From Lachnospiraceae bacterium (GTDB lineage: Bacteria > Bacillota > Clostridia > Lachnospirales > Lachnospiraceae), in the NCBI GenBank assembly GCA_024696005.1, contig JAILHF010000019.1, forward strand, positions 1-64,000: a stretch of DNA of 64,000 bases, written 5' to 3'. Both the position numbers and the translations under genes were made by a program. The number at the start of each line of letters is the position of its first letter. The stretch's first letter is position 1. This document shows positions 1 through 64,000 of this stretch, in pieces. A model generated the notes under the pieces. It did not search any database. It saw only the letters and a list, made by a program, of their open reading frames with translations, and was not told the origin of the DNA.

Positions 1-280
1 CAACATACAAAGTCTGCTTATCCTCAGGCTTTCTGTAATATCCATAAGGCACAGCACCGCTGACACGTTTTCCGTCTCGCATTCTAGCTTTAAATACTGC
101 CTTGATTTTCTTACTCGTGTCCTTTGCATACCATTCATTCAAAATATTTAAGAATGGAGTAAAGTCATTATCTGTCGGATTGGCACTATCAATGGTGTCT
201 TTCTTTAGCGTTTTAGCGTAGTAATCAGAGTTCTTCTCGATTTTCTCTCCGATAGCCTTTATGGCTTCTTTTACGTCCAT
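1..280 (-). pseudogene. Serine recombinase remnant, 5'-truncated and cut by window edge
   Basis: The visible 93 codons open at ATG 280-278, after a GGAG site about 6 nt upstream, and run off the left edge. From about residue 33 the protein carries NDFTPFLNILNEWYAKDTSK followed by KIKAVFKARMRDGKRVSGAVPYGY. In large serine recombinases this block joins the resolvase domain to the recombinase DNA-binding domain. The catalytic N-terminal domain with its active serine should precede it but is absent; about 30 unrelated residues (MDVKEAIKAIGEK...) stand there instead. I infer a deletion fusion left by a degraded mobile element, so recombinase activity is unlikely. The stretch is visibly AT-richer than the rest of the window. 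Confidence 0.7.
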
Positions 281-291
281 CTTTTCTCCAA

Positions 292-315
292 CAAAAAAGG
301 AGACCGAAGTCTCCT
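292..315 (-). terminator. Intrinsic terminator of the toxin/immunity pair
   Basis: On the minus strand AGGAGAC-TTCG-GTCTCCT forms a 7-bp stem with a stable UUCG-type tetraloop, followed by six T. It ends transcription 20-odd bases past the immunity gene stop and separates it from the recombinase remnant. Confidence 0.85.
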
Positions 316-337
316 ATCAAATGAAAAGCCAATATTT

Positions 338-538
338 CTATGCGCTTAGTTTCACTATCTTTTGTATTTCGTTTTGATCGAAACCAATCAACCTATCTCC
401 AACATCAAGTGATAGATGTGATTCTCCATCCGTTTCATCTTCCCAAAGAATCACATCTATTTGCCCTTCGTACTCTTCGCCATCTATCGTTGTAAGCCGA
501 ATTTCGTCTCCTATATCAAAATCTGTTATTTTATCCAT
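338..538 (-). CDS. Small acidic protein, putative immunity protein for the MuF toxin
   Basis: A 66-residue acidic protein (MDKITDFDIGDEIRLTTIDG...) with alternating hydrophobic and charged residues that suggest a small beta-barrel, Sm-like in pattern. I do not recognise a named family. The start is ATG 538, with GGGAG about 10 nt upstream. It overlaps the 3' end of the toxin gene by 8 bp and is followed by a strong terminator. A small gene translationally coupled immediately downstream of a polymorphic toxin is the usual layout of an immunity gene, so the role is inferred from context only. Other possibilities are a small phage head or regulatory protein. Confidence 0.55.
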   Translation of the reverse strand: MDKITDFDIGDEIRLTTIDGEEYEGQIDVILWEDETDGESHLSLDVGDRLIGFDQNEIQKIVKLSA

Positions 539-1409
539 ACTTAGGATTCTCCCTTACTGGAACTATATGGGAACCCTCATTCCCGTGATGAATTGCTATT
601 CTTTTAGTAGGTTTCCATTCTCCATTTACAAATATATCTCCGATAGTATGGTCAAGAGTTATATATTCAACATCACCAGGAATACCAAATCGTGATATTT
701 CTATACGCCCCGTTGCAGATAACTCATCTATTAGTTGTTGTGTTTCATCATAGCTAATAGTTAATCGACTTGGTTCTCGTCCCTTTCTAACAGCAGTTGT
801 AATCTTATACTGAGGCGTTCCTTCAACGTGTTCCAAATACTTTTGTTTTTGAAGCCTCAAGCTATATCTTCCACTATCTATACGATTTCGTATTTCTATT
901 CTTGCACGTCGCTGTTGTTCTTCGTTGCTTATCGCTCCGCCGCGATTATTTGACAGAAATCCGCCAAATGTTTCAGACGCTCTTCTATCAAAACGACTTA
1001 GTAAAGAACTCTCTTCTTCATATCTCAATATACCACTATTCTCTTCGCTTGTATACTGAACTTTTTCGTCGGTTTTGTTTACTTTCCCGTCTTTATCAAC
1101 AAAAACAAGTGCGCAGCGGCAGTTGTAACACTCTTTCGGATTATAATACCAGTCGTGAGGATATCGCATAAGGCCGTTCCCGACCTCAAACATATCCCTA
1201 ATCGGTATTTTCTTCCCCTCTACCGCTCTGTGAGTCTTTCTTACACGGGCATCATTCTCGGTCTTCCATATCTTATGTGTAAACCCGTCTTCGATGGCCT
1301 GTTGCAGTTCTTCCATTCCAACTACATCATTAGCCTCGTTAACTGCCTCATTAGTGGCTCTTTCGTCAGAAGTCCAATACGGGTCTGACAAGTCCTTATC
1401 CTTCGTCAC
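531..1409 (-). CDS. Phage MuF-like head protein fragment with C-terminal Ntox50-like toxin domain
   Basis: Residues about 40-105 carry the C-terminal half of a phage Mu gpF/SPP1 gp7 minor head protein: HKIWKTENDARVRKTHRAVEG, then YPHDWYYNPKECYNCRCAL with the typical NCRC cysteines. After a charged linker, residues about 183-287 resemble the Ntox50 polymorphic-toxin domain of RNase (BECR) type: KQKYLEHVEGTPQY near its start and IHHGNEGSHIVP at its end, supplying conserved Lys/His residues. MuF heads fused to toxin domains are known from temperate phages of Firmicutes. The frame starts at GTG 1409 without a clear ribosome site, and the N-terminal helical part of MuF is missing, so the gene may be 5'-truncated. 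Toxin chemistry is family-based inference. Confidence 0.65.
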   Translation of the reverse strand: MTKDKDLSDPYWTSDERATNEAVNEANDVVGMEELQQAIEDGFTHKIWKTENDARVRKTHRAVEGKKIPIRDMFEVGNGLMRYPHDWYYNPKECYNCRCALVFVDKDGKVNKTDEKVQYTSEENSGILRYEEESSLLSRFDRRASETFGGFLSNNRGGAISNEEQQRRARIEIRNRIDSGRYSLRLQKQKYLEHVEGTPQYKITTAVRKGREPSRLTISYDETQQLIDELSATGRIEISRFGIPGDVEYITLDHTIGDIFVNGEWKPTKRIAIHHGNEGSHIVPVRENPKYG

Positions 1410-1470
1410 AGAGACGAAAAATGCAAATGATGACAGATTATAGCGACGGCCTCTATCTCATTTACACATA

Positions 1471-1494
1471 AAAAAGGATGCCAACGGCATCCTT
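1471..1494 (-). terminator. Intrinsic terminator after the zinc-ribbon gene
   Basis: On the minus strand AAGGATGCC-GTT-GGCATCCTT is a 9-bp perfect stem with a three-base loop, followed by a T run. It lies 22 bp beyond the stop of the out-of-frame extension of the zinc-ribbon gene and well beyond its in-frame stop, so the transcript covers both. Confidence 0.85.
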
Positions 1495-1516
1495 CATCTT
1501 TTTGAAATCATGGTGA

Positions 1517-1770
1517 TCATCCCCCGAACAGCTTTGACAAAAGATACGCAAGGTATCCGGAATCGTCTCGTTTCATGTACCCCGTAAGCAGTTCGGCGTT
1601 GCTCAACGCAGGTTTCCCCTTCGATATCTTTATCTTTTTTTCGTTGTCCTGATCGGATCGGAAGAAAATTTCGGGTTAAAACCATCCAAATACTGTTGGT
1701 ATCCGCAATATGGACAGTTAAAATCTTCGGGGCTTATTTGCTTGGCGCAGTTTATGCATATCCATCTCAT
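1517..1770 (-). CDS. Small zinc-ribbon protein, possibly frameshifted
   Basis: ATG 1770 has GAGGTG at good spacing and a consensus promoter just upstream. The in-frame product is 46 residues, ending at TAA 1632-1630, and starts MRWICINCAKQISPEDFNC followed by PYCGY: two CxxC knuckles of a zinc ribbon. The stop lies a few bases after a run of seven A. Moving one base back at that run opens a frame reading KIKISKGKPALSNAELLTGY and onward to LLSKLFGG, stopping at 1517 just before the terminator, for about 83 residues in total. The continuation reads like real protein. It could be a ribosomal frameshift, a sequencing or natural indel in an A run, or chance. Function unknown; probably cargo of the phage remnant. 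Confidence 0.55.
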
Positions 1771-1789
1771 ACCATCACCTCTTTCTCAC

Positions 1790-1819
1790 AATATAGCAAG
1801 AGAACGGCAACATCGTCAA
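1790..1819 (-). promoter_or_regulatory. Promoter of the zinc-ribbon gene
   Basis: On the minus strand TTGACG (1819-1814), an 18-base spacer and TATATT (1795-1790). The predicted start of transcription is only about ten bases ahead of the Shine-Dalgarno site, giving a very short leader. Confidence 0.75.
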
Positions 1820-1913
1820 TATGGAGCGGGGCATGCAAGCCAAGATTATCAGCGCGACCACTTGACACTTGGTAAAGTGTTCGTTTGGGGATTTTTAAGC
1901 GGAATACAGGCAT

Positions 1914-1950
1914 AAAAAAATGGGATGAAATCGGCTTTTCATCCCATTTT
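1914..1950 (-). terminator. Terminator downstream of tRNA-Lys
   Basis: A near-perfect 14-bp stem (AAAATGGGATGAAA paired with TTTCATCCCATTTT) with a six-base loop and a run of T on the minus strand. It ends the tRNA transcript and is flanked by A/T runs on both sides, so it could also work in the other direction. Confidence 0.85.
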
Positions 1951-1954
1951 TCCG

Positions 1955-2027
1955 TGAGCCACGCGGGACTCGAACCCGCGACAACTTGATTAAAAGTCAA
2001 GTGCTCTACCACCTGAGCTAGTGGCCC
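1955..2027 (-). tRNA. tRNA-Lys (anticodon TTT)
   Basis: A 73-base cloverleaf reads on the minus strand. The acceptor arm is GGGCCAC with GTGGCTC and discriminator A. The D-arm is AGCTCAGGTGGTAGAGC, the anticodon loop CTTTTAA gives anticodon TTT, and the T-arm is GCGGGTTCGAGTCCCGC. The CCA end is not encoded. It stands alone with its own terminator and marks the boundary between the AT-rich phage-like remnant and the GC-rich chromosome, which makes it a plausible old insertion border. Confidence 0.95.
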
Positions 2028-2084
2028 TTTCTCAAACGCACTTAGCTATTCTATCATTTATTCCCTATGCTGTCAATTCCCTCT

Positions 2085-2507
2085 TCATTCCGCCCTGAAA
2101 ACCATCGTCACCGTTCCCTTGTTGTTTGTAAGAGTCAGCTTGTCCCCTTCGATGACGGCGTCCATGGTCTGGTCGGTATCGTCAAAACGGATCAGATAAT
2201 GTGTATCATCCGTCTTCTCAAGCACGCCCTCATGGTCTTTTCCGTTGTTTGAAACGACGCAGCTGCTTCCGTCGGTGCAGCTGAAGGTCGGCGCTTTCTC
2301 GCGCACATCAGAAAGCAGATCCTCCGCCTTCGTTGTTTCCCCGTTTACCGTGAACTCTTCCAGCTCCCAGGCCGAGGTGATGGCCGCATCGCCGGAAGTA
2401 CTCTCCGCAGTGACATTCTCTTTCGGAGCGTTCCCCTCTGAAGCGCAGGCGCAAAGCAGCGCCGCAAGGATCAAGACACCGGCCGTCCGGCAAACATTCT
2501 TTTTCAT
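2085..2507 (-). CDS. Small secreted lipoprotein of unknown function
   Basis: A 140-residue protein from ATG 2507, chosen because GGGGGAG precedes it; an ATG eight codons further upstream has no such site. The N-terminus MKKNVCRTAGVLILAALLCAC ends in a lipobox, so the mature protein should be lipid-anchored outside the cell. The mature part is acidic, with a beta-rich C-terminus ending in TLTNNKGTVTMVFRAE, a pattern often seen in small lipocalin-like Firmicute lipoproteins. No family was recognised. A terminator stands only 25 bases ahead of its start codon, so its expression may depend on readthrough from the regulator gene. Confidence 0.75.
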   Translation of the reverse strand: MKKNVCRTAGVLILAALLCACASEGNAPKENVTAESTSGDAAITSAWELEEFTVNGETTKAEDLLSDVREKAPTFSCTDGSSCVVSNNGKDHEGVLEKTDDTHYLIRFDDTDQTMDAVIEGDKLTLTNNKGTVTMVFRAE

Positions 2508-2527
2508 TTTTCTCCCCCTCTTCTTCT

Positions 2528-2557
2528 GCAAAAATACACCCCGGATGGGGTGTATTT
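2528..2557 (-). terminator. Terminator between regulator and lipoprotein genes
   Basis: On the minus strand AAATACACCCC-ATCC-GGGGTGTATTT forms an 11-bp stem followed by T. It sits just past the stop of the REC-GGDEF gene and just ahead of the lipoprotein ribosome site. Confidence 0.8.
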
Positions 2558-2586
2558 CTGAATCCTGTTATTGTTCAGCAAAAGAC

Positions 2587-3921
2587 TTACCCGCGGATAT
2601 CCTTCACATAGATCTGAAGGTGGATCTTTCCGCTTCCCATCTTGCCTTCGTAATCCTTGTTGATGCGCTCGACAACGGGCTGCAGCTCCGCCGCGCTGGT
2701 ATTCGGAAGCGCGAGCAGCATCTGCCGGTTGGAATATCTGGAGCACACGTCGCTGCGGCGCAGGCAGGTGAAGAGGCTCTGGTCCAGGACCGCGATCGCC
2801 TTTTCCATCTCTTCGCTCGAAGGAAGATATCCCTCTTCCGGAAGCAGGTTCAAAAGCACGGCTGCCAGACGGATCTCTCCGCGCTCCGCCTGACGGCAGA
2901 GATAATTGAACACATACTGGAATGCATAGTAGTCCAGAACATACGAACCTTTTTCCACATCGGAACGGCGGAGCTTTTCGTACAGATCGTCCAGTCCGGC
3001 GATCCCGCCCTTGCCTTCCACGGCCGCCTGGCTGTAGAAATGCATGGAATTCTTACCGTTCTGCTTCACATGGTACAGGGCCTTGTCCGCCGCATTGTAA
3101 AGGAGCGGCAGATTGTCGCCGTCCTCCGGGCACATCGCGATACCGATGGAAACGGAGGAATTGCCTTCCAGATGGAACTCGGTCAGACGGGCCTGCATGT
3201 CCTGGATGATGCCGCGCGCCTTGCGCCCCACACCGTCCTTGTCGGTCGCCCCGGCGATGTAAGCCAGGAAACGGTCGCCGCCGATCCTGCAGAGCACGTC
3301 ATCGGAATCGGTATAATGTCCTATGATCTCGGCAAGCACCTTCAGCAGGTTATCACCTGCAGTCATGCCGAAATAGCTGTTGATCACTTTCAGGTTATCC
3401 ATGCCCACCAGGATCAGGGCACCCATGCTGCCGGCATTGATGCGCGAATCGATCAGCTGCCAGCCGTATTCACCGTTGATCAGACCCGTGAGCTGGTCCC
3501 TTCCGACACCATCGGGGATCGCATTTCTTTCGGATTCCGCATAAAATCCGGCTTTTTCCAGATTCAGGAAAACCTGCTCCATGCGGATCTGCAGATCGCT
3601 GGGGATAAAAGGCTTTACGATATAATCCAGAGCACCGACCTCTTTGCATTTCCGCTCGATCTCGGGATTGCGGTCACCGGTCATGACCACCACCGGGATA
3701 TTGGCCGTACTCTGATTGGAACGGATGCGGCTGATCACTTCAAAGCCGTCCATGAAGGGCATGTTCAGATCCAGGAGGATCAGATCCGGTATGCTTGTGG
3801 AAAGGAACTGCATCGCCTGAAGACCAGATGCGCAGGTCGACAGCTTGTACTGCGTTCCCAGCACGATCTTGGCACAGTCAAGATTGACGGTATCGTCATC
3901 CACGATCAAAACGTGTTTCAT
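2587..3921 (-). CDS. Response regulator with REC and two degenerate GGDEF-like domains
   Basis: A 444-residue cytoplasmic protein. REC domain at 1-120: acidic pocket D8/D9, phosphoacceptor D51 in LILLDLNMPFMDG, switch residue T81, K103 in IVKPF. A GGDEF-fold domain at about 145-295 has RIGGDRF at 214-218, so the catalytic glutamate of GG(D/E)EF is an arginine. Diguanylate cyclase activity is therefore unlikely. The last 120 residues look like a second, still more eroded GGDEF-type domain, with no signature left where GGDEF would be (RYSNRQML). I infer a phosphorylation-controlled effector that binds nucleotide or partner proteins rather than making c-di-GMP. A consensus promoter lies upstream; the cognate kinase is not in the window. 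Confidence 0.85.
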   Translation of the reverse strand: MKHVLIVDDDTVNLDCAKIVLGTQYKLSTCASGLQAMQFLSTSIPDLILLDLNMPFMDGFEVISRIRSNQSTANIPVVVMTGDRNPEIERKCKEVGALDYIVKPFIPSDLQIRMEQVFLNLEKAGFYAESERNAIPDGVGRDQLTGLINGEYGWQLIDSRINAGSMGALILVGMDNLKVINSYFGMTAGDNLLKVLAEIIGHYTDSDDVLCRIGGDRFLAYIAGATDKDGVGRKARGIIQDMQARLTEFHLEGNSSVSIGIAMCPEDGDNLPLLYNAADKALYHVKQNGKNSMHFYSQAAVEGKGGIAGLDDLYEKLRRSDVEKGSYVLDYYAFQYVFNYLCRQAERGEIRLAAVLLNLLPEEGYLPSSEEMEKAIAVLDQSLFTCLRRSDVCSRYSNRQMLLALPNTSAAELQPVVERINKDYEGKMGSGKIHLQIYVKDIRG

Positions 3922-4017
3922 GTTATTCCCCTTTCTATCCCCTCAAGGATATACACCGGCTATCCCTCAGGACCGCCCCCCTGTTTTGACGAACCTGTTT
4001 TGGCTCATACGCTTAAT

Positions 4018-4046
4018 ATTATACCGTTTTCGTCGTCTTACCGCAA
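4018..4046 (-). promoter_or_regulatory. Promoter of the REC-GGDEF gene
   Basis: Minus-strand TTGCGG (4046-4041), 17-base spacer, TATAAT (4023-4018), about 95 bases ahead of the start codon. Confidence 0.7.
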
Positions 4047-4109
4047 GAAAAACCGCAACAGTTTTCCTTTTTTTCCGTTCCGGCCTTTCCCGAAATGCCT
4101 GCGCCGTGC

Positions 4110-6368
4110 TTAATAATTCTTCAGCATTTTCAGCTCATTGCGGAGCTCATCCACGGTCTGCTTCGGAAGTCCCAGCGTCTGGACCGCATCCAGGAACTTA
4201 TCCGGTTCGCAATCCTGCGCATAGCTCAGGAAATCCATCGAGCCTTTGATCTTTGTCACGTTCTTCTTGGCGGGAAGATCGATCCCCTTCGACTCGGACA
4301 TGGCCACAACATAGGACAGGCTGACGATCGGAGAACCGTTATCCTCAAGGGCATAGGTCGTGCTGCTCTTGAGCCCGTCAAGCTCGGAACGGATCACCAG
4401 CTCACCGTCCAGCATGTTCATGAGGTTCTTGATCTCCTTGTAATCGGAGGATTTCCGGTTTGCTTCCACGATCTTGTCAAAGATCGGCTCCATGTCCATG
4501 CGGAAGGTTCCGCCTTTCAGGCCGACATTTTCCAGCGAGCCGTCCAGTTCCAGATCTCCGTCGTCCATCACCGCATGGAAGTCCATGTTCAGACCCTTGA
4601 GTCCCAGAGAACCGACACCGGTCACATTCAGGAACTCGTCCTTACCTTCCACACAGCTGATCTCGCTGTAAAGCTTTGTTCCCTTCATGATCCATGCGCC
4701 GAAGAAATAATCCATGCCCTCTTCGACCTTCACGCCGGCGATCGAGCCGTCGGAAGCCACATACACGGTCACATCAGGCTCATGATCAAACACCTGGTCA
4801 TCCAGTTTGTCCAGCGCATCGTCGATGCCCTTCGTCAATTCCGTCCAAAGCTCCTCCGCCATGTCCTCGGATCCGCTCTGTTTCGTGAAATTGTAGAACA
4901 GGTCCTCCAGCTCGTCATCTTCTTTGATCGTATTCAGGAGTTCTTCGGTCATGGCCCGCTGGGTATCCTCATCCAGCGAAAACCTGAGCGTCGTGAGGCT
5001 GCGGCTCACCCCGTTCACCTCAACGGATTCCTTGTCCTTCTCCACATCCTTGATCTGATCGAGCATCAGCTTGAAATAGCGGTCGTAGAGCGTCTGCATC
5101 GTTTTGGAACTCGGAAGCATCTCGCGGACATTTCCGCCGTTACCCAGAATGCTGTCCAGCTGCTCGAGCTCATCGTCCTTCAGGAAGCCGGAGAAATCGA
5201 TGCCGGCATAATCCTCGTTCAGTTCCGGGATCTTCGCATACAGAGTCCGGCTATCAATGTCGTAGATCTCCTCCGCATTCAGGATCGGATCCCTGTCTTT
5301 GAGCTGCAGGTTCTGGCTGGCGCGCAGGCGCTCCTCCGTGCGCTCCATTTCCCAGTTCAGCGCGATATTCTCGTACGCGCTCAGATCCAGCTCCACATCG
5401 TCCGTGCCGTACATGCCGATACGGTACTTATAGTTGTTGAAAACAGTCGAAAGATTGGTCTCCGCATACTCCAGGAGATCGTCGTTGAGCTCGAGACGTA
5501 TTTCCCCTTCGGTCTTCATGTCCTTGATCTTGCCCAGCTCCGAGGTGCTCTTGTCGTATTCGCCGATCCATTCGCTGATATTGAGCTCTTTGTTCATCAC
5601 ATAACGGAAATACTCATCCGGCTCCATCGTCATGCTTGCCCAGGTGTTTGCGATGGTATCGCGCATCAGGAAGCATACGATGCCGGCTCCCAGCAGCAGA
5701 AGGACCACAAGCGCCAGTACCAGCGGAAGGATCGGACGCTTTTTGGCGGGCGGCTGGGGCATTTCGGGATGCGATGCCGCAAATGCCGAAGAAATGACAC
5801 CCTCGCGGGGGATATAATTGGGATCACCCTGATCCCCGCCCTGGGGAGGCTGCGTGAAGCCGCCGCCACCCTGCGCAGATCCGCCGTCAGCAGGCTGGCC
5901 GAAGCTGCCGCCATCCTGGGCCGGCTGCGTGAAGCTGCTATTCGCGTCCTGCGCAAAGCCTCCGTCGGCAGGCTGGCCGAAGCTTCCGCTCATATCCTGC
6001 GTCGGCTGCGTGAAGCTGCTTCCCATATCCTGGCTCGGCTGGCTGAAGCTGTCGCTGTCCTGGGCAGGCTGGCCGAAGCTGCCGCTATCCTGGGCCGGCT
6101 GCGTGAAGCTGCTGTTCGTGTCCTGCGCAAAGCCTCCGTCGGCAGGCTGGCCGAAGCTGCCGCTATCCTGTGTAAAGCTGCCATCGGTGGACTGGCCGAA
6201 GCTTCCGCCATCCTGGGCCGGCTGCGTAAAACTGCCGCCATCCTGCGCCGGCATGTTCACCGCTTCCTGCGAAGGCACATTTATGCTATCCTGTCCCGGC
6301 TGCACTGCAGGGTCGTTTCCCTGCGGCGTGCCGGGCACATTCCCGTTCATGTTATCCGATCCATCCAT
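4110..6368 (-). CDS. Single-pass membrane protein with Gln/Gly/Phe-rich repeats and large extracellular domain
   Basis: A 752-residue protein from ATG 6368, selected by GGGAGGAG seven bases upstream. Residues about 1-190 are a low-complexity, presumably cytoplasmic tail built from imperfect copies of FTQPAQDGGSFGQPA. A basic stretch and one transmembrane helix follow (KKRPILPLVLALVVLLLLGAGIVCFLMRD). The remaining 500 or so residues are acidic, without cysteines forming obvious pairs, and predicted outside. The layout resembles unannotated Lachnospiraceae surface proteins with Gln-rich cytoplasmic tails; I recognise no catalytic motif. A strong promoter lies 104 bases upstream, and it appears to be transcribed alone. 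Confidence 0.8.
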   Translation of the reverse strand: MDGSDNMNGNVPGTPQGNDPAVQPGQDSINVPSQEAVNMPAQDGGSFTQPAQDGGSFGQSTDGSFTQDSGSFGQPADGGFAQDTNSSFTQPAQDSGSFGQPAQDSDSFSQPSQDMGSSFTQPTQDMSGSFGQPADGGFAQDANSSFTQPAQDGGSFGQPADGGSAQGGGGFTQPPQGGDQGDPNYIPREGVISSAFAASHPEMPQPPAKKRPILPLVLALVVLLLLGAGIVCFLMRDTIANTWASMTMEPDEYFRYVMNKELNISEWIGEYDKSTSELGKIKDMKTEGEIRLELNDDLLEYAETNLSTVFNNYKYRIGMYGTDDVELDLSAYENIALNWEMERTEERLRASQNLQLKDRDPILNAEEIYDIDSRTLYAKIPELNEDYAGIDFSGFLKDDELEQLDSILGNGGNVREMLPSSKTMQTLYDRYFKLMLDQIKDVEKDKESVEVNGVSRSLTTLRFSLDEDTQRAMTEELLNTIKEDDELEDLFYNFTKQSGSEDMAEELWTELTKGIDDALDKLDDQVFDHEPDVTVYVASDGSIAGVKVEEGMDYFFGAWIMKGTKLYSEISCVEGKDEFLNVTGVGSLGLKGLNMDFHAVMDDGDLELDGSLENVGLKGGTFRMDMEPIFDKIVEANRKSSDYKEIKNLMNMLDGELVIRSELDGLKSSTTYALEDNGSPIVSLSYVVAMSESKGIDLPAKKNVTKIKGSMDFLSYAQDCEPDKFLDAVQTLGLPKQTVDELRNELKMLKNY
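5858..6240 (-). repeat. Imperfect tandem repeats coding a Gln-rich tail
   Basis: Around ten imperfect units encode (F)TQPAQD(G/S)GSFGQPA(D) variants, separated in places by FAQD(A/T)NSS. The DNA units are similar enough that slippage or recombination could change the copy number. They lie wholly within the coding frame of the membrane protein. Confidence 0.8.
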
Positions 6369-6471
6369 AATCGTTCTCCTCCCTTTCCCGAACTGTGATA
6401 TCGGGGTCAAATAGTCGCAAAGGACATGTTTGATATCAAGTCAGGGGTAAATACCATCCGACCCACGCATC

Positions 6472-6501
6472 ATTATATAAAATATAGTAAAACACTGTCA
6501 A
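6472..6501 (-). promoter_or_regulatory. Strong promoter of the repeat membrane protein
   Basis: Minus-strand TTGACA (6501-6496) and TATAAT (6477-6472), both perfect consensus, with an 18-base A/T-rich spacer. It lies between the two flanking minus-strand genes. Confidence 0.85.
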
Positions 6502-6531
6502 ATCCGACCCGCAGCGGGATGGCGTAAAGCC

Positions 6532-8445
6532 TTATGCTCCCGGCTGCTTTGTTTTCTTCATTTCCGCTTTTATGCGGTACATCTCCTCGTCGGCACGTTT
6601 GACCACGTCCTGCACGGACATATCTTCCCCCGGCCGGTAGACCGAGATCCCGCAGGCAATGGAGACATAGTCCGAGGGAAGCGGCAGCTTCGCGGAATAG
6701 GGGCTCATGTGCCGGTTCAGATCCTCCCGGAGTTCTTCCCGCTCTTCAAAATCACCGCCGGAAAGGACCGCGATAAATTCATCGCCTCCGACACGGAATA
6801 CCGGACTGTGCTTGAAGATATTACAGATCAGATGGCAGGAGCGGATCAGATAATCGTCTCCGGCATCATGCCCGAGGGAGTCGTTGATGAGCTTCAGATT
6901 GTTGACGTCAAACATGGCGATCGCAAAGGGCTCCACGGTTTCGGAATTGATCTTGGACTGCAAATACTTTTCCTTATCCTCATATGCCATCCGGTTGCTC
7001 ACATTCGTGAGCGGGTCGCGGCGCATGAGATCCAGAAGCCTCTTGTTGATCAGATCCAGGCTCAGGGCGTGACGGAACTTATCAAAGACAAGCCCCATGC
7101 GGCTCTGATAGGTATGCAGGAAATGGTTTTCCACCTTCTCCATGCAATCCCGGAAGATAATATATCCGTACGCCTCATCCGCTTCGTGCAGCGGAAGGAA
7201 GACATAGAGATGATTCGCTCCTTCACAGTCATAATTCGGGATCAGCTCCGATGTGGAAAAACGGTCATTCCGGTAAGGGACACCGTCCTCCGTGGAATAG
7301 ATCACCTCCAGCTGTTTGCTGTAGCCCTTTGTTTTCAGCCGGATACCGGGGTCATATATGGAAAGACCGAAATTGGGTTCCAGCAGGATATGAAAGGAAT
7401 CTCCCTCATAGTCATGATTCTCCGAAAGGAGCCGGCGAAGGTTCCTCTTGAAATCCTCATATGTCAGACAGGAGAGGATCGTGGAATCGATCAGGTTCAG
7501 CTTACGGTTGAAATAGGTCGTCATGGCACGTACGGAAAACGCCTCGCGCCCCTTACGCCTCCGCATCCGGTCGCTGTTCCGCACTTCGGAACAGCCGCAG
7601 CTGTCCCCCGGCATGAACTGACAGGAAATGATCTGGGAAGCTCCGGGCTCCGCTCCGGCCAGGCTATCCAGCCAGAGTTTTACACCGGCACTGCCCATTT
7701 CGGTGAAACACTGGTCGACCGAAGCGATGGACGGGTCAAAGACCTGACTGTCATCGATAAAATCGTAGCCGCAGACCAGCACGTCCCGCGGAACCTCATA
7801 GCCGTTATTGGACAATGAGATGCAGGTCTCCATAGCCAGGCCGTCGTTCGCACAGATAAAGGCATCCGGAAGCTCACGCCCTTCCGCGCAAAGCTCTTTT
7901 ATATGCCTGGTGACCGCCGCATTTTCCCATCTGGTATAGAAAACCTCCTTCAGATCCTCCGAACGGCCCTTTTCCTCCAGATAGTCGCGCACGGCCTTCA
8001 GGCGCAGCTCCGAATCCGCCGAATCGGTCGTGCCCGCAAAAAAGGTGATGGCACGGACTCCGTGCACGTCGCAGAGATGCTCGCACATAGCCTTGGTAGC
8101 CTGATAATTGTCCGAGCCGACATAGCAGACCCCTTCGTGCGTTGCCCCCTGCATGATAACGGGAATGCCGGCTTCCCGGCTGCGCGCCAGGATATCCTCG
8201 ACCCTGTCGTGAAAATCCAGACCGCTTCCGAAGATGAATACCCCGTCAAAACCATGAAGATCCGGAAGATTGTAGATATTCATCTCCCCCTTCTTCACGG
8301 CATGGGTATCAACATGCGTCGGATAACAGAGAAAAAGAAAGATATCCGCCTTCTCCCCTTCCAGCGCATGCTGCATGCCGGTAAGGAACTGGGACAGGAT
8401 CTCACTGCACCACCCGGTTGTAAAGACTGCGATCTTTTTTTTCAT
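6532..8445 (-). CDS. Diguanylate cyclase with LacI-type periplasmic-binding-protein-like sensor domain
   Basis: A 637-residue protein with no signal peptide or membrane segment. Residues about 1-290 are a type I periplasmic-binding-protein fold like the effector domain of LacI regulators (MKKKIAVFTTGWCSEILSQF, FDGVFIFGSG, CYVGSDNYQATKAMC, PDAFICANDGLAMETC) but without a DNA-binding helix-turn-helix. A middle region about 300-470 is followed by a GGDEF domain with intact VGGDEF at 553-557. The residues just ahead (KHSP) do not fit an RxxD inhibitory site, so product inhibition may be absent. It probably makes c-di-GMP in response to an intracellular sugar-like ligand; the ligand is unknown. 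An extended -10 promoter lies upstream. Confidence 0.88.
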   Translation of the reverse strand: MKKKIAVFTTGWCSEILSQFLTGMQHALEGEKADIFLFLCYPTHVDTHAVKKGEMNIYNLPDLHGFDGVFIFGSGLDFHDRVEDILARSREAGIPVIMQGATHEGVCYVGSDNYQATKAMCEHLCDVHGVRAITFFAGTTDSADSELRLKAVRDYLEEKGRSEDLKEVFYTRWENAAVTRHIKELCAEGRELPDAFICANDGLAMETCISLSNNGYEVPRDVLVCGYDFIDDSQVFDPSIASVDQCFTEMGSAGVKLWLDSLAGAEPGASQIISCQFMPGDSCGCSEVRNSDRMRRRKGREAFSVRAMTTYFNRKLNLIDSTILSCLTYEDFKRNLRRLLSENHDYEGDSFHILLEPNFGLSIYDPGIRLKTKGYSKQLEVIYSTEDGVPYRNDRFSTSELIPNYDCEGANHLYVFLPLHEADEAYGYIIFRDCMEKVENHFLHTYQSRMGLVFDKFRHALSLDLINKRLLDLMRRDPLTNVSNRMAYEDKEKYLQSKINSETVEPFAIAMFDVNNLKLINDSLGHDAGDDYLIRSCHLICNIFKHSPVFRVGGDEFIAVLSGGDFEEREELREDLNRHMSPYSAKLPLPSDYVSIACGISVYRPGEDMSVQDVVKRADEEMYRIKAEMKKTKQPGA

Positions 8446-8501
8446 AAACTGGCTCCTTTCGGATCCGAAACAACGTGGCAGCTCTGGCAGTTATTTTGCT
8501 T

Positions 8502-8510
8502 ATTATATCA
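8502..8510 (-). promoter_or_regulatory. Extended -10 promoter of the sensor-cyclase gene
   Basis: Minus-strand TGATATAAT gives a TGn plus perfect -10 hexamer about 57 bases ahead of the start codon. The -35 region is weak. Confidence 0.5.
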
Positions 8511-8593
8511 TGTCTCGGCAGATAGCTCCATATACTTCGTAGCAGGACACTTATGCCCTTCAGACGGGCGTCCCCGGAACGAACACATCCCTC

Positions 8594-9364
8594 TTATATC
8601 TCAATCCCGTACCCCTTCAGGAACTCCCGCATCTCCCCGTAATCCGCAAAATCCTTCTGCCAGCCGTGCACCGCATAGGGAATGTCGCCGTTTTTGACGC
8701 GGTCCCGCAGATGATACTCGGCCGCAAAGGCCCTTCCGTCCGCGAGAGGAGCCGGCACAAAACCGCGGCGGCTGTCCCGCCCGAACACACCGAAGAAGAT
8801 GTCCTCGTTGCGCTTCCAGAACCAGTAGATCTTGCGGTGCCCGAATTCGCGGATCAGTTCCCTGCAATGCGCTATATGGCGGAGAGAGAAACCTCCGTTC
8901 CCCATCACGATGCCGTCGTTCTTTCCCTTGCAGCAGCGGATGCGGAAGCCCGGAAAGCCTTTCTTTTTCGGGAAGGTCCACTCCCAGATCCGCCGCGGCG
9001 GCTCCCATGGCGCACCGATGTAATCGTAGCCGCGCTCCATGAATTCGTCCAGCCGGTCCTCGTTCTGCCAGAGCACGGCGTCCGGCTGCGCGATCAGCAT
9101 GTATTCGTAGCGCGCAAAAGCCGCGTAAAAAGCGTCCGAAAGCAGGAGCCTGTTGTAGCCCCTGATCCCCTTGAAGTATTCTGCCGCGAAACGGCGCTGC
9201 CCCACGGTGGGAAAGCGCTTTGCATAATACGAGCTGTTCAGGCCTTCGGGCAGCACAAAGACCAGTTCCCTTTCGGAAAAGACTTTGACATAGCGCTGCA
9301 CGCAGGCTTCCTCGTCCGCGTCAAACTGCGGCTTATAAGCCGGAATGATCACAACTGCTTTCAT
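8594..9364 (-). CDS. DUF5672-type glycosyltransferase-like protein
   Basis: A 256-residue cytoplasmic protein starting MKAVVIIPAYKP. It matches the DUF5672 pattern: YMLIAQPDAVLW, where a D is placed as in a GT-A metal site, then YDYIGAPW, IVMGNGGFSLR, and NEDIFFG near the end. These resemble motifs of small nucleotide-sugar transferases found in glycan clusters. It is the last gene of the glycan run and overlaps the preceding glycosyltransferase by 32 bp, which implies translational coupling. Donor and acceptor cannot be told from sequence. Confidence 0.8.
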   Translation of the reverse strand: MKAVVIIPAYKPQFDADEEACVQRYVKVFSERELVFVLPEGLNSSYYAKRFPTVGQRRFAAEYFKGIRGYNRLLLSDAFYAAFARYEYMLIAQPDAVLWQNEDRLDEFMERGYDYIGAPWEPPRRIWEWTFPKKKGFPGFRIRCCKGKNDGIVMGNGGFSLRHIAHCRELIREFGHRKIYWFWKRNEDIFFGVFGRDSRRGFVPAPLADGRAFAAEYHLRDRVKNGDIPYAVHGWQKDFADYGEMREFLKGYGIEI

Positions 9365-10484
9365 ACAGCTCCCCGATCGTCTCTACCATGCGGTCCCAGG
9401 AAAAACGCTCCGCCTCCGCATCCACATTCTGCCGGAATTCCTCCGCAAGATCCTCTTCAAAAAAGCGGAGGATCGCTGCCGCGAGCGCATCCGGATCGGC
9501 CGGCGGCACGATGAAGCCTGTTTTCCCATCCGTCACCGCCTCGGGCAGTCCCCCCACATTCGTGGCGATCACCGGCAGGCCGAAGCCGAAGGCGATCTGC
9601 ACGATGCCGGACTGCGTTGCCGAAAGATAAGGACAGACGCAGAGGTCGGCCGCCGCGAAATAGGGTTCCACCTCCGCATCCGGCACATAACCGTCGCGGA
9701 TCAGAAAGCGCTCTTCCGCTCCGCTCTCCCGGATCTGCTTTGCATATTCATCCTTTTTATCCCCGAAATCCCCGACCACGGCAATGCGGATCGCAGGATC
9801 CGCCGCAACCAGGCGCGGCGCGGCCGCGATCAGATGATCCAGTCCCTTATATTTCCGCACCAGCCCGAAAAAGAGCAGGAGCTTTTCCTCTTCCCCGATC
9901 CCGAGCTGCTTTCTGGCCTCACCCCGGCTCATCCCCTTCAGGCGGAAGGCGTTGTAGCTCGGGTGCGGATTCTTTCTGTGAGGCATGGCCGGCAGAAGCT
10001 TCTTTAAGTTTTCCTCGTCCTCGGAGGAATGCACGATGCAGCCCGCCGCATATTTCAGCGTATTCTTTGTAAGAAAACGGTCCAGGGGAAAACGCTCGTG
10101 CGGGAGCACGTTATGACAGGTGAAAAATACGGGTATCGTCTTCAGGTGGCGCAGAAGCCCCTGATAGCAGGGCGCAAAATAGGGATGCCACCATTGCACG
10201 ATCAGAAGCGCCGGCTCTTCCTTTCGTATCGCCGCGGCCGCCCGGGCCCAGCTTAAGGGATTGGCGGTGTTTACGGCAAAACGGCTGTCCTCGATCTCGA
10301 ACGCGCGGTTTGCGTAATCCCTCTGCTCTTTTTTGAACAAAAGCTTCGGGTATTGCAGGGAATAGGAAAAACACAGCACCTCGTACTTTTTCCGAAGCGC
10401 CCGGATCAGAAGTCCCGTATAGTGCGAGATCCCGCCCTTATAGGGATAGACGGGTCCCAGTACCGCGATCTTTGTTTTTTTCAT
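9333..10484 (-). CDS. GT4-family glycosyltransferase
   Basis: A 383-residue GT-B fold protein. The N-terminal acceptor half opens with KIAVLGPVYPYKGGISHYTG, whose glycine loop is typical of GT4 enzymes. The donor half carries LLLFFGLVRKYKGLDHLI and CVCPYLSATQSGIVQIAFGF followed by GLPVIATNVGGLPEAV; the E-x7-E sugar-nucleotide motif is weakened, with Q in place of the first E. It overlaps the asparagine-synthetase-like gene by 47 bp. It probably adds one sugar of the surface glycan on the cytoplasmic face of the membrane. Confidence 0.88.
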   Translation of the reverse strand: MKKTKIAVLGPVYPYKGGISHYTGLLIRALRKKYEVLCFSYSLQYPKLLFKKEQRDYANRAFEIEDSRFAVNTANPLSWARAAAAIRKEEPALLIVQWWHPYFAPCYQGLLRHLKTIPVFFTCHNVLPHERFPLDRFLTKNTLKYAAGCIVHSSEDEENLKKLLPAMPHRKNPHPSYNAFRLKGMSRGEARKQLGIGEEEKLLLFFGLVRKYKGLDHLIAAAPRLVAADPAIRIAVVGDFGDKKDEYAKQIRESGAEERFLIRDGYVPDAEVEPYFAAADLCVCPYLSATQSGIVQIAFGFGLPVIATNVGGLPEAVTDGKTGFIVPPADPDALAAAILRFFEEDLAEEFRQNVDAEAERFSWDRMVETIGELYESSCDHSGL

Positions 10485-12321
10485 ATTGATCCCTGTACCA
10501 TTGCTCCAGCATCAGCACGTTCCAGACCAGTCTGGGAGCACGACCGGTGCCGACAAAGTCCTTCCACAGGCCGCGCACCGCTCCGTTCCGCAGAAGGCCG
10601 TCCGCCGCCGCATGGGAATGCTCCATCAGTTCGGCCGCCCATTCCGCGGTGTCGCCCTCGCGGAGCCACCGTTCCAGCGGGACCGCGAAGCCCTTCTTGG
10701 GACGTTCCCAAAGCTCGCGCGGGACATAGCGCCCCAGCACTTCCTTCAGGATCTTTTTCTGTGTCCTGCCGTCGTATTTGTATTCGGAAGGCAGGCTGAG
10801 CGCAAATTCCAGCACATCGCGGTCCAGCATCGGAATGCGGTTCTCCAGGGATACCGCCATGCCGGCGCGGTCCACCTTCACCAGGATATCCTCGGGCAGA
10901 TAGCACAGGATGTCATCCGTCAGCATCTGCTGCGCATCGTCTCCCGCAAGCACTTCATGGCGGATCGGAACCCGCTCTCCGCAAAGCCTCTCGATATAAG
11001 GGTCGTAGTGCCAGACGGCTTCCTTCAGCTCACGGATGTTTGAGGCCCGCAGGCAGAAGCCCGCCCTGTGGATCTGCGGGATGCCCGCACCCTGCAGGAG
11101 TTTTCCGGCTGCATCGCGAAGCGGATGCGGGACCATGCGCACGCCCCGCCAAAGCCCGGCGATCTGCGGATACGTGCGGTAGCCGCAGAAGAGCTCGTCG
11201 CCCGCGTCGCCGGAGAGCGACACCGTCACCTGCTGCCTGGCCAGCTTGCTGACCAGATAGGTCGGGATCTGGGAAGAATCGGCAAAAGGCTCGCCATATA
11301 CCCCGGAGATCCCCGGGATCACTTCCTTCAGCTCCGCTTCCGTCACGATCTGTTCGGTATGCTTCGTGCCGAGACATTCCGCGATCACTGCCGCTTCCTT
11401 TGCCTCGTTGTATTTTTCTTCGGTGAATCCGATCGAAAAGCTGCGCACGTCACCCGGGCGCAGGCGGCTCATGAGCGCGACCACGGTCGCGGAATCCACG
11501 CCGCCGGAAAGATACGCCCCGAGAGGAACGTCCGAGGCCAGCTGCCCGCGCACACTCTCGGTGAGCAGCCGCTCAAGCTCGTCTGCCGCTTCCGCAAAGC
11601 TTCCGCGGAAGGGATGCTCTTTCGCCTCTTCCGCTTTCTTTTTCAGGTCGTACCAGCGCCCCATCTTCTGCCGGCCTTCCCCGAAGGGACAGGTGATCTT
11701 CAGGATCGCGCCCGGCATCAGCTTCCGTATTCCCTTGTAGATCGAATACGGTGCCGGGATGTAGCCGTAAAGGAGATAACGGGGCAGCACGGAAGCATCC
11801 GGCTCGGGGTCAAAGCCCGGAAACGCGGCAAGGGCGCCCACTTCGGACGCGAACACAAAATCCCCGCCGATCCGCCCGTAATACAGGGGTTTTTCCCCGA
11901 TGCGGTCCCGCATCAGAAGAAGGGTCTTTTTCTCCCTGTCATAAAGAGCGATCGCAAACATCCCCTTGGCCAGCTGCAGGGTCTTTTCCACGCCGAGCGC
12001 GGCAAAGGCCTCCAGCAGGATCTCGGTATCGGAACTGCCGTTCCACTTTGTCTCCCCGCTCGCTTCCTTCAGTTCCGCGGCGTTGTAGATCTCGCCGTTA
12101 TAAGCCATCACGAAACGGCCGTCATGGCTGGGCATCGGCTGGGCACCGTTCGCGCTCAGGTCGCGGATCGAAAGACGACGGTGCCCCAGCACCACGCCGC
12201 TTTCCGCATCCGCCCAGCTTCCTTCCGCATCCGGCCCGCGATGGGTCAGTGCGTCCGTCATGCCGCGGATCACGCTGGCGTCAAGCTTTCTTTTGCTGAT
12301 ATAACCGGCTATCCCGCACAT
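10438..12321 (-). CDS. asnB: Glutamine-dependent asparagine synthetase-like amidotransferase
   Basis: A 627-residue class II amidotransferase. MCGIAGY exposes Cys2 as glutaminase nucleophile after Met removal, with HRGPD near 28, YNGEIYN near 75 and SSDTE near 97. The synthetase half has the PP-loop SGGVDS at 272-277 and LSGDAGDELFCGY for ATP and substrate binding. It has the length of bacterial AsnB. Inside a glycan operon such proteins often amidate a uronic acid of the polysaccharide (the WbpS type) instead of making free asparagine; that role fits the uronic-acid dehydrogenase gene upstream but is inference. Confidence 0.9.
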   Translation of the reverse strand: MCGIAGYISKRKLDASVIRGMTDALTHRGPDAEGSWADAESGVVLGHRRLSIRDLSANGAQPMPSHDGRFVMAYNGEIYNAAELKEASGETKWNGSSDTEILLEAFAALGVEKTLQLAKGMFAIALYDREKKTLLLMRDRIGEKPLYYGRIGGDFVFASEVGALAAFPGFDPEPDASVLPRYLLYGYIPAPYSIYKGIRKLMPGAILKITCPFGEGRQKMGRWYDLKKKAEEAKEHPFRGSFAEAADELERLLTESVRGQLASDVPLGAYLSGGVDSATVVALMSRLRPGDVRSFSIGFTEEKYNEAKEAAVIAECLGTKHTEQIVTEAELKEVIPGISGVYGEPFADSSQIPTYLVSKLARQQVTVSLSGDAGDELFCGYRTYPQIAGLWRGVRMVPHPLRDAAGKLLQGAGIPQIHRAGFCLRASNIRELKEAVWHYDPYIERLCGERVPIRHEVLAGDDAQQMLTDDILCYLPEDILVKVDRAGMAVSLENRIPMLDRDVLEFALSLPSEYKYDGRTQKKILKEVLGRYVPRELWERPKKGFAVPLERWLREGDTAEWAAELMEHSHAAADGLLRNGAVRGLWKDFVGTGRAPRLVWNVLMLEQWYRDQYEKNKDRGTGTRLSL

Positions 12322-12324
12322 GGA

Positions 12325-13425
12325 TCAAATCCTTTCCGCATAGGCAAGCCATTCCCCGGCGATGCGTTCCGTCGAGGCAAGCTCCCTGATCTTCATGGCC
12401 TCCGTTGCAACGCGCTCCGCTTCCTCCGGGTATTCCGCCATCTTACCCATGGCGGCTGCCATCTCCTTCGGATTTCCCACCTCGCAGAGCAGGCCGTTTG
12501 CCCCGTCTTCGATCAGAGCCGCCGGGCCGCCGCAGGGGCAGTCGGTCGCGATCACGGGCAGGCCCATGGCCATGGCTTCCATCAGCGCGTTCGGCATGCC
12601 TTCGTATTTGGAAGAGAGGATGTAGGCCGCCGCATCGTGAATGCAGCTTTCCACATCATCCCTGTTTCCCATCAAGAGTATCTTTTCGTCCAGGCCGTGC
12701 GCGTGAACGAATTCCTTCACCTGGTGTATCGTGTTGTCTCCGCTGTCGCCGCCGTAGATCTCGAGCACATAATCGCCGTGCTCCTCCAGGAACAGCTCAA
12801 AGGCTTTCACCAGCGTCATGTAATCCTTGGCCTCGTGAAAGCGTCCCACGCTGACCATGGCTTTGCGCCTGCTTAGCGCCTTTTCCGACTTCCGGTATTT
12901 TTCGTTGATCGGGTTGAGGATCACCGTGGCGCGCTGCGCGACCGCGGGCGGGAAGAAATCCCTGGCCTGCGCCGTCTGAAAGACCGCTCCCGCGGCCTTC
13001 TTATACAGCCATCCGCTCAGAAGCTTCTGCTTTTTGGACGCGTAATCCACGCGGGGGTCGCTTCTCACCGAAATGATCACCGGGATGTGCAGGGGACGTG
13101 CCGCTGCGATCGCGCGGTAATTCGCGGTCTGCATGAAGGCAAAGACCACATCCGGACGCTCCTTTTTCAGGCAGTCCCGCAGATGCCGGACCCGGCAGTT
13201 CATGCGGCCGAGTTTTCCCTTCTTCTCCTCCGCCTCGCTCAGGCCCACGTTGATGCGGCGCACTCCCGCAGGCAGGGGATATTCGGACTTCTCCTCCGCC
13301 AGTGTGGCGATCAGCACTTCTTTGCCCTGCCGCTCCAGCTCTTCCGCCAGTGTGCAGACCACGCGCTCGGCTCCGCCGTGCCCCAGACTGTAGATATGAA
13401 ATAATATCTTATCGATCTTTCGCAT
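12325..13425 (-). CDS. GT4-family glycosyltransferase
   Basis: A 366-residue GT-B enzyme. N-terminal HIYSLGHGGAERVVCTLAEEL is the classic Gly-rich acceptor-domain motif. The C-terminal half has MVSVGRFHEAKDYMTLVKAF and SKYEGMPNALMEAMAMG followed by LPVIATDCPCGGP, with the E-x7-E motif intact (EGMPNALME). It resembles the EpsD/RfaB-like transferases of exopolysaccharide operons. Three bases separate it from the AsnB-like gene, and it overlaps the preceding fusion gene by 17 bp. Specificity unknown. Confidence 0.9.
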   Translation of the reverse strand: MRKIDKILFHIYSLGHGGAERVVCTLAEELERQGKEVLIATLAEEKSEYPLPAGVRRINVGLSEAEEKKGKLGRMNCRVRHLRDCLKKERPDVVFAFMQTANYRAIAAARPLHIPVIISVRSDPRVDYASKKQKLLSGWLYKKAAGAVFQTAQARDFFPPAVAQRATVILNPINEKYRKSEKALSRRKAMVSVGRFHEAKDYMTLVKAFELFLEEHGDYVLEIYGGDSGDNTIHQVKEFVHAHGLDEKILLMGNRDDVESCIHDAAAYILSSKYEGMPNALMEAMAMGLPVIATDCPCGGPAALIEDGANGLLCEVGNPKEMAAAMGKMAEYPEEAERVATEAMKIRELASTERIAGEWLAYAERI

Positions 13426-15364
13426 CCAGCATCTCCCGATAAAGCTGTTCCAGCATGCGCACCTGGCTCTTTACATCGAAGCCCGCTTTCTTAAGCTGCT
13501 CCGTGCAGCGCGAAAGCTCTGCGCGCTTCGTGCGCGGGTATCTGTCGGCCAGCTTCAGCGCCTCTTCCGCCCAGGCCGTAGGGCTCTTCGTCAGAGGAAG
13601 ATATTCCGCAAGCTCCGTCACCTTCACATCCTTTGTCACGCTTTCCGACACCAGTGCCGGAAGCCCCGAAGCCTGGCTCTCCACGATGGTCCCCGGCAGC
13701 CCCTCATAACGGGACGGGAAGACCAGCACATCCATGGCCTGGTAATAGGGGGCGGGCTCGCCCTGCCGCCCGGTAAAGATCACGCTCTTTTCAATTCCGA
13801 GAGCGCGGGCCTTTTCGCGTATCTGCGCTTCCAGCTCGCCTTCCCCGACCAGCATCAGCACGGCATCGCGCTTCTTTCGGATCTCGGCAAAGCATTCCAG
13901 CAGAAATTCATGATTCTTTGCATAATGAAAGCGTCCCACATGCCCGACGACCAGCTTGTCACCAAGCTTCATCGTGCGGCGCAGATCCTCACCCGCCTCC
14001 AGATGTTCTTTCAAAGGCGCAAAACGGTCCAGGTCCACCGCGTTCGGGATCAGGCGCACGCGTCCGGCCTTTGCGGCTTCGGCGCCGAACACCGCTTCCG
14101 CGGCTTCCCCGGAGCAGGCCCAGCAATAGTCGGTCTTTTTCGCCAGCCCCCTTCTCGTGAGCTTCACCAGCGCGCCCTTGATCCCGGGATCCACGCCGGC
14201 GCTCCGCGCATGGGCGATGGTGACCGGCACCCCCGCCGCCTTCGCGATCGGCAGATAGAGCGCAGCCGTATTGGTGCTGTGCCCCTGCACGATGTCGATG
14301 CCGGGATGCGTGGCAAAGAACTCCCGCATCTCGCGCTCGTAGCGCGCACGGTTGTAAAAGCGGTATTTCACGGTCCTGTATACATGGCAGCCCAGCGCTT
14401 TCGCCTCTTCCTCGTAAAAGCCCGGCGCCTCGTTCAGGAGAAAATCGTATTGAAAATGTTCGCGGTCCAGAAGCCGCAGGATATCCATGATGCGGCTCTC
14501 GGCCCCACCGACGGAGAGTCCGCCGATGACCTGCAGCACGCGGATCTTTCCGTTGCCGGAAGGCTTACGGGTGCGCACGTTCAGCGGAGCTTTCGCGCTG
14601 CCCGGATCCTTCAGCACGCTGGCCAGATGCTTGCCCTTCGCGGCCAGATACTCCGCGGCATTTTCCGCCGCCCCGCGCTCCTCTGCCTTCATAGAGAGCA
14701 GCTCGGAATAATCAATGAAACGTTCCCGCTGCGTGCGGAACAGTTCCTCGTACCGGGCAAAATCGGCGTCCTCCATCTCCCAGGTGTGAAGCACAAAGGT
14801 CGTGACGCCGTCCTTTTCTTTCAGCTCGCGGCTCCGCAAAAACGAGATCGGCAGAAAGCAGAGCCCGTCCCTTAGGTAAGGCGCGCTGCCGAAGCCGTCC
14901 GTCACATAACGGAAGCCCGCATCCTTCAGGGCGCGCAACGTGTTTAAGTCAAAGCTGTGGGCGGGCGCCATGAAGATGTCGGTATCCGCGCCGAGGGCGC
15001 GAAGTGCCTTCCGTCCCGCCTCCAGCGCTTTCCGCTGCCATTCATAGGGACGGCCCGCATATTCGGAAAAGGAATTCAAAGGAAAAAGCCCGGAGCGTTT
15101 TGTCCGGTAGACATGCCGGTAGCCGTGCAGGGCGATCGTCCAGCCGGCCTCCCTCCGTTCCTTCAGCCAGGCTGCATAGGCGGAAGGGTCCGCAAAGGCT
15201 GGGTTTCTGCCCTCCTTTGCTTCCAGCATCGGATCCGCGTTCTTCGGGATCACGCCGATCAGCGGCCGGATCCCGTAACGGTCCAGGAGCCCGGCAAAGC
15301 GGGAAAACTTTACCCAGTCCATCCCGGGCGTGATGTCATCGATGCGGATCGCGATCTTTCTCAT
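13409..15364 (-). CDS. Fusion of DUF2334 polysaccharide-deacetylase-like domain and GT4 glycosyltransferase
   Basis: A 651-residue two-domain protein. Residues about 1-240 match DUF2334, a NodB-like polysaccharide deacetylase relative: MRKIAIRIDDITPGMDW holds the metal-binding DD, IALHGYRHVY the histidine motif, FMAPAHSFD the third. Residues about 265-645 form a GT4 GT-B domain (KIRVLQVIGGLSVGGAESRI, GHVGRFHYAKNHEFLL, FPSRYEGLPGTIVESQASGL) with an intact E-x7-E motif. No signal peptide is visible, so both activities would be cytoplasmic. The enzyme could deacetylate and extend the same intermediate. It overlaps the epimerase gene by 4 bp. I am confident of the domains; the joint function is inference. 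Confidence 0.85.
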   Translation of the reverse strand: MRKIAIRIDDITPGMDWVKFSRFAGLLDRYGIRPLIGVIPKNADPMLEAKEGRNPAFADPSAYAAWLKERREAGWTIALHGYRHVYRTKRSGLFPLNSFSEYAGRPYEWQRKALEAGRKALRALGADTDIFMAPAHSFDLNTLRALKDAGFRYVTDGFGSAPYLRDGLCFLPISFLRSRELKEKDGVTTFVLHTWEMEDADFARYEELFRTQRERFIDYSELLSMKAEERGAAENAAEYLAAKGKHLASVLKDPGSAKAPLNVRTRKPSGNGKIRVLQVIGGLSVGGAESRIMDILRLLDREHFQYDFLLNEAPGFYEEEAKALGCHVYRTVKYRFYNRARYEREMREFFATHPGIDIVQGHSTNTAALYLPIAKAAGVPVTIAHARSAGVDPGIKGALVKLTRRGLAKKTDYCWACSGEAAEAVFGAEAAKAGRVRLIPNAVDLDRFAPLKEHLEAGEDLRRTMKLGDKLVVGHVGRFHYAKNHEFLLECFAEIRKKRDAVLMLVGEGELEAQIREKARALGIEKSVIFTGRQGEPAPYYQAMDVLVFPSRYEGLPGTIVESQASGLPALVSESVTKDVKVTELAEYLPLTKSPTAWAEEALKLADRYPRTKRAELSRCTEQLKKAGFDVKSQVRMLEQLYREMLDAKDR

Positions 15365-16335
15365 AGATTCTCTTTATACCAGGCAATGGCCAGCCGGATC
15401 CCGCTCGCGAAATCGAATTCGGGATCGTAGCCCAGAAGCCGCTTTGCCTTGGAAATGTCGGCGTTGGAATGCTTGATGTCCCCCGGCCTGTCGGGGCCGA
15501 AGTTCGGTTCCCTTTCCACGCCCAGCGCCTCGCAGAGCGCGTAATAGATGTCGATCAGATACTCCCGGCCGCCGTAAGCCACATTGTAGGCTTCGCCGGC
15601 TGCTTCCTCTCCTGCCAGGCAGGCTTTCAGGTTGGCCTCGATCACGTTGTCGATATAGGTGAAATCGCGGGACTGCCTGCCGTCCCCGTTGATCGTGGGC
15701 GTCTCGCCGTGCAGGAGCTGGCGGATGAAGCGCGGGATCACGGCGGCATAGGCTCCGTCCGGATCCTGCCTGCGCCCGAACACGTTGAAATAGCGCAGGC
15801 CGTAGGTGTTGAGACCGTAAAGCTTAAAATACAGCTTTCCGTATTCCTCACAGGCACGCTTGGTCAGCGCATAAGGGGAAAGGAGGTTTCCTTCCGCGCC
15901 CTCCACCTTGGGCAGGACCGGATGATCCCCGTATACGGAAGAAGACGACGCATAAACAAAACGCTTCACGCCGTTCTGCCTGGCCGCCTCCATCATGTTG
16001 AGCGTCCCGCGGATATTGTTCTCTTCGTAAAAAAGCGGCATCTCGATGCTGCGGGGCACGCTGCCCCAGGCCGCCTGGTTCAGCACATAGTCCACGCCTT
16101 CGCAGGCTTTCATGCAGGTGTCGAGATCCTTGATGTCGCCCCGGATAAAGCTGTAGCCTTCACGGTCCTTCAGAAAATCCACGTTTGCCTGTTTTCCCGT
16201 GGACAGATCGTCCAGGCAGCGCACGCGGCAGCCCAGCGAAAGGATCGCCTCGCAGAGGTTCGATCCGATGAAGCCCGCTCCGCCCGTTACCAGAAAGAGG
16301 CTGTTTTCCGGAAATTTCAGTTCCCTGTATCCCAT
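15361..16335 (-). CDS. UDP-N-acetylglucosamine 4-epimerase-like SDR protein (WbpP/TviC type)
   Basis: A 324-residue extended short-chain dehydrogenase. The chosen ATG at 16335 lies one base past the upstream stop and has GGAG eight bases ahead; an ATG 13 codons earlier would overlap the upstream gene. Seen: NAD motif VTGGAGFIGSN, SSSSVYG, catalytic YALTK, and QAAWGSVPRSIEMP plus RRQDPDGAYAAVIPRFI. The last two fit the WbpP/TviC group, which interconverts UDP-GlcNAc and UDP-GalNAc or their uronic acids, better than plain GalE. With the dehydrogenase just upstream it would supply UDP-GalNAcA. Cytoplasmic. Confidence 0.85.
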   Translation of the reverse strand: MGYRELKFPENSLFLVTGGAGFIGSNLCEAILSLGCRVRCLDDLSTGKQANVDFLKDREGYSFIRGDIKDLDTCMKACEGVDYVLNQAAWGSVPRSIEMPLFYEENNIRGTLNMMEAARQNGVKRFVYASSSSVYGDHPVLPKVEGAEGNLLSPYALTKRACEEYGKLYFKLYGLNTYGLRYFNVFGRRQDPDGAYAAVIPRFIRQLLHGETPTINGDGRQSRDFTYIDNVIEANLKACLAGEEAAGEAYNVAYGGREYLIDIYYALCEALGVEREPNFGPDRPGDIKHSNADISKAKRLLGYDPEFDFASGIRLAIAWYKENL

Positions 16336-16336
16336 G

Positions 16337-17656
16337 TCATAATCTCCAGTACAGATAATCGCTCTTCGCTTCATAGGAAGCGCGGTCCAATATGCCCTTC
16401 AGATCCAGCAGCACCTTTGCTTTCCCGCCGCCGGCAAAGAAGGCATCGATGCGCTCGGGCGTGTATGCCGCAAATTCGGCATGCGCGACCGCGATGATCA
16501 CGGCATCCATGTCCTTCAGCTCATCCGCCGGGACAAAGTGCACGCCGTAAAGACGCTCCGCCTCGGCCGCGTCGGCCGTGGGATCCGCGATCTGCGGCTC
16601 GATCCCGTACTCACGCAGCTCGTTCACGATGTCGATGACCTTGGTGTTGCGGGTATCGGGGCAGTTCTCCTTGAAGGTAAAGCCCAGGACCGCAACGCGC
16701 GCCCCCTTGACGGGGAGGTTAACGCGGATCAGGTTCTTCACCAGGTTCTCCGCCACATAGCGCCCCATGTCGTCGTTGATGCGGCGCCCCGAAAGGATGA
16801 TCTGGGAATGATAGCCCAGCTGCTCCGCTTTATAGGTCAGATAATAGGGGTCCACACCGATGCAGTGCCCGCCTACCAGGCCGGGACGGAAATTCAGGAA
16901 GTTCCATTTGGTCCCCGCCGCTTCCAGCACGGCCTGCGTGTCGATGCCCATGCGGTGAAAGATCATCGAGAGCTCGTTCATGAAAGCGATGTTGATGTCG
17001 CGCTGGCTGTTCTCGATCACCTTGGCGGCCTCGGCCACCTTGATCGATTCTGCGCGGAACACGCCCGCCTTCACGACCAGCTCATAAACCTTCGCGACCG
17101 TATCCAGCGTTTCCGCGTCTATGCCCGAGACGATCTTCGTGATGTTCTCGAGACGGTGTTCTTTATCCCCCGGATTGATGCGCTCCGGCGAATAGCCGAT
17201 CTTGAAATCAACCCCGCACTTAAGGCCCGATTCCTTTTCCAGGATCGGGACGCAGATGTCTTCCGTCACGCCCGGATAGACCGTGGATTCGTATACCACG
17301 ATGCTTCCCTTCGAAAGATTCCTTCCCAGGATGCGGCTGGCACCCTCCACGGGCGTCAGATCCGGCGTATGGTCGGGATTGACCGGCGTCGGCACCGCCA
17401 CGATATGGAAGCGCGCTTCCTTCAGCCTGTTCTCATCGGAAGTAAAATCCACCGCGCATTTTTTGATCACCTCGTCCCCGACCTCGCGGGTCGGATCCGT
17501 GCCGCCCTTGTAAAGAGCGATCTTTTCCGCGTTCACGTCAAACCCGACCACCTTCAGCTTTTCGGAAAAAGCCACCGCGATCGGCATTCCCACATAACCA
17601 AGGCCTACCAGGGAAAGCTTTGCCTCCCCGGAAAGCAGTTCTTCATACAGTCCCAT
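16337..17656 (-). CDS. Nucleotide-sugar 6-dehydrogenase (TviB/WbpO-like, UDP-HexNAc to uronic acid)
   Basis: A 439-residue UDP-glucose/GDP-mannose dehydrogenase family protein. The NAD motif is LVGLGYVGMPIAVAFS. The middle domain has VVYESTVYPGVTED and YSPERINPGD. The catalytic cysteine lies in GLVGGHCIGVDPYYLTYKAE, and the C-terminal UDP-binding domain has GFTFKENCPDTRNTKV. The GGHCIGVDPYYL form is typical of TviB/WbpO enzymes that oxidise UDP-GlcNAc or UDP-GalNAc at C6, using two NAD per sugar. It sits immediately ahead of the WbpP-like epimerase, the same pairing as in Vi antigen and O6-type clusters. Confidence 0.88.
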   Translation of the reverse strand: MGLYEELLSGEAKLSLVGLGYVGMPIAVAFSEKLKVVGFDVNAEKIALYKGGTDPTREVGDEVIKKCAVDFTSDENRLKEARFHIVAVPTPVNPDHTPDLTPVEGASRILGRNLSKGSIVVYESTVYPGVTEDICVPILEKESGLKCGVDFKIGYSPERINPGDKEHRLENITKIVSGIDAETLDTVAKVYELVVKAGVFRAESIKVAEAAKVIENSQRDINIAFMNELSMIFHRMGIDTQAVLEAAGTKWNFLNFRPGLVGGHCIGVDPYYLTYKAEQLGYHSQIILSGRRINDDMGRYVAENLVKNLIRVNLPVKGARVAVLGFTFKENCPDTRNTKVIDIVNELREYGIEPQIADPTADAAEAERLYGVHFVPADELKDMDAVIIAVAHAEFAAYTPERIDAFFAGGGKAKVLLDLKGILDRASYEAKSDYLYWRL

Positions 17657-17668
17657 TGCCGTTTCACC

Positions 17669-18382
17669 TCATGAAAAGAAATTGTATCTTATGATACAGT
17701 ATAATGCGCGAAACGCGTCTTTTAACCCGATCTTTTTGCCCTGTTCGAAGGTACGGGGATGATAGGAGATCGGGATCTCGTAGATGCGGGCCTTCTTCTT
17801 CGCGATCTTGGCCGTGACCTCGGGCTCAAAGCCGAAGCGGTCCTCCTTCAGATCGATGGACTGGATCAGCTCACGCCTGAACATCTTGTAGCAGGTTTCC
17901 ATGTCTGTCAGCGACAGGTCCGAGCAGAGATTGGACAAAAGCGTCAGCATCTTGTTGCCGAACTCGTGATAAAAGCCGTCCACGCGGAAGTTGCTGCCCC
18001 GCAGATAGCGGGAGCCGTATACCACATCCGCATCGGCATTGCCGGATACAAAGGGCTCCACCAGCTTCGTGAATTCGTTGGGGTCGTATTCCATGTCCGC
18101 ATCCTGCACGATGACCAGATCACCGGTAGCCGCGGCAAAGCCGTGACGCAGGGCCGCACCCTTCCCCATGTTGCGCTTGTGGAAAAGGATGATGTCGGCC
18201 TTGTCCCGCAGGTCCCCGCGCAGCAGCTCCCGCGTGCCGTCCGAGGATCCGTCATCCACCACAACGATCTGCGTGCGCAGGCCGCAGCCCCGCACCCGGT
18301 CGATCACCGTCTCGAGGGTGCCCACCTCGTTATAGCACGGAACGATCACCGACAGTAGCAAAGTATCCTTATTCAGTCCCAT
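17669..18382 (-). CDS. GT2-family glycosyltransferase, dolichol-phosphate-mannose-synthase-like
   Basis: A 237-residue GT-A protein without transmembrane segments. SVIVPCYNEVGTLETVI opens the nucleotide-binding fold, IVVVDDGSSDGT follows, and QDADMEY supplies the DxD metal site. It resembles soluble polyprenyl-phosphate sugar transferases and also many GT2 enzymes that transfer directly. It overlaps the membrane-anchored GT2 gene upstream by 14 bp, so the pair may serve two lipid-linked sugars. Confidence 0.85.
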   Translation of the reverse strand: MGLNKDTLLLSVIVPCYNEVGTLETVIDRVRGCGLRTQIVVVDDGSSDGTRELLRGDLRDKADIILFHKRNMGKGAALRHGFAAATGDLVIVQDADMEYDPNEFTKLVEPFVSGNADADVVYGSRYLRGSNFRVDGFYHEFGNKMLTLLSNLCSDLSLTDMETCYKMFRRELIQSIDLKEDRFGFEPEVTAKIAKKKARIYEIPISYHPRTFEQGKKIGLKDAFRALYCIIRYNFFS

Positions 18383-19316
18383 CCGGATCCTCCTTTGTAA
18401 TGATCTGCTTGATCACGTATTGCGGCGAGCGGTTCAGGCTGATGTACACCCGGCCGATGTATTCGCCGATCAGCCCCAGCATGATCATGATCATCCCGCC
18501 GAAAAAGACCAGAAGGGCAGCCAGCGAAGCAAAGCCGATCACCCGGTCCGGCAGCAGGAAATGCTGCACGATGATCACGATCCCGTATATGAATCCCGCA
18601 ATGGCGGAAATGATCCCCAAAACCGTGGCGATACGCAGCGGCTTGACCGAGAAGGAGGTGAAGCCGTTCATCCAGAGCCCCAGAAGCTTCTTCATGGTGT
18701 AACCGGAGCTGCCGATCTCGCGGCTGCGGTGGTCGATGTCCACGTTCACGATGTTGTCCGTCGCCCGAAGCACCAGTCCGATCACGTAGGGATAGGAATT
18801 CTCGTATCGTATCATGTCGTTGACGATGTAGCGCTTTGCCGCGAAGTAGCTGGATACAAAAAGCTCCCTGGGCTTTCCCAGCATGAAACGTGCCATGGCC
18901 TCGTTCACGCTGCTCCCGAAATTCCGGAAGGCGGAATGCTTCTTGTTCTTGTAGCGCGCGTAGGCGACGTCCGCTCCGTTCTCCAGCGCCGTGATCAGCC
19001 GGTCGGCCTGGTCCGCGGGTGTCTGTCCGTCGTCATCGAGACAGATCACGATATCGCCCTTCGACTGCCTGAGCCCCGCCATCAGGGCCGAGTGCTGTCC
19101 GAAGTTCCTCGCAAAGTCGATCACGGTGATCCGTCCGTCCTTCCGGGCAAGCTCCTTCAGCACCCCGATCGTGCCGTCCGGGGAGCAGTCGTTGACGAGA
19201 ACGATCTCGTATTCATATTGTGACAAGCTTTTCATCTTCTCCCGGATCTCGTCCGTAACGGACACGATCGTCCGTTCGGAACGGTAACAGGGGATCACAA
19301 AGCTCAGCATCTGCAT
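18369..19316 (-). CDS. Membrane-anchored GT2 (GtrB/ArnC-like polyprenyl-phosphate glycosyltransferase)
   Basis: A 315-residue protein. GT-A domain: SFVIPCYRSERTIVSV, VLVNDCSPDGT, CLDDDGQTP for the DxD region. Two C-terminal transmembrane helices follow (about 230-300: LRIATVLGIISAIAGFIYGIVI and ASLAALLVFFGGMIMIMLGLI). This is the GtrB/ArnC layout, in which a sugar is loaded onto undecaprenyl phosphate on the inner face. GtrA (the flippase) is present as the C-terminal part of the fusion at 25.0 kb and a GtrC-like transferase lies at 34.4 kb, so a complete decoration route is plausible. Confidence 0.88.
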   Translation of the reverse strand: MQMLSFVIPCYRSERTIVSVTDEIREKMKSLSQYEYEIVLVNDCSPDGTIGVLKELARKDGRITVIDFARNFGQHSALMAGLRQSKGDIVICLDDDGQTPADQADRLITALENGADVAYARYKNKKHSAFRNFGSSVNEAMARFMLGKPRELFVSSYFAAKRYIVNDMIRYENSYPYVIGLVLRATDNIVNVDIDHRSREIGSSGYTMKKLLGLWMNGFTSFSVKPLRIATVLGIISAIAGFIYGIVIIVQHFLLPDRVIGFASLAALLVFFGGMIMIMLGLIGEYIGRVYISLNRSPQYVIKQIITKEDPDGTE

Positions 19317-19319
19317 CTT

Positions 19320-21062
19320 TTATTCCATCCCGTAGATCAAAAAAGTCGCATCCTGCGCTTCCAGGCGTTCCAACAGCTTCAGCCGCCCGCCTTCCGGCCG
19401 GCGTTCCTCCAGAAAAGCCTCCAGCTCCGAGGGCTTCAGTCCCACACCCTCGCGAAAGACGATGTTCGCACCGCCCGGGGCAAAGAGCTCTTCCCGCTCC
19501 GTGTATCCGAAGCGCCCAAAGGTTTCTTCCTGCAGGGGACTGCCGTACTGCCAGCCGCCCATCAAAAGGACGTTTCCGCTGCCGTCTTCCCGAAGGACCG
19601 GCGTGGTGCGGTCCACCGTCGCATAGGTTTCCAGAAGAAACAGCGTGTCGGCGTGTTCCGCCATATAGGAGTATAACACATCATCGGTCTGATTTACAGT
19701 AATTTGTCTGTCGTAGTCCTCCATGCTCCCGCTAAAGAAGGAAGCCGCAAACAAAGCCGTGGCCGCAGCGCCGGCCAGCACAGTCCCAAGGCGTCCGGCG
19801 TGCTCTCTCAGAAGCAGCCCCGCCGCATAGACCGTCCCGATCAGATAGAGGGAGACGGTGACCCGCTCGGGCGCGCGCCCGTTCCACAAAAGATAAGCAT
19901 AAAGGCCGAAATGCAGGCAGAGCCCGCCGAGGAGAGCCAGAAACGGGATCCACCTCTTTTTCAGGGCGAAAAAAACCAGCCCCGCCAGGGCCGTGAAAAG
20001 ATACGGCCAGGCGTAAACAATCTCGCCCCGATCCGGGGAAAGGGTCCTCACCCGCAGCTCATAAAGCACGTTCTTCACTTTCTGCAAGCCCTGCGGGTTG
20101 CGGGATTCCTCCCGGTAAAGCGCCAGGGCCGAAAGCCGCTCCGTCCGGGCATCCCCGTCGGGCAAAAGGTCATAATTCAGATAAAGCGGCAGCGTCGTCT
20201 CCGTGCGCATCCCGTTCTTTTCGTAGTATTCCTTTGCCGCATCGCTCTCCCAGACACCGCTGTAATCATACAGCTTCGTGCGGGCGTCGTTGAGCCTGAG
20301 GTATTCCGCCCAGGGATATGACAGATAGGCGCATTTGTGGACACAAAGCAGCACAAGCCACAGCACGGCCGAAACGACCAGCTTTTTCAGAAACAGCCGC
20401 TTCTCCTCTTTCTCCGCCCCGTCGAAGCAAAGGCGCAGGAGCACGACCGCCGCCGCAAAGGGCAGCAGCATCAGGAATACCTGCGAGCGGATCTGATCGC
20501 ACAGGATCAGCAGGACAAAAGCAGGGATGTCCAAGCTGCGGCTTTCATCCTCTTTTTTCCGAAGCAGAAGCCACAGGCCCGTCGCCCCGCAGCAGGCCGC
20601 GACCAGCGTGTAATGCGGCATGATCAGGACCGGCAGCAGGAAGAGAAAACAGAGCGCGCCGGCAAACAGGACCCCGGCGGTCAACGGAAGGAACGCTGCC
20701 TTCCCCTCCCCGCCTTCGGGCGCCTTCCGTTCCGCGGGCAGGAAACGCACGGCCGCAGAACAGAACAGAAAATAAAAACAGCCTGCCATGCACAGGCACA
20801 GAAAGCCTCCGAACCAGGGAACGGAGGGCAGGATGCGGTACAGAAGGGAAAGCAGAAACGACAGAGGTGCGCGCATGTAGACGGCATGAAGATCCGGGCT
20901 GCCCCCCAGATTTCCCGACAGGATGTCCCTGAGCTGCAGGTCGTCGTTCAGGCAGAAGAGGGGCGCCCTGATCAGCAGAGGGAGCAGAAAAAACAATGCG
21001 GCCGGGACTGCCGGCAGTCCGAACCGCAGAAGCCTGCTCCTTTTTTCGGCCTTTGTTTCCAT
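19320..21062 (-). CDS. Polytopic membrane protein, possibly a GT-C type glycosyltransferase
   Basis: A 580-residue hydrophobic protein with about ten predicted membrane helices, then a C-terminal soluble region of about 110 residues. After the first helix comes an extracytoplasmic loop with CLNDDLQLRD; acidic pairs there are typical of GT-C enzymes that use lipid-linked sugars. No established family was recognised. Context (three bases from the GtrB-like gene, two from the aminotransferase) favours a glycan-polymerising or glycan-decorating membrane protein; Wzy-like polymerase is an alternative. Confidence 0.7.
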   Translation of the reverse strand: METKAEKRSRLLRFGLPAVPAALFFLLPLLIRAPLFCLNDDLQLRDILSGNLGGSPDLHAVYMRAPLSFLLSLLYRILPSVPWFGGFLCLCMAGCFYFLFCSAAVRFLPAERKAPEGGEGKAAFLPLTAGVLFAGALCFLFLLPVLIMPHYTLVAACCGATGLWLLLRKKEDESRSLDIPAFVLLILCDQIRSQVFLMLLPFAAAVVLLRLCFDGAEKEEKRLFLKKLVVSAVLWLVLLCVHKCAYLSYPWAEYLRLNDARTKLYDYSGVWESDAAKEYYEKNGMRTETTLPLYLNYDLLPDGDARTERLSALALYREESRNPQGLQKVKNVLYELRVRTLSPDRGEIVYAWPYLFTALAGLVFFALKKRWIPFLALLGGLCLHFGLYAYLLWNGRAPERVTVSLYLIGTVYAAGLLLREHAGRLGTVLAGAAATALFAASFFSGSMEDYDRQITVNQTDDVLYSYMAEHADTLFLLETYATVDRTTPVLREDGSGNVLLMGGWQYGSPLQEETFGRFGYTEREELFAPGGANIVFREGVGLKPSELEAFLEERRPEGGRLKLLERLEAQDATFLIYGME

Positions 21063-21064
21063 GC

Positions 21065-22195
21065 TCAGGCGTAAAACTCCTTTACACAGTCGATGATCAG
21101 CGCATTCTGCTCCTCCGTGAGCCCGTAATAGAGCGGGAGACGGAGCAGGCGGTCGCTTTCCTTTGTGGTATAGCGGTCCTCACCCGCAAAACGCCCGTAG
21201 CGCTTTCCGGCGGGCGACGAGTGAAGGGGCACATAATGGGATACCGCGAGTATCCCCTTCTCCCCGAGAAACGCCTTGAGCGCGCCGCGCTCCGCAAGAT
21301 CCGCCGTTTTGACGTAGAACATGTGCGCGTTATGGACGCAGCCCTCGGGAACGACCGGCAGTTCGATCTTTCCGGCCTCCGCAAGGGGGGACAGCTCCCG
21401 GTAATAGGTATTCCAGATCTTCAGGCGCGCCTCGTTGATCTCGTCGGCGATCTCGAGCTGCGCATAAAGGTAAGCCGCGTTCATGTCGCTGGGAAGATAG
21501 GAAGAGCCGGCCGCCTGCCAGGTGTACTTATCCACCTGCCCTCGGTAATAGCGGCTGCGGTCCGTGCCCTTTTCGCGGATGATCTCGGCCATGTCCGTGT
21601 ATTTTCCGTCGTTCAAGAGCAGCGCGCCGCCTTCGCCCATGCTGTAATTCTTGGTCTCGTGGAAGGAAAAACAGCCGAAGTCGCCGATGGCGCCCAGAGC
21701 CTTTCCCTTGTAGCTCGCCATCACACCCTGGGCCGCATCTTCCACCACAAAGAGGCCGTGGCGCTTCGCGATGTCCATGATCGTATCCATCTCGCAGGCG
21801 ACGCCGGCATAATGAACGGGCACGATGGCACGGGTGCGCTCCGTAACGGCAGCTTCGATGAGCTTTTCGTCCATATTCATGGTATCTGGACGGATATCGA
21901 CAAACACGGCCTTTGCACCGCGCAACACAAAGGCATCCGCCGTGGATACAAAGGTGTAGGAGGGCATGATCACCTCATCCCCTTCCTTGATGTCCAGAAG
22001 CAGCGCGGCCATCTCGGTGGCATGGGTGCAGGAGGTGGTCAGCAGCGCCTTTTTCGTGCCGGTCCTCTTCTCGATCCATTCGTTGCACTTCTTCGTGAAC
22101 GCGCCGTCGCCGCAGATCTTCTCCGCCGCGATGCATTCCCTGATATAATCCAGTTCTTTCCCGACATGGGGAGGTACGTTAAAATTGATCTTCAT
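21065..22195 (-). CDS. rffA: Sugar-nucleotide aminotransferase (RffA/WecE-like)
   Basis: A 376-residue DegT/DnrJ/EryC1-family PLP enzyme. INFNVPPHVGKELDYI at the N-terminus, GDEVIMPSYTFVSTADAFV, EDAAQGVMASYKGKALG and the PLP lysine in FSFHETKNYSMGEGG all fit the WecE/RffA group. That group converts dTDP-4-keto-6-deoxyglucose to dTDP-4-amino-4,6-dideoxygalactose. The N-terminal and C-terminal signatures and length agree with the family. No rmlA/rmlB is present here, so the 4-keto substrate must come from elsewhere or from another dehydratase. It starts within the stop codon of the upstream membrane protein (ATGA). Confidence 0.87.
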   Translation of the reverse strand: MKINFNVPPHVGKELDYIRECIAAEKICGDGAFTKKCNEWIEKRTGTKKALLTTSCTHATEMAALLLDIKEGDEVIMPSYTFVSTADAFVLRGAKAVFVDIRPDTMNMDEKLIEAAVTERTRAIVPVHYAGVACEMDTIMDIAKRHGLFVVEDAAQGVMASYKGKALGAIGDFGCFSFHETKNYSMGEGGALLLNDGKYTDMAEIIREKGTDRSRYYRGQVDKYTWQAAGSSYLPSDMNAAYLYAQLEIADEINEARLKIWNTYYRELSPLAEAGKIELPVVPEGCVHNAHMFYVKTADLAERGALKAFLGEKGILAVSHYVPLHSSPAGKRYGRFAGEDRYTTKESDRLLRLPLYYGLTEEQNALIIDCVKEFYA

Positions 22196-23910
22196 TCTTC
22201 CACACTCTCATAAACCGCGAATTCTTCGTTTCCATATGTTTTCACATAGGCTCCATTATACAGGAATTCCCTTAAAAGGGAAAGCTTTTCGCCCGCCTCG
22301 TCCCCCTGAAGCGCATCGGCCTGCGCACTCAGGATGACCAAAGGCCTTTCTCCCCGCCCGGAAACGGCCGCCAGCTCGCTTTCGTACTGGGCGCGGGGAT
22401 AGCTTTCCAGGTCCGGCCAGGATGTGCTTACGGCGCTCGCAAGCCCCAGCGCGTAATGCAGGCCCGGGATGTCACCGTAAGTCAGGAGCGTTCCCTCACG
22501 CTTTCCCAGGGCGGCGGACAGGCCCTTTAAGGCTTCGGCATGACCCTCCGTCGTGCGTATCCCCTCAAGCGGGGCCGGCTCAGTGATGACCGCAGCCAGC
22601 TTCTGTCCCTCGTTTCCTTCCTTGAAGACAAAGAAGAGGCCGAAGAGCACGCTCTGCACCAGCAGAAGGAGCAAAAGGGCCGAAGACAGGGCCGCAAGGG
22701 GAAAGCGCCACGGCCGCTCTTTTTTGCAGCGGCCAAGCATCCCGCTGCCCGTGATCAGCGCCGCAGGCAGGAGCAGATACATGTTGTTAATGCAGGAATA
22801 GAGATGATTATTGCTCCCGAGCGGGGTGATCAGCTGTACGAGCAGCGCCAGAAAGGCCAGGGCCTTTTCCTCCTCCGATGCGCGTCTGTCCGCCAGCACC
22901 GCCAGATCCAGAAGGATCAGCCCCAGGAGCACGACCACCGAGATGCGGAAGATGCTGCCCACATTGTAATATTTCAGGTCGAATACGCCGTTTCGGAAAT
23001 ACCAGACCATCAGAAGAGCGATCCCGCCTGCCGTAAGGACGGCGGCCAGGGTCCGCAGCTTCTCCTTCAACAGGAAAAAGAGCAGGCTGCCCGCGGCTGC
23101 CACCGCAAGGGCTCCCAGAAAATAGCGGAGGTTTCCCGCGTAATTATCCAGTATCGAAAGGAGCATCTCCTGCGGGGTGTAGCCGCCGCCTCCGCTGCTG
23201 CCGCCAAAGAGCCCCAGGATCCAGGCCGCCATGCTCTGCAGGCCGCCGCTGCCGCCTCCGGCCAGAAGCAGGAGAAAAGCCGCCGCCAGGCCGCCCAGAT
23301 AACCCGCAACGCAGATGCCGATGTCTTTCAACAATTCACGCGCCTGCTTCTTCCGCTGGCGTTCGTAAATCACAAAAAGGATCAGGACCGGATAGAGCAG
23401 ATTGGAGATGCGCACCAGCGCACCCAGCCCCAGCACGAGCCCGGCCGCGCACAAAAGCTTCCTCTTCTCCCGGCTCATCCCGAAATACAGAAGCAGGGAG
23501 CCCGCTACCAGCACCAGATAGCTCTCCTGCTGGTAAAGGATCACCGAGGGGGACCAGCACAGCCCCAGCGCCGCCAGCTCGGAAAGAAAGAGCAGGAGCG
23601 GGTTCACGCGGTCTTTGAAGCAGTAATAGACGGCGAGAGCCGTTCCTGCCGGGACCAGGCTGCAGAGAAGATTGACGAAGATCAGACGCCCGCCGCCCAG
23701 CAGATAGAAGAGGCGTCCCGTGAGATTGGCGATGTAGGTGGCATAGTGCCAGTTTCCGGCATCGCTGTCAAAAAAAGCGTAGTTTCCCACGCTGTACATC
23801 GTATCCGACAGATCCGCTCCCCGGGTGCACCCGACAAAGGAAAAGAGCAGGAGCAGCAGCGGCAGGATGAAACGCGCCGTAATGCCTTTTTCGGAAAAGA
23901 CCTTCTTCAT
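22192..23910 (-). CDS. Polytopic membrane protein of glycan cluster, unknown function
   Basis: About 572 residues with a dozen or so predicted membrane helices and a C-terminal soluble tail of about 120 residues. ATG 23910 is preferred, with GGGGAAG seven bases ahead; a GTG two codons earlier overlaps the epimerase stop. The first outer loop (SDTMYSVGNYAFFDSDAGNW) is rich in acidic and aromatic residues. It shares its general plan with the 580-residue protein two genes downstream but little sequence. I infer a membrane glycosyltransferase or polymerase acting on lipid-linked sugar; no catalytic motif is certain. Confidence 0.7.
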   Translation of the reverse strand: MKKVFSEKGITARFILPLLLLLFSFVGCTRGADLSDTMYSVGNYAFFDSDAGNWHYATYIANLTGRLFYLLGGGRLIFVNLLCSLVPAGTALAVYYCFKDRVNPLLLFLSELAALGLCWSPSVILYQQESYLVLVAGSLLLYFGMSREKRKLLCAAGLVLGLGALVRISNLLYPVLILFVIYERQRKKQARELLKDIGICVAGYLGGLAAAFLLLLAGGGSGGLQSMAAWILGLFGGSSGGGGYTPQEMLLSILDNYAGNLRYFLGALAVAAAGSLLFFLLKEKLRTLAAVLTAGGIALLMVWYFRNGVFDLKYYNVGSIFRISVVVLLGLILLDLAVLADRRASEEEKALAFLALLVQLITPLGSNNHLYSCINNMYLLLPAALITGSGMLGRCKKERPWRFPLAALSSALLLLLLVQSVLFGLFFVFKEGNEGQKLAAVITEPAPLEGIRTTEGHAEALKGLSAALGKREGTLLTYGDIPGLHYALGLASAVSTSWPDLESYPRAQYESELAAVSGRGERPLVILSAQADALQGDEAGEKLSLLREFLYNGAYVKTYGNEEFAVYESVEE

Positions 23911-23912
23911 GC

Positions 23913-25004
23913 TCACTTCCCCGCATAAAAGGCGGCGTACCAGTCCGCAAAGCGCCGCAGGCCTTCCCGGAGCGGCGTGGTGGGTTTGAAGCCGTAGTCC
24001 CGCTCCAGAGCCGTGGTGTCGGCAAAGGTCACGGGCACGTCGCCCGGCTGCATGGGCAGAAGCTCACGGTGGGCCGAAAGGTCAAAATCCTTTTCCAGGA
24101 TGCCCACGCGCTGCAGCTCTTCGGTGAGGATGCGGATGAACTCCATCAGCTCCACCGGGGACGAATTTCCGATGTTGTATACGGCATAAGGCGCCAGCGG
24201 CAGCTTGTCCTGGCCGGTCCTGCGCTCGGGAGCACCCTGCATCACGCGGAGCACCCCGTCCGCCACGTCATCCACAAAGGTAAAGTCCCTTTTGCAGTTC
24301 CCGTAATTGAAGATACGGATCTTTCCGCCCTCGCGGAGCGTGTTCGTGAAGCTGAAATAGGCCATATCGGGCCGGCCGGCCGGGCCGTACACGGTAAAGA
24401 AACGCAGTCCCGTCGAAGGGATCTCGTAAAGCTTGCTGTAGGCATGCGCCAGAAGCTCGTCGCTCTTTTTGGTGGCGGCGTAGAGCGAGACCGGATGTTC
24501 CGCCGGCTCCTCCACACGGTAGGGAATGCTCCTGCTGTCGCCGTAGATCGAGGAAGAGGAAGCATAGACCAGATGTGCCACGCCCTCTTTTCCGCCGTCA
24601 TAGCTGTGCCGGCAGGCTTCCAGGATGCGGTAAAAGCCCATGACATTGGCTTCCATGTAGGCATCGGGGTTGACGATGGAATAGCGCACGCCGGCCTGGG
24701 CCGCCAGATTGACCACCACGCGGAAATCGTGCTTTTCGAAAAGACCGTTGATCAGGCCGGCATCCGCGATGCTGCCCTTTACGAACTCCCAGCTGCTGTT
24801 GCTTTCCGCCGCGGCCTCTTCGATCAGGCGCAGACGGTACTCCTTGATCGCCACGTCATAGTAATCGTTCATGTTGTCGATCCCCACGACATGAACGTCA
24901 CGGATGCCCTCATCCCGCAGGATGCGCAGTATCAGGTTCGACGCGATAAAGCCCGCCGCCCCGGTGATGAATATGCTGCTGCCGTTCAGATCGATCTGTT
25001 TCAA
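23913..25004 (-). CDS. UDP-glucuronate-epimerase-like SDR protein
   Basis: A 363-residue extended SDR. NAD motif FITGAAGFIASNLILRIL, DNMNDYYD, SSSSIYG, catalytic YAATKK and FFTVYGPAGRPDMAYFSFT. The last signature marks the UDP-glucuronate 4-epimerase (CapI/LpsL) group. The start codon is TTG at 25004, overlapping the upstream stop as TTGA, with AGGAG ahead. The likely reaction interconverts UDP-GlcA and UDP-GalA in the cytoplasm. Substrate assignment within the group is probable but not certain. Confidence 0.83.
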   Translation of the reverse strand: MKQIDLNGSSIFITGAAGFIASNLILRILRDEGIRDVHVVGIDNMNDYYDVAIKEYRLRLIEEAAAESNSSWEFVKGSIADAGLINGLFEKHDFRVVVNLAAQAGVRYSIVNPDAYMEANVMGFYRILEACRHSYDGGKEGVAHLVYASSSSIYGDSRSIPYRVEEPAEHPVSLYAATKKSDELLAHAYSKLYEIPSTGLRFFTVYGPAGRPDMAYFSFTNTLREGGKIRIFNYGNCKRDFTFVDDVADGVLRVMQGAPERRTGQDKLPLAPYAVYNIGNSSPVELMEFIRILTEELQRVGILEKDFDLSAHRELLPMQPGDVPVTFADTTALERDYGFKPTTPLREGLRRFADWYAAFYAGK

Positions 25005-26923
25005 GCCTTTTTCTCCTCTTCTTTTTCCGCCTTCGGTTTCCGAAAGATCCAGAGCTTGCTCAGGATATAGTTCACCACGATCACCACGATGCTGGCGATC
25101 AGCACCTTGACCAGGATCTCATCCAGGCCCAGGACCGTAACGAAGAGGAACATGATCCCCTCGTCCAGTCCGAAGGAGAAGAGCCTGGCCGCCACGAACT
25201 CGACAAACTCCTTCCCCACCGCCTTGAAGCCGCTGGTTTCGCTGTGAAAGACAAACACGCGGTTGATGACGTAGGCAAAGATCACCGTGATGGTCCAGGA
25301 TATCGCGTTCCCGAGGAGCACACGGACCGTCTCCTCCATGAAGGAAAGGATCTGCTTCGCAAAGATATAGTAGGTGAACCAGCTGACCACCGTTGCCAGG
25401 AAGCCGGCGATCAGGTAATCCCAGAGCTCCTTTTTCGCATAGTAGATCTTGAGGCACAGGTCCATCAGGCGCTCTGTCAGCTCAAAGAGCCACGCGCGGA
25501 GCGCGTCCAGCAGGGTGCAGACGAGGAAGATCGCAAGCACCACAAGGAGCATGTGCACGATGCGCAGGGCCCCTCCGAAGCGGCTCATGGAATAAAGCTT
25601 CTCCCAGACCTCTTCCCTGTGCAGATAGAGATGCGCATGGATCAGGTAAACCCCGAAGGTAAAAGGCGCCGCCTTTGCCAGCAGGGCAAAGAAGCCGCCT
25701 TCCTTTTTCTTCATGTTCACGAACATCATGAAAAGCCCGATGCTCGCCATCAGGACAAAGATGCTGTTGTAGTCGCTGGCCAGCTTGGTCGCGTCCGGGA
25801 AGTGCAGGGTATAGCGCCCGTCCAGGATCGTCAGGCCCCGCTCCAACGGGCCCATCAGGAACATGTAGGGGATCAGCATGGCCGCCCAGACCACATAGGT
25901 CACGAACGCGGAGCGGAAGCTCTTCGCAAAGGGCAGTCCGTAAAGCCGGATATAAGCCGCCAGCACATAAAGCGTCAGAAACCAGCGCAGGCCGCAGCCG
26001 AAATCGTCGGGGCCGATCGCCAGCGGAAAGACGCATTTGTAAAAGCAGGTGAAGCACAAAAGGCCGATCAGGATGAAGCCGTGCTGCAGCCTGTTCAGCC
26101 GGCGGAAGCCTGCCCCCAGGATCGGTGCGAAGAAATACAGAAGCAGGTAGGCCGTGGCGAACCAGTAGGAATTGTTGCCGATCGGGAGCAGCAGGTATTG
26201 CAGCTCGAAGAGATTGGCCTTGTCCGAAAAGCTCACGATCCCCGTTGCAAAGCAGATGGCGGCGATCAGCACGCTGTAGAAAAAGACCTCGCACCAGAGG
26301 CGTATCAGCTTCCGCAGGGAAAAGCGCATGTCCACGGAAAAATAGCCGCTGATCATGACATAGACATTGACCGAGGCCAGGCAGAGGGACTCCAGAAACC
26401 AGGCCGCCAGGTTGACGGCAGAACCGTCCTTGTCGGGGGTGAGCGTCACCAGACCGCTCATCTGCAGATAATGCATGATGATGATCATCAGCATCGAGAA
26501 GACACGCAGGGCCTCAAAGCGCAGGTCACGCTGCTTTACCGCAGCGACGGGCTTTCCGGCCTTGCCTGATGCTTTCTCATCGGCGGGCTTTCCGGCAGCA
26601 TCCCTTCTTTCCTCTTTGGTCAGAAAGGCTTCCTCGTCCTCAATGCCCTGCCCCCGGAACTCTTCGGCCACGCTCCAATACACCTCGCTGCTGCCATCCT
26701 CTTTTCGGAGGATGCGCTTTTCGCCGAGGGCCATGAAAAAATCCATATAAACATAACACTCGCAGCTTTCGTCTGCGAGCATGGCTTCAAAACGAGCACG
26801 GTCGTTTTCCGGATCATCCGTTTTTATCCCGAAGGCACTTTCCCTGAGCACGGGATCGCCCATCCATTTCAGGTAGCGGCCCCGGTCCGTGGGAAGTGCC
26901 TTTCTCAGATAATGATGCTTCAT
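25001..26923 (-). CDS. Triple fusion: GNAT-like domain, acyltransferase-3 domain, GtrA domain
   Basis: About 640 residues from ATG 26923, which overlaps the pseB stop as ATGA. Residues 1-95 look like a PseH-type GNAT acetyltransferase missing its C-terminal third (LRKALPTDRGRYLKWMGDPV, EVYWSVAEEFRGQGI). After a Lys/Ala linker, about 130-480 form a polytopic acyltransferase-3 (OafA/NolL-like) domain: RFEALRVFSMLMIIIMHYLQM holds the conserved R and H, and GYFSVDMRFSLRKLIRLW follows. The last 125 residues are a four-helix GtrA domain (YLIAGFLATVVSWFTYYIF, ITVIFAYVINRVFVFHS, IVVIVVNYILSKLWIF). It may O-acetylate the glycan and flip a polyprenyl-linked sugar. Each domain is clear; the combination is unusual. 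Confidence 0.83.
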   Translation of the reverse strand: MKHHYLRKALPTDRGRYLKWMGDPVLRESAFGIKTDDPENDRARFEAMLADESCECYVYMDFFMALGEKRILRKEDGSSEVYWSVAEEFRGQGIEDEEAFLTKEERRDAAGKPADEKASGKAGKPVAAVKQRDLRFEALRVFSMLMIIIMHYLQMSGLVTLTPDKDGSAVNLAAWFLESLCLASVNVYVMISGYFSVDMRFSLRKLIRLWCEVFFYSVLIAAICFATGIVSFSDKANLFELQYLLLPIGNNSYWFATAYLLLYFFAPILGAGFRRLNRLQHGFILIGLLCFTCFYKCVFPLAIGPDDFGCGLRWFLTLYVLAAYIRLYGLPFAKSFRSAFVTYVVWAAMLIPYMFLMGPLERGLTILDGRYTLHFPDATKLASDYNSIFVLMASIGLFMMFVNMKKKEGGFFALLAKAAPFTFGVYLIHAHLYLHREEVWEKLYSMSRFGGALRIVHMLLVVLAIFLVCTLLDALRAWLFELTERLMDLCLKIYYAKKELWDYLIAGFLATVVSWFTYYIFAKQILSFMEETVRVLLGNAISWTITVIFAYVINRVFVFHSETSGFKAVGKEFVEFVAARLFSFGLDEGIMFLFVTVLGLDEILVKVLIASIVVIVVNYILSKLWIFRKPKAEKEEEKKA

Positions 26924-27906
26924 ACCGTCTTCAAAAGCTCCCGGATCTGCTCCACCGTAAGCCACTCCGTGTTGTTTCCGGAATTATAGGTAAAGCCCTC
27001 CGCCACCTTTTTCCCGTCGGAACGGGGCTGGCGCTTTTCATCCCAGATCATCTGGGGATAAACGATGAAATGCTTTTCAAATTCATAGGTGGTCATGGAA
27101 TCCTCCACGGTGACCATGACCTCGTGAAGTTTTTCGCCCTCGCGTATGCCGATCTCGGGCTTTTCGCAGCCGGGCAGCATGGCTTCGGCCAGATCCGTGA
27201 TCTTGAAGGAAGGGATCTTGCTGATAAAGGTCTCGCCGCCGGCGGATTCCTCCAGCGCCTTGATCACCAGCTCCACACCCTGGGTCAGCGAGATCCAGAA
27301 ACGCGTCATGCGGTGATCCGTAATGGGCAGCTTCGTTTCGCCCTTTTCCATGAGGCTGCGGAATAAGGGGATCACCGAGCCGCGGCTTCCCGCCACATTC
27401 CCGTAACGCACGATGGAAAAGGCCTTGTCGCCCGCACCGATATAGGCGTTGGCCGCGATGAAGAGCTTGTCGCTCACCAGCTTGGTACCGCCGTAAAGGT
27501 TTACGGGATTCACGGCCTTGTCGGTGGACAGTGCCACCACCTTCCGCACATCCGAATCCAGAGCGGCCTCGATCACATTCATGGCACCGTGGATATTGGT
27601 CTTGATGGCTTCGTTGGGGTTGTATTCGCAGGCAGGCACCTGCTTTAAGGCCGCAGCATGTACGATATAGTCCACACCCTTCAGCGCACGGCGCATACGC
27701 TCCAGATCCCGCACGTCCCCGATAAAGAAACGCAGGCGCTCCGCATGCTCGCGGAACTCATTCTGCATCACAAACTGCTTGTATTCATCTCTTGAATAGA
27801 TGATGATCTTTTTGACTTTTGTATTTTCCAGACAGTAACGCGCAAAGCATTTGCCGAAGGAACCTGTTCCTCCCGTTACCAATACCGTTTTTCCGTCGAG
27901 TACCAT
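26920..27906 (-). CDS. pseB: UDP-N-acetylglucosamine 4,6-dehydratase (PseB-like)
   Basis: A 328-residue SDR from ATG 27906, chosen because GGAGG lies eight bases ahead; a more upstream ATG lacks a site. Seen: VLVTGGTGSFGKCFARY, HAAALKQVPACEYNP, catalytic region ALSTDKAVNPVNLYGGTKL, and IREGEKLHEVMVTVEDS. These match PseB/FnlA-type inverting 4,6-dehydratases acting on UDP-GlcNAc. The rest of the pseudaminate pathway (PseC, F, G, I) is not visible, but the next gene begins with a PseH-like GNAT fragment. The product may be a 6-deoxy amino sugar such as a FucNAc-type residue. The overlap with the next gene indicates coupling. Confidence 0.86.
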   Translation of the reverse strand: MVLDGKTVLVTGGTGSFGKCFARYCLENTKVKKIIIYSRDEYKQFVMQNEFREHAERLRFFIGDVRDLERMRRALKGVDYIVHAAALKQVPACEYNPNEAIKTNIHGAMNVIEAALDSDVRKVVALSTDKAVNPVNLYGGTKLVSDKLFIAANAYIGAGDKAFSIVRYGNVAGSRGSVIPLFRSLMEKGETKLPITDHRMTRFWISLTQGVELVIKALEESAGGETFISKIPSFKITDLAEAMLPGCEKPEIGIREGEKLHEVMVTVEDSMTTYEFEKHFIVYPQMIWDEKRQPRSDGKKVAEGFTYNSGNNTEWLTVEQIRELLKTV

Positions 27907-27958
27907 ATCTCTTTCCTCCATGCTTTATGTTAACAAATATAGCAGACGGGCGATAAAA

Positions 27959-29065
27959 CTACAAGCACTCCCGCACGTCTTTCAGCGCCTGCGCGATCAC
28001 CTTGTCCATGTCCAGATAGCGGTACGTTCCCAGTCTCCCGCCGAAGCGCAGGCCCTTCTTCGTCTCTGCCAGGGCTCTGTACTTTTCGTAAAGGCTGTTG
28101 TTCCGCTCGTTGTTGATCGGATAATACGGCTCGTCGCCGGGCTTCCATTCCGCCGGATACTCCCTCGTGATCACGGTGGAGGGCAGCTCCGCCTGCCTGT
28201 CCGGATCAAAGAATTTGTGCTCGATGATCCGGGTGTAGGGTATGCTCTTTTCGGTATAATTGACCAGCGCGACACCCTGGTGGTTGCTCTCCGGCCGCAC
28301 TTCGGTCTCGAAGCGCAGGCTGCGGTATTCCAGTGTGCCGTAGCACTCGTCAAAATACCGGTCTATGGGCCCGGTAAAGATCTGCATGTCCGCTACGGAA
28401 TCATAATGCGCGCGATCGGCAAAATATTCCGTTCCGAGGAGGATTTCCGCTCCCTCGAACATTTTTTCCGCCATCGCGGTGTAGCCGCCGATCGGGATCC
28501 CCTGCCAGCGGTCATTGAAATAATTGTTATCGTAAGTGAAACGCACCGGAAGCCTTCTTATGATGAAAGCAGGCAGCTCGGTGCAGGGGCGCCCCCACTG
28601 CTTCTCGGTATAGCCCTTCACCAGCTTTTCGTATATGTCGCGGCCCACCAGGCTGATCGCCTGTTCCTCCAGGTTTTTCGGTTCGCCGATGCCGGCTTCC
28701 CTCTTCTGTTCCTCGATCCGGGCCTTTGCCTCCGCGGGCGTCTTCACGCCCCACATGGCATGGAAGGTATGCATGTTAAAGGGAAGGCAGTACTGCTCGT
28801 CCCCGTAACGGGCGATCGGGCAGTTGGTAAAACGGTTGAATTCCGCGAAGCGGTTCACAAATTCCCAGACCTCGGGGTCCGAAGTGTGGAAGATGTGCGG
28901 ACCGTACTTATGGACCTGTATCCCCTCCGTCTCTTCGCTGTATGCATTTCCCGCGATATGGTCCCTTCTCTCGATGACCAGGACCTTTTTCCCGGCCTTT
29001 ACCGCCTCATGGGCAAAAACCGCCGCATAGAGCCCTGCTCCGACGATCAGAAAATCGTATTTCAT
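27959..29065 (-). CDS. glf: UDP-galactopyranose mutase
   Basis: A 368-residue flavoprotein. FAD motif FLIVGAGLYAAVFAHEAVKA, then IERRDHIAGNAY, QVHKYGPHIFHTSDPEVW, LPFNMHTFHAMWG and KQWGRPCTELPAFIIRRLPV, all diagnostic of Glf. It isomerises UDP-galactopyranose to UDP-galactofuranose, so the glycan probably contains Galf. Its ATG overlaps the clpA stop codon (ATGA), an unexpected coupling of a glycan gene to a protease chaperone. Fifty-two bases without a visible terminator separate it from pseB. Confidence 0.95.
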   Translation of the reverse strand: MKYDFLIVGAGLYAAVFAHEAVKAGKKVLVIERRDHIAGNAYSEETEGIQVHKYGPHIFHTSDPEVWEFVNRFAEFNRFTNCPIARYGDEQYCLPFNMHTFHAMWGVKTPAEAKARIEEQKREAGIGEPKNLEEQAISLVGRDIYEKLVKGYTEKQWGRPCTELPAFIIRRLPVRFTYDNNYFNDRWQGIPIGGYTAMAEKMFEGAEILLGTEYFADRAHYDSVADMQIFTGPIDRYFDECYGTLEYRSLRFETEVRPESNHQGVALVNYTEKSIPYTRIIEHKFFDPDRQAELPSTVITREYPAEWKPGDEPYYPINNERNNSLYEKYRALAETKKGLRFGGRLGTYRYLDMDKVIAQALKDVRECL

Positions 29066-31416
29066 TCCCCGTCTCCTTCGTTCTTCTTCGTATCACTCGG
29101 CGCTTTGGCCTTTTTTCTTCCTTTTCCTGCCATCAGGTCTTCGGGTTCAAGGATGCGCTTTCTGCCGCGCCCGCTCTTTTTCTGCTCTCCCACGCGGACC
29201 ACGGGCTTGCCGTCTTCCATCGTGAGCACGGCTTCGCCTCCGCCGCTAAGCTTTCCGAAGAGGATCTCGGACACAAAGAGCGGCTTGATCTCGCTGTCGA
29301 TCACGCGCTCGATCTCGCGTCCGCCGTATTCCTTCGTGATGCCCCTGTTGCAGATATGATCCTTGGCATCCTGCTCCACACGTACCGTGACCTGCCTGCC
29401 GGAGAGACGCTGCGCGAGCTCGCCGAGCTTCTTCTCGGTGATCTGCTCGGCCATTCGCCGGTTCATGTGGTTGAAGGTCACGACCGCGCTGAGACGGTTG
29501 CGGAATTCCGGCGAAAAGACGCGCTTCACTTCTTCCATCATGACGGAATCGTCGACCTTGTTCCCGCCGAAGCCTATGGCCTGACGGCCGATCTGGCGCG
29601 CACCGGCGTTCGAGGTCATGATGATGATCACGTTCTTGAAGTCTGCCTTCTGGCCGCGGTTATCGGTCAGGGAGGCATAGTCCATGACCTGCAGCAATAC
29701 ATTGAAAATATCGGCATGCGCCTTCTCGATCTCGTCGAGGAGCAGCACGCAGTGCGGCGTCTTGCGGATCGCATCCGTCAAAAGGCCGCCGTCGTCATAG
29801 CCCACGTAACCCGCAGGCGAACCGATCAGCTTCGATACCGTGTGCTTCTCGGCATATTCGCTCATGTCGAAACGGATGAACTCGATCCCCAGCTCGGAGG
29901 CCAGCACCTTGGCGACCTCGGTCTTGCCCACGCCCGTGGGGCCCACAAAGAGGAAGCTCGCGATCGGCTTGTTTTCTGCGAGCAGCCCTGCCCGCGACAT
30001 GCAGATCGCGTCCACGATGCGGCGCACCGCTTCTTCCTGCCCGTAGATCTTGTCCGTGATCCGTTTGTACAGATCCTTCAGGCGTCCGAGCTCGGAGCTT
30101 TCGGCGGTCTGCTTCGGGACTCTTCCCACCTCGGACAGCACGGTCTCGATCACGTCCTTCCCGACCGTCTGCCGTTTCTTTTCATCCTGGGGATGCATGC
30201 GTCTGTAGGCACCGGCCTCGTCGATCAGATCGATGGCTTTGTCCGGAAGGAAACGCCCTCCGATATAGAGATGGCTCAGATGCACCGCGTGCTTCAGCAC
30301 GTCTTTGGCATAGCGTATGCCGTGGAACTGCTCGTAGATGCCCTTCAGGCCTTCCAGAATGCGCAGAGCCTCTTCCTCGCCCGGCTCCTTGATCTCGACA
30401 TTCTGGAAACGTCTTGTCAGGGAAGTGTTGCGGGCAATGTAGCGCTTGTGCTCGTCATAGGTCGTGGTCCCGATAAAGCGGATGTGCCCGGCTTCGAGAT
30501 AGGGCTTGAGCATCGCGGAGGCGTCCATGTTGTTGCCGCTCTGGGCGCCGGCCCCGATCAGGCCGTGGATCTCGTCGATGAAGACGATGGGCTCCTCGAT
30601 CTCTTCCAGGGCATCCATGATGTCCAGGAAGCGCTTTTCAAAATCGCCCCGGTACTGGGTGCCGGCCAGCAGTTCCGCCACATCCAGCTGATAGATGCGG
30701 GCGTGCGCCAGCGCCTCCGGCACGTCGCCGGAAACAATGCGCTTTACCAGGCCGCGGACCACGCTGGTCTTTCCCACGCCCGGTTCCCCGATCAGAAGCG
30801 GATTGTTCTTTTCTTTCCTTAACAGTATGCGCAGGATGCGGTCCATCTCCTCCTGTCTGCCGATCAGGGGCGGATAATCCGCCGCGTCCTCGTTCATCAG
30901 CCGCGCGAATTCCAGGATGAATTCCTCGGGGTCTTCCTCGTCTCCGAAGGACAGATCCGCGTCGCCATCCCCGTTTTCCTCCAGCAGCGTAAGCGTGGAG
31001 AGGAAATCCGACAGCTCGCCGACTTCCTCTTCCAGATAGAAGCTGGCGAAGCATTCGTTCTGCATCAGAATCCCCTGTATGATATGGTGCAGGCGGATCT
31101 GGCTGCTCTTCTGCCGTTCCGCCTCCTCCACGGCGATCTCCACCGTCGACGCGAACGCGTCGGAAATGCGCTCCGAGATCCCGCGGGTGTCCGGATCTCC
31201 TTCTTTCTGAACAGGAAGCATCGTGTGCAGGAATTCATCCAGTGTTTCCTTCAATCGTCTGGCATCACCGCCGCAGGTGCGCAGGGCGCGGATGAACACG
31301 GGGATGTCCGTGCACACATAGAGTATGTGCTCGGGCGTCACCAGCTGGCTCTCCATCCTGGCCGCCACCATCAGCGACAGCTGCATCACTTTTTCCGTTG
31401 TTTCGTCAAAACCCAT
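29062..31416 (-). CDS. clpA: ATP-dependent Clp protease ATP-binding subunit ClpA
   Basis: A 784-residue AAA+ unfoldase that feeds substrates to ClpP. N-domain (1-145) binds ClpS. First ATPase domain: Walker A GEPGVGKT near 210-217, Walker B IVFIDEIHGLIGAG. Second ATPase domain: FLFVGPTGVGKTEVAK and VLLLDEIEKAH. The loop ARQIGRQAIGFGG holds an IGF tripeptide, the usual ClpP contact. The C-terminus is extended by about 40 Lys/Arg-rich residues (GRGRKRILEPEDLMAGKGRK), longer than standard ClpA. It starts directly after clpS and runs into glf. Confidence 0.95.
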   Translation of the reverse strand: MGFDETTEKVMQLSLMVAARMESQLVTPEHILYVCTDIPVFIRALRTCGGDARRLKETLDEFLHTMLPVQKEGDPDTRGISERISDAFASTVEIAVEEAERQKSSQIRLHHIIQGILMQNECFASFYLEEEVGELSDFLSTLTLLEENGDGDADLSFGDEEDPEEFILEFARLMNEDAADYPPLIGRQEEMDRILRILLRKEKNNPLLIGEPGVGKTSVVRGLVKRIVSGDVPEALAHARIYQLDVAELLAGTQYRGDFEKRFLDIMDALEEIEEPIVFIDEIHGLIGAGAQSGNNMDASAMLKPYLEAGHIRFIGTTTYDEHKRYIARNTSLTRRFQNVEIKEPGEEEALRILEGLKGIYEQFHGIRYAKDVLKHAVHLSHLYIGGRFLPDKAIDLIDEAGAYRRMHPQDEKKRQTVGKDVIETVLSEVGRVPKQTAESSELGRLKDLYKRITDKIYGQEEAVRRIVDAICMSRAGLLAENKPIASFLFVGPTGVGKTEVAKVLASELGIEFIRFDMSEYAEKHTVSKLIGSPAGYVGYDDGGLLTDAIRKTPHCVLLLDEIEKAHADIFNVLLQVMDYASLTDNRGQKADFKNVIIIMTSNAGARQIGRQAIGFGGNKVDDSVMMEEVKRVFSPEFRNRLSAVVTFNHMNRRMAEQITEKKLGELAQRLSGRQVTVRVEQDAKDHICNRGITKEYGGREIERVIDSEIKPLFVSEILFGKLSGGGEAVLTMEDGKPVVRVGEQKKSGRGRKRILEPEDLMAGKGRKKAKAPSDTKKNEGDGE

Positions 31417-31731
31417 TTACTTATCCTCTTCGATATCGATGCGGAAAGGAAAGCCCTGAGCTCTGGCCCTTTCCGTCGCCTGTTTCTGTTTTGTATGCGC
31501 CACGTCATAGATGTAGCGCGCGATCACGGCCCGTCCGCTGCGATGAACCTTCATCATCAGATCGACGGCCTCTTCGTTGCTCTTGTCAAAGATGCTGCAC
31601 AGGATCTCCACCACGAAATCCATGGTCGTCACGTCATCGTTGAGCATGATCACGCGGTACATGGAAGGCTCCTTGTGACGGTACTTTGTTCCCACCCGGT
31701 TTTTGCTTGTGCGTTTTGTCTGTTCTGCCAT
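31417..31731 (-). CDS. clpS: ClpS, N-end rule adaptor of ClpA
   Basis: A 104-residue adaptor. YRVIMLNDDVTTMDFVVEIL includes the NDD and V/M residues that line the N-degron pocket; VHRSGRAVIARYIYDVAHTK carries the second conserved helix with H and the AxxK region. It delivers proteins with N-terminal Leu/Phe/Tyr/Trp to ClpA. The stop codon is immediately followed by clpA. The ribosome site is weak (AGAGAGAAAGA), and a terminator hairpin stands about 13 bases ahead of the start. Confidence 0.94.
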   Translation of the reverse strand: MAEQTKRTSKNRVGTKYRHKEPSMYRVIMLNDDVTTMDFVVEILCSIFDKSNEEAVDLMMKVHRSGRAVIARYIYDVAHTKQKQATERARAQGFPFRIDIEEDK

Positions 31732-31743
31732 TCTTTCTCTCTT

Positions 31744-31772
31744 ATAAAAACGGACTGCTTACCGCAGCCCGT
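31744..31772 (-). terminator. Intrinsic terminator or attenuator just ahead of clpS
   Basis: Minus-strand ACGGGCTGC-GGTAA-GCAGTCCGT, a 9-bp stem with one G-U pair that pairs only on this strand, then a T run. It leaves no room for a separate promoter before clpS, so clpSA must be reached by readthrough or conditional antitermination. Confidence 0.7.
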
Positions 31773-31894
31773 TCCCTCTGACTGTCTGTTGATCCCGGCT
31801 GCCGGCATTCACGCTCCTTTGGCGGGTCACTGTACCCGTTTCACCGCAGCTGTGCCGGAACCGCGCTCATCCGCCTAAGCGGCACGAGACCCGC
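31773..31894 (-). promoter_or_regulatory. GC-rich structured leader upstream of the clpS terminator
   Basis: These 122 bases between the 41-residue membrane protein and the clpS hairpin have no consensus promoter but several inverted repeats on the minus strand (CGGGT-acagtg-ACCCG; GCCGGC-A-GCCGG type). I could not match T-box, cobalamin, glycine, SAM or TPP consensus elements. It may be an unassigned cis-regulatory RNA. Confidence 0.35.
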
Positions 31895-32020
31895 TCACTC
31901 GTCCTCGTCATCCACCGCAGCAGCCACCGAGCTCACAAAAGTACTGACCACCGAGATCACTACCGCAAGGATGATGATCAATGCTCCGCCGAATAATGTA
32001 ACCAAAATACCAACGTTCAT
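31895..32020 (-). CDS. 41-residue single-pass membrane protein
   Basis: ATG 32020 has AGGAGAC a few bases ahead. The product MNVGILVTLFGGALIIILAV continues as one hydrophobic helix and ends in the acidic tail AAAVDDEDE. It has its own promoter. No family recognised; it could be a membrane micropeptide linked to the ClpSA operon downstream, from which it is separated only by a leader and terminator hairpin. Confidence 0.65.
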   Translation of the reverse strand: MNVGILVTLFGGALIIILAVVISVVSTFVSSVAAAVDDEDE

Positions 32021-32082
32021 CTCTGTCTCCTGTCTTTCCGACCGCCGGAATGCGCTCCGGCTTTCTTTCCCGGATCCCGTAT

Positions 32083-32111
32083 ATTCTATCATGAACGCCC
32101 GTTTGTTGCAA
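32083..32111 (-). promoter_or_regulatory. Promoter of the membrane micropeptide and possibly the clpSA-glycan operon
   Basis: Minus-strand TTGCAA (32111-32106), 17-base spacer, TAGAAT (32088-32083). The -35 region overlaps the hairpin AACGCCCG...CGGGCGTT, which may also act as the end of the aldo/keto reductase transcript. Confidence 0.6.
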
Positions 32112-32148
32112 GCGGGCGTTTTGCGCGGCCCCTCGCGGCGCTCAGGCC

Positions 32149-33342
32149 TTATTTTTCCTTCCTTTTGCGGAACATGAATTTCCTGGCGGCATTGATGCCC
32201 ACTTTGTAAGGCAGCGGCCGGAGCGCCTTATCCGCTTCCTTAAGCTTCTCACGGATGGGGATCGACTGGGGACAATGCTGCTCGCACTTTCCGCAGCCCA
32301 CACACTGGCTCGCGAATGCCGGCTCCTTCGTCAGGCCGACGGTCTGGGCAAACTGAAAACGCCCCTCCCGCTTGTTTTCGATATACATCATGTTATAGCA
32401 GGCAAAAATGCCGGGAATGTCCACGCCCTTGGGGCAGGGCATGCAATAGCGGCATCCCGTGCAGCCCACCTTTTCGTTTTCCCGGATCGCCTTCTTCACC
32501 TGTTCCAGCAGAGCAAGGTCTTTTTCCGTGAGCGCACCGCTGCTCATGTCGCTTGCGGTCCTCACGTTCTCTTCCACCATTTCGGGAGAATTCATGCCCG
32601 AGAGCACGACTGTCACCTCGGGCTGGTTGTATAACCAGCGGAATGCCCATTCGGCCGGCGACCATCCGTGGCCGTCTTCCGCAAAGAGTTTTTTTGCCTG
32701 TGCAGGCAGCATGTTGACCAGCTTGCCCCCGCGGAGCGGCTCCATGATCACAACGGGGATCCCCTTCGCCGCGGCTGCCTTCACACCCTTCACGCCTGCC
32801 TGGGTCACCTCATCCAGGTAATTGTACTGCACCTGGCAGAAATCCCAATCATAGTCATTCAGGATCGTGATGAAATTGTCGGTATTTCCGTGGTAGGAAA
32901 AGCCGATGTTACGGATCTGCCCCGACTTTTTCTTTTCCCGGATCCAGTCCAGGATCCCGACCGCCTTCAGCTTCTCCCACATGTCAACGTCCGTGAGATG
33001 ATGCATCAGATAATAATCCACATGATCCGTGCGCAGACGCGACAGTTCCTCATTAAAGTACCTGTCGATCCCTTTTCCGTCCTTTATGAGATATTGGGGA
33101 AGCTTGGTCGCGATGTTTACTTTATCCCGGATGCCGTTACGCTCCAATATCTCTCCGAGCGCAGCCTCACTTCCGGGGTAGATGTACGCCGTATCATAAT
33201 AATTCACCCCTGCCTGATACGCCGCCATGATCTCTTTTTCGGCTTTATCGATATCGATCTGGTTTCCTTTTTTGGTAAAACGCATGCAGCCGTATCCCAG
33301 AACAGAAAGATCGTTGCCGTTTTTATCCTTTCTGTACTGCAT
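32149..33342 (-). CDS. Aldo/keto reductase with C-terminal 4Fe-4S ferredoxin domain
   Basis: About 397 residues from ATG 33342, chosen for GGAGGT six bases ahead. The TIM-barrel AKR domain (1-290) carries GYGCMRF, NYYDTAYIYPGSE (Asp and Tyr), NIATKLP (Lys) and VDYYLMHHL (His), the usual tetrad. The C-terminal part has two iron-sulfur motifs, CTGCRYCMPCPKGVDIPG and CVGCGKCEQHCPQSIPI. This AKR-ferredoxin type is common in anaerobes; substrate unknown. Monocistronic by spacing. Confidence 0.92.
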   Translation of the reverse strand: MQYRKDKNGNDLSVLGYGCMRFTKKGNQIDIDKAEKEIMAAYQAGVNYYDTAYIYPGSEAALGEILERNGIRDKVNIATKLPQYLIKDGKGIDRYFNEELSRLRTDHVDYYLMHHLTDVDMWEKLKAVGILDWIREKKKSGQIRNIGFSYHGNTDNFITILNDYDWDFCQVQYNYLDEVTQAGVKGVKAAAAKGIPVVIMEPLRGGKLVNMLPAQAKKLFAEDGHGWSPAEWAFRWLYNQPEVTVVLSGMNSPEMVEENVRTASDMSSGALTEKDLALLEQVKKAIRENEKVGCTGCRYCMPCPKGVDIPGIFACYNMMYIENKREGRFQFAQTVGLTKEPAFASQCVGCGKCEQHCPQSIPIREKLKEADKALRPLPYKVGINAARKFMFRKRKEK

Positions 33343-33446
33343 AGAACACCTCCGTGATCGTAACGATCCCGAGTCAGGCAAAGCTTCCTTCCCCCCCGCG
33401 GAGTGCACGGCTCAGGATAAAACAGTGACGCCCCCCCGGCTGCTTT

Positions 33447-33455
33447 ATTGTAACA
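33447..33455 (-). promoter_or_regulatory. Possible extended -10 promoter of the aldo/keto reductase
   Basis: Minus-strand TGTTACAAT with a weak -35, about 105 bases ahead of the start codon. The leader between contains G/C-rich tracts. Confidence 0.4.
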
Positions 33456-33500
33456 CAACGATCAGACGCTTGAAAAGGGTATTTCGCATCCTCCGGTCTG

Positions 33501-33509
33501 TGCTATAAT
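33501..33509 (+). promoter_or_regulatory. Extended -10 promoter of the candidate small RNA
   Basis: TGCTATAAT combines a TGn element with a perfect -10 hexamer. The -35 region is not consensus. Predicted transcription start is near 33516. Confidence 0.55.
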
Positions 33510-33515
33510 CGGCAG

Positions 33516-33648
33516 AGAAAGAAAACCACGATACGCCAAAGCCCGGAACGGGCGGGGGATAAAAGAAGGAGGCCGGGAGCATGTCGTGATCCTGCGGAAA
33601 GAGAAATGATGAAAAAAGCCGCAAGCCCTTTACATTGGCGGTTTTTTA
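33516..33648 (+). ncRNA. Candidate small structured RNA or riboswitch-like leader
   Basis: Between the extended -10 promoter and a strong terminator lie about 95 bases of non-coding sequence. CACGA near 33526 can pair with TCGTG near 33587 to close a domain that contains the hairpin GCCCG-GAA-CGGGC and a GGGGGATAAAAG / GGAGGCCGGG segment. A Shine-Dalgarno-like AAGGAGG is followed by ATG TCG TGA, a two-codon frame. I compared it mentally with GEMM, SAM, THF, T-box, ydaO and twister consensus and could not place it. It is either a free small RNA of about 130 nt or a 5' leader that controls readthrough into the orphan gene. Confidence 0.45.
33612..33647 (+). terminator. Terminator of the small RNA, overlapping the next promoter
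   Basis: AAAAAGCCGC pairs with GCGGTTTTTT across a 15-base loop, ending in T. The loop and distal arm contain the -35 box of the downstream promoter. Confidence 0.7.
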
Positions 33649-33657
33649 TGGTATATT
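33629..33657 (+). promoter_or_regulatory. Promoter of the 216-residue orphan gene
   Basis: TTTACA (33629-33634), exactly 17 bases, TATATT (33652-33657). It is embedded in the preceding terminator, so the two transcription events may interfere. Confidence 0.65.
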
Positions 33658-33708
33658 GATTCTGTATCAGTAGGCGCTACATTGAAAATCAGAAAGGAAT
33701 GGTGAAAC

Positions 33709-34359
33709 ATGAGCGTAAACGGAATTACGGGAAGTGTAGCAACCAGCGCAGCCGAGGCATATACCTATACTCCCGCAAACAAGGTTGTCGAAAGCGACAA
33801 AAAGGCCACGGCAGATGTGAACGCCAAGAGTACTTCGGCCAGTGAAGGCGTTGTGTATCAGCACAGCACCGATGCTGAATCGGAGAAAAAGGCGGCAGCG
33901 GAGACCAAGACCTACAAACAGGACACCGGGATGATCTCCAAACTCAAAGCAGATGCGGAAGCCCGCACTGCGCAGCTTCAGGACATTGTCAACAAGCTGA
34001 TCAACAAACAGGGCATGACCTTCGACATCGCGAACGGCTCGAACTTAAAGAGCATGTTCGAGGGGATCGAGGTAGATGCCGAGACCAAAGCACAGGCCCA
34101 GAAAGACATCGCAGAAGATGGCTACTGGGGCGTAAAGCAAACAAGTGAACGCATCTTTGACTTTGCCAAGGCTCTGACCGGCGGCGATCCGGACAAGATG
34201 AAGGACATGCGCGAAGCTTTTGAAAAGGGCTTCAAGCAGGCTACAAGTGCCTGGGGGGATGACCTTCCGGAGATCAGCCAGCAGACCTACGGCGCCGTTC
34301 AGAAACTCTTTGATGATTACGAGAACGAGATCAACGGCGGCGGTACTGCTACTGCATAA
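33709..34359 (+). CDS. Alpha-helical protein of unknown function
   Basis: A 216-residue hydrophilic protein without signal peptide, membrane helix or cysteine. The first 75 residues are Ala/Thr/Ser/Lys-rich and probably disordered (MSVNGITGSVATSAAEAYTY). The rest is helical with amphipathic segments (MISKLKADAEARTAQLQDIV, FDFAKALTGGDPDKMKDMRE). N-termini beginning SVNGI resemble flagellar-associated and secreted coiled proteins of motile Clostridia, but this is only an impression. It has its own promoter, an AGGAA ribosome site and a strong terminator, so it is an independently expressed single gene. Confidence 0.75.
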   Translation: MSVNGITGSVATSAAEAYTYTPANKVVESDKKATADVNAKSTSASEGVVYQHSTDAESEKKAAAETKTYKQDTGMISKLKADAEARTAQLQDIVNKLINKQGMTFDIANGSNLKSMFEGIEVDAETKAQAQKDIAEDGYWGVKQTSERIFDFAKALTGGDPDKMKDMREAFEKGFKQATSAWGDDLPEISQQTYGAVQKLFDDYENEINGGGTATA

Positions 34360-34381
34360 GGTAATTACACACGAACATCAA

Positions 34382-34413
34382 AAGAGGGCGGATCTTCCGC
34401 CCTCTTGTTTTTT
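34382..34413 (+). terminator. Terminator of the orphan gene
   Basis: AAGAGGGCGGA-TCT-TCCGCCCTCTT, an 11-bp perfect stem, then G and six T. Confidence 0.92.
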
Positions 34414-34442
34414 CTCCAAGCATTTCGCAAAGCCGGCTCTTC

Positions 34443-36014
34443 TTATTCCAGGCCGGGCGGCTCTTCGCTGTTCTTGATCACCGCATAGCCGTTTATCATT
34501 GCGACCGATCCTTTTTCGGGCCATACCGGCATGAGGCGGTATTCCTCCGAGTTCACAACAGCCAGATATTCGTCCTGGCTGATCCAGCGTGCGTCAAAGC
34601 CCATGTATTCCCGGAAGAAATGATAGCGCCCCTGCGTCATGCCATAGGGGTTCTCCCAGAAGATCGGCCCAGCCCCCATCTTTGCATAACGGAAGAGCAT
34701 CGCGTAGATCCCGCGCAGGTCCGAATAGTCGATGGCTCCGCCCAGCACGACCGGCGTTTCGCGGTAATGATAATCATCGAGCTCGTATACCTGCCCGATC
34801 ATCAGTGTCGCCTGCTGCAGGCAGTGGTCATAGATCAGGCCGTTCAGGATCCAGGTCGCGTTCGCCGAAAGCGTCCAGGTGCAGATCAGCACAAAGAGCG
34901 CTCCGCTTCCGCCGAAACCGAGCGCCTTCCCGAAGGGGCGAAACGACAGCTTCTCCGAGCAGTATTCACTCAGCACGAAGAAGAGCGGGAAGATCAGCGC
35001 GTAATGGTATTGCATCACCGCGTAGATCCCGTTGGTCGGGAACAGGACAACGCACACATTCATCGCGAGCGGAAGCAGAAGAAAGGCCGGCACGAACAGC
35101 ACGGGGCGGATCAAGTCCTGCAGAGGACGCTTCTTCGTTTCCTTCAGACCGGCGATCAATACCCACAGGCAGCCCCCCGCAGCGATCAGGATCAGTGCGA
35201 AAAAGAGCAGATACAGTTTTCTGCGGAAGAGCACATCGGCATCCCAGAACGGGGTAAAGAACCAGACATAGGAATACTTCAGGCTGAAGGAAAGATTTTC
35301 GAATATGGCCGCCACGGAAAACGACTCCACACGGTCGGCCGCCCCCAGCTTGTAGATGCGGAGCATGACCTCCATCACCGCGAAATTCAGGACGCAGGCG
35401 ATAGCCGCGGCCCCTACCGCAGCTCCCAGGTCGCTCAGGGCTTTTTTCAGCTCCTTTTCCCGCAGCAGATCACTAAGAAAGAAGAGCAGCCCCATGGCCG
35501 CAAGCGCCCCGATGTAGGCCTGGAAGGAACCCAGCATCAGAAGGAAGCAGAGGACGGCGCCGAAAAACGCGGGGAGCTTACGCATGCGGAGCAGATAGTA
35601 GCCCGCCGTCACCGTAAGGAAGGAAAAGGAATAGCTCAGCGCCATATAGAGATAGCCGAACTGAACCGAGATCACCGGAAAGCTGACCAGGGCTGCGGAA
35701 AGCAGTACCTGCGCGGATCTCTTCCGGATGGGAAGCATCTCGCACAGGAGCATGGCACTCAGCGCGATCATGGCACAGTAGGCGATCACGATGATAAAGG
35801 GAATGATGGCATTCTTTCCGAAGAGCTCGTTCAGATAGCGTATCATCCAGCGGCCGCACTGCGTCGCCCAGTCGGCGTTACGGTAAAAATGCACGCCCTC
35901 GCTGGTGGCGTCGGGGCCAGCATGGCCGTTGATCATCAGATAGAAATAGCAAAAGAAGCAGCACAGGGCTGCCGTCACGGAGATATTCCGATAGCGTGAA
36001 AAAAACTGTTTCAT
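34443..36014 (-). CDS. GtrC-like membrane glucosyltransferase (Glucos_trans_II type)
   Basis: A 523-residue polytopic protein with about eleven membrane helices. The first outer loop GPDATSEGVHFYRNADWATQ, then CGRWMIRYLNELFG, is the signature of the Glucos_trans_II family (GtrC-like). These enzymes take glucose or another sugar from a polyprenyl-phosphate carrier and attach it to surface polymers outside the membrane. The C-terminal 120 residues are soluble (AIDYSDLRGIYAMLFRYAKM...). It lies nine bases after the binding-protein gene. GtrA and GtrB counterparts are in the glycan run. Confidence 0.85.
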   Translation of the reverse strand: MKQFFSRYRNISVTAALCCFFCYFYLMINGHAGPDATSEGVHFYRNADWATQCGRWMIRYLNELFGKNAIIPFIIVIAYCAMIALSAMLLCEMLPIRKRSAQVLLSAALVSFPVISVQFGYLYMALSYSFSFLTVTAGYYLLRMRKLPAFFGAVLCFLLMLGSFQAYIGALAAMGLLFFLSDLLREKELKKALSDLGAAVGAAAIACVLNFAVMEVMLRIYKLGAADRVESFSVAAIFENLSFSLKYSYVWFFTPFWDADVLFRRKLYLLFFALILIAAGGCLWVLIAGLKETKKRPLQDLIRPVLFVPAFLLLPLAMNVCVVLFPTNGIYAVMQYHYALIFPLFFVLSEYCSEKLSFRPFGKALGFGGSGALFVLICTWTLSANATWILNGLIYDHCLQQATLMIGQVYELDDYHYRETPVVLGGAIDYSDLRGIYAMLFRYAKMGAGPIFWENPYGMTQGRYHFFREYMGFDARWISQDEYLAVVNSEEYRLMPVWPEKGSVAMINGYAVIKNSEEPPGLE

Positions 36015-36023
36015 AGGATCCGT

Positions 36024-36884
36024 CTATTGCAGTTCATTGATCTTTTCGGTGATGAACTTCGCGGGAGCCGCGTCAATGATCACATAGTCCACATTTCCGT
36101 TCAGCAGATCCTGAACGGCCAGGGAGCCGTTCGAATAGCCCACCACGGTCATGGAGAAGCCTTCGTAGCCGCTTCCCGCATCGCCTTCGCAATAAAGCTG
36201 GGAAGTGGTCTCGTTCTCCACACCCACCTTTACCGAAGAGTCCTTGCCTTTCAGGATGGCTTCGACGGAAGCGGCGTCCATGCCGTCTTTAAATTCCTTG
36301 TTGTCGGAGCGGACCACCAGCCTCTGGGAAGCGGCATAATAAGAGTCCGAAAAGCTCACAAGCTCTTTCCGCTCTTCGGTCACGGTCAGGGCGCTCATGG
36401 CGATGTCACTCTCTCCCCCGTTCACGGAAAAAAGCACCGTTTCAAAGTCCATGTTCCGGATCACCAGCTCTTTTCCGAGATATTCGGCCAGCCCGGCAGC
36501 GATCTCCATGTCGATGCCGTAATACTCGTCCCCCTGCACATACTCGAAGGGCGCAAACGTCGCATTGGTGGCCACGAAGAGCTGGTCCTTGCTGTCGTCC
36601 TCCGCCGCCGGCACAACGGGCTTCGGTTTCCCGTTTCCGAAATACCTTTCACAGATCGCATCGTAGGTCCCGTCGCTCTTGATCTTTGCGACATAGGCAT
36701 TGACCTCGTCCAGAAGGTCGGGCTGTTTCGGATCCACCGCGAAAGCATACTCCTCCTTCGTCAGGTCCGCATCGATCACCTTTGCGGTCAGTCTGCTCGC
36801 GTTCGATCCGCTGCCCACGCAGCCCGTGAGCACGCTCACGAGGCATGCGAGTGCAAGAAACGTTTTCCAAATCCTTCTCTTCAT
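36024..36884 (-). CDS. Amino-acid ABC transporter binding lipoprotein with vestigial first module
   Basis: A 286-residue protein with lipobox VLTGC (Cys22). Residues about 98-286 are a complete SBP_bac_3 solute-binding domain (LFVATNATFAPFEYVQGDEYYGIDMEIAAGLAEYL, cited in parts: FAPFEYV, GIDMEIA, SDIAMSALTVTEER, SDSYYAAS). Residues about 45-85 (EEYAFAVDPKQPDLLDEVNAYV, IKSDGTYDAICERYFG) repeat what is normally the C-terminal end of the same fold. The protein therefore looks like a tandem SBP whose first domain lost most of its length. No permease or ATPase is adjacent. It follows carB by 24 bases. Confidence 0.85.
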   Translation of the reverse strand: MKRRIWKTFLALACLVSVLTGCVGSGSNASRLTAKVIDADLTKEEYAFAVDPKQPDLLDEVNAYVAKIKSDGTYDAICERYFGNGKPKPVVPAAEDDSKDQLFVATNATFAPFEYVQGDEYYGIDMEIAAGLAEYLGKELVIRNMDFETVLFSVNGGESDIAMSALTVTEERKELVSFSDSYYAASQRLVVRSDNKEFKDGMDAASVEAILKGKDSSVKVGVENETTSQLYCEGDAGSGYEGFSMTVVGYSNGSLAVQDLLNGNVDYVIIDAAPAKFITEKINELQ

Positions 36885-36908
36885 GCTTTCTCTCTCAAAG
36901 CCAAAAGC

Positions 36909-40232
<3,324 letters not shown>

Positions 40233-40248
40233 GATATTCCCCTTTCTT

Positions 40249-40959
40249 TTATCCCCCTAAATAGGCCTTCTTTATCTCTTCACTTCTGGCAAGCTCCGAC
40301 GCGTCCCCACTCAGGGAGATGCGGCCGGTCTCCAGAACATATGCCCGGTTCGCCACGGAGAGCGCCATCTGGGCATTCTGTTCGACCAAAAGGATGGTTG
40401 TACCCTGTTTGTTCATGTCCTCGATGATGTTGAAGATCTGCTTGACCAGGATGGGCGCCAGTCCCATCGAGGGCTCGTCCAGCATCATGAGCCTGGGGCG
40501 GGACATCAGCGCGCGCCCCATCGCCAGCATCTGCTGTTCCCCTCCGGAAAGGGTCCCCGCGATCTGGTGATAGCGTTCCTTCAGTCTGGGAAAGAGCGCA
40601 TATACTTTTTCCAGACTGTCCGCAGCCTCCGAAGCGGGCCTGGTATAAGCGCCCATCTCCAGGTTCTCCAGCACGGTCATGTGCTGAAATACCCTGCGCC
40701 CTTCCGGACACAGAGCCATTCCGCGCGCCACGACCCTGTCTGCGGCCATGCCGTGCAGATCTTTTCCTTCAAAAAGGATCTTTCCGCTGCGGGCTTTCAA
40801 AAGTCCGCCGACGGTATTCAGCGTGGTGGATTTTCCGGCGCCGTTCGCACCGATGAGGGTAACGATCTCGCCCTCCTTCACCTCAAAAGAGATGCCCTTG
40901 ATCGCATGGATGCTGCCGTAATAGACCTGCAGATCCTGAACCTGTAACATCGTCTCCAT
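40249..40959 (-). CDS. livF: Branched-chain amino acid ABC transporter ATPase LivF
   Basis: A 236-residue ABC ATPase. Walker A GANGAGKST, signature LSGGEQQML, Walker B LMMLDEPSMGLAP, H-loop replaced by the LivF-type LVEQNAQ. The LivF/UrtE-type GEIVTLIGANGAGKST and SMGLAPILVKQIF fit the family. It pairs with LivG to power branched-chain amino acid import and lies two bases past livG. Confidence 0.94.
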   Translation of the reverse strand: METMLQVQDLQVYYGSIHAIKGISFEVKEGEIVTLIGANGAGKSTTLNTVGGLLKARSGKILFEGKDLHGMAADRVVARGMALCPEGRRVFQHMTVLENLEMGAYTRPASEAADSLEKVYALFPRLKERYHQIAGTLSGGEQQMLAMGRALMSRPRLMMLDEPSMGLAPILVKQIFNIIEDMNKQGTTILLVEQNAQMALSVANRAYVLETGRISLSGDASELARSEEIKKAYLGG

Positions 40960-40961
40960 GC

Positions 40962-41750
40962 TCAGTCCTCCTCCTTCCTGCCGCCCAGGTAAGCTTCGAT
41001 GACCTGAGGGTCGTTCTGTATCCTGGAAGGGGTTCCTTCGGCTATGATCTTTCCGAAATTCACCACAACGATATTTTCGCAGATGCCCATGACCAGATTC
41101 ATGTCATGCTCGATCAGCATGATCGCGATCTTGAACTCATCGCGGATCTTGCGTATGTTCTTCATCAGTTCTTCGGTCTCGGAAGGGTTCATTCCGGCAG
41201 CCGGCTCGTCCAGAAGCAGCAGCTTCGGCTCCGTCGCAAGGGCGCGCACGATCTCGAGACGCCGCTGAGCGCCGTAAGGAAGACTGTCCGCACGCACATC
41301 CGCCTGGTCGGCCAGGCCGAAGATATCCAGAAGCTCCAGCGTGCGCTCGTGGGCCCGCTTCTCCTCTTTCCAGAAAGAAGGCAGGCGAAGGATCCCGCTG
41401 AACATGCCGTAACGGACATGCTCGTGAAGGCCGATCCTGACGTTCTCTTCCACGCTCAGCTTGTCAAAAAGACGGATGTTCTGGAAGGTCCGCGCGATGC
41501 CCGCGTGATTGACCTGTACCGGCGACATGTTCTTTGTGTCCTTGCCGTCCAGGAAGATCTTGCCGCGGCTCGGCTGATAGACCTTGGTAAGCAGGTTGAA
41601 GATCGTGGTCTTTCCCGCGCCGTTGGGGCCGATCAGACCCTTGATCTCGTCAGGCGCGATGCTGATGTTGAATTCGTCCACGGCAGTCAGGCCGCCGAAA
41701 TCGATCCCCAGATGTGAAGTTTTGAGGACTGCGTCAGTTTCTTTGCTCAT
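40962..41750 (-). CDS. livG: Branched-chain amino acid ABC transporter ATPase LivG
   Basis: A 262-residue ABC ATPase. Walker A GPNGAGKTT, LivG-type ARTFQNIRLFDKLSVEENV, signature region LPYGAQRRLEIVRALA, Walker B LLLLDEPAAGMNP, LIEHDMNLVM. Partner of LivF. Its ATG overlaps the livM stop as ATGA. Confidence 0.94.
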   Translation of the reverse strand: MSKETDAVLKTSHLGIDFGGLTAVDEFNISIAPDEIKGLIGPNGAGKTTIFNLLTKVYQPSRGKIFLDGKDTKNMSPVQVNHAGIARTFQNIRLFDKLSVEENVRIGLHEHVRYGMFSGILRLPSFWKEEKRAHERTLELLDIFGLADQADVRADSLPYGAQRRLEIVRALATEPKLLLLDEPAAGMNPSETEELMKNIRKIRDEFKIAIMLIEHDMNLVMGICENIVVVNFGKIIAEGTPSRIQNDPQVIEAYLGGRKEED

Positions 41751-42805
41751 TTTGCCGCCTCCTCCTTCTTCGCTTTTTTCCCGAGGCCGTCGAAGATGCT
41801 CCGAAGCTTCGGATTATTGCTTGCGATCATCACAAGGATCAGCACGATCGCGTAGATCAGCATGCGGTAGTCCGAGAATTTGCGGAGAAGCTCCGGCAAA
41901 ACGGTCAGGAGCGCCGCCGCGATGATGGAACCCGTCATGTTTCCGATGCCGCCCAGCACCACGAACACCAGGATCAGGATCGAGGTGTTGAAGTCGAATT
42001 TCTTCGGTGCGATGGTGGAATAATTCAGTGCATAAAGGGCACCTGCCGCGCCCGCGATGGCTGCGGAGGTCACAAATGCGATCAGCTTGTGCCTGGTCAC
42101 CGGCACGCCGGAAGCCTCGGCCGCGATGCGGTTGTCGCGGATCGCCATGATCGCCAGACCCGTGCGGCTGTTCACCAGGTTCTGGATGATCACCAGTACC
42201 AGAAGCAGCAGGATCGTTCCGGCAATGAAAGTCGAGAGCTTGGTCACGCCCGTGGCCCCCATGGGCCCGTTGATCAGGACTTTACCGTCCGCTGCCATTC
42301 CCATCGAAGCCGCATCCTTGAAGGAAAGATGAAGCCCCGCCTTGTCCACGCCCACATACAGGCAGTTCATGACATTTTTGATGATCTCGCCGAAGGCCAG
42401 CGTCACGATCGCCAGATAGTCGCCGTTCAGGCGCAGCACCGGGATCCCGATGATCACGCCCGCGATCCCCGCCAGGAGCGCTCCGATCACGATCGCAAGC
42501 AAAAGCCGCAGGCCCGGGTTCGGCACGTTCTCTGCCAGGCTCATGGATACCACCACGCCCGAGAAAGCACCCACCGACATGAAGCCCGCGTGGCCGAGGC
42601 TCAGTTCCCCGGATATGCCCACGACGAGGTTCAGGGCCAGTGCCATGATCACGTAGGAAAGGATCGGGATCAGCTGCCCCTTCAGGCTGTTGGTCAGCAT
42701 CCCGAGATTTGCGAGTATCTGCACGACGATGAAAAAGAGGATCACGATCCCGTAGTTCAGGAAGGAGATCTTGGTCTGCTTTTTCAGATTCTTCAAAGCT
42801 TTCAT
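41747..42805 (-). CDS. livM: Branched-chain amino acid ABC transporter permease LivM
   Basis: A 352-residue permease with about nine membrane helices. YVIMALALNLVVGISGELSL with GHAGFMSVGAF is the conserved LivM block; the central GDYLAIVTLAFGEII is the ATPase-coupling loop. A basic N-terminus (MKALKNLKKQTKIS) and an Ala/Lys tail flank the core. It heterodimerises with LivH. Confidence 0.94.
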   Translation of the reverse strand: MKALKNLKKQTKISFLNYGIVILFFIVVQILANLGMLTNSLKGQLIPILSYVIMALALNLVVGISGELSLGHAGFMSVGAFSGVVVSMSLAENVPNPGLRLLLAIVIGALLAGIAGVIIGIPVLRLNGDYLAIVTLAFGEIIKNVMNCLYVGVDKAGLHLSFKDAASMGMAADGKVLINGPMGATGVTKLSTFIAGTILLLLVLVIIQNLVNSRTGLAIMAIRDNRIAAEASGVPVTRHKLIAFVTSAAIAGAAGALYALNYSTIAPKKFDFNTSILILVFVVLGGIGNMTGSIIAAALLTVLPELLRKFSDYRMLIYAIVLILVMIASNNPKLRSIFDGLGKKAKKEEAAK

Positions 42806-42818
42806 TTTCCCCTCCCCC

Positions 42819-43691
42819 TTATACCTTTTCTCTGACCTTGCGGCCCAGAAGACCGGTCGGTTTCACAAGCAGCACGATGATCAGCACCGCGAAAACGATG
42901 GCATCGGAAAGCTGGGTGGAGATGTAGGCTTTGCCGAAGATCTCGATCACACCCAGAAGCACGCCGCCCAGCATAGCTCCCGGAATAGAGCCGATCCCGC
43001 CGAAGACGGCCGCGGTAAAGGCCTTGATGCCGGGCATGGCGCCGGTAGTAGGCATCAGCGTGGGATAAGCGGTACAAAGCAGCACGCCTGCGATGGCCGC
43101 CAGACCCGAGCCGATAGCAAAGGTCATGGAGATGGTCCGGTTCACGTTGATCCCCATCAGCGTAGCCGCGCCCTTATCCTCGGATACGGCACGCATGGCC
43201 TTGCCCATTTTTGTTTTCGAAGTAAAGAAGGTGAGTGCCAGCATGATCACGATATTGGCCAGCACGGTGATCAGCGTCACGGGCGCCACCTGGGTGCTGC
43301 CCAGCTGCAATGCGGGCAGATCCGCGAAAATATTGGGAAATACTTTTGTGTTGGACGTCCAGATGAGCAGTGCCGCATTCTGCAGGAAATAAGATACGCC
43401 GATCGCGGTGATCAGGACCGCGAGACTTGTGGCATTACGAAGAGGCTTATACGCCAGGCCCTCGATGATGATGCCCAGCACCGTACAGACCGCCACCGAA
43501 GCGAGTACCGCAAGGATGGGCGGCCAGCCCAGACCGGTGATGGCACAGAAGGCAACATACGCGCCTACCATGATCACATCGCCATGGGCAAAATTAAGCA
43601 TTTTCGCAATGCCATAGACCATGGTATAACCCAAAGCTATGATGGCATATACACTTCCCAGGCTTATCCCGTTTATCAGATTAGCAAGCAT
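42819..43691 (-). CDS. livH: Branched-chain amino acid ABC transporter permease LivH
   Basis: A 290-residue permease with about eight helices. NGISLGSVYAIIALGYTMVY and NFAHGDVIMVGAYVAF are the LivH block, and GIKAFTAAVFGGIGSIPGAM the coupling region. It is separated from the binding-protein gene by a stable hairpin. Confidence 0.94.
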   Translation of the reverse strand: MLANLINGISLGSVYAIIALGYTMVYGIAKMLNFAHGDVIMVGAYVAFCAITGLGWPPILAVLASVAVCTVLGIIIEGLAYKPLRNATSLAVLITAIGVSYFLQNAALLIWTSNTKVFPNIFADLPALQLGSTQVAPVTLITVLANIVIMLALTFFTSKTKMGKAMRAVSEDKGAATLMGINVNRTISMTFAIGSGLAAIAGVLLCTAYPTLMPTTGAMPGIKAFTAAVFGGIGSIPGAMLGGVLLGVIEIFGKAYISTQLSDAIVFAVLIIVLLVKPTGLLGRKVREKV

Positions 43692-43715
43692 AGATCATAC
43701 CCCGCAACTTTACAT

Positions 43716-43743
43716 ACGGGCTGTACCTTTCGGTACAGCCCGT
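43716..43743 (-). other. mRNA-stabilising hairpin between livJ and livH
   Basis: ACGGGCTGTACC-(4)-GGTACAGCCCGT is a perfect 12-bp stem without a T run. Such stems after binding-protein genes usually protect the 3' end of the abundant upstream segment and limit expression of the permease genes. Confidence 0.65.
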
Positions 43744-43755
43744 TCAAAACACTTC

Positions 43756-45066
43756 TTACAGTCCCACGTATACGCCGTTCTGGATCACTACGGCCTTGGG
43801 ATCCTTGTTTACTTCACCGTTTGCGGTCCATACCATTCCGGAACCGGTCACACCGTCATAGGAGAAGTTCGGATTGGTGAACACGGAGATCAGGATCGTG
43901 CAGATCTCTTCAGCGCTCTTGCCGGTCACATCCAGGTCACCGTTCTTGTCCGCATAGAACTGCAGCGCACGGTAGATCGCGTAAGGGCAGTCATAACCAT
44001 CTGCAGCGAACTGGTTGGGCGTCTCGCCGTAACCGCTCTCGTACTTGCCAACGAAGCTCTTGGTCAGATCATCGGTAGCATCTGCGGAGAACGGAGTAAG
44101 CAGGATAACACCCTCTGCAAGGGAAGCATCAAAGCCTTCCATGGTCAGGATACCGTCCATGCCGTCCACACCGAAGAACTTAGGTGCATACCCCATGGAA
44201 GATGCCTGCTGCAGGATCAGGGATGCGGGCTGATAATAGATGGGCAGGAACACCAGATCAGCGCCTGCGCTCTGCGCATCACCCAGCTGCACGGAGAAAT
44301 CGTTCGCGGTATCATCGGTAAAGGTCGTGGTGGAAACCACTTCCAGTCCCAGCTCACCGGCCTTCGCGTTGAAGGTCTGGTAAATGCCGGTGGAATAAGC
44401 ATCCGCATTGTTATAGATGATCGCTACCTTGGTAGCCATGTTGTTATCCTTGATATACTTCGCGGAAGCGGAACCCTGGTTGGGGTCGGCGAAGCACACC
44501 TGGAATACGTTGTCCTTGCCGTTTACAACATCCGGAGAAGATGCGGACGGCGTGAGCATAAAGATACGGTCGTTGTTTGCCTCCGCACTTACGGCAACGC
44601 AGGGGGTGGTGGTCACGGTACCTGCGATGACCTGTACGTTCCAGTCCTTCAGGTTGTTGTAAGCGTTCACGGACTTCTCCGCATCGTGCTCGTCATCCTG
44701 GGGATTGTACTGGATCTGGAAATCAGAGCTGATGGCGTTGATCTCGTCAACTGCGATCTGCTCACCGTTCTTTACGGCATTTCCGTAGATTGCTGCAGCA
44801 CCGGTCAGAGGTCCGATCATGCCCAGGTTCAGGGTACCGGTAAGCTTGCCGCCTACGCTCTCCTGCTCGGGAACACTCTCTTCAACCCCCTCCTTGGTCT
44901 CACCGCCTGCATTGCTGCCTGCGTCAGAGCCTGCGCTCTCGCCGCCGTCGGTCGTGCCGCTCGTGCCTGCATCAGAGCCGCCGGTGGAAGCCGCATCGGT
45001 GCAGCCTCCCAGCATGGACACGCCAAGTACAGCCGACATTACCATTGCCAACACTTTCTTTTTCAT
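43756..45066 (-). CDS. livJ: Branched-chain amino acid binding lipoprotein (LivJ/K-like)
   Basis: A 436-residue lipoprotein from ATG 45066, with GGGAGG eight bases ahead; a longer frame upstream would run through the promoter and leader. Lipobox SMLGGC (Cys22), then a Gly/Ser/Glu-rich flexible linker to about residue 80. The type I periplasmic-binding fold follows: LNLGMIGPLTGAAAIYGNAV, VIAGTVTTTPCVAVS, VAIIYNNADAYSTGIYQTF, GVDGMDGI. It captures branched-chain or related amino acids outside the membrane. First gene of the LIV-carB operon. Confidence 0.93.
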   Translation of the reverse strand: MKKKVLAMVMSAVLGVSMLGGCTDAASTGGSDAGTSGTTDGGESAGSDAGSNAGGETKEGVEESVPEQESVGGKLTGTLNLGMIGPLTGAAAIYGNAVKNGEQIAVDEINAISSDFQIQYNPQDDEHDAEKSVNAYNNLKDWNVQVIAGTVTTTPCVAVSAEANNDRIFMLTPSASSPDVVNGKDNVFQVCFADPNQGSASAKYIKDNNMATKVAIIYNNADAYSTGIYQTFNAKAGELGLEVVSTTTFTDDTANDFSVQLGDAQSAGADLVFLPIYYQPASLILQQASSMGYAPKFFGVDGMDGILTMEGFDASLAEGVILLTPFSADATDDLTKSFVGKYESGYGETPNQFAADGYDCPYAIYRALQFYADKNGDLDVTGKSAEEICTILISVFTNPNFSYDGVTGSGMVWTANGEVNKDPKAVVIQNGVYVGL

Positions 45067-45109
45067 AATATTTTCCTCCCTTTCTTTTTCCTCCCGATCA
45101 CAGGCTATG

Positions 45110-45158
45110 AAAAAAGGGAACAGGGATCCGCCCGCGAATCTCTGAACCCCCTTGTTCC
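45110..45158 (-). terminator. Leader terminator (attenuator) of the LIV operon
   Basis: On the minus strand GGAACA-A-GGG pairs with CCCTGTTCC around a 23-base loop, followed by C and six T. It lies between the promoter and the livJ ribosome site, so it can cut transcription before livJ. No T-box motif was seen. Confidence 0.65.
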
Positions 45159-45178
45159 ATCTCCCCGTAATCCTAACG

Positions 45179-45207
45179 ATTTTATCACGCCAATTAATAA
45201 AATACAA
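45179..45207 (-). promoter_or_regulatory. livJp: Promoter of the LIV-carB operon
   Basis: Minus-strand TTGTAT (45207-45202), 17-base spacer, TAAAAT (45184-45179), about 110 bases ahead of the livJ start. Confidence 0.65.
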
Positions 45208-45224
45208 GCGTTTCTTGATCTTTT

Positions 45225-45395
45225 GTTACGTTCGCAAGACGTCTTTTCTGGATGAGGGTCGTGATGGGTTCGGAGCAGAAGCACATAAGTCCGGGCACCT
45301 CCGCGACGTGCCCGGCCCTTATGTCTTCTGCTCTGCCTGCCAGGTTCTCTGCCATCCAGCAAAGCCGCAAGCTCACTACACTGCCGGTGGTTGGT
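45225..45395 (-). repeat. Dispersed hairpin element, copy 1 (short form)
   Basis: On the minus strand this stretch reads CAGTGTAGTGAGCTTGCGGC, then CAGGCAGAGCAGAAGACATA, then the core hairpin and CTTGCGAACG. The same order recurs on the plus strand at 61.2-61.6 kb. The core (45273-45333) is GAGCAGAAG-ACATAAG-CCGGGCAC paired with its complement around a nine-base loop. It sits between the LIV promoter and the terminator of the Ig-like gene, with no gene inside. Confidence 0.8.
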
Positions 45396-45427
45396 GTGGA
45401 CAGTCACGAAGATGTTCGCTTGGGGGC

Positions 45428-45457
45428 AAAAAATCACCCCGGGAAAACCCGGGGTGA
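45428..45457 (-). terminator. Terminator of the Ig-like repeat protein gene
   Basis: Minus-strand TCACCCCGGG-TTTT-CCCGGGGTGA, a 10-bp perfect stem, then six T. Confidence 0.93.
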
Positions 45458-45478
45458 CAGACATCGTTTCCGATGAAC

Positions 45479-48400
45479 TTACTTGTTGTTGCCCAGAGAA
45501 GCTGCTTTGATGGGGATCTTGACGGTAGTGGTACCGCTGTAGTTGCCGATACCTCTCAAGGTCACGATCATGCTTCCCTTCTTCACATTGTTCTTGTAGG
45601 AAGCGATCACAAAGTCCTCACCATACGTCAGTCCATTGGTGTTGATCTTGGCGCTGTTCTCGAACGGGTTGTCATCAAGTTCATCCAGGATGATAGGCTG
45701 ACCGGTGTAGGTCTCGAAGTAACCCTTCTGAACCTTCATCTTCTTGATGGCCTTCTTGACGTCGATGTCGCTTACGGTCACGCCTTCCTTGTCAGCACTG
45801 AGGTTTGCGTTCTTGCTGGTCACGACAACGTCGATGCTCTCAGGGAGCGCATCCTTGGAACCAAGCGTCTTTCCGTCGGAAAGAACCTTGAAGTCGTAAA
45901 GCTTCTTGCCGAGTGCGTTTCCGGCACGGTCAACAACCGTAACCTTCACCTTGCCGGCCTTGCCGCTTACTGCGTTCACAACGATGAGCTCTTCGTCAAG
46001 CTCCAGAGCGTTAACGGTGTAACTGATCTCCTTCTTGCCCTTGAAGTTGCCCTTACCGGTAAGCTTCGCGGTTCCCTTGCCGGCGTTTGCGGCAGTGTAC
46101 TTCACCTTGTAATCTGCGCCTTCGATCAGGACGTACTCACCGAGTCCGAGTTCCATCTCTACAGGCTGTGCCTTGACGGCCCATTCAACCTCACCGATCT
46201 CGTTCACGCTGATGGTGCTGATATCGGCTGCTCCGATCTTGTAGTTCTTCTTTGCGTAAGTTCCGTTCTTGCCGTTTACGCAAACCGTAGCGTTACCCTT
46301 GTTCACGTTGTTGCTGAAGGTAACAACTGCTGCGATCTCGTTGCCGGACTTGTCAACATAGGTCTGCTTGTCGGCATCCCAGGTGTAGGACAGAGCAGTC
46401 TTTGCACCCTTAAGCTTGATGTCGAGCGTTGCAGGGATCTGTGCCTTGCCGTTGAAGGTCATGGCAGCAAACTTGGTGGTGATCTTTGCGCCCTTCATAT
46501 CCAGGGAATCAGCGCTGACGGTCGGCTTAACGATCTTGAAGCTCTTGTCTACGCTCTTTCCTGCATAGTTGCCCTTACCCTTGATGGAAATGGTACCGCT
46601 GGTCTCAACGTTCTTTCCGGTCTTCACGGTGTAGTCCGTGCCTTCCGCGAGAACGATCTCCTCACCCATGCGGATATCCACAACAGTGAATACGGGCTTG
46701 ATCTTGGCGCCGGTGTAGTTGTACTCAGCCTGAAGGCCGATGATCTCGATGCCGTCTACGACTTCCTGACCACCCATGCCGTCGTCGATCTTGTTGTTGC
46801 TGATGGTGCCGTCCTCACTTACGGTGAAGGTAACGGTCTTCCAGTCATAGTATTCCTTGCGGTTCTTCTCAGGTGCCTTGGCATCTCTGACAGGCTCCTT
46901 GACATATGCTTCCCAGACCACCTTGCCGTTGTTGCCGGTGCGGGTATTTTCCTTAACGCTGACCTCAGCCACTACTTCCTGAGTCTGCTTTGCATCGTTT
47001 GCGCTGCAGGTGAAGGTAGCGACAGCGGTCGGAACCTTGGTCACATCGCCGGTCACGTTAACCCACTTCCACTCGGGCTTGCCCCAGTTGTAGACTACAT
47101 CGTCAACGGGAGGTTCCGGCTTGGGCTGCTCACCGACAAAGATGTCGAAGAAGAACTCGGTGCTCTCAACGCCCTCGCTGGAAACAACCAGCTTGTAGGA
47201 AGCGTTGGAGGAAACAGCAACCTGACCGCTCACGGTGAAGCTGCTTGCGTTCTCACTTACTTTCAGACCATCCAGAAGCACTGCGGCTGCGCCGTTTGCG
47301 CTTACCAGATTCCAGCTGACGGTCTTGTCGCTCAGGATCTCGTTGCCGCTGACAACTACTGCATTGAAGCTCAGAGCAATGGGATCGTTGTTGCTTACGC
47401 TGATGCTCAGGGCCTTGTCGGCTGTGCTGCCGTTCTTGCCTGCAACAGCATCAAATCCGGTGTAGTTCACGGAGATGCTTGCAACCTCGGGTTCGGGCTC
47501 AGGGATCTCAACGCTCTCGTCCTCAACAACGATGTTGAAGTAGATATCCTCTACCGCCTCGTTGAAGGAAGCGCTCAGCTTGTAGGAAGCGTTTACGGAA
47601 ACAGCGGACTGACCGCTTACGGTAAATACGTTGCCGTTCTTGCTGACGGAGATGCCTTCCGCAAAGACTGCCTTGGCACCGTTTGCGCTTACGATCTTCC
47701 AGCTGACTTCCTCATCGAGGACCGCTCCGTTAGCGCTGACTACCGATGCATTGAAGCTCAGGCTCAGTGCCTCGTTGTAGCTTACGGTCACGCTCAGGGC
47801 CTTGTCGGCTGCGCTGCCGTTCTTGCCTGCCACTTCATCAAAGCCGGTGTAGTTCACGGAAATGCTTGTAGCCGGTTCGGGCTCGGGCTCAGGGATCTCA
47901 ACGCTCTCGTCCTCAACAACGATGTTGAAGTAGATATCCTCTACCGCCTCGTTGAAGGAAGCGCTCAGCTTGTAGGAAGCGTTTACGGAAACAGCAGACT
48001 GACCGCTTACGGTAAACAGATTGCCGTTCTGGCTGGCGGAGATGCCTGTTGCATAAACTGCCTCGGCACCGTTTGCGCTCACGATCTTCCAGCTGACTTC
48101 CTCATCGAGAACCGCTCCGTTAGCGCTGACAACCGCCGCATTAAAGCTCAGGCTGAAAGCTTCGTTGAAGCTTACGGTCACGCTCAGAGCCTTGTCGGCT
48201 GCGCTGCCGTCCTTGCCTGCAACGGTATCGAATCCGGCATAGTTCAGGGATACGGTGGGCGCTTCGGGTTCGGGATCGGGAATTACCTCGGGCTCGGTTA
48301 CTACGACTTTGAAGTAGATCGTGTTCTCCGAGAGGGTATCACCGTCTGCGATCCATGCGCGGAGAGAGTATGCTCCGGTTCCTGCTGCGGTGGTGTTGCC

Positions 48401-48763
48401 GCTTACCGTGCAACTGTTTGCATTCTCGCTGAGAGTCATGGTACCGATCGCGTCACCGCCAGAGCTCAGGTTCCAGCTGACGGTCTTGTCAGCCAGGGCG
48501 GACCCGTTACCGCTTACTACTGCGGTATTGAAGCTGACAGCTACAAAATCACCTTTGTTTACGCTCACACTGAGAGCCTTCTCTGCGCTGCTGCCGTCCA
48601 TGCCGTCAACATCGTCGAAGCTCTCGGTGGTGATAGCCGACACCGAAACTGAAGCCGTTTCTTCCCCATCAGCCAGTACCGGAATGCTCCAACCCGTGAA
48701 GGATCCGACCAGCATCGTGAGAGTAAGCAGCCAGCTCAATGCCTTGTTCCACTTACGTTTCAT
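45479..48763 (-). CDS. Secreted Ig-like tandem-repeat protein
   Basis: About 1094 residues from ATG 48763 (AAGGAG ahead). Signal peptide MKRKWNKALSWLLTLTMLVG with cleavage near VLADG. Residues about 50-545 hold four related Ig-like units of about 110-130 residues, each with GFD.VAGK.GS.ADKALS, SFNA.VVS.NG and VSGQ.AVS.NASYKL, separated by Pro/Glu linkers. The C-terminal half carries MBG/YDG-like beta units (GTISIKGKGNYAGKSVDKSF, GTAKLTGKGNFKGKKEISY). No LPxTG or SLH anchor is visible, so it may be released or held by another route. It has its own promoter and terminator. Function unknown; adhesion is a guess. Confidence 0.82.
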   Translation of the reverse strand: MKRKWNKALSWLLTLTMLVGSFTGWSIPVLADGEETASVSVSAITTESFDDVDGMDGSSAEKALSVSVNKGDFVAVSFNTAVVSGNGSALADKTVSWNLSSGGDAIGTMTLSENANSCTVSGNTTAAGTGAYSLRAWIADGDTLSENTIYFKVVVTEPEVIPDPEPEAPTVSLNYAGFDTVAGKDGSAADKALSVTVSFNEAFSLSFNAAVVSANGAVLDEEVSWKIVSANGAEAVYATGISASQNGNLFTVSGQSAVSVNASYKLSASFNEAVEDIYFNIVVEDESVEIPEPEPEPATSISVNYTGFDEVAGKNGSAADKALSVTVSYNEALSLSFNASVVSANGAVLDEEVSWKIVSANGAKAVFAEGISVSKNGNVFTVSGQSAVSVNASYKLSASFNEAVEDIYFNIVVEDESVEIPEPEPEVASISVNYTGFDAVAGKNGSTADKALSISVSNNDPIALSFNAVVVSGNEILSDKTVSWNLVSANGAAAVLLDGLKVSENASSFTVSGQVAVSSNASYKLVVSSEGVESTEFFFDIFVGEQPKPEPPVDDVVYNWGKPEWKWVNVTGDVTKVPTAVATFTCSANDAKQTQEVVAEVSVKENTRTGNNGKVVWEAYVKEPVRDAKAPEKNRKEYYDWKTVTFTVSEDGTISNNKIDDGMGGQEVVDGIEIIGLQAEYNYTGAKIKPVFTVVDIRMGEEIVLAEGTDYTVKTGKNVETSGTISIKGKGNYAGKSVDKSFKIVKPTVSADSLDMKGAKITTKFAAMTFNGKAQIPATLDIKLKGAKTALSYTWDADKQTYVDKSGNEIAAVVTFSNNVNKGNATVCVNGKNGTYAKKNYKIGAADISTISVNEIGEVEWAVKAQPVEMELGLGEYVLIEGADYKVKYTAANAGKGTAKLTGKGNFKGKKEISYTVNALELDEELIVVNAVSGKAGKVKVTVVDRAGNALGKKLYDFKVLSDGKTLGSKDALPESIDVVVTSKNANLSADKEGVTVSDIDVKKAIKKMKVQKGYFETYTGQPIILDELDDNPFENSAKINTNGLTYGEDFVIASYKNNVKKGSMIVTLRGIGNYSGTTTVKIPIKAASLGNNK
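47501..48280. repeat. Two nearly identical 390-bp coding repeats
   Basis: The segment starting at 47501 recurs from 47891 with long identical runs (both begin agggatctcaacgctctcgt). One repeat equals 130 residues of the Ig-like protein, including its Pro/Glu linker. The near identity at DNA level points to recent duplication or gene conversion. Confidence 0.85.
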
Positions 48764-48874
48764 TGCTTTTTCTCCTTTCTTTCCGTCATCCCATTCAAAT
48801 GGAATCACTACATTGCTACTTATAATTTCGAGAAACGCACCCCAAAAAAAGGGGCATCCCTCTCCAAATATGGA

Positions 48875-48902
48875 AATATAGCACAATTGTACAAAAAATC
48901 AA
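48875..48902 (-). promoter_or_regulatory. Promoter of the Ig-like protein gene
   Basis: Minus-strand TTGATT (48902-48897), 16-base spacer, TATATT (48880-48875), about 110 bases ahead of the start. The leader holds a GCCCC/GGGGT hairpin. Confidence 0.6.
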
Positions 48903-48928
48903 GTACTTTTTTTACAATTTAATAAAAC

Positions 48929-48957
48929 TTGTCCTTTTTTCCTCTTCCGTGTATAAT
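48929..48957 (+). promoter_or_regulatory. Promoter of plsC
   Basis: TTGTCC (48929-48934), 17-base spacer, TATAAT (48952-48957), then AAAGGAG ahead of the start. Divergent from the Ig-like gene promoter 27 bases away. Confidence 0.75.
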
Positions 48958-48995
48958 GCAAAAAGATTTTTCGCGGCAAAGGAGTCCTTCATATT

Positions 48996-49730
48996 ATGAT
49001 ACGGATCATCATTACCCTGATCTTTGTGATACTGTTTCTGGTCCTGTCCCTTGTGATACTGCCCGTGATGCTGCTGATCGGCCTCTTCAGCAAACCGGCG
49101 AGGGACAAAGTAAGTCTGGCCATCGTTAACAGCGCCTTCCGAGTGGTGCTCTTCCTGGCCGGGACCAAAGCGACCGTTCTGGGTGAGGAAAACGTGCCGA
49201 AGGACGAAGCGGTGCTCTACGTCCTCAACCACCGGAGCTTCTTCGACATCCTGCTGACCTATATCCGCGTTCCCCGGCCCACGGGCTACGTCGCCAAAAA
49301 GGAAATGAAGAATTTCCTGACGCTGACCTGGTGGATGATGCTCCTGCACTGCGAGTTCCTTGACCGCAGCGACATCCGCAAGGGAATGAAGACCATCAAC
49401 ACCTGCGTTGAAAAGATCGGCCGGGGCATCTCCATCGCGATCTATCCCGAAGGCACCCGCAACAAGACCGAGGAACCCCTGCTGCCCTTCCACGGCGGAA
49501 GCTTCAAGATCGCCGAAAAGAGCAACTGCAGGATCGTCCCCGTGGTGCTGAACAACAGTTCGGCCGTGCTGGAAGACCATATCCCGTTTCTGAGGAGCGC
49601 CCACGTGATCGTGGAATACCTCCCGCCCATCGATGTGGCAGGCATGGACAGAGAAGAGCGCAAGGCTCTTCCCGAGACCGTGCGCTCTAAAATGCTGGAA
49701 GCATATCTGAAAAATAAGGAACTGGTATGA
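48996..49730 (+). CDS. plsC: 1-acyl-sn-glycerol-3-phosphate acyltransferase
   Basis: A 244-residue membrane-associated acyltransferase that makes phosphatidic acid from lysophosphatidic acid. One N-terminal hydrophobic helix (IIITLIFVILFLVLSLVILP). Catalytic HX4D is NHRSFFD (H79, D84), the acceptor-binding motif is IAIYPEGTRNK, and IVPVVLNN follows. It is a lone plus-strand gene in this stretch with its own promoter. Confidence 0.92.
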   Translation: MIRIIITLIFVILFLVLSLVILPVMLLIGLFSKPARDKVSLAIVNSAFRVVLFLAGTKATVLGEENVPKDEAVLYVLNHRSFFDILLTYIRVPRPTGYVAKKEMKNFLTLTWWMMLLHCEFLDRSDIRKGMKTINTCVEKIGRGISIAIYPEGTRNKTEEPLLPFHGGSFKIAEKSNCRIVPVVLNNSSAVLEDHIPFLRSAHVIVEYLPPIDVAGMDREERKALPETVRSKMLEAYLKNKELV

Positions 49731-49781
49731 CGGAAGCCTCCCCCTCAGGCAAAATGCCCGCGGGACAAAACCGAAACGATC

Positions 49782-51146
49782 CTACGAAGCGATCACCCTC
49801 GCCACATGCACGCCGCTCGCGCTCGCATGGGAAAGGGAATGGGTGATGCCGCTGCAGTCCCCGATGATGAAAAGTCCCGGGTGCAGGGTCTCCAGATTCT
49901 CGTTGATCTCCACTTCCATATTGTAGAATTTCACTTCCACCCCGTAAAGCAGGGTATCGTCGTTGGCCGTTCCGGGCGCGATCTTGTCGAGCTTGTAGAT
50001 CATCTCGATGATCCCGTCCAGGATGCGCTTGGGCATCACCAGGCTCAGATCGCCCGGCGTGGCATTCAGCGTGGGCGTGATGAAGGCCTCGCTGATGCGC
50101 GAAGGCGTGCTGCGGTGTCCGGTGATCAGATCGCCGAAGCGCTGCACGATCACGCCGCCTCCCAGCATGTTCGACAGGCGGGCGATGCTTTCGCCGTATC
50201 CGTTGCTGTCCTTGAAGGGCTGCGAGAAATGCTTGGCCACCAGCAGCGCAAAGTTCGTGTTCTCGGTCTGCTTCTCGGGATCCTCATAGCTGTGGCCGTT
50301 CACGGTCACGATCCCGTTCGTGTTCTCGTTTACCACGGCGCCCTTCGGGTTCATGCAGAAGGTGCGGACCAGGTCGCCGTATTTCGCGGTACGGTATACG
50401 ATCTTGCTCTCGTAGAGTTCGTCGGTAAGATGCGAGAAAACAGCCGCCGGCAGCTCCACGCGCACGCCGATGTCCACGCGGTTGCTCTTTGTGGGGATCT
50501 GCATCTCCTCGCAGACTCTTCCCATCCACTTGCTGCCGCTGCGTCCGGCGCTGATGATACACTTATCACCGCTCACGCAGAAGTCCTTTCCGCTGATCTC
50601 GTATCCGTCCCCGCATTTTCTTACATGCTCCACGGGCGAAAGGAAGTGGAAATCCACCTTGTCCTTCAGCTCGTCATAGATCTTTTCCAGCACGACATAA
50701 TTGATGTCCGTCCCCAGATGACGCACCGAGGCGTCCAGCAGATGCAGGTCGTTCTGCAGGCAGAGCTTTTTGATCTCGGTGTTCGCTGTGGAATAAAGCT
50801 TCGTGCCTTCCCCGCCGTGGCTCAAATTGATCTCGTCCACATATTTCATCAGCTCGATGGCGCGGTTCTTTCCTATATATTCATACAGCGTGCCGCCGAA
50901 CTGGTTCGTGATGTTGTATTTGCCGTCGGAAAAGGCGCCCGCCCCGCCAAAGCCGTTCATGATCGAGCAGGGCTTGCAGCCGATGCAGCTCTTCACCTTC
51001 ACGCCGTCGATCGGGCATTTGCGCTTGTCCAGCGGATTCCCCGCCTCGAACACGCCGATCTTCAGCTCCGGCTTCAAACGGATCAGCTCGTAGGCGGAAA
51101 AAATGCCGCCGGGTCCCGCTCCGATGATCAATACATCATAATCCAT
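49782..51146 (-). CDS. FAD-dependent dehydrogenase (COG2509-like)
   Basis: A 454-residue flavoprotein. N-terminal FAD motif YDVLIIGAGPGGIFSAYEL. A cysteine cluster CPIDGVKVKSCIGCKPCSIM might bind metal or an iron-sulfur cluster. Then GGAGAFSDGKYN, SAGRSGSKWMG, and the C-terminal LFIIGDCSGITHSLSHASAS for the second FAD contact. It belongs to the uncharacterised dehydrogenases found across Clostridia; the substrate is unknown. It lies 14 bases downstream of murF, last gene of the ddl-murF operon. Confidence 0.85.
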   Translation of the reverse strand: MDYDVLIIGAGPGGIFSAYELIRLKPELKIGVFEAGNPLDKRKCPIDGVKVKSCIGCKPCSIMNGFGGAGAFSDGKYNITNQFGGTLYEYIGKNRAIELMKYVDEINLSHGGEGTKLYSTANTEIKKLCLQNDLHLLDASVRHLGTDINYVVLEKIYDELKDKVDFHFLSPVEHVRKCGDGYEISGKDFCVSGDKCIISAGRSGSKWMGRVCEEMQIPTKSNRVDIGVRVELPAAVFSHLTDELYESKIVYRTAKYGDLVRTFCMNPKGAVVNENTNGIVTVNGHSYEDPEKQTENTNFALLVAKHFSQPFKDSNGYGESIARLSNMLGGGVIVQRFGDLITGHRSTPSRISEAFITPTLNATPGDLSLVMPKRILDGIIEMIYKLDKIAPGTANDDTLLYGVEVKFYNMEVEINENLETLHPGLFIIGDCSGITHSLSHASASGVHVARVIAS

Positions 51147-51160
51147 GTTCCGTACCCCCT

Positions 51161-52480
51161 TTACTGTTTTGCTTCCAGCAGTTCCACGATGCGTTCGAAA
51201 TGCATCCCGTGGGATGCCTTGACCAGGACGTTCTGTCCCCGGAGATCGCGCGCGGGAAGTGCCGCAAGCAGTTCCTCCGTGCTTTCGAAATGCTCCGCTT
51301 TCCGCCCCGACGGCGCGATCGCCCCGTCATAGGCTTCTGCCATGTGCTTGGAAAGCTCTCCTACCGTGATCAGCGTCTCCACGCCGCTCTCCGCCGCGTA
51401 TCGTCCCACCGCCGCGTGCAGCTCCTTCTCTTTTTTGCCCAGCTCAAACATGTCTCCGAGGATCGCCATGCGCCCCTCCGGATATTTCTCACAGAGCATG
51501 TCGATCGCCGCCCTGACCGAGGTGGGGTTGGCATTGTAGCAGTCATCGATCATGGCAAAGCCGTCGCAGTTCACGATGCGGCTGCGTCCCTTGATGGCGC
51601 CTGTCTTCGCGAGCCCGGCAATGATCTCGTCCCTTCCGAGCCCGAGAAGCCTGCCGATCGCAGCGGCTGCTGCCGCGTTCTGCCTCATGTGCCCGGGCAT
51701 TTCTGCCGCGAAATCCGCTTCGGCCCCCGTGCAGAGTTCGGCGAAATCCGCCACGCCGTAAAACACCGGCGGCTTTCCGCACACTTCCTTTATGCCCGCC
51801 AGCTTGTCGTCATCCCCGTTCAGGATCGCCGTGCCTTCTTCTGTCATGCCCGAAAAGATCTCGCTCTTGGCCCGCAATACGCCATCGCGGTCTCCGAGCG
51901 CCTCCAGATGGCATTCCCCGATATTGGTGATCACCGCGATATCCGGGCGCACCAGCTTCGTCAGGCGCGTCATCTCGCCGAAATGGTTGATCCCCATCTC
52001 CAGGACCGCGCACTCGTGCTCATCCCGTATGCGCAGGATCATCAGCGGCACGCCGATCTCGTTGTTGAAATTCTTTTCCGTCGCAAAGACCCGGTATTTT
52101 TCCCGCAGCACGGCCGCGATCATTTCCTTGGTACTGGTCTTGCCGACGCTGCCCGTGATCCCGATGATCTTTGCCTTCAGCTGCGAACGGTACAGGGCTG
52201 CGATCCGCGTGAGCGCTTCGAAGCTGTCCCTGACCAGGATGCAGGGGCCGCAGTTCTCCTCCGGCAGCTTTTCACAGACGACCGCAAGGGCTCCCTTCGC
52301 AAAAACCTCCGGGATGAAGCTGTGGCCGTCCACCCTCTCGCCCTTTGTCGCGATAAAGACTCCGCCTTCTTCGATCAGACGGGAATCGATCACGACGCAG
52401 CTCGCTTCCCCTTCCGGAGCTTCCCCGTGCAGTTGGCCGCCGCAGGCGGCGCAGATGGCTTGTACGTTCATTCCCTTCAT
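51161..52480 (-). CDS. murF: UDP-N-acetylmuramoyl-tripeptide--D-alanyl-D-alanine ligase
   Basis: A 439-residue Mur ligase. ATP loop GITGSVGKTSTKEMIAAVL, NNEIGVPLMIL, ALGDRDGVLRAKSEIF, and the C-terminal IDDCYNANPTSVRAAIDML typical of MurF. It adds the D-Ala-D-Ala dipeptide to the peptidoglycan precursor in the cytoplasm. It follows ddl, which makes that dipeptide, by 15 bases. Confidence 0.94.
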   Translation of the reverse strand: MKGMNVQAICAACGGQLHGEAPEGEASCVVIDSRLIEEGGVFIATKGERVDGHSFIPEVFAKGALAVVCEKLPEENCGPCILVRDSFEALTRIAALYRSQLKAKIIGITGSVGKTSTKEMIAAVLREKYRVFATEKNFNNEIGVPLMILRIRDEHECAVLEMGINHFGEMTRLTKLVRPDIAVITNIGECHLEALGDRDGVLRAKSEIFSGMTEEGTAILNGDDDKLAGIKEVCGKPPVFYGVADFAELCTGAEADFAAEMPGHMRQNAAAAAAIGRLLGLGRDEIIAGLAKTGAIKGRSRIVNCDGFAMIDDCYNANPTSVRAAIDMLCEKYPEGRMAILGDMFELGKKEKELHAAVGRYAAESGVETLITVGELSKHMAEAYDGAIAPSGRKAEHFESTEELLAALPARDLRGQNVLVKASHGMHFERIVELLEAKQ

Positions 52481-52495
52481 AGTCGATATCCTTTT

Positions 52496-53533
52496 TTATC
52501 CGGCTGCCCGCTCTCTCAGCGAGATCTCGATCAACTTTTCACAGAATGTGCCGAAATCGATGCCGACCGCCGCAGCCTCCTGGGGGATCAGCGACGTGGG
52601 CGTCATTCCCGGCAGGGTATTGGCCTCCAGGCAGTAGATCTTTCCTTCCCGGTCCATCAAAAAGTCCATTCTGGCATAAACCGAAAGGTGCAGCGCCCTC
52701 CAGGCTTTCTCCGCCATGTCGCGGATGCGCTGCGCGCTCTCTTCCTCCAGCTGTGCCGGGCACACTTCCTTTGTCATCCCGGCCTGGTATTTGTTCTTAT
52801 AATCATAATCTCCGACATCGGGCATGATCTCGACCAGAGGCAGTGCCTTTCCGTCGAGCACCCCGCAGGTGAACTCCCGCCCGATGATGCGCTGTTCGAT
52901 CACGATGTGGGGATCCAGAACGCGGGCCTTCTTTACCGCCTCCTTCAGCTCCCCTTCATCTGACACAAAATAGACGCCTATCGTGGATCCGCCGTTGGAT
53001 GCCTTTACCACGGCCGGAAACTCCACGTCTCCGGGTTCCTCTCCCGGATATACCTCGATGCCCCGGGGCACCGGTATCCCGTGAGAAGCCAGGATGGCCC
53101 TGGTCAGGCCCTTGTCCATGCAGACGGCGCTGCTGGCATGATCGGTCCCCGTATAGGGGATGCCGTTCAGTTCAAACATCGCCTGCAGTTTCCCGTCCTC
53201 GCCGTTTGCCCCGTGCAGTGCCAGAAAGACCACGTCTGCCATGGCGCAGATCTCGACCACGTTCGGGCCGCAGAAGCGCTTCGCCCCGTCCGGACGAAGG
53301 GCATGGACTTTTTGGATGTCGGGCGTCTCTTCCCCGATATCCGCGATGCCTTCGGCCCAGTCCCGCTCAAGCGAAAACGCCTCCCCGGGATCCACTTCCG
53401 GGCATCCGAGATACACATCCAGCAGCACGACCTGATGGCCGCGCGCCTTCAGCGCTTTATATACTTCCCTGCCGGAGACCAGCGAAACCTCGCGTTCCGT
53501 GCTGGTCCCTCCCGCCAAAACCGCTATCTTCAT
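52496..53533 (-). CDS. ddl: D-alanine--D-alanine ligase
   Basis: A 345-residue ATP-grasp enzyme joining two D-Ala molecules. MKIAVLAGGTSTEREVSLVS, FLALHGANGEDGKLQAMFEL, PYTGTDHASSAVCMDK, VVKASNGGSTIGVY and the metal-binding region IYCLEANTLPGMTPTSLIP all fit. GAGGA stands seven bases ahead of the start. It is 24 bases downstream of a GH9-like lipoprotein and feeds murF. Confidence 0.95.
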   Translation of the reverse strand: MKIAVLAGGTSTEREVSLVSGREVYKALKARGHQVVLLDVYLGCPEVDPGEAFSLERDWAEGIADIGEETPDIQKVHALRPDGAKRFCGPNVVEICAMADVVFLALHGANGEDGKLQAMFELNGIPYTGTDHASSAVCMDKGLTRAILASHGIPVPRGIEVYPGEEPGDVEFPAVVKASNGGSTIGVYFVSDEGELKEAVKKARVLDPHIVIEQRIIGREFTCGVLDGKALPLVEIMPDVGDYDYKNKYQAGMTKEVCPAQLEEESAQRIRDMAEKAWRALHLSVYARMDFLMDREGKIYCLEANTLPGMTPTSLIPQEAAAVGIDFGTFCEKLIEISLRERAAG

Positions 53534-53557
53534 ATTTCTATCCTCGCTTTGTTTCCC

Positions 53558-54892
53558 TCAGTTGGCCGCGATCTGCTCGTATTCGAGATCGATCCTGGAT
53601 AAAACGGCCGTCAATATCGCCCCATAGTATAATTCATTCCTGCCGCCTTTGCAATATACCCCGCTTTCGCCGACATAGCTCTTCCCGGAGGGGTTCCGCC
53701 CCCGGAGATAGTGCACGCATTCCTGTATCACCATGCGGTATTCGCGGTTCGTGATCACGCCGTTGATATAGGTCAGCTGCTGTGCCTGCTGCAGGAGCAG
53801 GTCGTTGCTGCTCCCGTCGGAACTGGCAGTCGTGACCAGCCAGCTTCCCTGCTTGGCCGCCGAGACCGTTTCCCTGGCTTCGGCCAGGATGCGTGACATG
53901 ATGGTATTGCAGATGCTCTGGGATGCCAGCCGCTTTGTCGTGAGATAGGCATAATCCCCCCAGAACAGCTCTTCCTTCCCGTCCGTGCCGGCAGCCTTCT
54001 TCCCGGGATCTCCCGCGTCAAACAGAAGCCGCACCTCATCATCGTATTCGCTCTTTCCGGTCGTGCGGAAAAGGGTCGCGTTCATCATGTACCAGCCGGT
54101 ATCGCTGCAGGAGCTGCGATCGATGCGCGCGTAAGCTTCCTCCGCGCGAAAGAGGCAGTAATCGGCTTCATCCGGCTTGAAGCTTCGCAGGACCGCACCC
54201 AGACGGGCAAAAGCTGATACGGCAAAGACGCCGTCCTCCGTTTCCGAAAGGATGCTCATGCGCCCGTACAGTTCCTCCAGCACATCCGGCACGCCATCGG
54301 CGCTGTAGACGGAGATGCTCGTGTCGTCAAACAGGGAGGGATCGTATTCGAAGGCCTGCAGCAGGCTCAGCGTGATCGCGGCCATGTCCTCCGCCCCCAC
54401 TTCCTCCGCGCCGTGCAGGGCACGCAGATAGGCCGGGACCCAGCCGTCGTAGATGTCGTCTCCGATCCGGAACGGATACGAAAAACCGGTTTCTTCATTA
54501 TAAGCAATGTAATCCCCGGCTTCGCGGATCTCCGTGAACTCTCCCTGGTACAGACCGGTCTCCTTTTCCCGGAGAATGACAACGCCTGCTTTTTCCATCG
54601 TGGTGACGTTCAAGATGCTGCATTCGGTGATTCCCTCCGCCACGCACAAAAGCTTTTTGTCCGCGTCCGGCTCATACCCTGCAGGATCCGTCCGCAGACG
54701 CGGAACATCATCCGGCACGGAAAATTCGGGGATCTCGAATTCCCGGGGCGCTTCGGTCCCGTCTTCAAAGGGGACCTCACCCAATACCGTATCGATCAGT
54801 CCTTCCTGCTCCTTAAGCGTCTCCGTCTTCCCGCAGGAAGCGAGCATCAGCGCCGGAAGGATCGTCAGGATCATTTTTCTCGTACTTCTCAT
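53558..54892 (-). CDS. GH9-like lipoprotein lacking the catalytic DAGD motif
   Basis: A 444-residue lipoprotein (lipobox ALMLASC, Cys20). A CelD_N-like Ig fold at about 60-155 (DPAGYEPDADKKLLCVAEG) precedes an (alpha/alpha) barrel-like region. YNEETGFSYPFRIGDDIYDG, then DGVPDVLEELYGRMSILSE, SAFARLGAVLRSF and HYLRGRNPSGKSYVGESG echo the order of GH9 endoglucanases. The DAGDY aspartates and the His-Arg motif near the C-terminus are absent, so hydrolysis is doubtful. It may bind glycan outside the membrane. It leads the ddl-murF operon, which suggests a cell-wall rather than nutritional role. Confidence 0.7.
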   Translation of the reverse strand: MRSTRKMILTILPALMLASCGKTETLKEQEGLIDTVLGEVPFEDGTEAPREFEIPEFSVPDDVPRLRTDPAGYEPDADKKLLCVAEGITECSILNVTTMEKAGVVILREKETGLYQGEFTEIREAGDYIAYNEETGFSYPFRIGDDIYDGWVPAYLRALHGAEEVGAEDMAAITLSLLQAFEYDPSLFDDTSISVYSADGVPDVLEELYGRMSILSETEDGVFAVSAFARLGAVLRSFKPDEADYCLFRAEEAYARIDRSSCSDTGWYMMNATLFRTTGKSEYDDEVRLLFDAGDPGKKAAGTDGKEELFWGDYAYLTTKRLASQSICNTIMSRILAEARETVSAAKQGSWLVTTASSDGSSNDLLLQQAQQLTYINGVITNREYRMVIQECVHYLRGRNPSGKSYVGESGVYCKGGRNELYYGAILTAVLSRIDLEYEQIAAN

Positions 54893-54904
54893 CTCTTTAT
54901 CTGC

Positions 54905-54933
54905 AAAGAAAAGGGCAGCCTGAGCTGCCCTTT
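54905..54933 (-). terminator. Terminator between the Ca-repeat gene and the GH9-like gene
   Basis: Minus-strand AAAGGGCAGC-TCAG-GCTGCCCTTT, a 10-bp perfect stem, then TCTTT. It lies 12 bases ahead of the GH9-like start codon. Confidence 0.75.
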
Positions 54934-54975
54934 CCCTCTCCTCAATGAATGCGGCAACTCCGTTGAGTTTACCAC

Positions 54976-55160
54976 ATTTCAGCTACGCGCGCAACGCGTG
55001 CATATGCCCGATCCGGATGTTACTGCTCCCTCCCGAGCCACGCACTCCGCTGCGTGGCTGCGGGCCGGTTTTTTGCCTGACGGGCTTGCCTCCCATCGGC
55101 GAAGCCGATTTTCAATGGCGGCAAGCATCTTGCGTTCATCGGACGGCAGTCCGATGAATA
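54976..55160. repeat. Cluster of four hairpins at the end of the Ca-repeat gene
   Basis: GCGCG/CGCG near 54985; AGCCACGCA/TGCGTGGCT (55036-55044 with 55051-55059); GCTTGCC...GGCAAGC enclosing ATCGGC-GAA-GCCGAT (55095-55109); TTCATCGGAC/GTCCGATGAA (55135-55144 with 55149-55158). The last hairpin supplies the final codons and stop of the gene at 55136. The style (short stems with TTCG or GAA loops) recalls the insertion inside carB. Confidence 0.65.
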
Positions 55161-56149
55161 GCAAGATCGAGATGTGCCATGCTTCCCGGCATCCCGTTCT
55201 CGTACAGGAAGACGCCGGTCTTGCGTATCATGGCCTGTGTTGTATTATCCTGCGGCTTTTTCAGGGAAAACTCCGTGTCCGCATTTGCAAGGCACAGAGC
55301 CCCGATCCCCATGTCCTTCAGGGTGCAGAGCCTCTCCGTGCCGTCCTCCTCCGTGATCCAGAGCTTCAGCCGGGAAAAGACCGGATCCGCCTCGTCGATC
55401 CAGCCGTTTCCGTCCGAATCGTAAGCCGCCAGATCCGCGAATCCGTCCCCGCTTTTGGTCCCGAAAAGCTCACTGCCGTCATTGATGCGGCCGTCTCCGT
55501 TTTGGTCCAGCGCAAGATAGGCGCTGCCGCTGCCGAGGCGGGCGATCTCGTCCTCTATCCCGTCCGCATCCAGATCGAAGCGGACATGCTTATCCGAAAC
55601 CTCCGTTACATTCCCGTCCAGGTTGATCACGAGAGGGTCGCAGAGCGCCGGCAGCGGGTTGAACTCGTAGCGTTCCTCACAATAGGACGCAAAGCTCCTG
55701 CTCATGGAAAGGCCGATCCCGAATTCGATCTCACGCCCGTCCGCGGTGACCACCCTGCCCTCCGCCTTGTATTCCGTCTGCTCTGTTTCTTCATAATAAT
55801 AGCTGTTCTGTACTACATAATTCCCGGAAGAAGAGCCGCCTTCCCAAGTGGCGCGTTCCTCCCGCATGTTGAAAAACAGGCTGTGTATCCTCGCAAGGAA
55901 CTCGTTCAGGATCTTCATCCTGAGCTGCTCTGTCTGCGAAAGCTGTTCCGCCTCGCTCTCAAGCATGCGGATCCCGCTCCAGTCGTTGATCCCCGCGTTG
56001 ATGAAGCTGCGAAACATTTCCTTCCCGCCGGCAGCCGGTTCCGATCCCGCCCGCCCGCGTCCTGCCCAGCCCGCCACCTGCAGCGAGGCGCTCTTCTGTG
56101 AATAAGCGCGCGACGACTGCATCGCAAGCTGCGACGATCCGATGATCAT
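55136..56149 (-). CDS. Calcium-binding-repeat protein of unknown function
   Basis: A 337-residue protein from ATG 56149 (GGAGGT ahead). MIIGSSQLAMQSSRAYSQKS starts it without a signal peptide. Residues about 195-275 contain dockerin/EF-hand-like acidic loops: DLDADGIEDE, LDQNGDGRINDGSELFG, AYDSDGNGWIDEADPVF. This order, with the following LKLWITEEDG, is found in uncharacterised Clostridial proteins. The last five residues (RTAVR) are coded by a palindrome, so the original C-terminus may have been altered. Possibly exported by a non-Sec route; unproven. Confidence 0.75.
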   Translation of the reverse strand: MIIGSSQLAMQSSRAYSQKSASLQVAGWAGRGRAGSEPAAGGKEMFRSFINAGINDWSGIRMLESEAEQLSQTEQLRMKILNEFLARIHSLFFNMREERATWEGGSSSGNYVVQNSYYYEETEQTEYKAEGRVVTADGREIEFGIGLSMSRSFASYCEERYEFNPLPALCDPLVINLDGNVTEVSDKHVRFDLDADGIEDEIARLGSGSAYLALDQNGDGRINDGSELFGTKSGDGFADLAAYDSDGNGWIDEADPVFSRLKLWITEEDGTERLCTLKDMGIGALCLANADTEFSLKKPQDNTTQAMIRKTGVFLYENGMPGSMAHLDLAIHRTAVR

Positions 56150-56301
56150 AAAGACCTCCAGTCTTCATGAACACTTCCCAATACGTTCGTTCCTTCTACG
56201 GCATTGAAAAGGACAAGAAACAAACGGGGATCTCCTTATCCGTCGTTACTTCCCTCCCTGTGCCCATGACAAATGTTATTCAGACTCCCGAAACATCCGG
56301 C

Positions 56302-56346
56302 CAAAACGAAACGGGGCCTGTACCCTTTATATCGGACAGGCCCCGT
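56302..56346 (-). terminator. Terminator of the TerD-like gene
   Basis: Minus-strand ACGGGGCCTGT...ACAGGCCCCGT, 11-bp perfect stem with 14-base loop, then TTTCGTTTT. Confidence 0.85.
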
Positions 56347-56375
56347 GCAATATTAACCTTCTTTTCCGCCCTGCC

Positions 56376-58466
56376 TCAGCCGCGCTTCAGAAACGGGAGG
56401 GCGACGGAAGGGTCGCGCATGTTCAGAAACTCCTGGTCCGCGCGCACTTCGTATGCTCCGAGACCAGCCGGATCCGAAACGATGACGTCGGCGTCCTTCG
56501 GGTCGGACACGATCCCGCCGGCAATGCTCTCGAAGAACCACTTCAGGTTGAACAGATCCGCCGCATCAATATAGCCAAAGAACACGTCCACCGGACGCAT
56601 CGCTGCGATCGCGCCACCCTCGAGGGGCCGGTTGATCCAGACCATGCGGCGTTCGCGGATGTCGACCGCGAACATGACGGCCATGCGTCCCCTCGTTGTC
56701 AGTTCAAAGGAACTCTCCACGCTCGAGGGCTCAAAGATCTCGCCGGAGGAGAGCGCATCCCGCATCATGAAACCCGCGCGGACCGGGAAATCCGCGAAGG
56801 AATCGTATTCGAACGAATAATTGTTGACCGAAAAGATCAGATAGCTGTGGTCGGGAAACTTTTCCGCGACTATGTCCGGATCGATGTCGAAGTATTCGGC
56901 CCCGCCGTTTACGCCGTCCGTGACATCACCCGAAAAGGCAATGCCTGTTTCGCCCGCTTCCCGGCCGATGCGCCAGGAAAACTCCTCCGAAGGCTTTGTC
57001 CTGCTGACCAGGATGCCCGAGAGGTCCAAGTCGGGCTCTTTTTCCCAGTACACAAAAGTGCGGATGATCTTTCCCTCGGGGATGCCGATCCGGCTTCCGG
57101 TCGGCATGACACCCATGCCCGACTGGGCATCCGCCCACAGGGGCAGAGCAATATCCTTTGCCGCGTCGGCGATGTAGTACTTTTTGTCTGTCTTGGCAAG
57201 CTGCTGTTCGACATCCCTGCGGATCCGGTCAACGATCTCGGCACGGCAGCGGGGACCGATCTGCGGACGGGCCGCTCGCTGATCCCTGTATGCGATCGTT
57301 CTGCCGTAATGATCGTACAGGAAGAAATGCCCTCCGATGTCCGGCGCAGAAAGGCTCAGGGCAAACTGCATCTTTACGACCGGCTCGGAACCGTCAAGGG
57401 CAAGCTTCAGGATGGCTTCCCGTTCCGCGGGCCGGTCCTCTGTCGCGGCCAGATAGCGCTTCAGATGGCGAAGCAGCACGGTCGCCCCCTTCTTTTCCCG
57501 CAGTGTTTTCGCGGAAGCAGGAAACCCGCCGCTCGCGAAGAGGCGCTCCACTTCGGAATAGACGCTCTTTACGCTGTCATCAAAAATGCTGCGGACCAGC
57601 AGCCTAGACCGGGACGAAGCCGCTTTGAAATGCAGATGATGAAGGAATCCTTTCCAGTCCGCGCGCTTTTCCACGCAGTCCACGATCTCTTCCTTCGTGC
57701 AGTGTGCAGCCGCATGCTCGATCAGCGCCGCATAAAACTTCCTCTGCGCGGCGCTCATGTTCAGTTTCCGAAACTGCGGCCTTCCCATCCTGTCATTGCG
57801 GGCCGTTTCGTAACCGAGGACACGCAGCACGTCCCCGATCGAAAAGTTCGCAAAGCCGTCAATGAACGACAATGCCGCATCCGCTCCCTGCCGGTCTCGC
57901 AGCGCAAGCAAAAGCCCCGACAGGACCTGCTTGGAATCGATGCGTCCGGGTCGGTAGCCGCAGGCTTCGATCAGCGTAAGGAGAAACTCCATGTCCGGAT
58001 CGTTCAGATGCCGTCCGCACAGCATCCGGTCCGCCATCGCAAAGAGCTGTTTGAAGGCTGTTTTTTCGTCAACAACGGCAAAGACCTTCTTTTCGGTCTT
58101 TTCACGGAACGGGATTATGGCGCACTCTTCCTCAAAAACGGAAAAATGACGCTCGTCAAAATTCCCCTCGCCGTATGTCTGACTGTAATGGAGCAGACGG
58201 TCGATGATCTGTTCTTCCGCGGAAAGCTTCTTTACCGATTCCGGAAAAGAACGGTAAAAGGGCTCGCCGAGCGGTTTCCCGATCCTTTGTTCCACGTCCC
58301 TCAGAACGGAGGGTGAAAGAAAAGAAAAGCTTTTGTCGTCCGCCATCTTTATCCCGAAGTTTCCGAGAAGCGCCAGATAGACCGCCGACATGTCCTGCGG
58401 CGGATCAAGGGCTACAATGGTGTTTGCGGCAAAAAGCTTTTCCCTGAAGATTTCCAACATCGTCAT
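56376..58466 (-). CDS. Large protein with C-terminal TerD-like domain
   Basis: A 696-residue cytoplasmic protein. The first 430 residues are largely helical with no motif I can name (MLEIFREKLFAANTIVALDP). From about 470 to 640 the sequence resembles the TerD fold: RTFVYWEKEPDLDLSGILVS, FSGDVTDGVNGGAEYFDID and YLIFSVNNYSFEYDSFAD, with acidic residues of the kind that bind calcium in TerD. The plan recalls MXAN_6230/SCO0854-type proteins of tellurite-stress loci. No other ter gene is nearby. No good ribosome site is visible. Single gene with its own terminator. Confidence 0.65.
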   Translation of the reverse strand: MTMLEIFREKLFAANTIVALDPPQDMSAVYLALLGNFGIKMADDKSFSFLSPSVLRDVEQRIGKPLGEPFYRSFPESVKKLSAEEQIIDRLLHYSQTYGEGNFDERHFSVFEEECAIIPFREKTEKKVFAVVDEKTAFKQLFAMADRMLCGRHLNDPDMEFLLTLIEACGYRPGRIDSKQVLSGLLLALRDRQGADAALSFIDGFANFSIGDVLRVLGYETARNDRMGRPQFRKLNMSAAQRKFYAALIEHAAAHCTKEEIVDCVEKRADWKGFLHHLHFKAASSRSRLLVRSIFDDSVKSVYSEVERLFASGGFPASAKTLREKKGATVLLRHLKRYLAATEDRPAEREAILKLALDGSEPVVKMQFALSLSAPDIGGHFFLYDHYGRTIAYRDQRAARPQIGPRCRAEIVDRIRRDVEQQLAKTDKKYYIADAAKDIALPLWADAQSGMGVMPTGSRIGIPEGKIIRTFVYWEKEPDLDLSGILVSRTKPSEEFSWRIGREAGETGIAFSGDVTDGVNGGAEYFDIDPDIVAEKFPDHSYLIFSVNNYSFEYDSFADFPVRAGFMMRDALSSGEIFEPSSVESSFELTTRGRMAVMFAVDIRERRMVWINRPLEGGAIAAMRPVDVFFGYIDAADLFNLKWFFESIAGGIVSDPKDADVIVSDPAGLGAYEVRADQEFLNMRDPSVALPFLKRG

Positions 58467-58584
58467 GGTTTTTTCAAAATGCGGTGGGTATCATGACACT
58501 GCTCATCGGAAAGAAGTAAGTGTCATTAGCATCCGCTTTCCTACGCATCTTAACGGCGGCGTAGCTGCCGATTGTTTTCTCAGA

Positions 58585-59745
58585 TCAACGATAGCGGTGA
58601 TCCATCGCCCCGAGATACTCCACGGAGGGGCTGTAGGTGACTGCTGCTCCGTCGCTGCGGATCACATAGGTTACATAGCCCATAGAATCCATGTCCGGAT
58701 CGGAATTATCAACGGAAGGCGCATCCCCGTCTTCGGCCGTATACGTCTGCGTGTCTACCTGGCCCCAGCCGTCATCGTAGCTATAGGTCATGAGCCCGTC
58801 CTGCAGGCCGTTGGTGAAGTTGCCCGTGACTGTGACTGTGGTATCGTAGTAAAAATCGATATAGATGGAAGATCCCGTGCCGTTGGGCTGGTCATTCTTC
58901 CAGTCACCCTGATACATCTCGCAGGAATCGCTGCCGTTTACCCAAAAGGCACAGCCGAAACCTTCGCGTATGCCATCCTTATAGTCACCGTAATAGAAGT
59001 AATATCCGGAGGGCACAACGTATACGCCCATGGCCTCGCCGGTGAAATCGCTCTCGCCGTTGTACTGGTCACCGTAGATGAACACATCCTGACCGCGATC
59101 CTTCATCAGCTGCACCAGCGCATCCGCTGCCTCGGTTCCGTCCACATTCCGCATTCCGTTGTAATCGTACTTGCTCATGTAGCCGTACGCGTACTCCAGG
59201 AAGACAAGCGGATCGTAGGTTCCGGTGGCCCAGGGGTCGGTCGGATCCGAAGGATCGTCCGGGTCATCGGGATCGTCCGGATCTTCGGGCGGCTTCGAAA
59301 AAGGATCCGCATCGCTGTCCCGGTAAGCATCTGCAGCCTGCTGTGCTTCTTCGATCTGTTTGTCGATCAGCCTGGAATCAACGATCTCGTTCAGCGCGGT
59401 CAGGTACTCCACCTCGTCATCCATGATCTCGGCCGAAAGAAGCGGCTCATCGTCCTTCACACTGTTTGCCCAGATATGGTAAACATGATGCAGGCCGCTC
59501 ACGGCTTCCGTATTGGCCGGGGCCATTTCAAGCGCCTCTTCGTAATTGTCAAGAGCCGACTCAAAATCCCTCTGATCCGCGTACCAGCGCCCCTCGCTCA
59601 GAAGCCTGGAAAATTTCCGCATCGGCGCGGAAGCATAGATCAGGATCGCCGCGGCTCCCACTGCCAGAAGCACCAGCAGCAGGGCCAGGACCACGATCGG
59701 GATCGGACTGTTCTTTTTTTTGACGTTCAGATCATAGCCATCCAT
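58585..59745 (-). CDS. Membrane-anchored TPR and MORN-repeat protein
   Basis: A 386-residue protein with a short cytoplasmic tail, one membrane helix (PIPIVVLALLLVLLAVGAAAI), a TPR-like unit (RDFESALDNYEEALEMAPAN), an Asp/Pro linker (PDDPDDPDDPSDP) and, from about 235, MORN-like repeats: YYYGDYKDGIREGFGCAFWV, YQGDWKNDQPNGTG, VTGNFTNGLQDGLM. It would expose the repeats outside the cell. It follows pgi by 15 bases. Role unknown; MORN units often bind lipids or glycans. Confidence 0.8.
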   Translation of the reverse strand: MDGYDLNVKKKNSPIPIVVLALLLVLLAVGAAAILIYASAPMRKFSRLLSEGRWYADQRDFESALDNYEEALEMAPANTEAVSGLHHVYHIWANSVKDDEPLLSAEIMDDEVEYLTALNEIVDSRLIDKQIEEAQQAADAYRDSDADPFSKPPEDPDDPDDPDDPSDPTDPWATGTYDPLVFLEYAYGYMSKYDYNGMRNVDGTEAADALVQLMKDRGQDVFIYGDQYNGESDFTGEAMGVYVVPSGYYFYYGDYKDGIREGFGCAFWVNGSDSCEMYQGDWKNDQPNGTGSSIYIDFYYDTTVTVTGNFTNGLQDGLMTYSYDDGWGQVDTQTYTAEDGDAPSVDNSDPDMDSMGYVTYVIRSDGAAVTYSPSVEYLGAMDHRYR

Positions 59746-59760
59746 CTTGATCTTTGCCTC

Positions 59761-61113
59761 TTATTTCTCCAGCCTCTTGAGCAGAGCTTCTCTCTGCTCT
59801 TCGTATCCGGGCTTGCCGAGAAGTGCAAACATGTTCTTCTTGTAGCTTTCCACACCGGGCTGGTTGAAAGGATTCACGCCCAGGATGTATCCGCTCACGC
59901 CGCAGGCAAACTCGAAGAAGTAGAAGAGCTCGCCCAGGTAAAACTCGTTCACTTCGGGCACATTGATCATCAGGTTGGGAACCTGACCGTCGGTGTGCGC
60001 CAGAATGGTCCCGTTCATCGCGCTCTTGTTGACAAAGTCCACGGTCTTGCCCGTCAGATAGTTCAGACCGTCCAGATCCACCGGCTCTTCCTCGATGACA
60101 AGATTCTCGCGGGAAGTCTCGATATTGATCACGGTCTCGAAGAGATTGCGGGAACCGTCCTGGATGAACTGGCCCATGGAATGCAGATCCGTCGTCAGAT
60201 CCACGCTTGCGGGGAAGATGCCGCGCTGGTCCTTGCCCTCGCTCTCTCCGTAAAGCTGCTTCCACCACTCGCTCACGAAATGCACCGCGGGCTCGTAGTT
60301 TGCCAGGATCTCGATCTGCTTGCCCTTGCGCAGCAGGATGTTGCGCAGTGCAGCATATTTCAGTGCGTCATTATTCTCGAAGTCGTTCTCAACGGCACGC
60401 TTGCGTCCGCTGGCAGCACCTTCCATCAGCTTGTCGATGTCGGCACCGCTCACTGCGATGGGAAGCAGACCTACCGCCGTCAGAACAGAGAAACGGCCGC
60501 CTACGTCATCGGGCACCACGAAGCTCTCGTAGCCCTCTTCGTTTGCCAGGTTCTTGAGCGAGCCTCTTGCCTTGTCGGTCGTGGCATAGATGCGCTTTGC
60601 AGCTTCTGCCTTGCCGTACTTTTCCTCCAGCTTCTTCTTCAGGATGCGGAAAGCGATCGCGGGTTCCGTGGTGGTACCGCTCTTGCTGATCATGTTGATG
60701 GAGAAGTCGCGGTCGCCGATCACTTCCAGCAGATGCGTCAGATAGGTCGAGCTGATGGAGTTGCCGCAGAAATAGATCTCGGGCGTTCCTCTCTCGGCCT
60801 TCGACAGTACATTGTAAAAGCTGTGGCGCAGGAACTCGATCGCGGCGCGGGCTCCCAGATAGCTTCCACCGATGCCGATCACCACCAGCACATCGGAATC
60901 GCTCTTGATCTTGTCCGCCGCCTTTTTGATACGGGCAAATTCGTCCTTGTCATAATCCACCGGCAGATCGATCCAGCCGAGGAAATCGTTTCCGGCGCCC
61001 TTTCTGCTGAGCAGCAGCTCCCTTGCATCCAGTGCCTGCTTCTTCATCAGCTCCACTTCATGGTCTGCCACAAAGCAGCCGGCTTTTCCATAGTCAAAAC
61101 TTACCTGTGCCAT
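59761..61113 (-). CDS. pgi: Glucose-6-phosphate isomerase
   Basis: A 450-residue enzyme of the short bacterial PGI type, interconverting glucose-6-phosphate and fructose-6-phosphate. [56 protein letters not shown] and [17 protein letters not shown] are the standard signatures. AAGGAG lies eight bases ahead. It heads a two-gene operon with the MORN protein. Confidence 0.96.
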
Positions 61114-61163
61114 AGCTTTATCTCCTTATATTATTGTATAGTTACAGTTCATAAACTTTATTC

Positions 61164-61191
61164 ATTATAGCTGAATGAAACGGCTTGTCAA
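61164..61191 (-). promoter_or_regulatory. Promoter of pgi
   Basis: Minus-strand TTGACA (61191-61186) and TATAAT (61169-61164), both perfect, 16-base spacer. The dispersed repeat copy 2 begins about 50 bases upstream. Confidence 0.88.
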
Positions 61192-61217
61192 GCGAGGGGG
61201 GAGCTTTGTTTGGAGCA

Positions 61218-61560
61218 GAAGTCGTCCCCACCACCCCACCCGACAACAGTGTAGTGAGCATGCGGCTTTACGGGAAGGCAAAGAACCTTGCAGGCAGAGC
61301 AGAAGACATAAGTCCCGGGCACGTCGCGGAGGAGCCCGTCAGCTCTTGAAGCTGCATGATGAGTATAGGGACGAACGGCCATGGATGGCCGTTCGAGCGA
61401 GAGCCACAGCAGGGATGCTGTGTCTCGAGCAGTCCCGGGCTGTACCCGGAATGAAAGCAGCGACGTAGAGCTGCGTGGCTCCGGAGTGGTGCCCGGACTT
61501 ATGTACTTCTGCTCAGTAGCTTCCTCTATCCTCATCCCGCAAAGTCGTCCTGCGAACGGA
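61218..61560 (+). repeat. Dispersed hairpin element, copy 2 (long form with internal structured segment)
   Basis: Both flanks and both arms of copy 1 are present in the same order: CAGTGTAGTGAGCATGCGGC, CAGGCAGAGCAGAAGACATA at the left arm (61297) and GTGCCCGGACTTATGTACTT to CTTCTGCTC at the right arm (to 61514), then CTGCGAACGG. Between the arms are about 160 extra bases made of further hairpins: CAGCT...AGCTG, GAACGGCCATGGATGGCCGTTC, ACAGC...GCTGT, CCGGG...CCCGG, GCAGC...GCTGC. No convincing gene lies inside. It occupies the gap between the divergent pgi and cellulase promoters. Confidence 0.8.
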
Positions 61561-61570
61561 ATCCCATCAA

Positions 61571-61599
61571 TTGACAAGCCAAATCTCCCGTGTTATGTT
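61571..61599 (+). promoter_or_regulatory. Promoter of the GH5 cellulase gene
   Basis: TTGACA (61571-61576), 17-base spacer, TATGTT (61594-61599), about 40 bases ahead of the start codon. Confidence 0.7.
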
Positions 61600-61641
61600 A
61601 ATTCTGAGCGATTTTGCTCCATCCTTTTTCGGAGAATTCAA

Positions 61642-62946
61642 ATGAAAAGATCTGCATTATTCTGTAATATCATCCTGAGCGCAATGCTGCTTGGCGCCTG
61701 CAAAGGACCTTCAACCCCTGATGTCGAGCCCACACCCGAGCCGACCGCCGTTGTCGAAGCAACCCCCACCGAAGCTCCGGCCGAGCCGACACCGACCGAA
61801 AGCGCACCGGAACCGACCGAGGCCGAGGAAGAAGGCCCCATCTCCGTCCATTTCACCGGATCGGCCACGATCCCGGATACCGAGGCGATGAACTTTACCA
61901 AAGACATGTGCGTGGGCTGGAACCTCGGCAACAGCTTCGACGCCATTGACTGCGACTGGCTGAGCGACGAGCTGGATTACGAGGATGCCTGGTGTCAGGC
62001 CAAAGCATCCTACGAGCTGATCAGCACCCTGAAAGAGGCCGGCTTCAAGACGATCCGCATCCCCGTCTCCTGGCACAACCATGTGGACGCGAATAACAAG
62101 ATCAGCGGTCCCTGGCTGGACAGGGTGGAAGAAGTCGTCAAAATGGCCTATGATGAAGGCTTTTACGTGATCCTCAACATCCATCACGATGAGGAGCAAT
62201 TCTATCCTTCCTATGCCAAACTGGACAAGTCCCTGAAATATGTAAAAGACATCTGGAAACAGCTGGCAGAGCGCTTCGCCGATTACGATGAGCACCTGAT
62301 CTTCGAGACCATGAACGAACCCCGTCAGGTAGGGATGGATTACGAATGGTGGATCAACGATACAAGCGCGGATTATGCAAAGGAAAGCTTTGACTGCATC
62401 AACCAGCTCAACCAGGCAGCCGTGGATGCCATACGCGGCAACGGAAAAGGCTTCAACCTTTCCCGCTATATCATGGTGCCCGGTTACTGTGCCTCCACGT
62501 ACTTCACGGCGATCGATGATTTCGTCCTGCCGGAAGACAGCGGCGAAGAAAACAGGCTGATCATTTCGATCCACGCCTACACGCCTTATGAGTTCGCGCT
62601 CAACACGAGCGGGACTACAGCTTTCAGCATCGACAAAAAACAGGGGACTGCGGATATCGACGACTTTGTCCGCAAGCTCTACCAGAAGTTCACCGCCAAG
62701 GGCATCCCCGTCGTTTTGGGTGAATGGGGTGCTCTCGACAAAGACAATTACGATGCGCGTCTCGAGCATGCCGCCTATTTCGTGTATGTATGCGCGCATT
62801 ACGGCATTCCCACCGTTTACTGGGATAACAACGCTTATCAGACGGACGGTGAGAACTTCCAGCTGATCGACCGCAGCACCCTGGAATGGAGATTCCCGGA
62901 GCTGAAAGACCAGATCATATTCTCGGCAAACGAAGAACAGAAATAA
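61642..62946 (+). CDS. GH5 endoglucanase lipoprotein
   Basis: A 434-residue protein from ATG 61642 (GGAG eight bases ahead). Upstream in-frame codons come from the repeat element and are not counted. Lipobox MLLGAC (Cys20) and a Pro/Thr/Glu linker to about residue 65 tether a GH5 catalytic domain: MCVGWNLGNSFD, TIRIPVSWHNHVD, VILNIHHDEEQF, acid/base Glu226 in FETMNEPRQ, HAYTPYEFAL, nucleophile Glu361 in VVLGEWGALDKDN. It cleaves beta-1,4-glucan at the cell surface. No carbohydrate-binding module or dockerin is attached. Confidence 0.93.
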   Translation: MKRSALFCNIILSAMLLGACKGPSTPDVEPTPEPTAVVEATPTEAPAEPTPTESAPEPTEAEEEGPISVHFTGSATIPDTEAMNFTKDMCVGWNLGNSFDAIDCDWLSDELDYEDAWCQAKASYELISTLKEAGFKTIRIPVSWHNHVDANNKISGPWLDRVEEVVKMAYDEGFYVILNIHHDEEQFYPSYAKLDKSLKYVKDIWKQLAERFADYDEHLIFETMNEPRQVGMDYEWWINDTSADYAKESFDCINQLNQAAVDAIRGNGKGFNLSRYIMVPGYCASTYFTAIDDFVLPEDSGEENRLIISIHAYTPYEFALNTSGTTAFSIDKKQGTADIDDFVRKLYQKFTAKGIPVVLGEWGALDKDNYDARLEHAAYFVYVCAHYGIPTVYWDNNAYQTDGENFQLIDRSTLEWRFPELKDQIIFSANEEQK

Positions 62947-63020
62947 GGAAAGCCGCATACATTGGCCATGGTAAACTGATGCCGTAAAACAAAGCAACGG
63001 GATCCCGGGGAGGTGGCATT

Positions 63021-63857
63021 ATGCAGACGGAACGGATCGTTCGTGAGAACCAGTCCAGATATCTGAAACTGCTTTCCAATGATGAGCTCTTCGCAAACGA
63101 AGAAGGGCGCTATTCCTGCTTTGGCGCTTTTGATGAGGATTCCCGGGAGGCGCTCGGCGTGCTGGTGGCGCAGATCCTTCCTGCCTATATCCGCATCGTA
63201 AAGCTTTATACGCTTCCGAAACACCGCAACAGGGGTGTAGCTTCCACTCTCTTAAAACTCGCGACCGATCTGCCCGAGGAGCTGTCTCTTCCTTTTTACG
63301 CGGTTGTCTCCGGCGAAGAAGCAGACCCGGAATTTCTGACAAAAAGGGGTTTCGTCAAAACCGATGACCGTTACTCCTATCTTTCCGGCTGGCTTGAGGA
63401 CCTGGAGGATCTGCCGAGACCGCAGAATCTCCCGTCATCCGCCAGGGTGCTGCCGGCCGACCGTGTGCCCTATGAATCGCTATCCGACTATGTTTTGTCC
63501 TTCGGGCATGATGAACTGCTGCAGTTCCCGGAGATGAAGCTTGACATGAACCGCTTTTCGGACGGAAGCCTGGTTTGCACCAGGGACAAGGAGATCAACG
63601 CGGTCCTTTTGATGGAGGAGCTGGACGAATATATCCAGATCAGCTGGATCCATTGCCGCGACAGCCGTTCCCTCTATCAGATCTTTTCCGTAATGAAAAA
63701 GGCTCTGAAGAGCGAATACGATCCCGAAGCTGAACTGCGTTTCCTGCTCTGCGACAATAAGGGCGAGGAAGCCATCGAAAAAGTATTCCGTTACCGTGAA
63801 AGGATACCCGTACATATTTACAGACTGGAGAAGGAGGTAAACCATGCCGGGGAGTAG
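63021..63857 (+). CDS. GNAT-family acetyltransferase-like protein
   Basis: A 278-residue cytoplasmic protein. The first 110 residues are a GNAT domain: IRIVKLYTLPKHRNRGVAST holds the acetyl-CoA motif (R/Q)xxGxA/G as RNRGVA. The C-terminal half is of unknown fold, perhaps a second GNAT-like lobe (DKEINAVLLMEELDEYIQIS, LRFLLCDNKGEEAIEKVF). GGAGGTG lies ahead of the start. It overlaps the next gene by 14 bases. Substrate unknown. Confidence 0.78.
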   Translation: MQTERIVRENQSRYLKLLSNDELFANEEGRYSCFGAFDEDSREALGVLVAQILPAYIRIVKLYTLPKHRNRGVASTLLKLATDLPEELSLPFYAVVSGEEADPEFLTKRGFVKTDDRYSYLSGWLEDLEDLPRPQNLPSSARVLPADRVPYESLSDYVLSFGHDELLQFPEMKLDMNRFSDGSLVCTRDKEINAVLLMEELDEYIQISWIHCRDSRSLYQIFSVMKKALKSEYDPEAELRFLLCDNKGEEAIEKVFRYRERIPVHIYRLEKEVNHAGE

Positions 63858-64000
63858 CGATGAGCTTGATCAGGAACGAGCGCGCCTTCAGCGATATATC
63901 ACTGCCGCTCAGACAACTACCAGTGCCACACAGACGGATTTTGCCTATCAGGAACTGAATTCACGCTTTGTGACGCTTCAACAACAGTCCGTTGCGACAG
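63844..64000 (+). CDS. Partial gene cut by the window edge, unknown
   Basis: ATG 63844 follows GGAGG at six bases, within the end of the GNAT gene. The 52 visible residues (MPGSSDELDQERARLQRYIT...) are hydrophilic and Gln/Thr-rich, probably helical. Too little is present to name a family. Coupled translation with the GNAT gene suggests a shared operon. Confidence 0.6.
   Translation, partial: MPGSSDELDQERARLQRYITAAQTTTSATQTDFAYQELNSRFVTLQQQSVAT

Follow-up and report, generated by a model that had tools for sequence, protein, structure and literature searches.

TwoAYGGAY (Rfam RF01731) is a structured RNA with two GGA terminal loops (Weinberg, 2010; Gardner and Eldai, 2014). On the basis of its motif it was proposed to be an sRNA of Clostridia that binds CsrA, validation being described as ongoing in the portion of that paper available to us (Gardner and Eldai, 2014; PMC4333381). 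The consensus obtained for CsrA by SELEX is RUACARGGAUGU, with an essential GGA held in a hairpin loop (PMC3856055, available part), and the CsrA-sequestering sRNAs of the CsrB/RsmZ type likewise carry several sites with GGA in hairpin loops. Among dispersed repeats, the closest precedent that we find for the element described here is the bcr1 type of the Bacillus cereus group. These are MITE-like intergenic repeats of which, according to the available text, 84 of 165 copies in one strain and 62 of 155 in another lie in an mRNA, and some bcr repeat families have conserved RNA structures (PMC3446304). The REP/BIME repeats associated with RAYT are also palindromic, dispersed and found in inverted pairs, the REPs themselves being given as 20–40 bp long in the accessible part of the source (PMC3733652).

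The window analyzed here is a stretch of 64,000 nucleotides from the genome of a Lachnospiraceae bacterium (G000; 3.75 Mb in 74 contigs), and it contains the long copy of a repeat that invites comparison with each of these systems. The repeat shares with TwoAYGGAY the core structure, the two GGA terminal loops and a score over the cut-off. It differs in that the core here sits at the center of a repeat that is dispersed, has long arms unlike between genomes and amounts to 24 copies in one genome—a setting that the available text of Weinberg (2010) and of Gardner and Eldai (2014) does not mention. From the CsrB/RsmZ-type sRNAs it differs in having two sites per copy distributed over many loci and in that no promoter of its own was identified at the copy scanned. 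The bcr1-type repeats have a different sequence and host, and no protein-binding core is named for them in the part of the source at hand (PMC3446304); in contrast to REP/BIME, no Y1 transposase was found in G000 and the element is about ten times longer than the REPs (PMC3733652, available part). In the literature searched, as far as its text was available, we found neither a description of this repeat nor a tested function for TwoAYGGAY. The prediction that TwoAYGGAY binds CsrA is known already; what is new is its fast-changing, dispersed, MITE-like form in this bacterial family. We interpret the element as a MITE-like palindromic repeat with a CsrA-type decoy RNA as its center, a reading to which we assign a probability of roughly 0.47.

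The long copy and its TwoAYGGAY center

The long copy forms an extended, imperfect hairpin, branched at its center, that spans approximately positions 61226–61562 of the forward strand, these ends being where homology fades among the 11 type A copies with flanks (type A is the class to which the long copy belongs). Folded as the segment 61180–61585, it reaches -195.2 kcal/mol, whereas shuffled versions average -144.65 (z -7.54) and 0 of 100 attain so low an energy. Together with the 29 BLAST places for the element in G000, this fold bears out the earlier, sequence-only reading, which had seen here the long copy of a dispersed element with a hairpin-rich center.

The type A element is built in the order C-rich 5′ leader, outer arms, inner arms and TwoAYGGAY core. 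Both the 5′ terminal motif GTGTAGTGAGC with the left outer arm GCGGCTTTACGGGA (61249–61278, forward strand) and the right outer arm TCATCCCGCAAAG with the 3′ terminal motif TGCGAACGGAA (61532–61562, forward) are kept in type A copies. Inside them the left inner arm GAGCAGAAGACATAAGTCCCGGGCAC (61297–61322, forward) pairs with the right inner arm GTGCCCGGACTTATGTACTTCTGCTC (61489–61514, forward), the words GAGCAGAAG (61297–61305) and CTTCTGCTC (61506–61514) forming part of this pairing. GAGCAGAAG had been taken for the terminal sequence of the element, which it is not: homology continues through the outer arm to about 61226 and about 61562, and the occurrence of GAGCAGAAG at 61213–61221, near the left edge drawn previously, is an additional copy outside the hairpin.

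The core itself (61324–61489, forward) matches the RF01731 covariance model over its whole length (model positions 1–168 of 168) with 87.8 bits, exceeding the gathering threshold of 43 bits, and an E value of 2.5e-15; its identity as TwoAYGGAY is to our minds virtually certain. Two hairpins within it carry predicted CsrA-type sites, placed by the Rfam match, the fold and an alignment (A1) of 37 chosen copies, which comprises 23 of the 24 own copies and 14 from relatives and is made without the G019, G057, G071, G086 and G091 groups. Hairpin 1 (61372–61395, forward) has the loop ATGGAT with its GGA at 61383–61385, and hairpin 2 (61405–61422, forward) has the loop AGGGAT with its GGA at 61413–61415. 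Type A loops follow the form C-A-N-GGA-N-G, and loop 1 of type B (the second class of own copies) is one base shorter than the consensus.

Both loops contain GGA in all 37 copies of A1. Read by script over a broader set of 133 copies, GGA is present in 110 of the first loops and 129 of the second, the script misreading some second loops (three own copies that are GGA-bearing in A1, and some of G057). The 23 of 133 copies whose first loop lacks GGA by script include 10 of 10 in G019; loop 1 is ACGAT in all 10 of these and in those copies of G012, G016 and G008 that were examined (one copy in G008). CGA thus replaces GGA in loop 1 in these four genomes and also in some G057 and G071 copies, and some G057 copies have CGA in both loops by eye. 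The groups with a CGA first loop are lineages in which one G of one site has been lost, and the two-GGA-loop feature of TwoAYGGAY, present in the long copy, is not universal across the family.

Dispersal, probable deletion derivatives and relatives

All 24 TwoAYGGAY matches in G000 lie above the cut-off (24/24), and 0 of 14 control genomes are hit. Classified by eye, the copies comprise 11 of type A (including the long copy), 12 of type B, among which L028 is truncated, L030 is divergent and most have GCAGGCAGATATAG ends, and a single copy, L032, of a third type.

The window also holds a short copy on the reverse strand (45225–45410, ends approximate), identified by BLAST and by comparison with the long copy, which has the same arms and no TwoAYGGAY core. 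Compared by eye it is without about 157 bases, corresponding to approximately 61332–61488 of the long copy, in keeping with the 160 or so extra loop bases estimated earlier, and its inner stem closes on about nine bases. Two origins had been offered for this pair: either the short form is an internal deletion derivative, or cargo was inserted into the loop of a short element. The 157-base core stretch is present in 11 of 11 complete type A copies, and a query with the type A arm found no second core-less copy in G000; as the short copy is thus the one exception among the copies found, we reject the alternative that cargo entered a short element. G019 also has internal-deletion copies (C52:1426-1650 and one on C33, by eye), as well as a collapsed remnant on contig C5 whose left flank is common to a full copy in G012 (by eye). 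With deletion copies in both G000 and G019, the short form is therefore most simply an internal-deletion product and not the parent form.

Additional type A copies stand at the ends of contigs C12, C21, C17 and C23, where about 80 extra bases adjoin hairpin 2, and the type A copies at C73:502760-503106 and C71:7076-7304 are rearranged near hairpin 2. As a side observation, several type A copies have a nested repeat of about 80–100 bases that adjoins hairpin 2 or takes its place (G000:C73:502848-502949; the ends of C12, C17, C21 and C23, four contigs that end there; and a remnant at C71:7181-7207). L030 (G000:C68:66911-67071) is a divergent type B core amid tandem-looking repeats, inside a long frame on the opposite strand. 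L092 (G000:C42:34759-34783) looks like an isolated type A 5′ end of 25 bases that includes the C-rich leader and has no element attached; L092 aside, no solo ends and no autonomous element with type A arms were seen in G000.

The element has the traits of a MITE, being short, without an ORF of its own and present as many dispersed copies with inverted-repeat arms, and the non-autonomous, mobile layout suggested for it earlier agrees with this. Frames called over the core are chance-like; the ORF context is a crude one, made without a gene caller for 128 of 134 copies, 43 of the 128 overlapping a frame of at least 80 codons. Given the dispersal, the arms that are unlike between genomes, the ends shared by two genera and the deletion derivatives, MITE-like is the best description, and we hold dispersal as a MITE-like mobile repeat to be probable. 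The type A arm query in G000 returned only copies of the element and two short partial matches, and the repeats break the assembly. No target-site duplication is evident by eye in the flanks of copies. At the isomerase loci of 11 relatives, the stretch of the window with the element matches the isomerase gene only (blastn), with other neighbors around it, and in five relatives the stretch of the short copy matches only its own gene, again among other neighbors; with such differing neighborhoods, these comparisons therefore give absence of the element nearby and not a clean empty site.

Across 144 genomes, G000 included, there are at least 259 TwoAYGGAY matches, counted up to a ceiling of 18 per genome; 35 genomes have a match at E 0.001 or better (34 of them above the cut-off), 21 carry at least 5 copies and 11 at least 10. 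Our working set of 134 copies (24 own and 110 of the relatives' matches listed) is skewed to high scores, and L054b, which lies outside its fetched locus, and L059–L063 are left out of the copy-set analyses. By blastn, type A matched 2 of 40 genomes, i.e., its own and, weakly over 131 bases, G007. A sequence pattern shared by types A and B has as its only match in the named genome collection the MAG Lachnospiraceae bacterium Tb.RUG.225, in whose label RUG presumably stands for rumen genome. In the multi-copy genomes read, the two arms of a copy match each other well, and arms are unlike from one genome to the next. GGGTGTCAAAA-like ends occur in G019, of the same genus, and in G091, of another genus (fuzzy matching finds the two ends together in 6 of 10 copies of G019 and in 7 of 16 of G091); the ends in G002 are AACTTCC with CACCG, with a related arm in G050, and the ends in G000 are others. 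Some copies occupy the same site, with flanks alike, in different species (G016 L037 = G019 L103 = G023 L040; G043 L163 = G003 L167 = G050 L155; G043 L166 = G003 L169; G044 L052 = G004 L056; G049 L046 = G014 L050), and copies therefore persist as well as spread. Divergent TwoAYGGAY pairs about 120–300 bases apart recur in three genera, examples being L047, L135 (G057), L112 (G086), L137 (G048), L156 (G018) and G000:C73:502760-503646. Carriage by phages or plasmids is rejected, the element being absent from the 50,697 phage and 72,556 plasmid records searched and giving no exact pattern match in viral contigs.

RNA structure or DNA palindrome

Over A1, RNAalifold gives 35 pairs, 26 of which are changed on both sides, against a mean of 16.8 and a maximum of 21 in 500 shuffles that keep relatedness, which can inflate such counts, and with a structure predicted from the same sequences; standard pairs make up 94.6%, compared with at most 80.0% in the shuffles. 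The suspicion that the center of the element is a structured RNA is upheld by the RF01731 match with covariation over its copies. We then take the copies set by set, predicting a structure for each set with 30 arm bases included per side and comparing it with 200 shuffles. In six of the eight sets the double-change pairs outnumber those of every shuffle: type A of G000 (11/72; shuffle mean 2.9, maximum 7), G019 (9/76; maximum 6), G091 (32/74; mean 13.2, maximum 19), G002 (17/67; mean 5.5, maximum 9), G050, G043 and G003 together (24/68; maximum 18) and G086 (47/69, from 8 of its 12 copies; maximum 34). The type B set of G000, which consists of 10 of 12 copies with the truncated L028 and the divergent L030 left out, gives 0 of 53, under a predicted structure that is not the family's. 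For 132 copies together, core only, the double-change count of 18 of 18 is saturated (shuffles reach up to 18), and paired cells make up 91.2%, compared with no more than 62.0% in shuffles.

Under the A1 structure, type A has 4 of 35 double-change pairs, not above its shuffles (mean 2.0, maximum 4), with 95.6% standard pairs against at most 94.5%, and type B has 0 of 35 without L030 and 6 of 35 with it (shuffle maximum 5). Covariation is thus strong in comparisons between genomes and within several of the relatives; inside G000 it is modest. As to the conservation of the inner stems, for which the sequence-only reading had proposed a search for compensatory changes, it is thus visible among the copies of A1 and only modest within type A.

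These observations have to be weighed against the reading that the palindrome acts at the DNA level only, as a MITE hairpin for excision or one perfected by template-switch repair, the RNA being a by-product that binds nothing. Template-switch repair of palindromes could mimic both covariation and matching arms, and long matched arms that are unlike between copies are what we see. Whole stem blocks are swapped at once, as in hairpin 2 of L021, no strong promoter points towards the long copy, and covariation of type A under the family structure is weak. Several features are at odds with a palindrome of DNA alone. The same core recurs across genera despite different arms, and the hairpin 2 stem of type A is rewritten in L021, L011 and L025 with GGA retained. 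The GGA columns are invariant while other unpaired columns vary: the six GGA columns do not change in the type A core, where 44 of 96 unpaired columns vary (p 0.022), nor in type B with L030, where 44 of 95 vary (p 0.021). For type B without L030, 32 of 95 unpaired columns vary and p is 0.078; measured against all core columns, p becomes 0.064 for type A, 0.047 for type B with L030 and 0.175 without it. Where a pair is predicted on both strands, G-U cells are almost twice as numerous as A-C cells (78 vs 41; p 0.0009 if cells are independent), in the same direction in seven of seven sets. The G-U excess and the invariant GGA columns favor an RNA; we lean towards action at the RNA level, and regard the palindrome acting as DNA only as rather unlikely.

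Candidate partner, neighboring genes and meaning

For the MITE-like repeat with a CsrA-type decoy RNA at its center, we envisage that an enzyme acting on the palindromic ends would spread the copies, and that a copy in a transcribed place, perhaps mostly via read-through from the preceding gene, would yield an RNA. This RNA would fold on its own and expose two GGA hairpin loops of CsrA-binding type, and the dispersed copies would jointly serve as a decoy reducing the pool of free CsrA, or as marks on host transcripts for CsrA. The CA-N-GGA-N-G loops of type A agree with the SELEX consensus as given in the available part of that paper (PMC3856055), and G000 encodes CsrA beside FliW. CsrA is found in 30 of 35 carriers of TwoAYGGAY vs 72 of 109 non-carriers (Fisher p 0.03; G001 has only a 22-residue fragment), and within the genus there is no such association (21 of 26 carriers vs 8 of 9). 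In five of the 35 carriers (G020, G047, G008, G013 and G042) CsrA was not found even at E 10. Two of these, G020 with 11 copies and G047 with 9, have a genome completeness of 99–100%, and for the copies examined (three from each) the script reads GGA in both loops, as does A1 for five of them. With a motif match on one side and CsrA-less carriers and lost GGA on the other, CsrA is the best candidate, not a secure one, and judged from sequence we name it as the partner of TwoAYGGAY only tentatively.

The carriers in which CsrA was not found at E up to 10 would fit a functional RNA in which the two GGA loops are recognized by some protein different from CsrA, as would the ACGAT first loops of 10 of 10 G019 copies and of the copies examined in G012, G016 and G008. 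The match to the CsrA motif, independently published, and the higher share of CsrA among carriers tell against such a protein, which we consider unlikely.

The long copy lies between a phosphoglucose isomerase gene (PF00342; 59761–61113, reverse strand) on its left and a gene for a family 5 glycosyl hydrolase (PF00150; 61642–62946, forward) on its right, and ends 80 bases before the hydrolase start. By consensus match, a promoter-like TTGACA-16-TATAAT (12/12; 61164–61191, reverse) points towards the isomerase and away from the element, and a promoter-like TTGACA-17-TATGTT (10/12; 61571–61599, forward) for the hydrolase starts downstream of the element. Both strong sites would leave the element untranscribed, and the site towards it is a weak GTGCCA-16-TATTAT (9/12; 61107–61134, forward), of a kind of which about 0.5 are expected by chance in the region. 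The element stands between GGCTTGTCAA (61182–61191) and its reverse complement TTGACAAGCC (61571–61580), which overlap the -35 boxes of the two divergent promoter-like sites; the pair may represent a single operator that the element has split, or may be coincidental.

The upstream gene reads in the direction of the copy in 76 of the 123 cases scored among 128 copies, a share which suggests that read-through from the preceding gene would be at most modest. That figure, the position of the long copy just before the hydrolase gene and the Rfam type of RF01731, Cis-reg, are what a cis-acting leader or 3′-end element of neighboring genes would lead one to expect. Such a role is nonetheless improbable: the downstream gene is co-directional in 65 of 123 cases (65 vs 58), which is near random, the promoter-like site of the hydrolase begins after the element, the neighbors of both window loci differ in relatives, and the table of Weinberg (2010), as available, scores TwoAYGGAY as not cis-regulatory. 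An origin as a REP/BIME-like repeat mobilized by a Y1 (RAYT) transposase is very improbable, for although the element is palindromic, intergenic and sometimes in inverted pairs, the transposase check proposed earlier, as run for the Y1 family, gave 0 matches to PF01797 in G000, for which this origin is rejected, and no association with TwoAYGGAY in 144 genomes (18 of 35 carriers vs 65 of 109 non-carriers).

In a wider form of the decoy reading, a mobile repeat family would amplify protein decoys: each carrier genome in this bacterial family would build its own set of CsrA-binding RNAs by transposition, and the copy number of a selfish element would set the sponge dose. We put this forward as a doubtful extension. 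MITE-like dispersal with largely conserved CsrA-type loops makes copy number and spread part of the TwoAYGGAY question, and natural experiments are at hand: CsrA is present in some carriers and was not found in others, the core is kept by most copies and missing from the short one, and certain lineages are minus one GGA.
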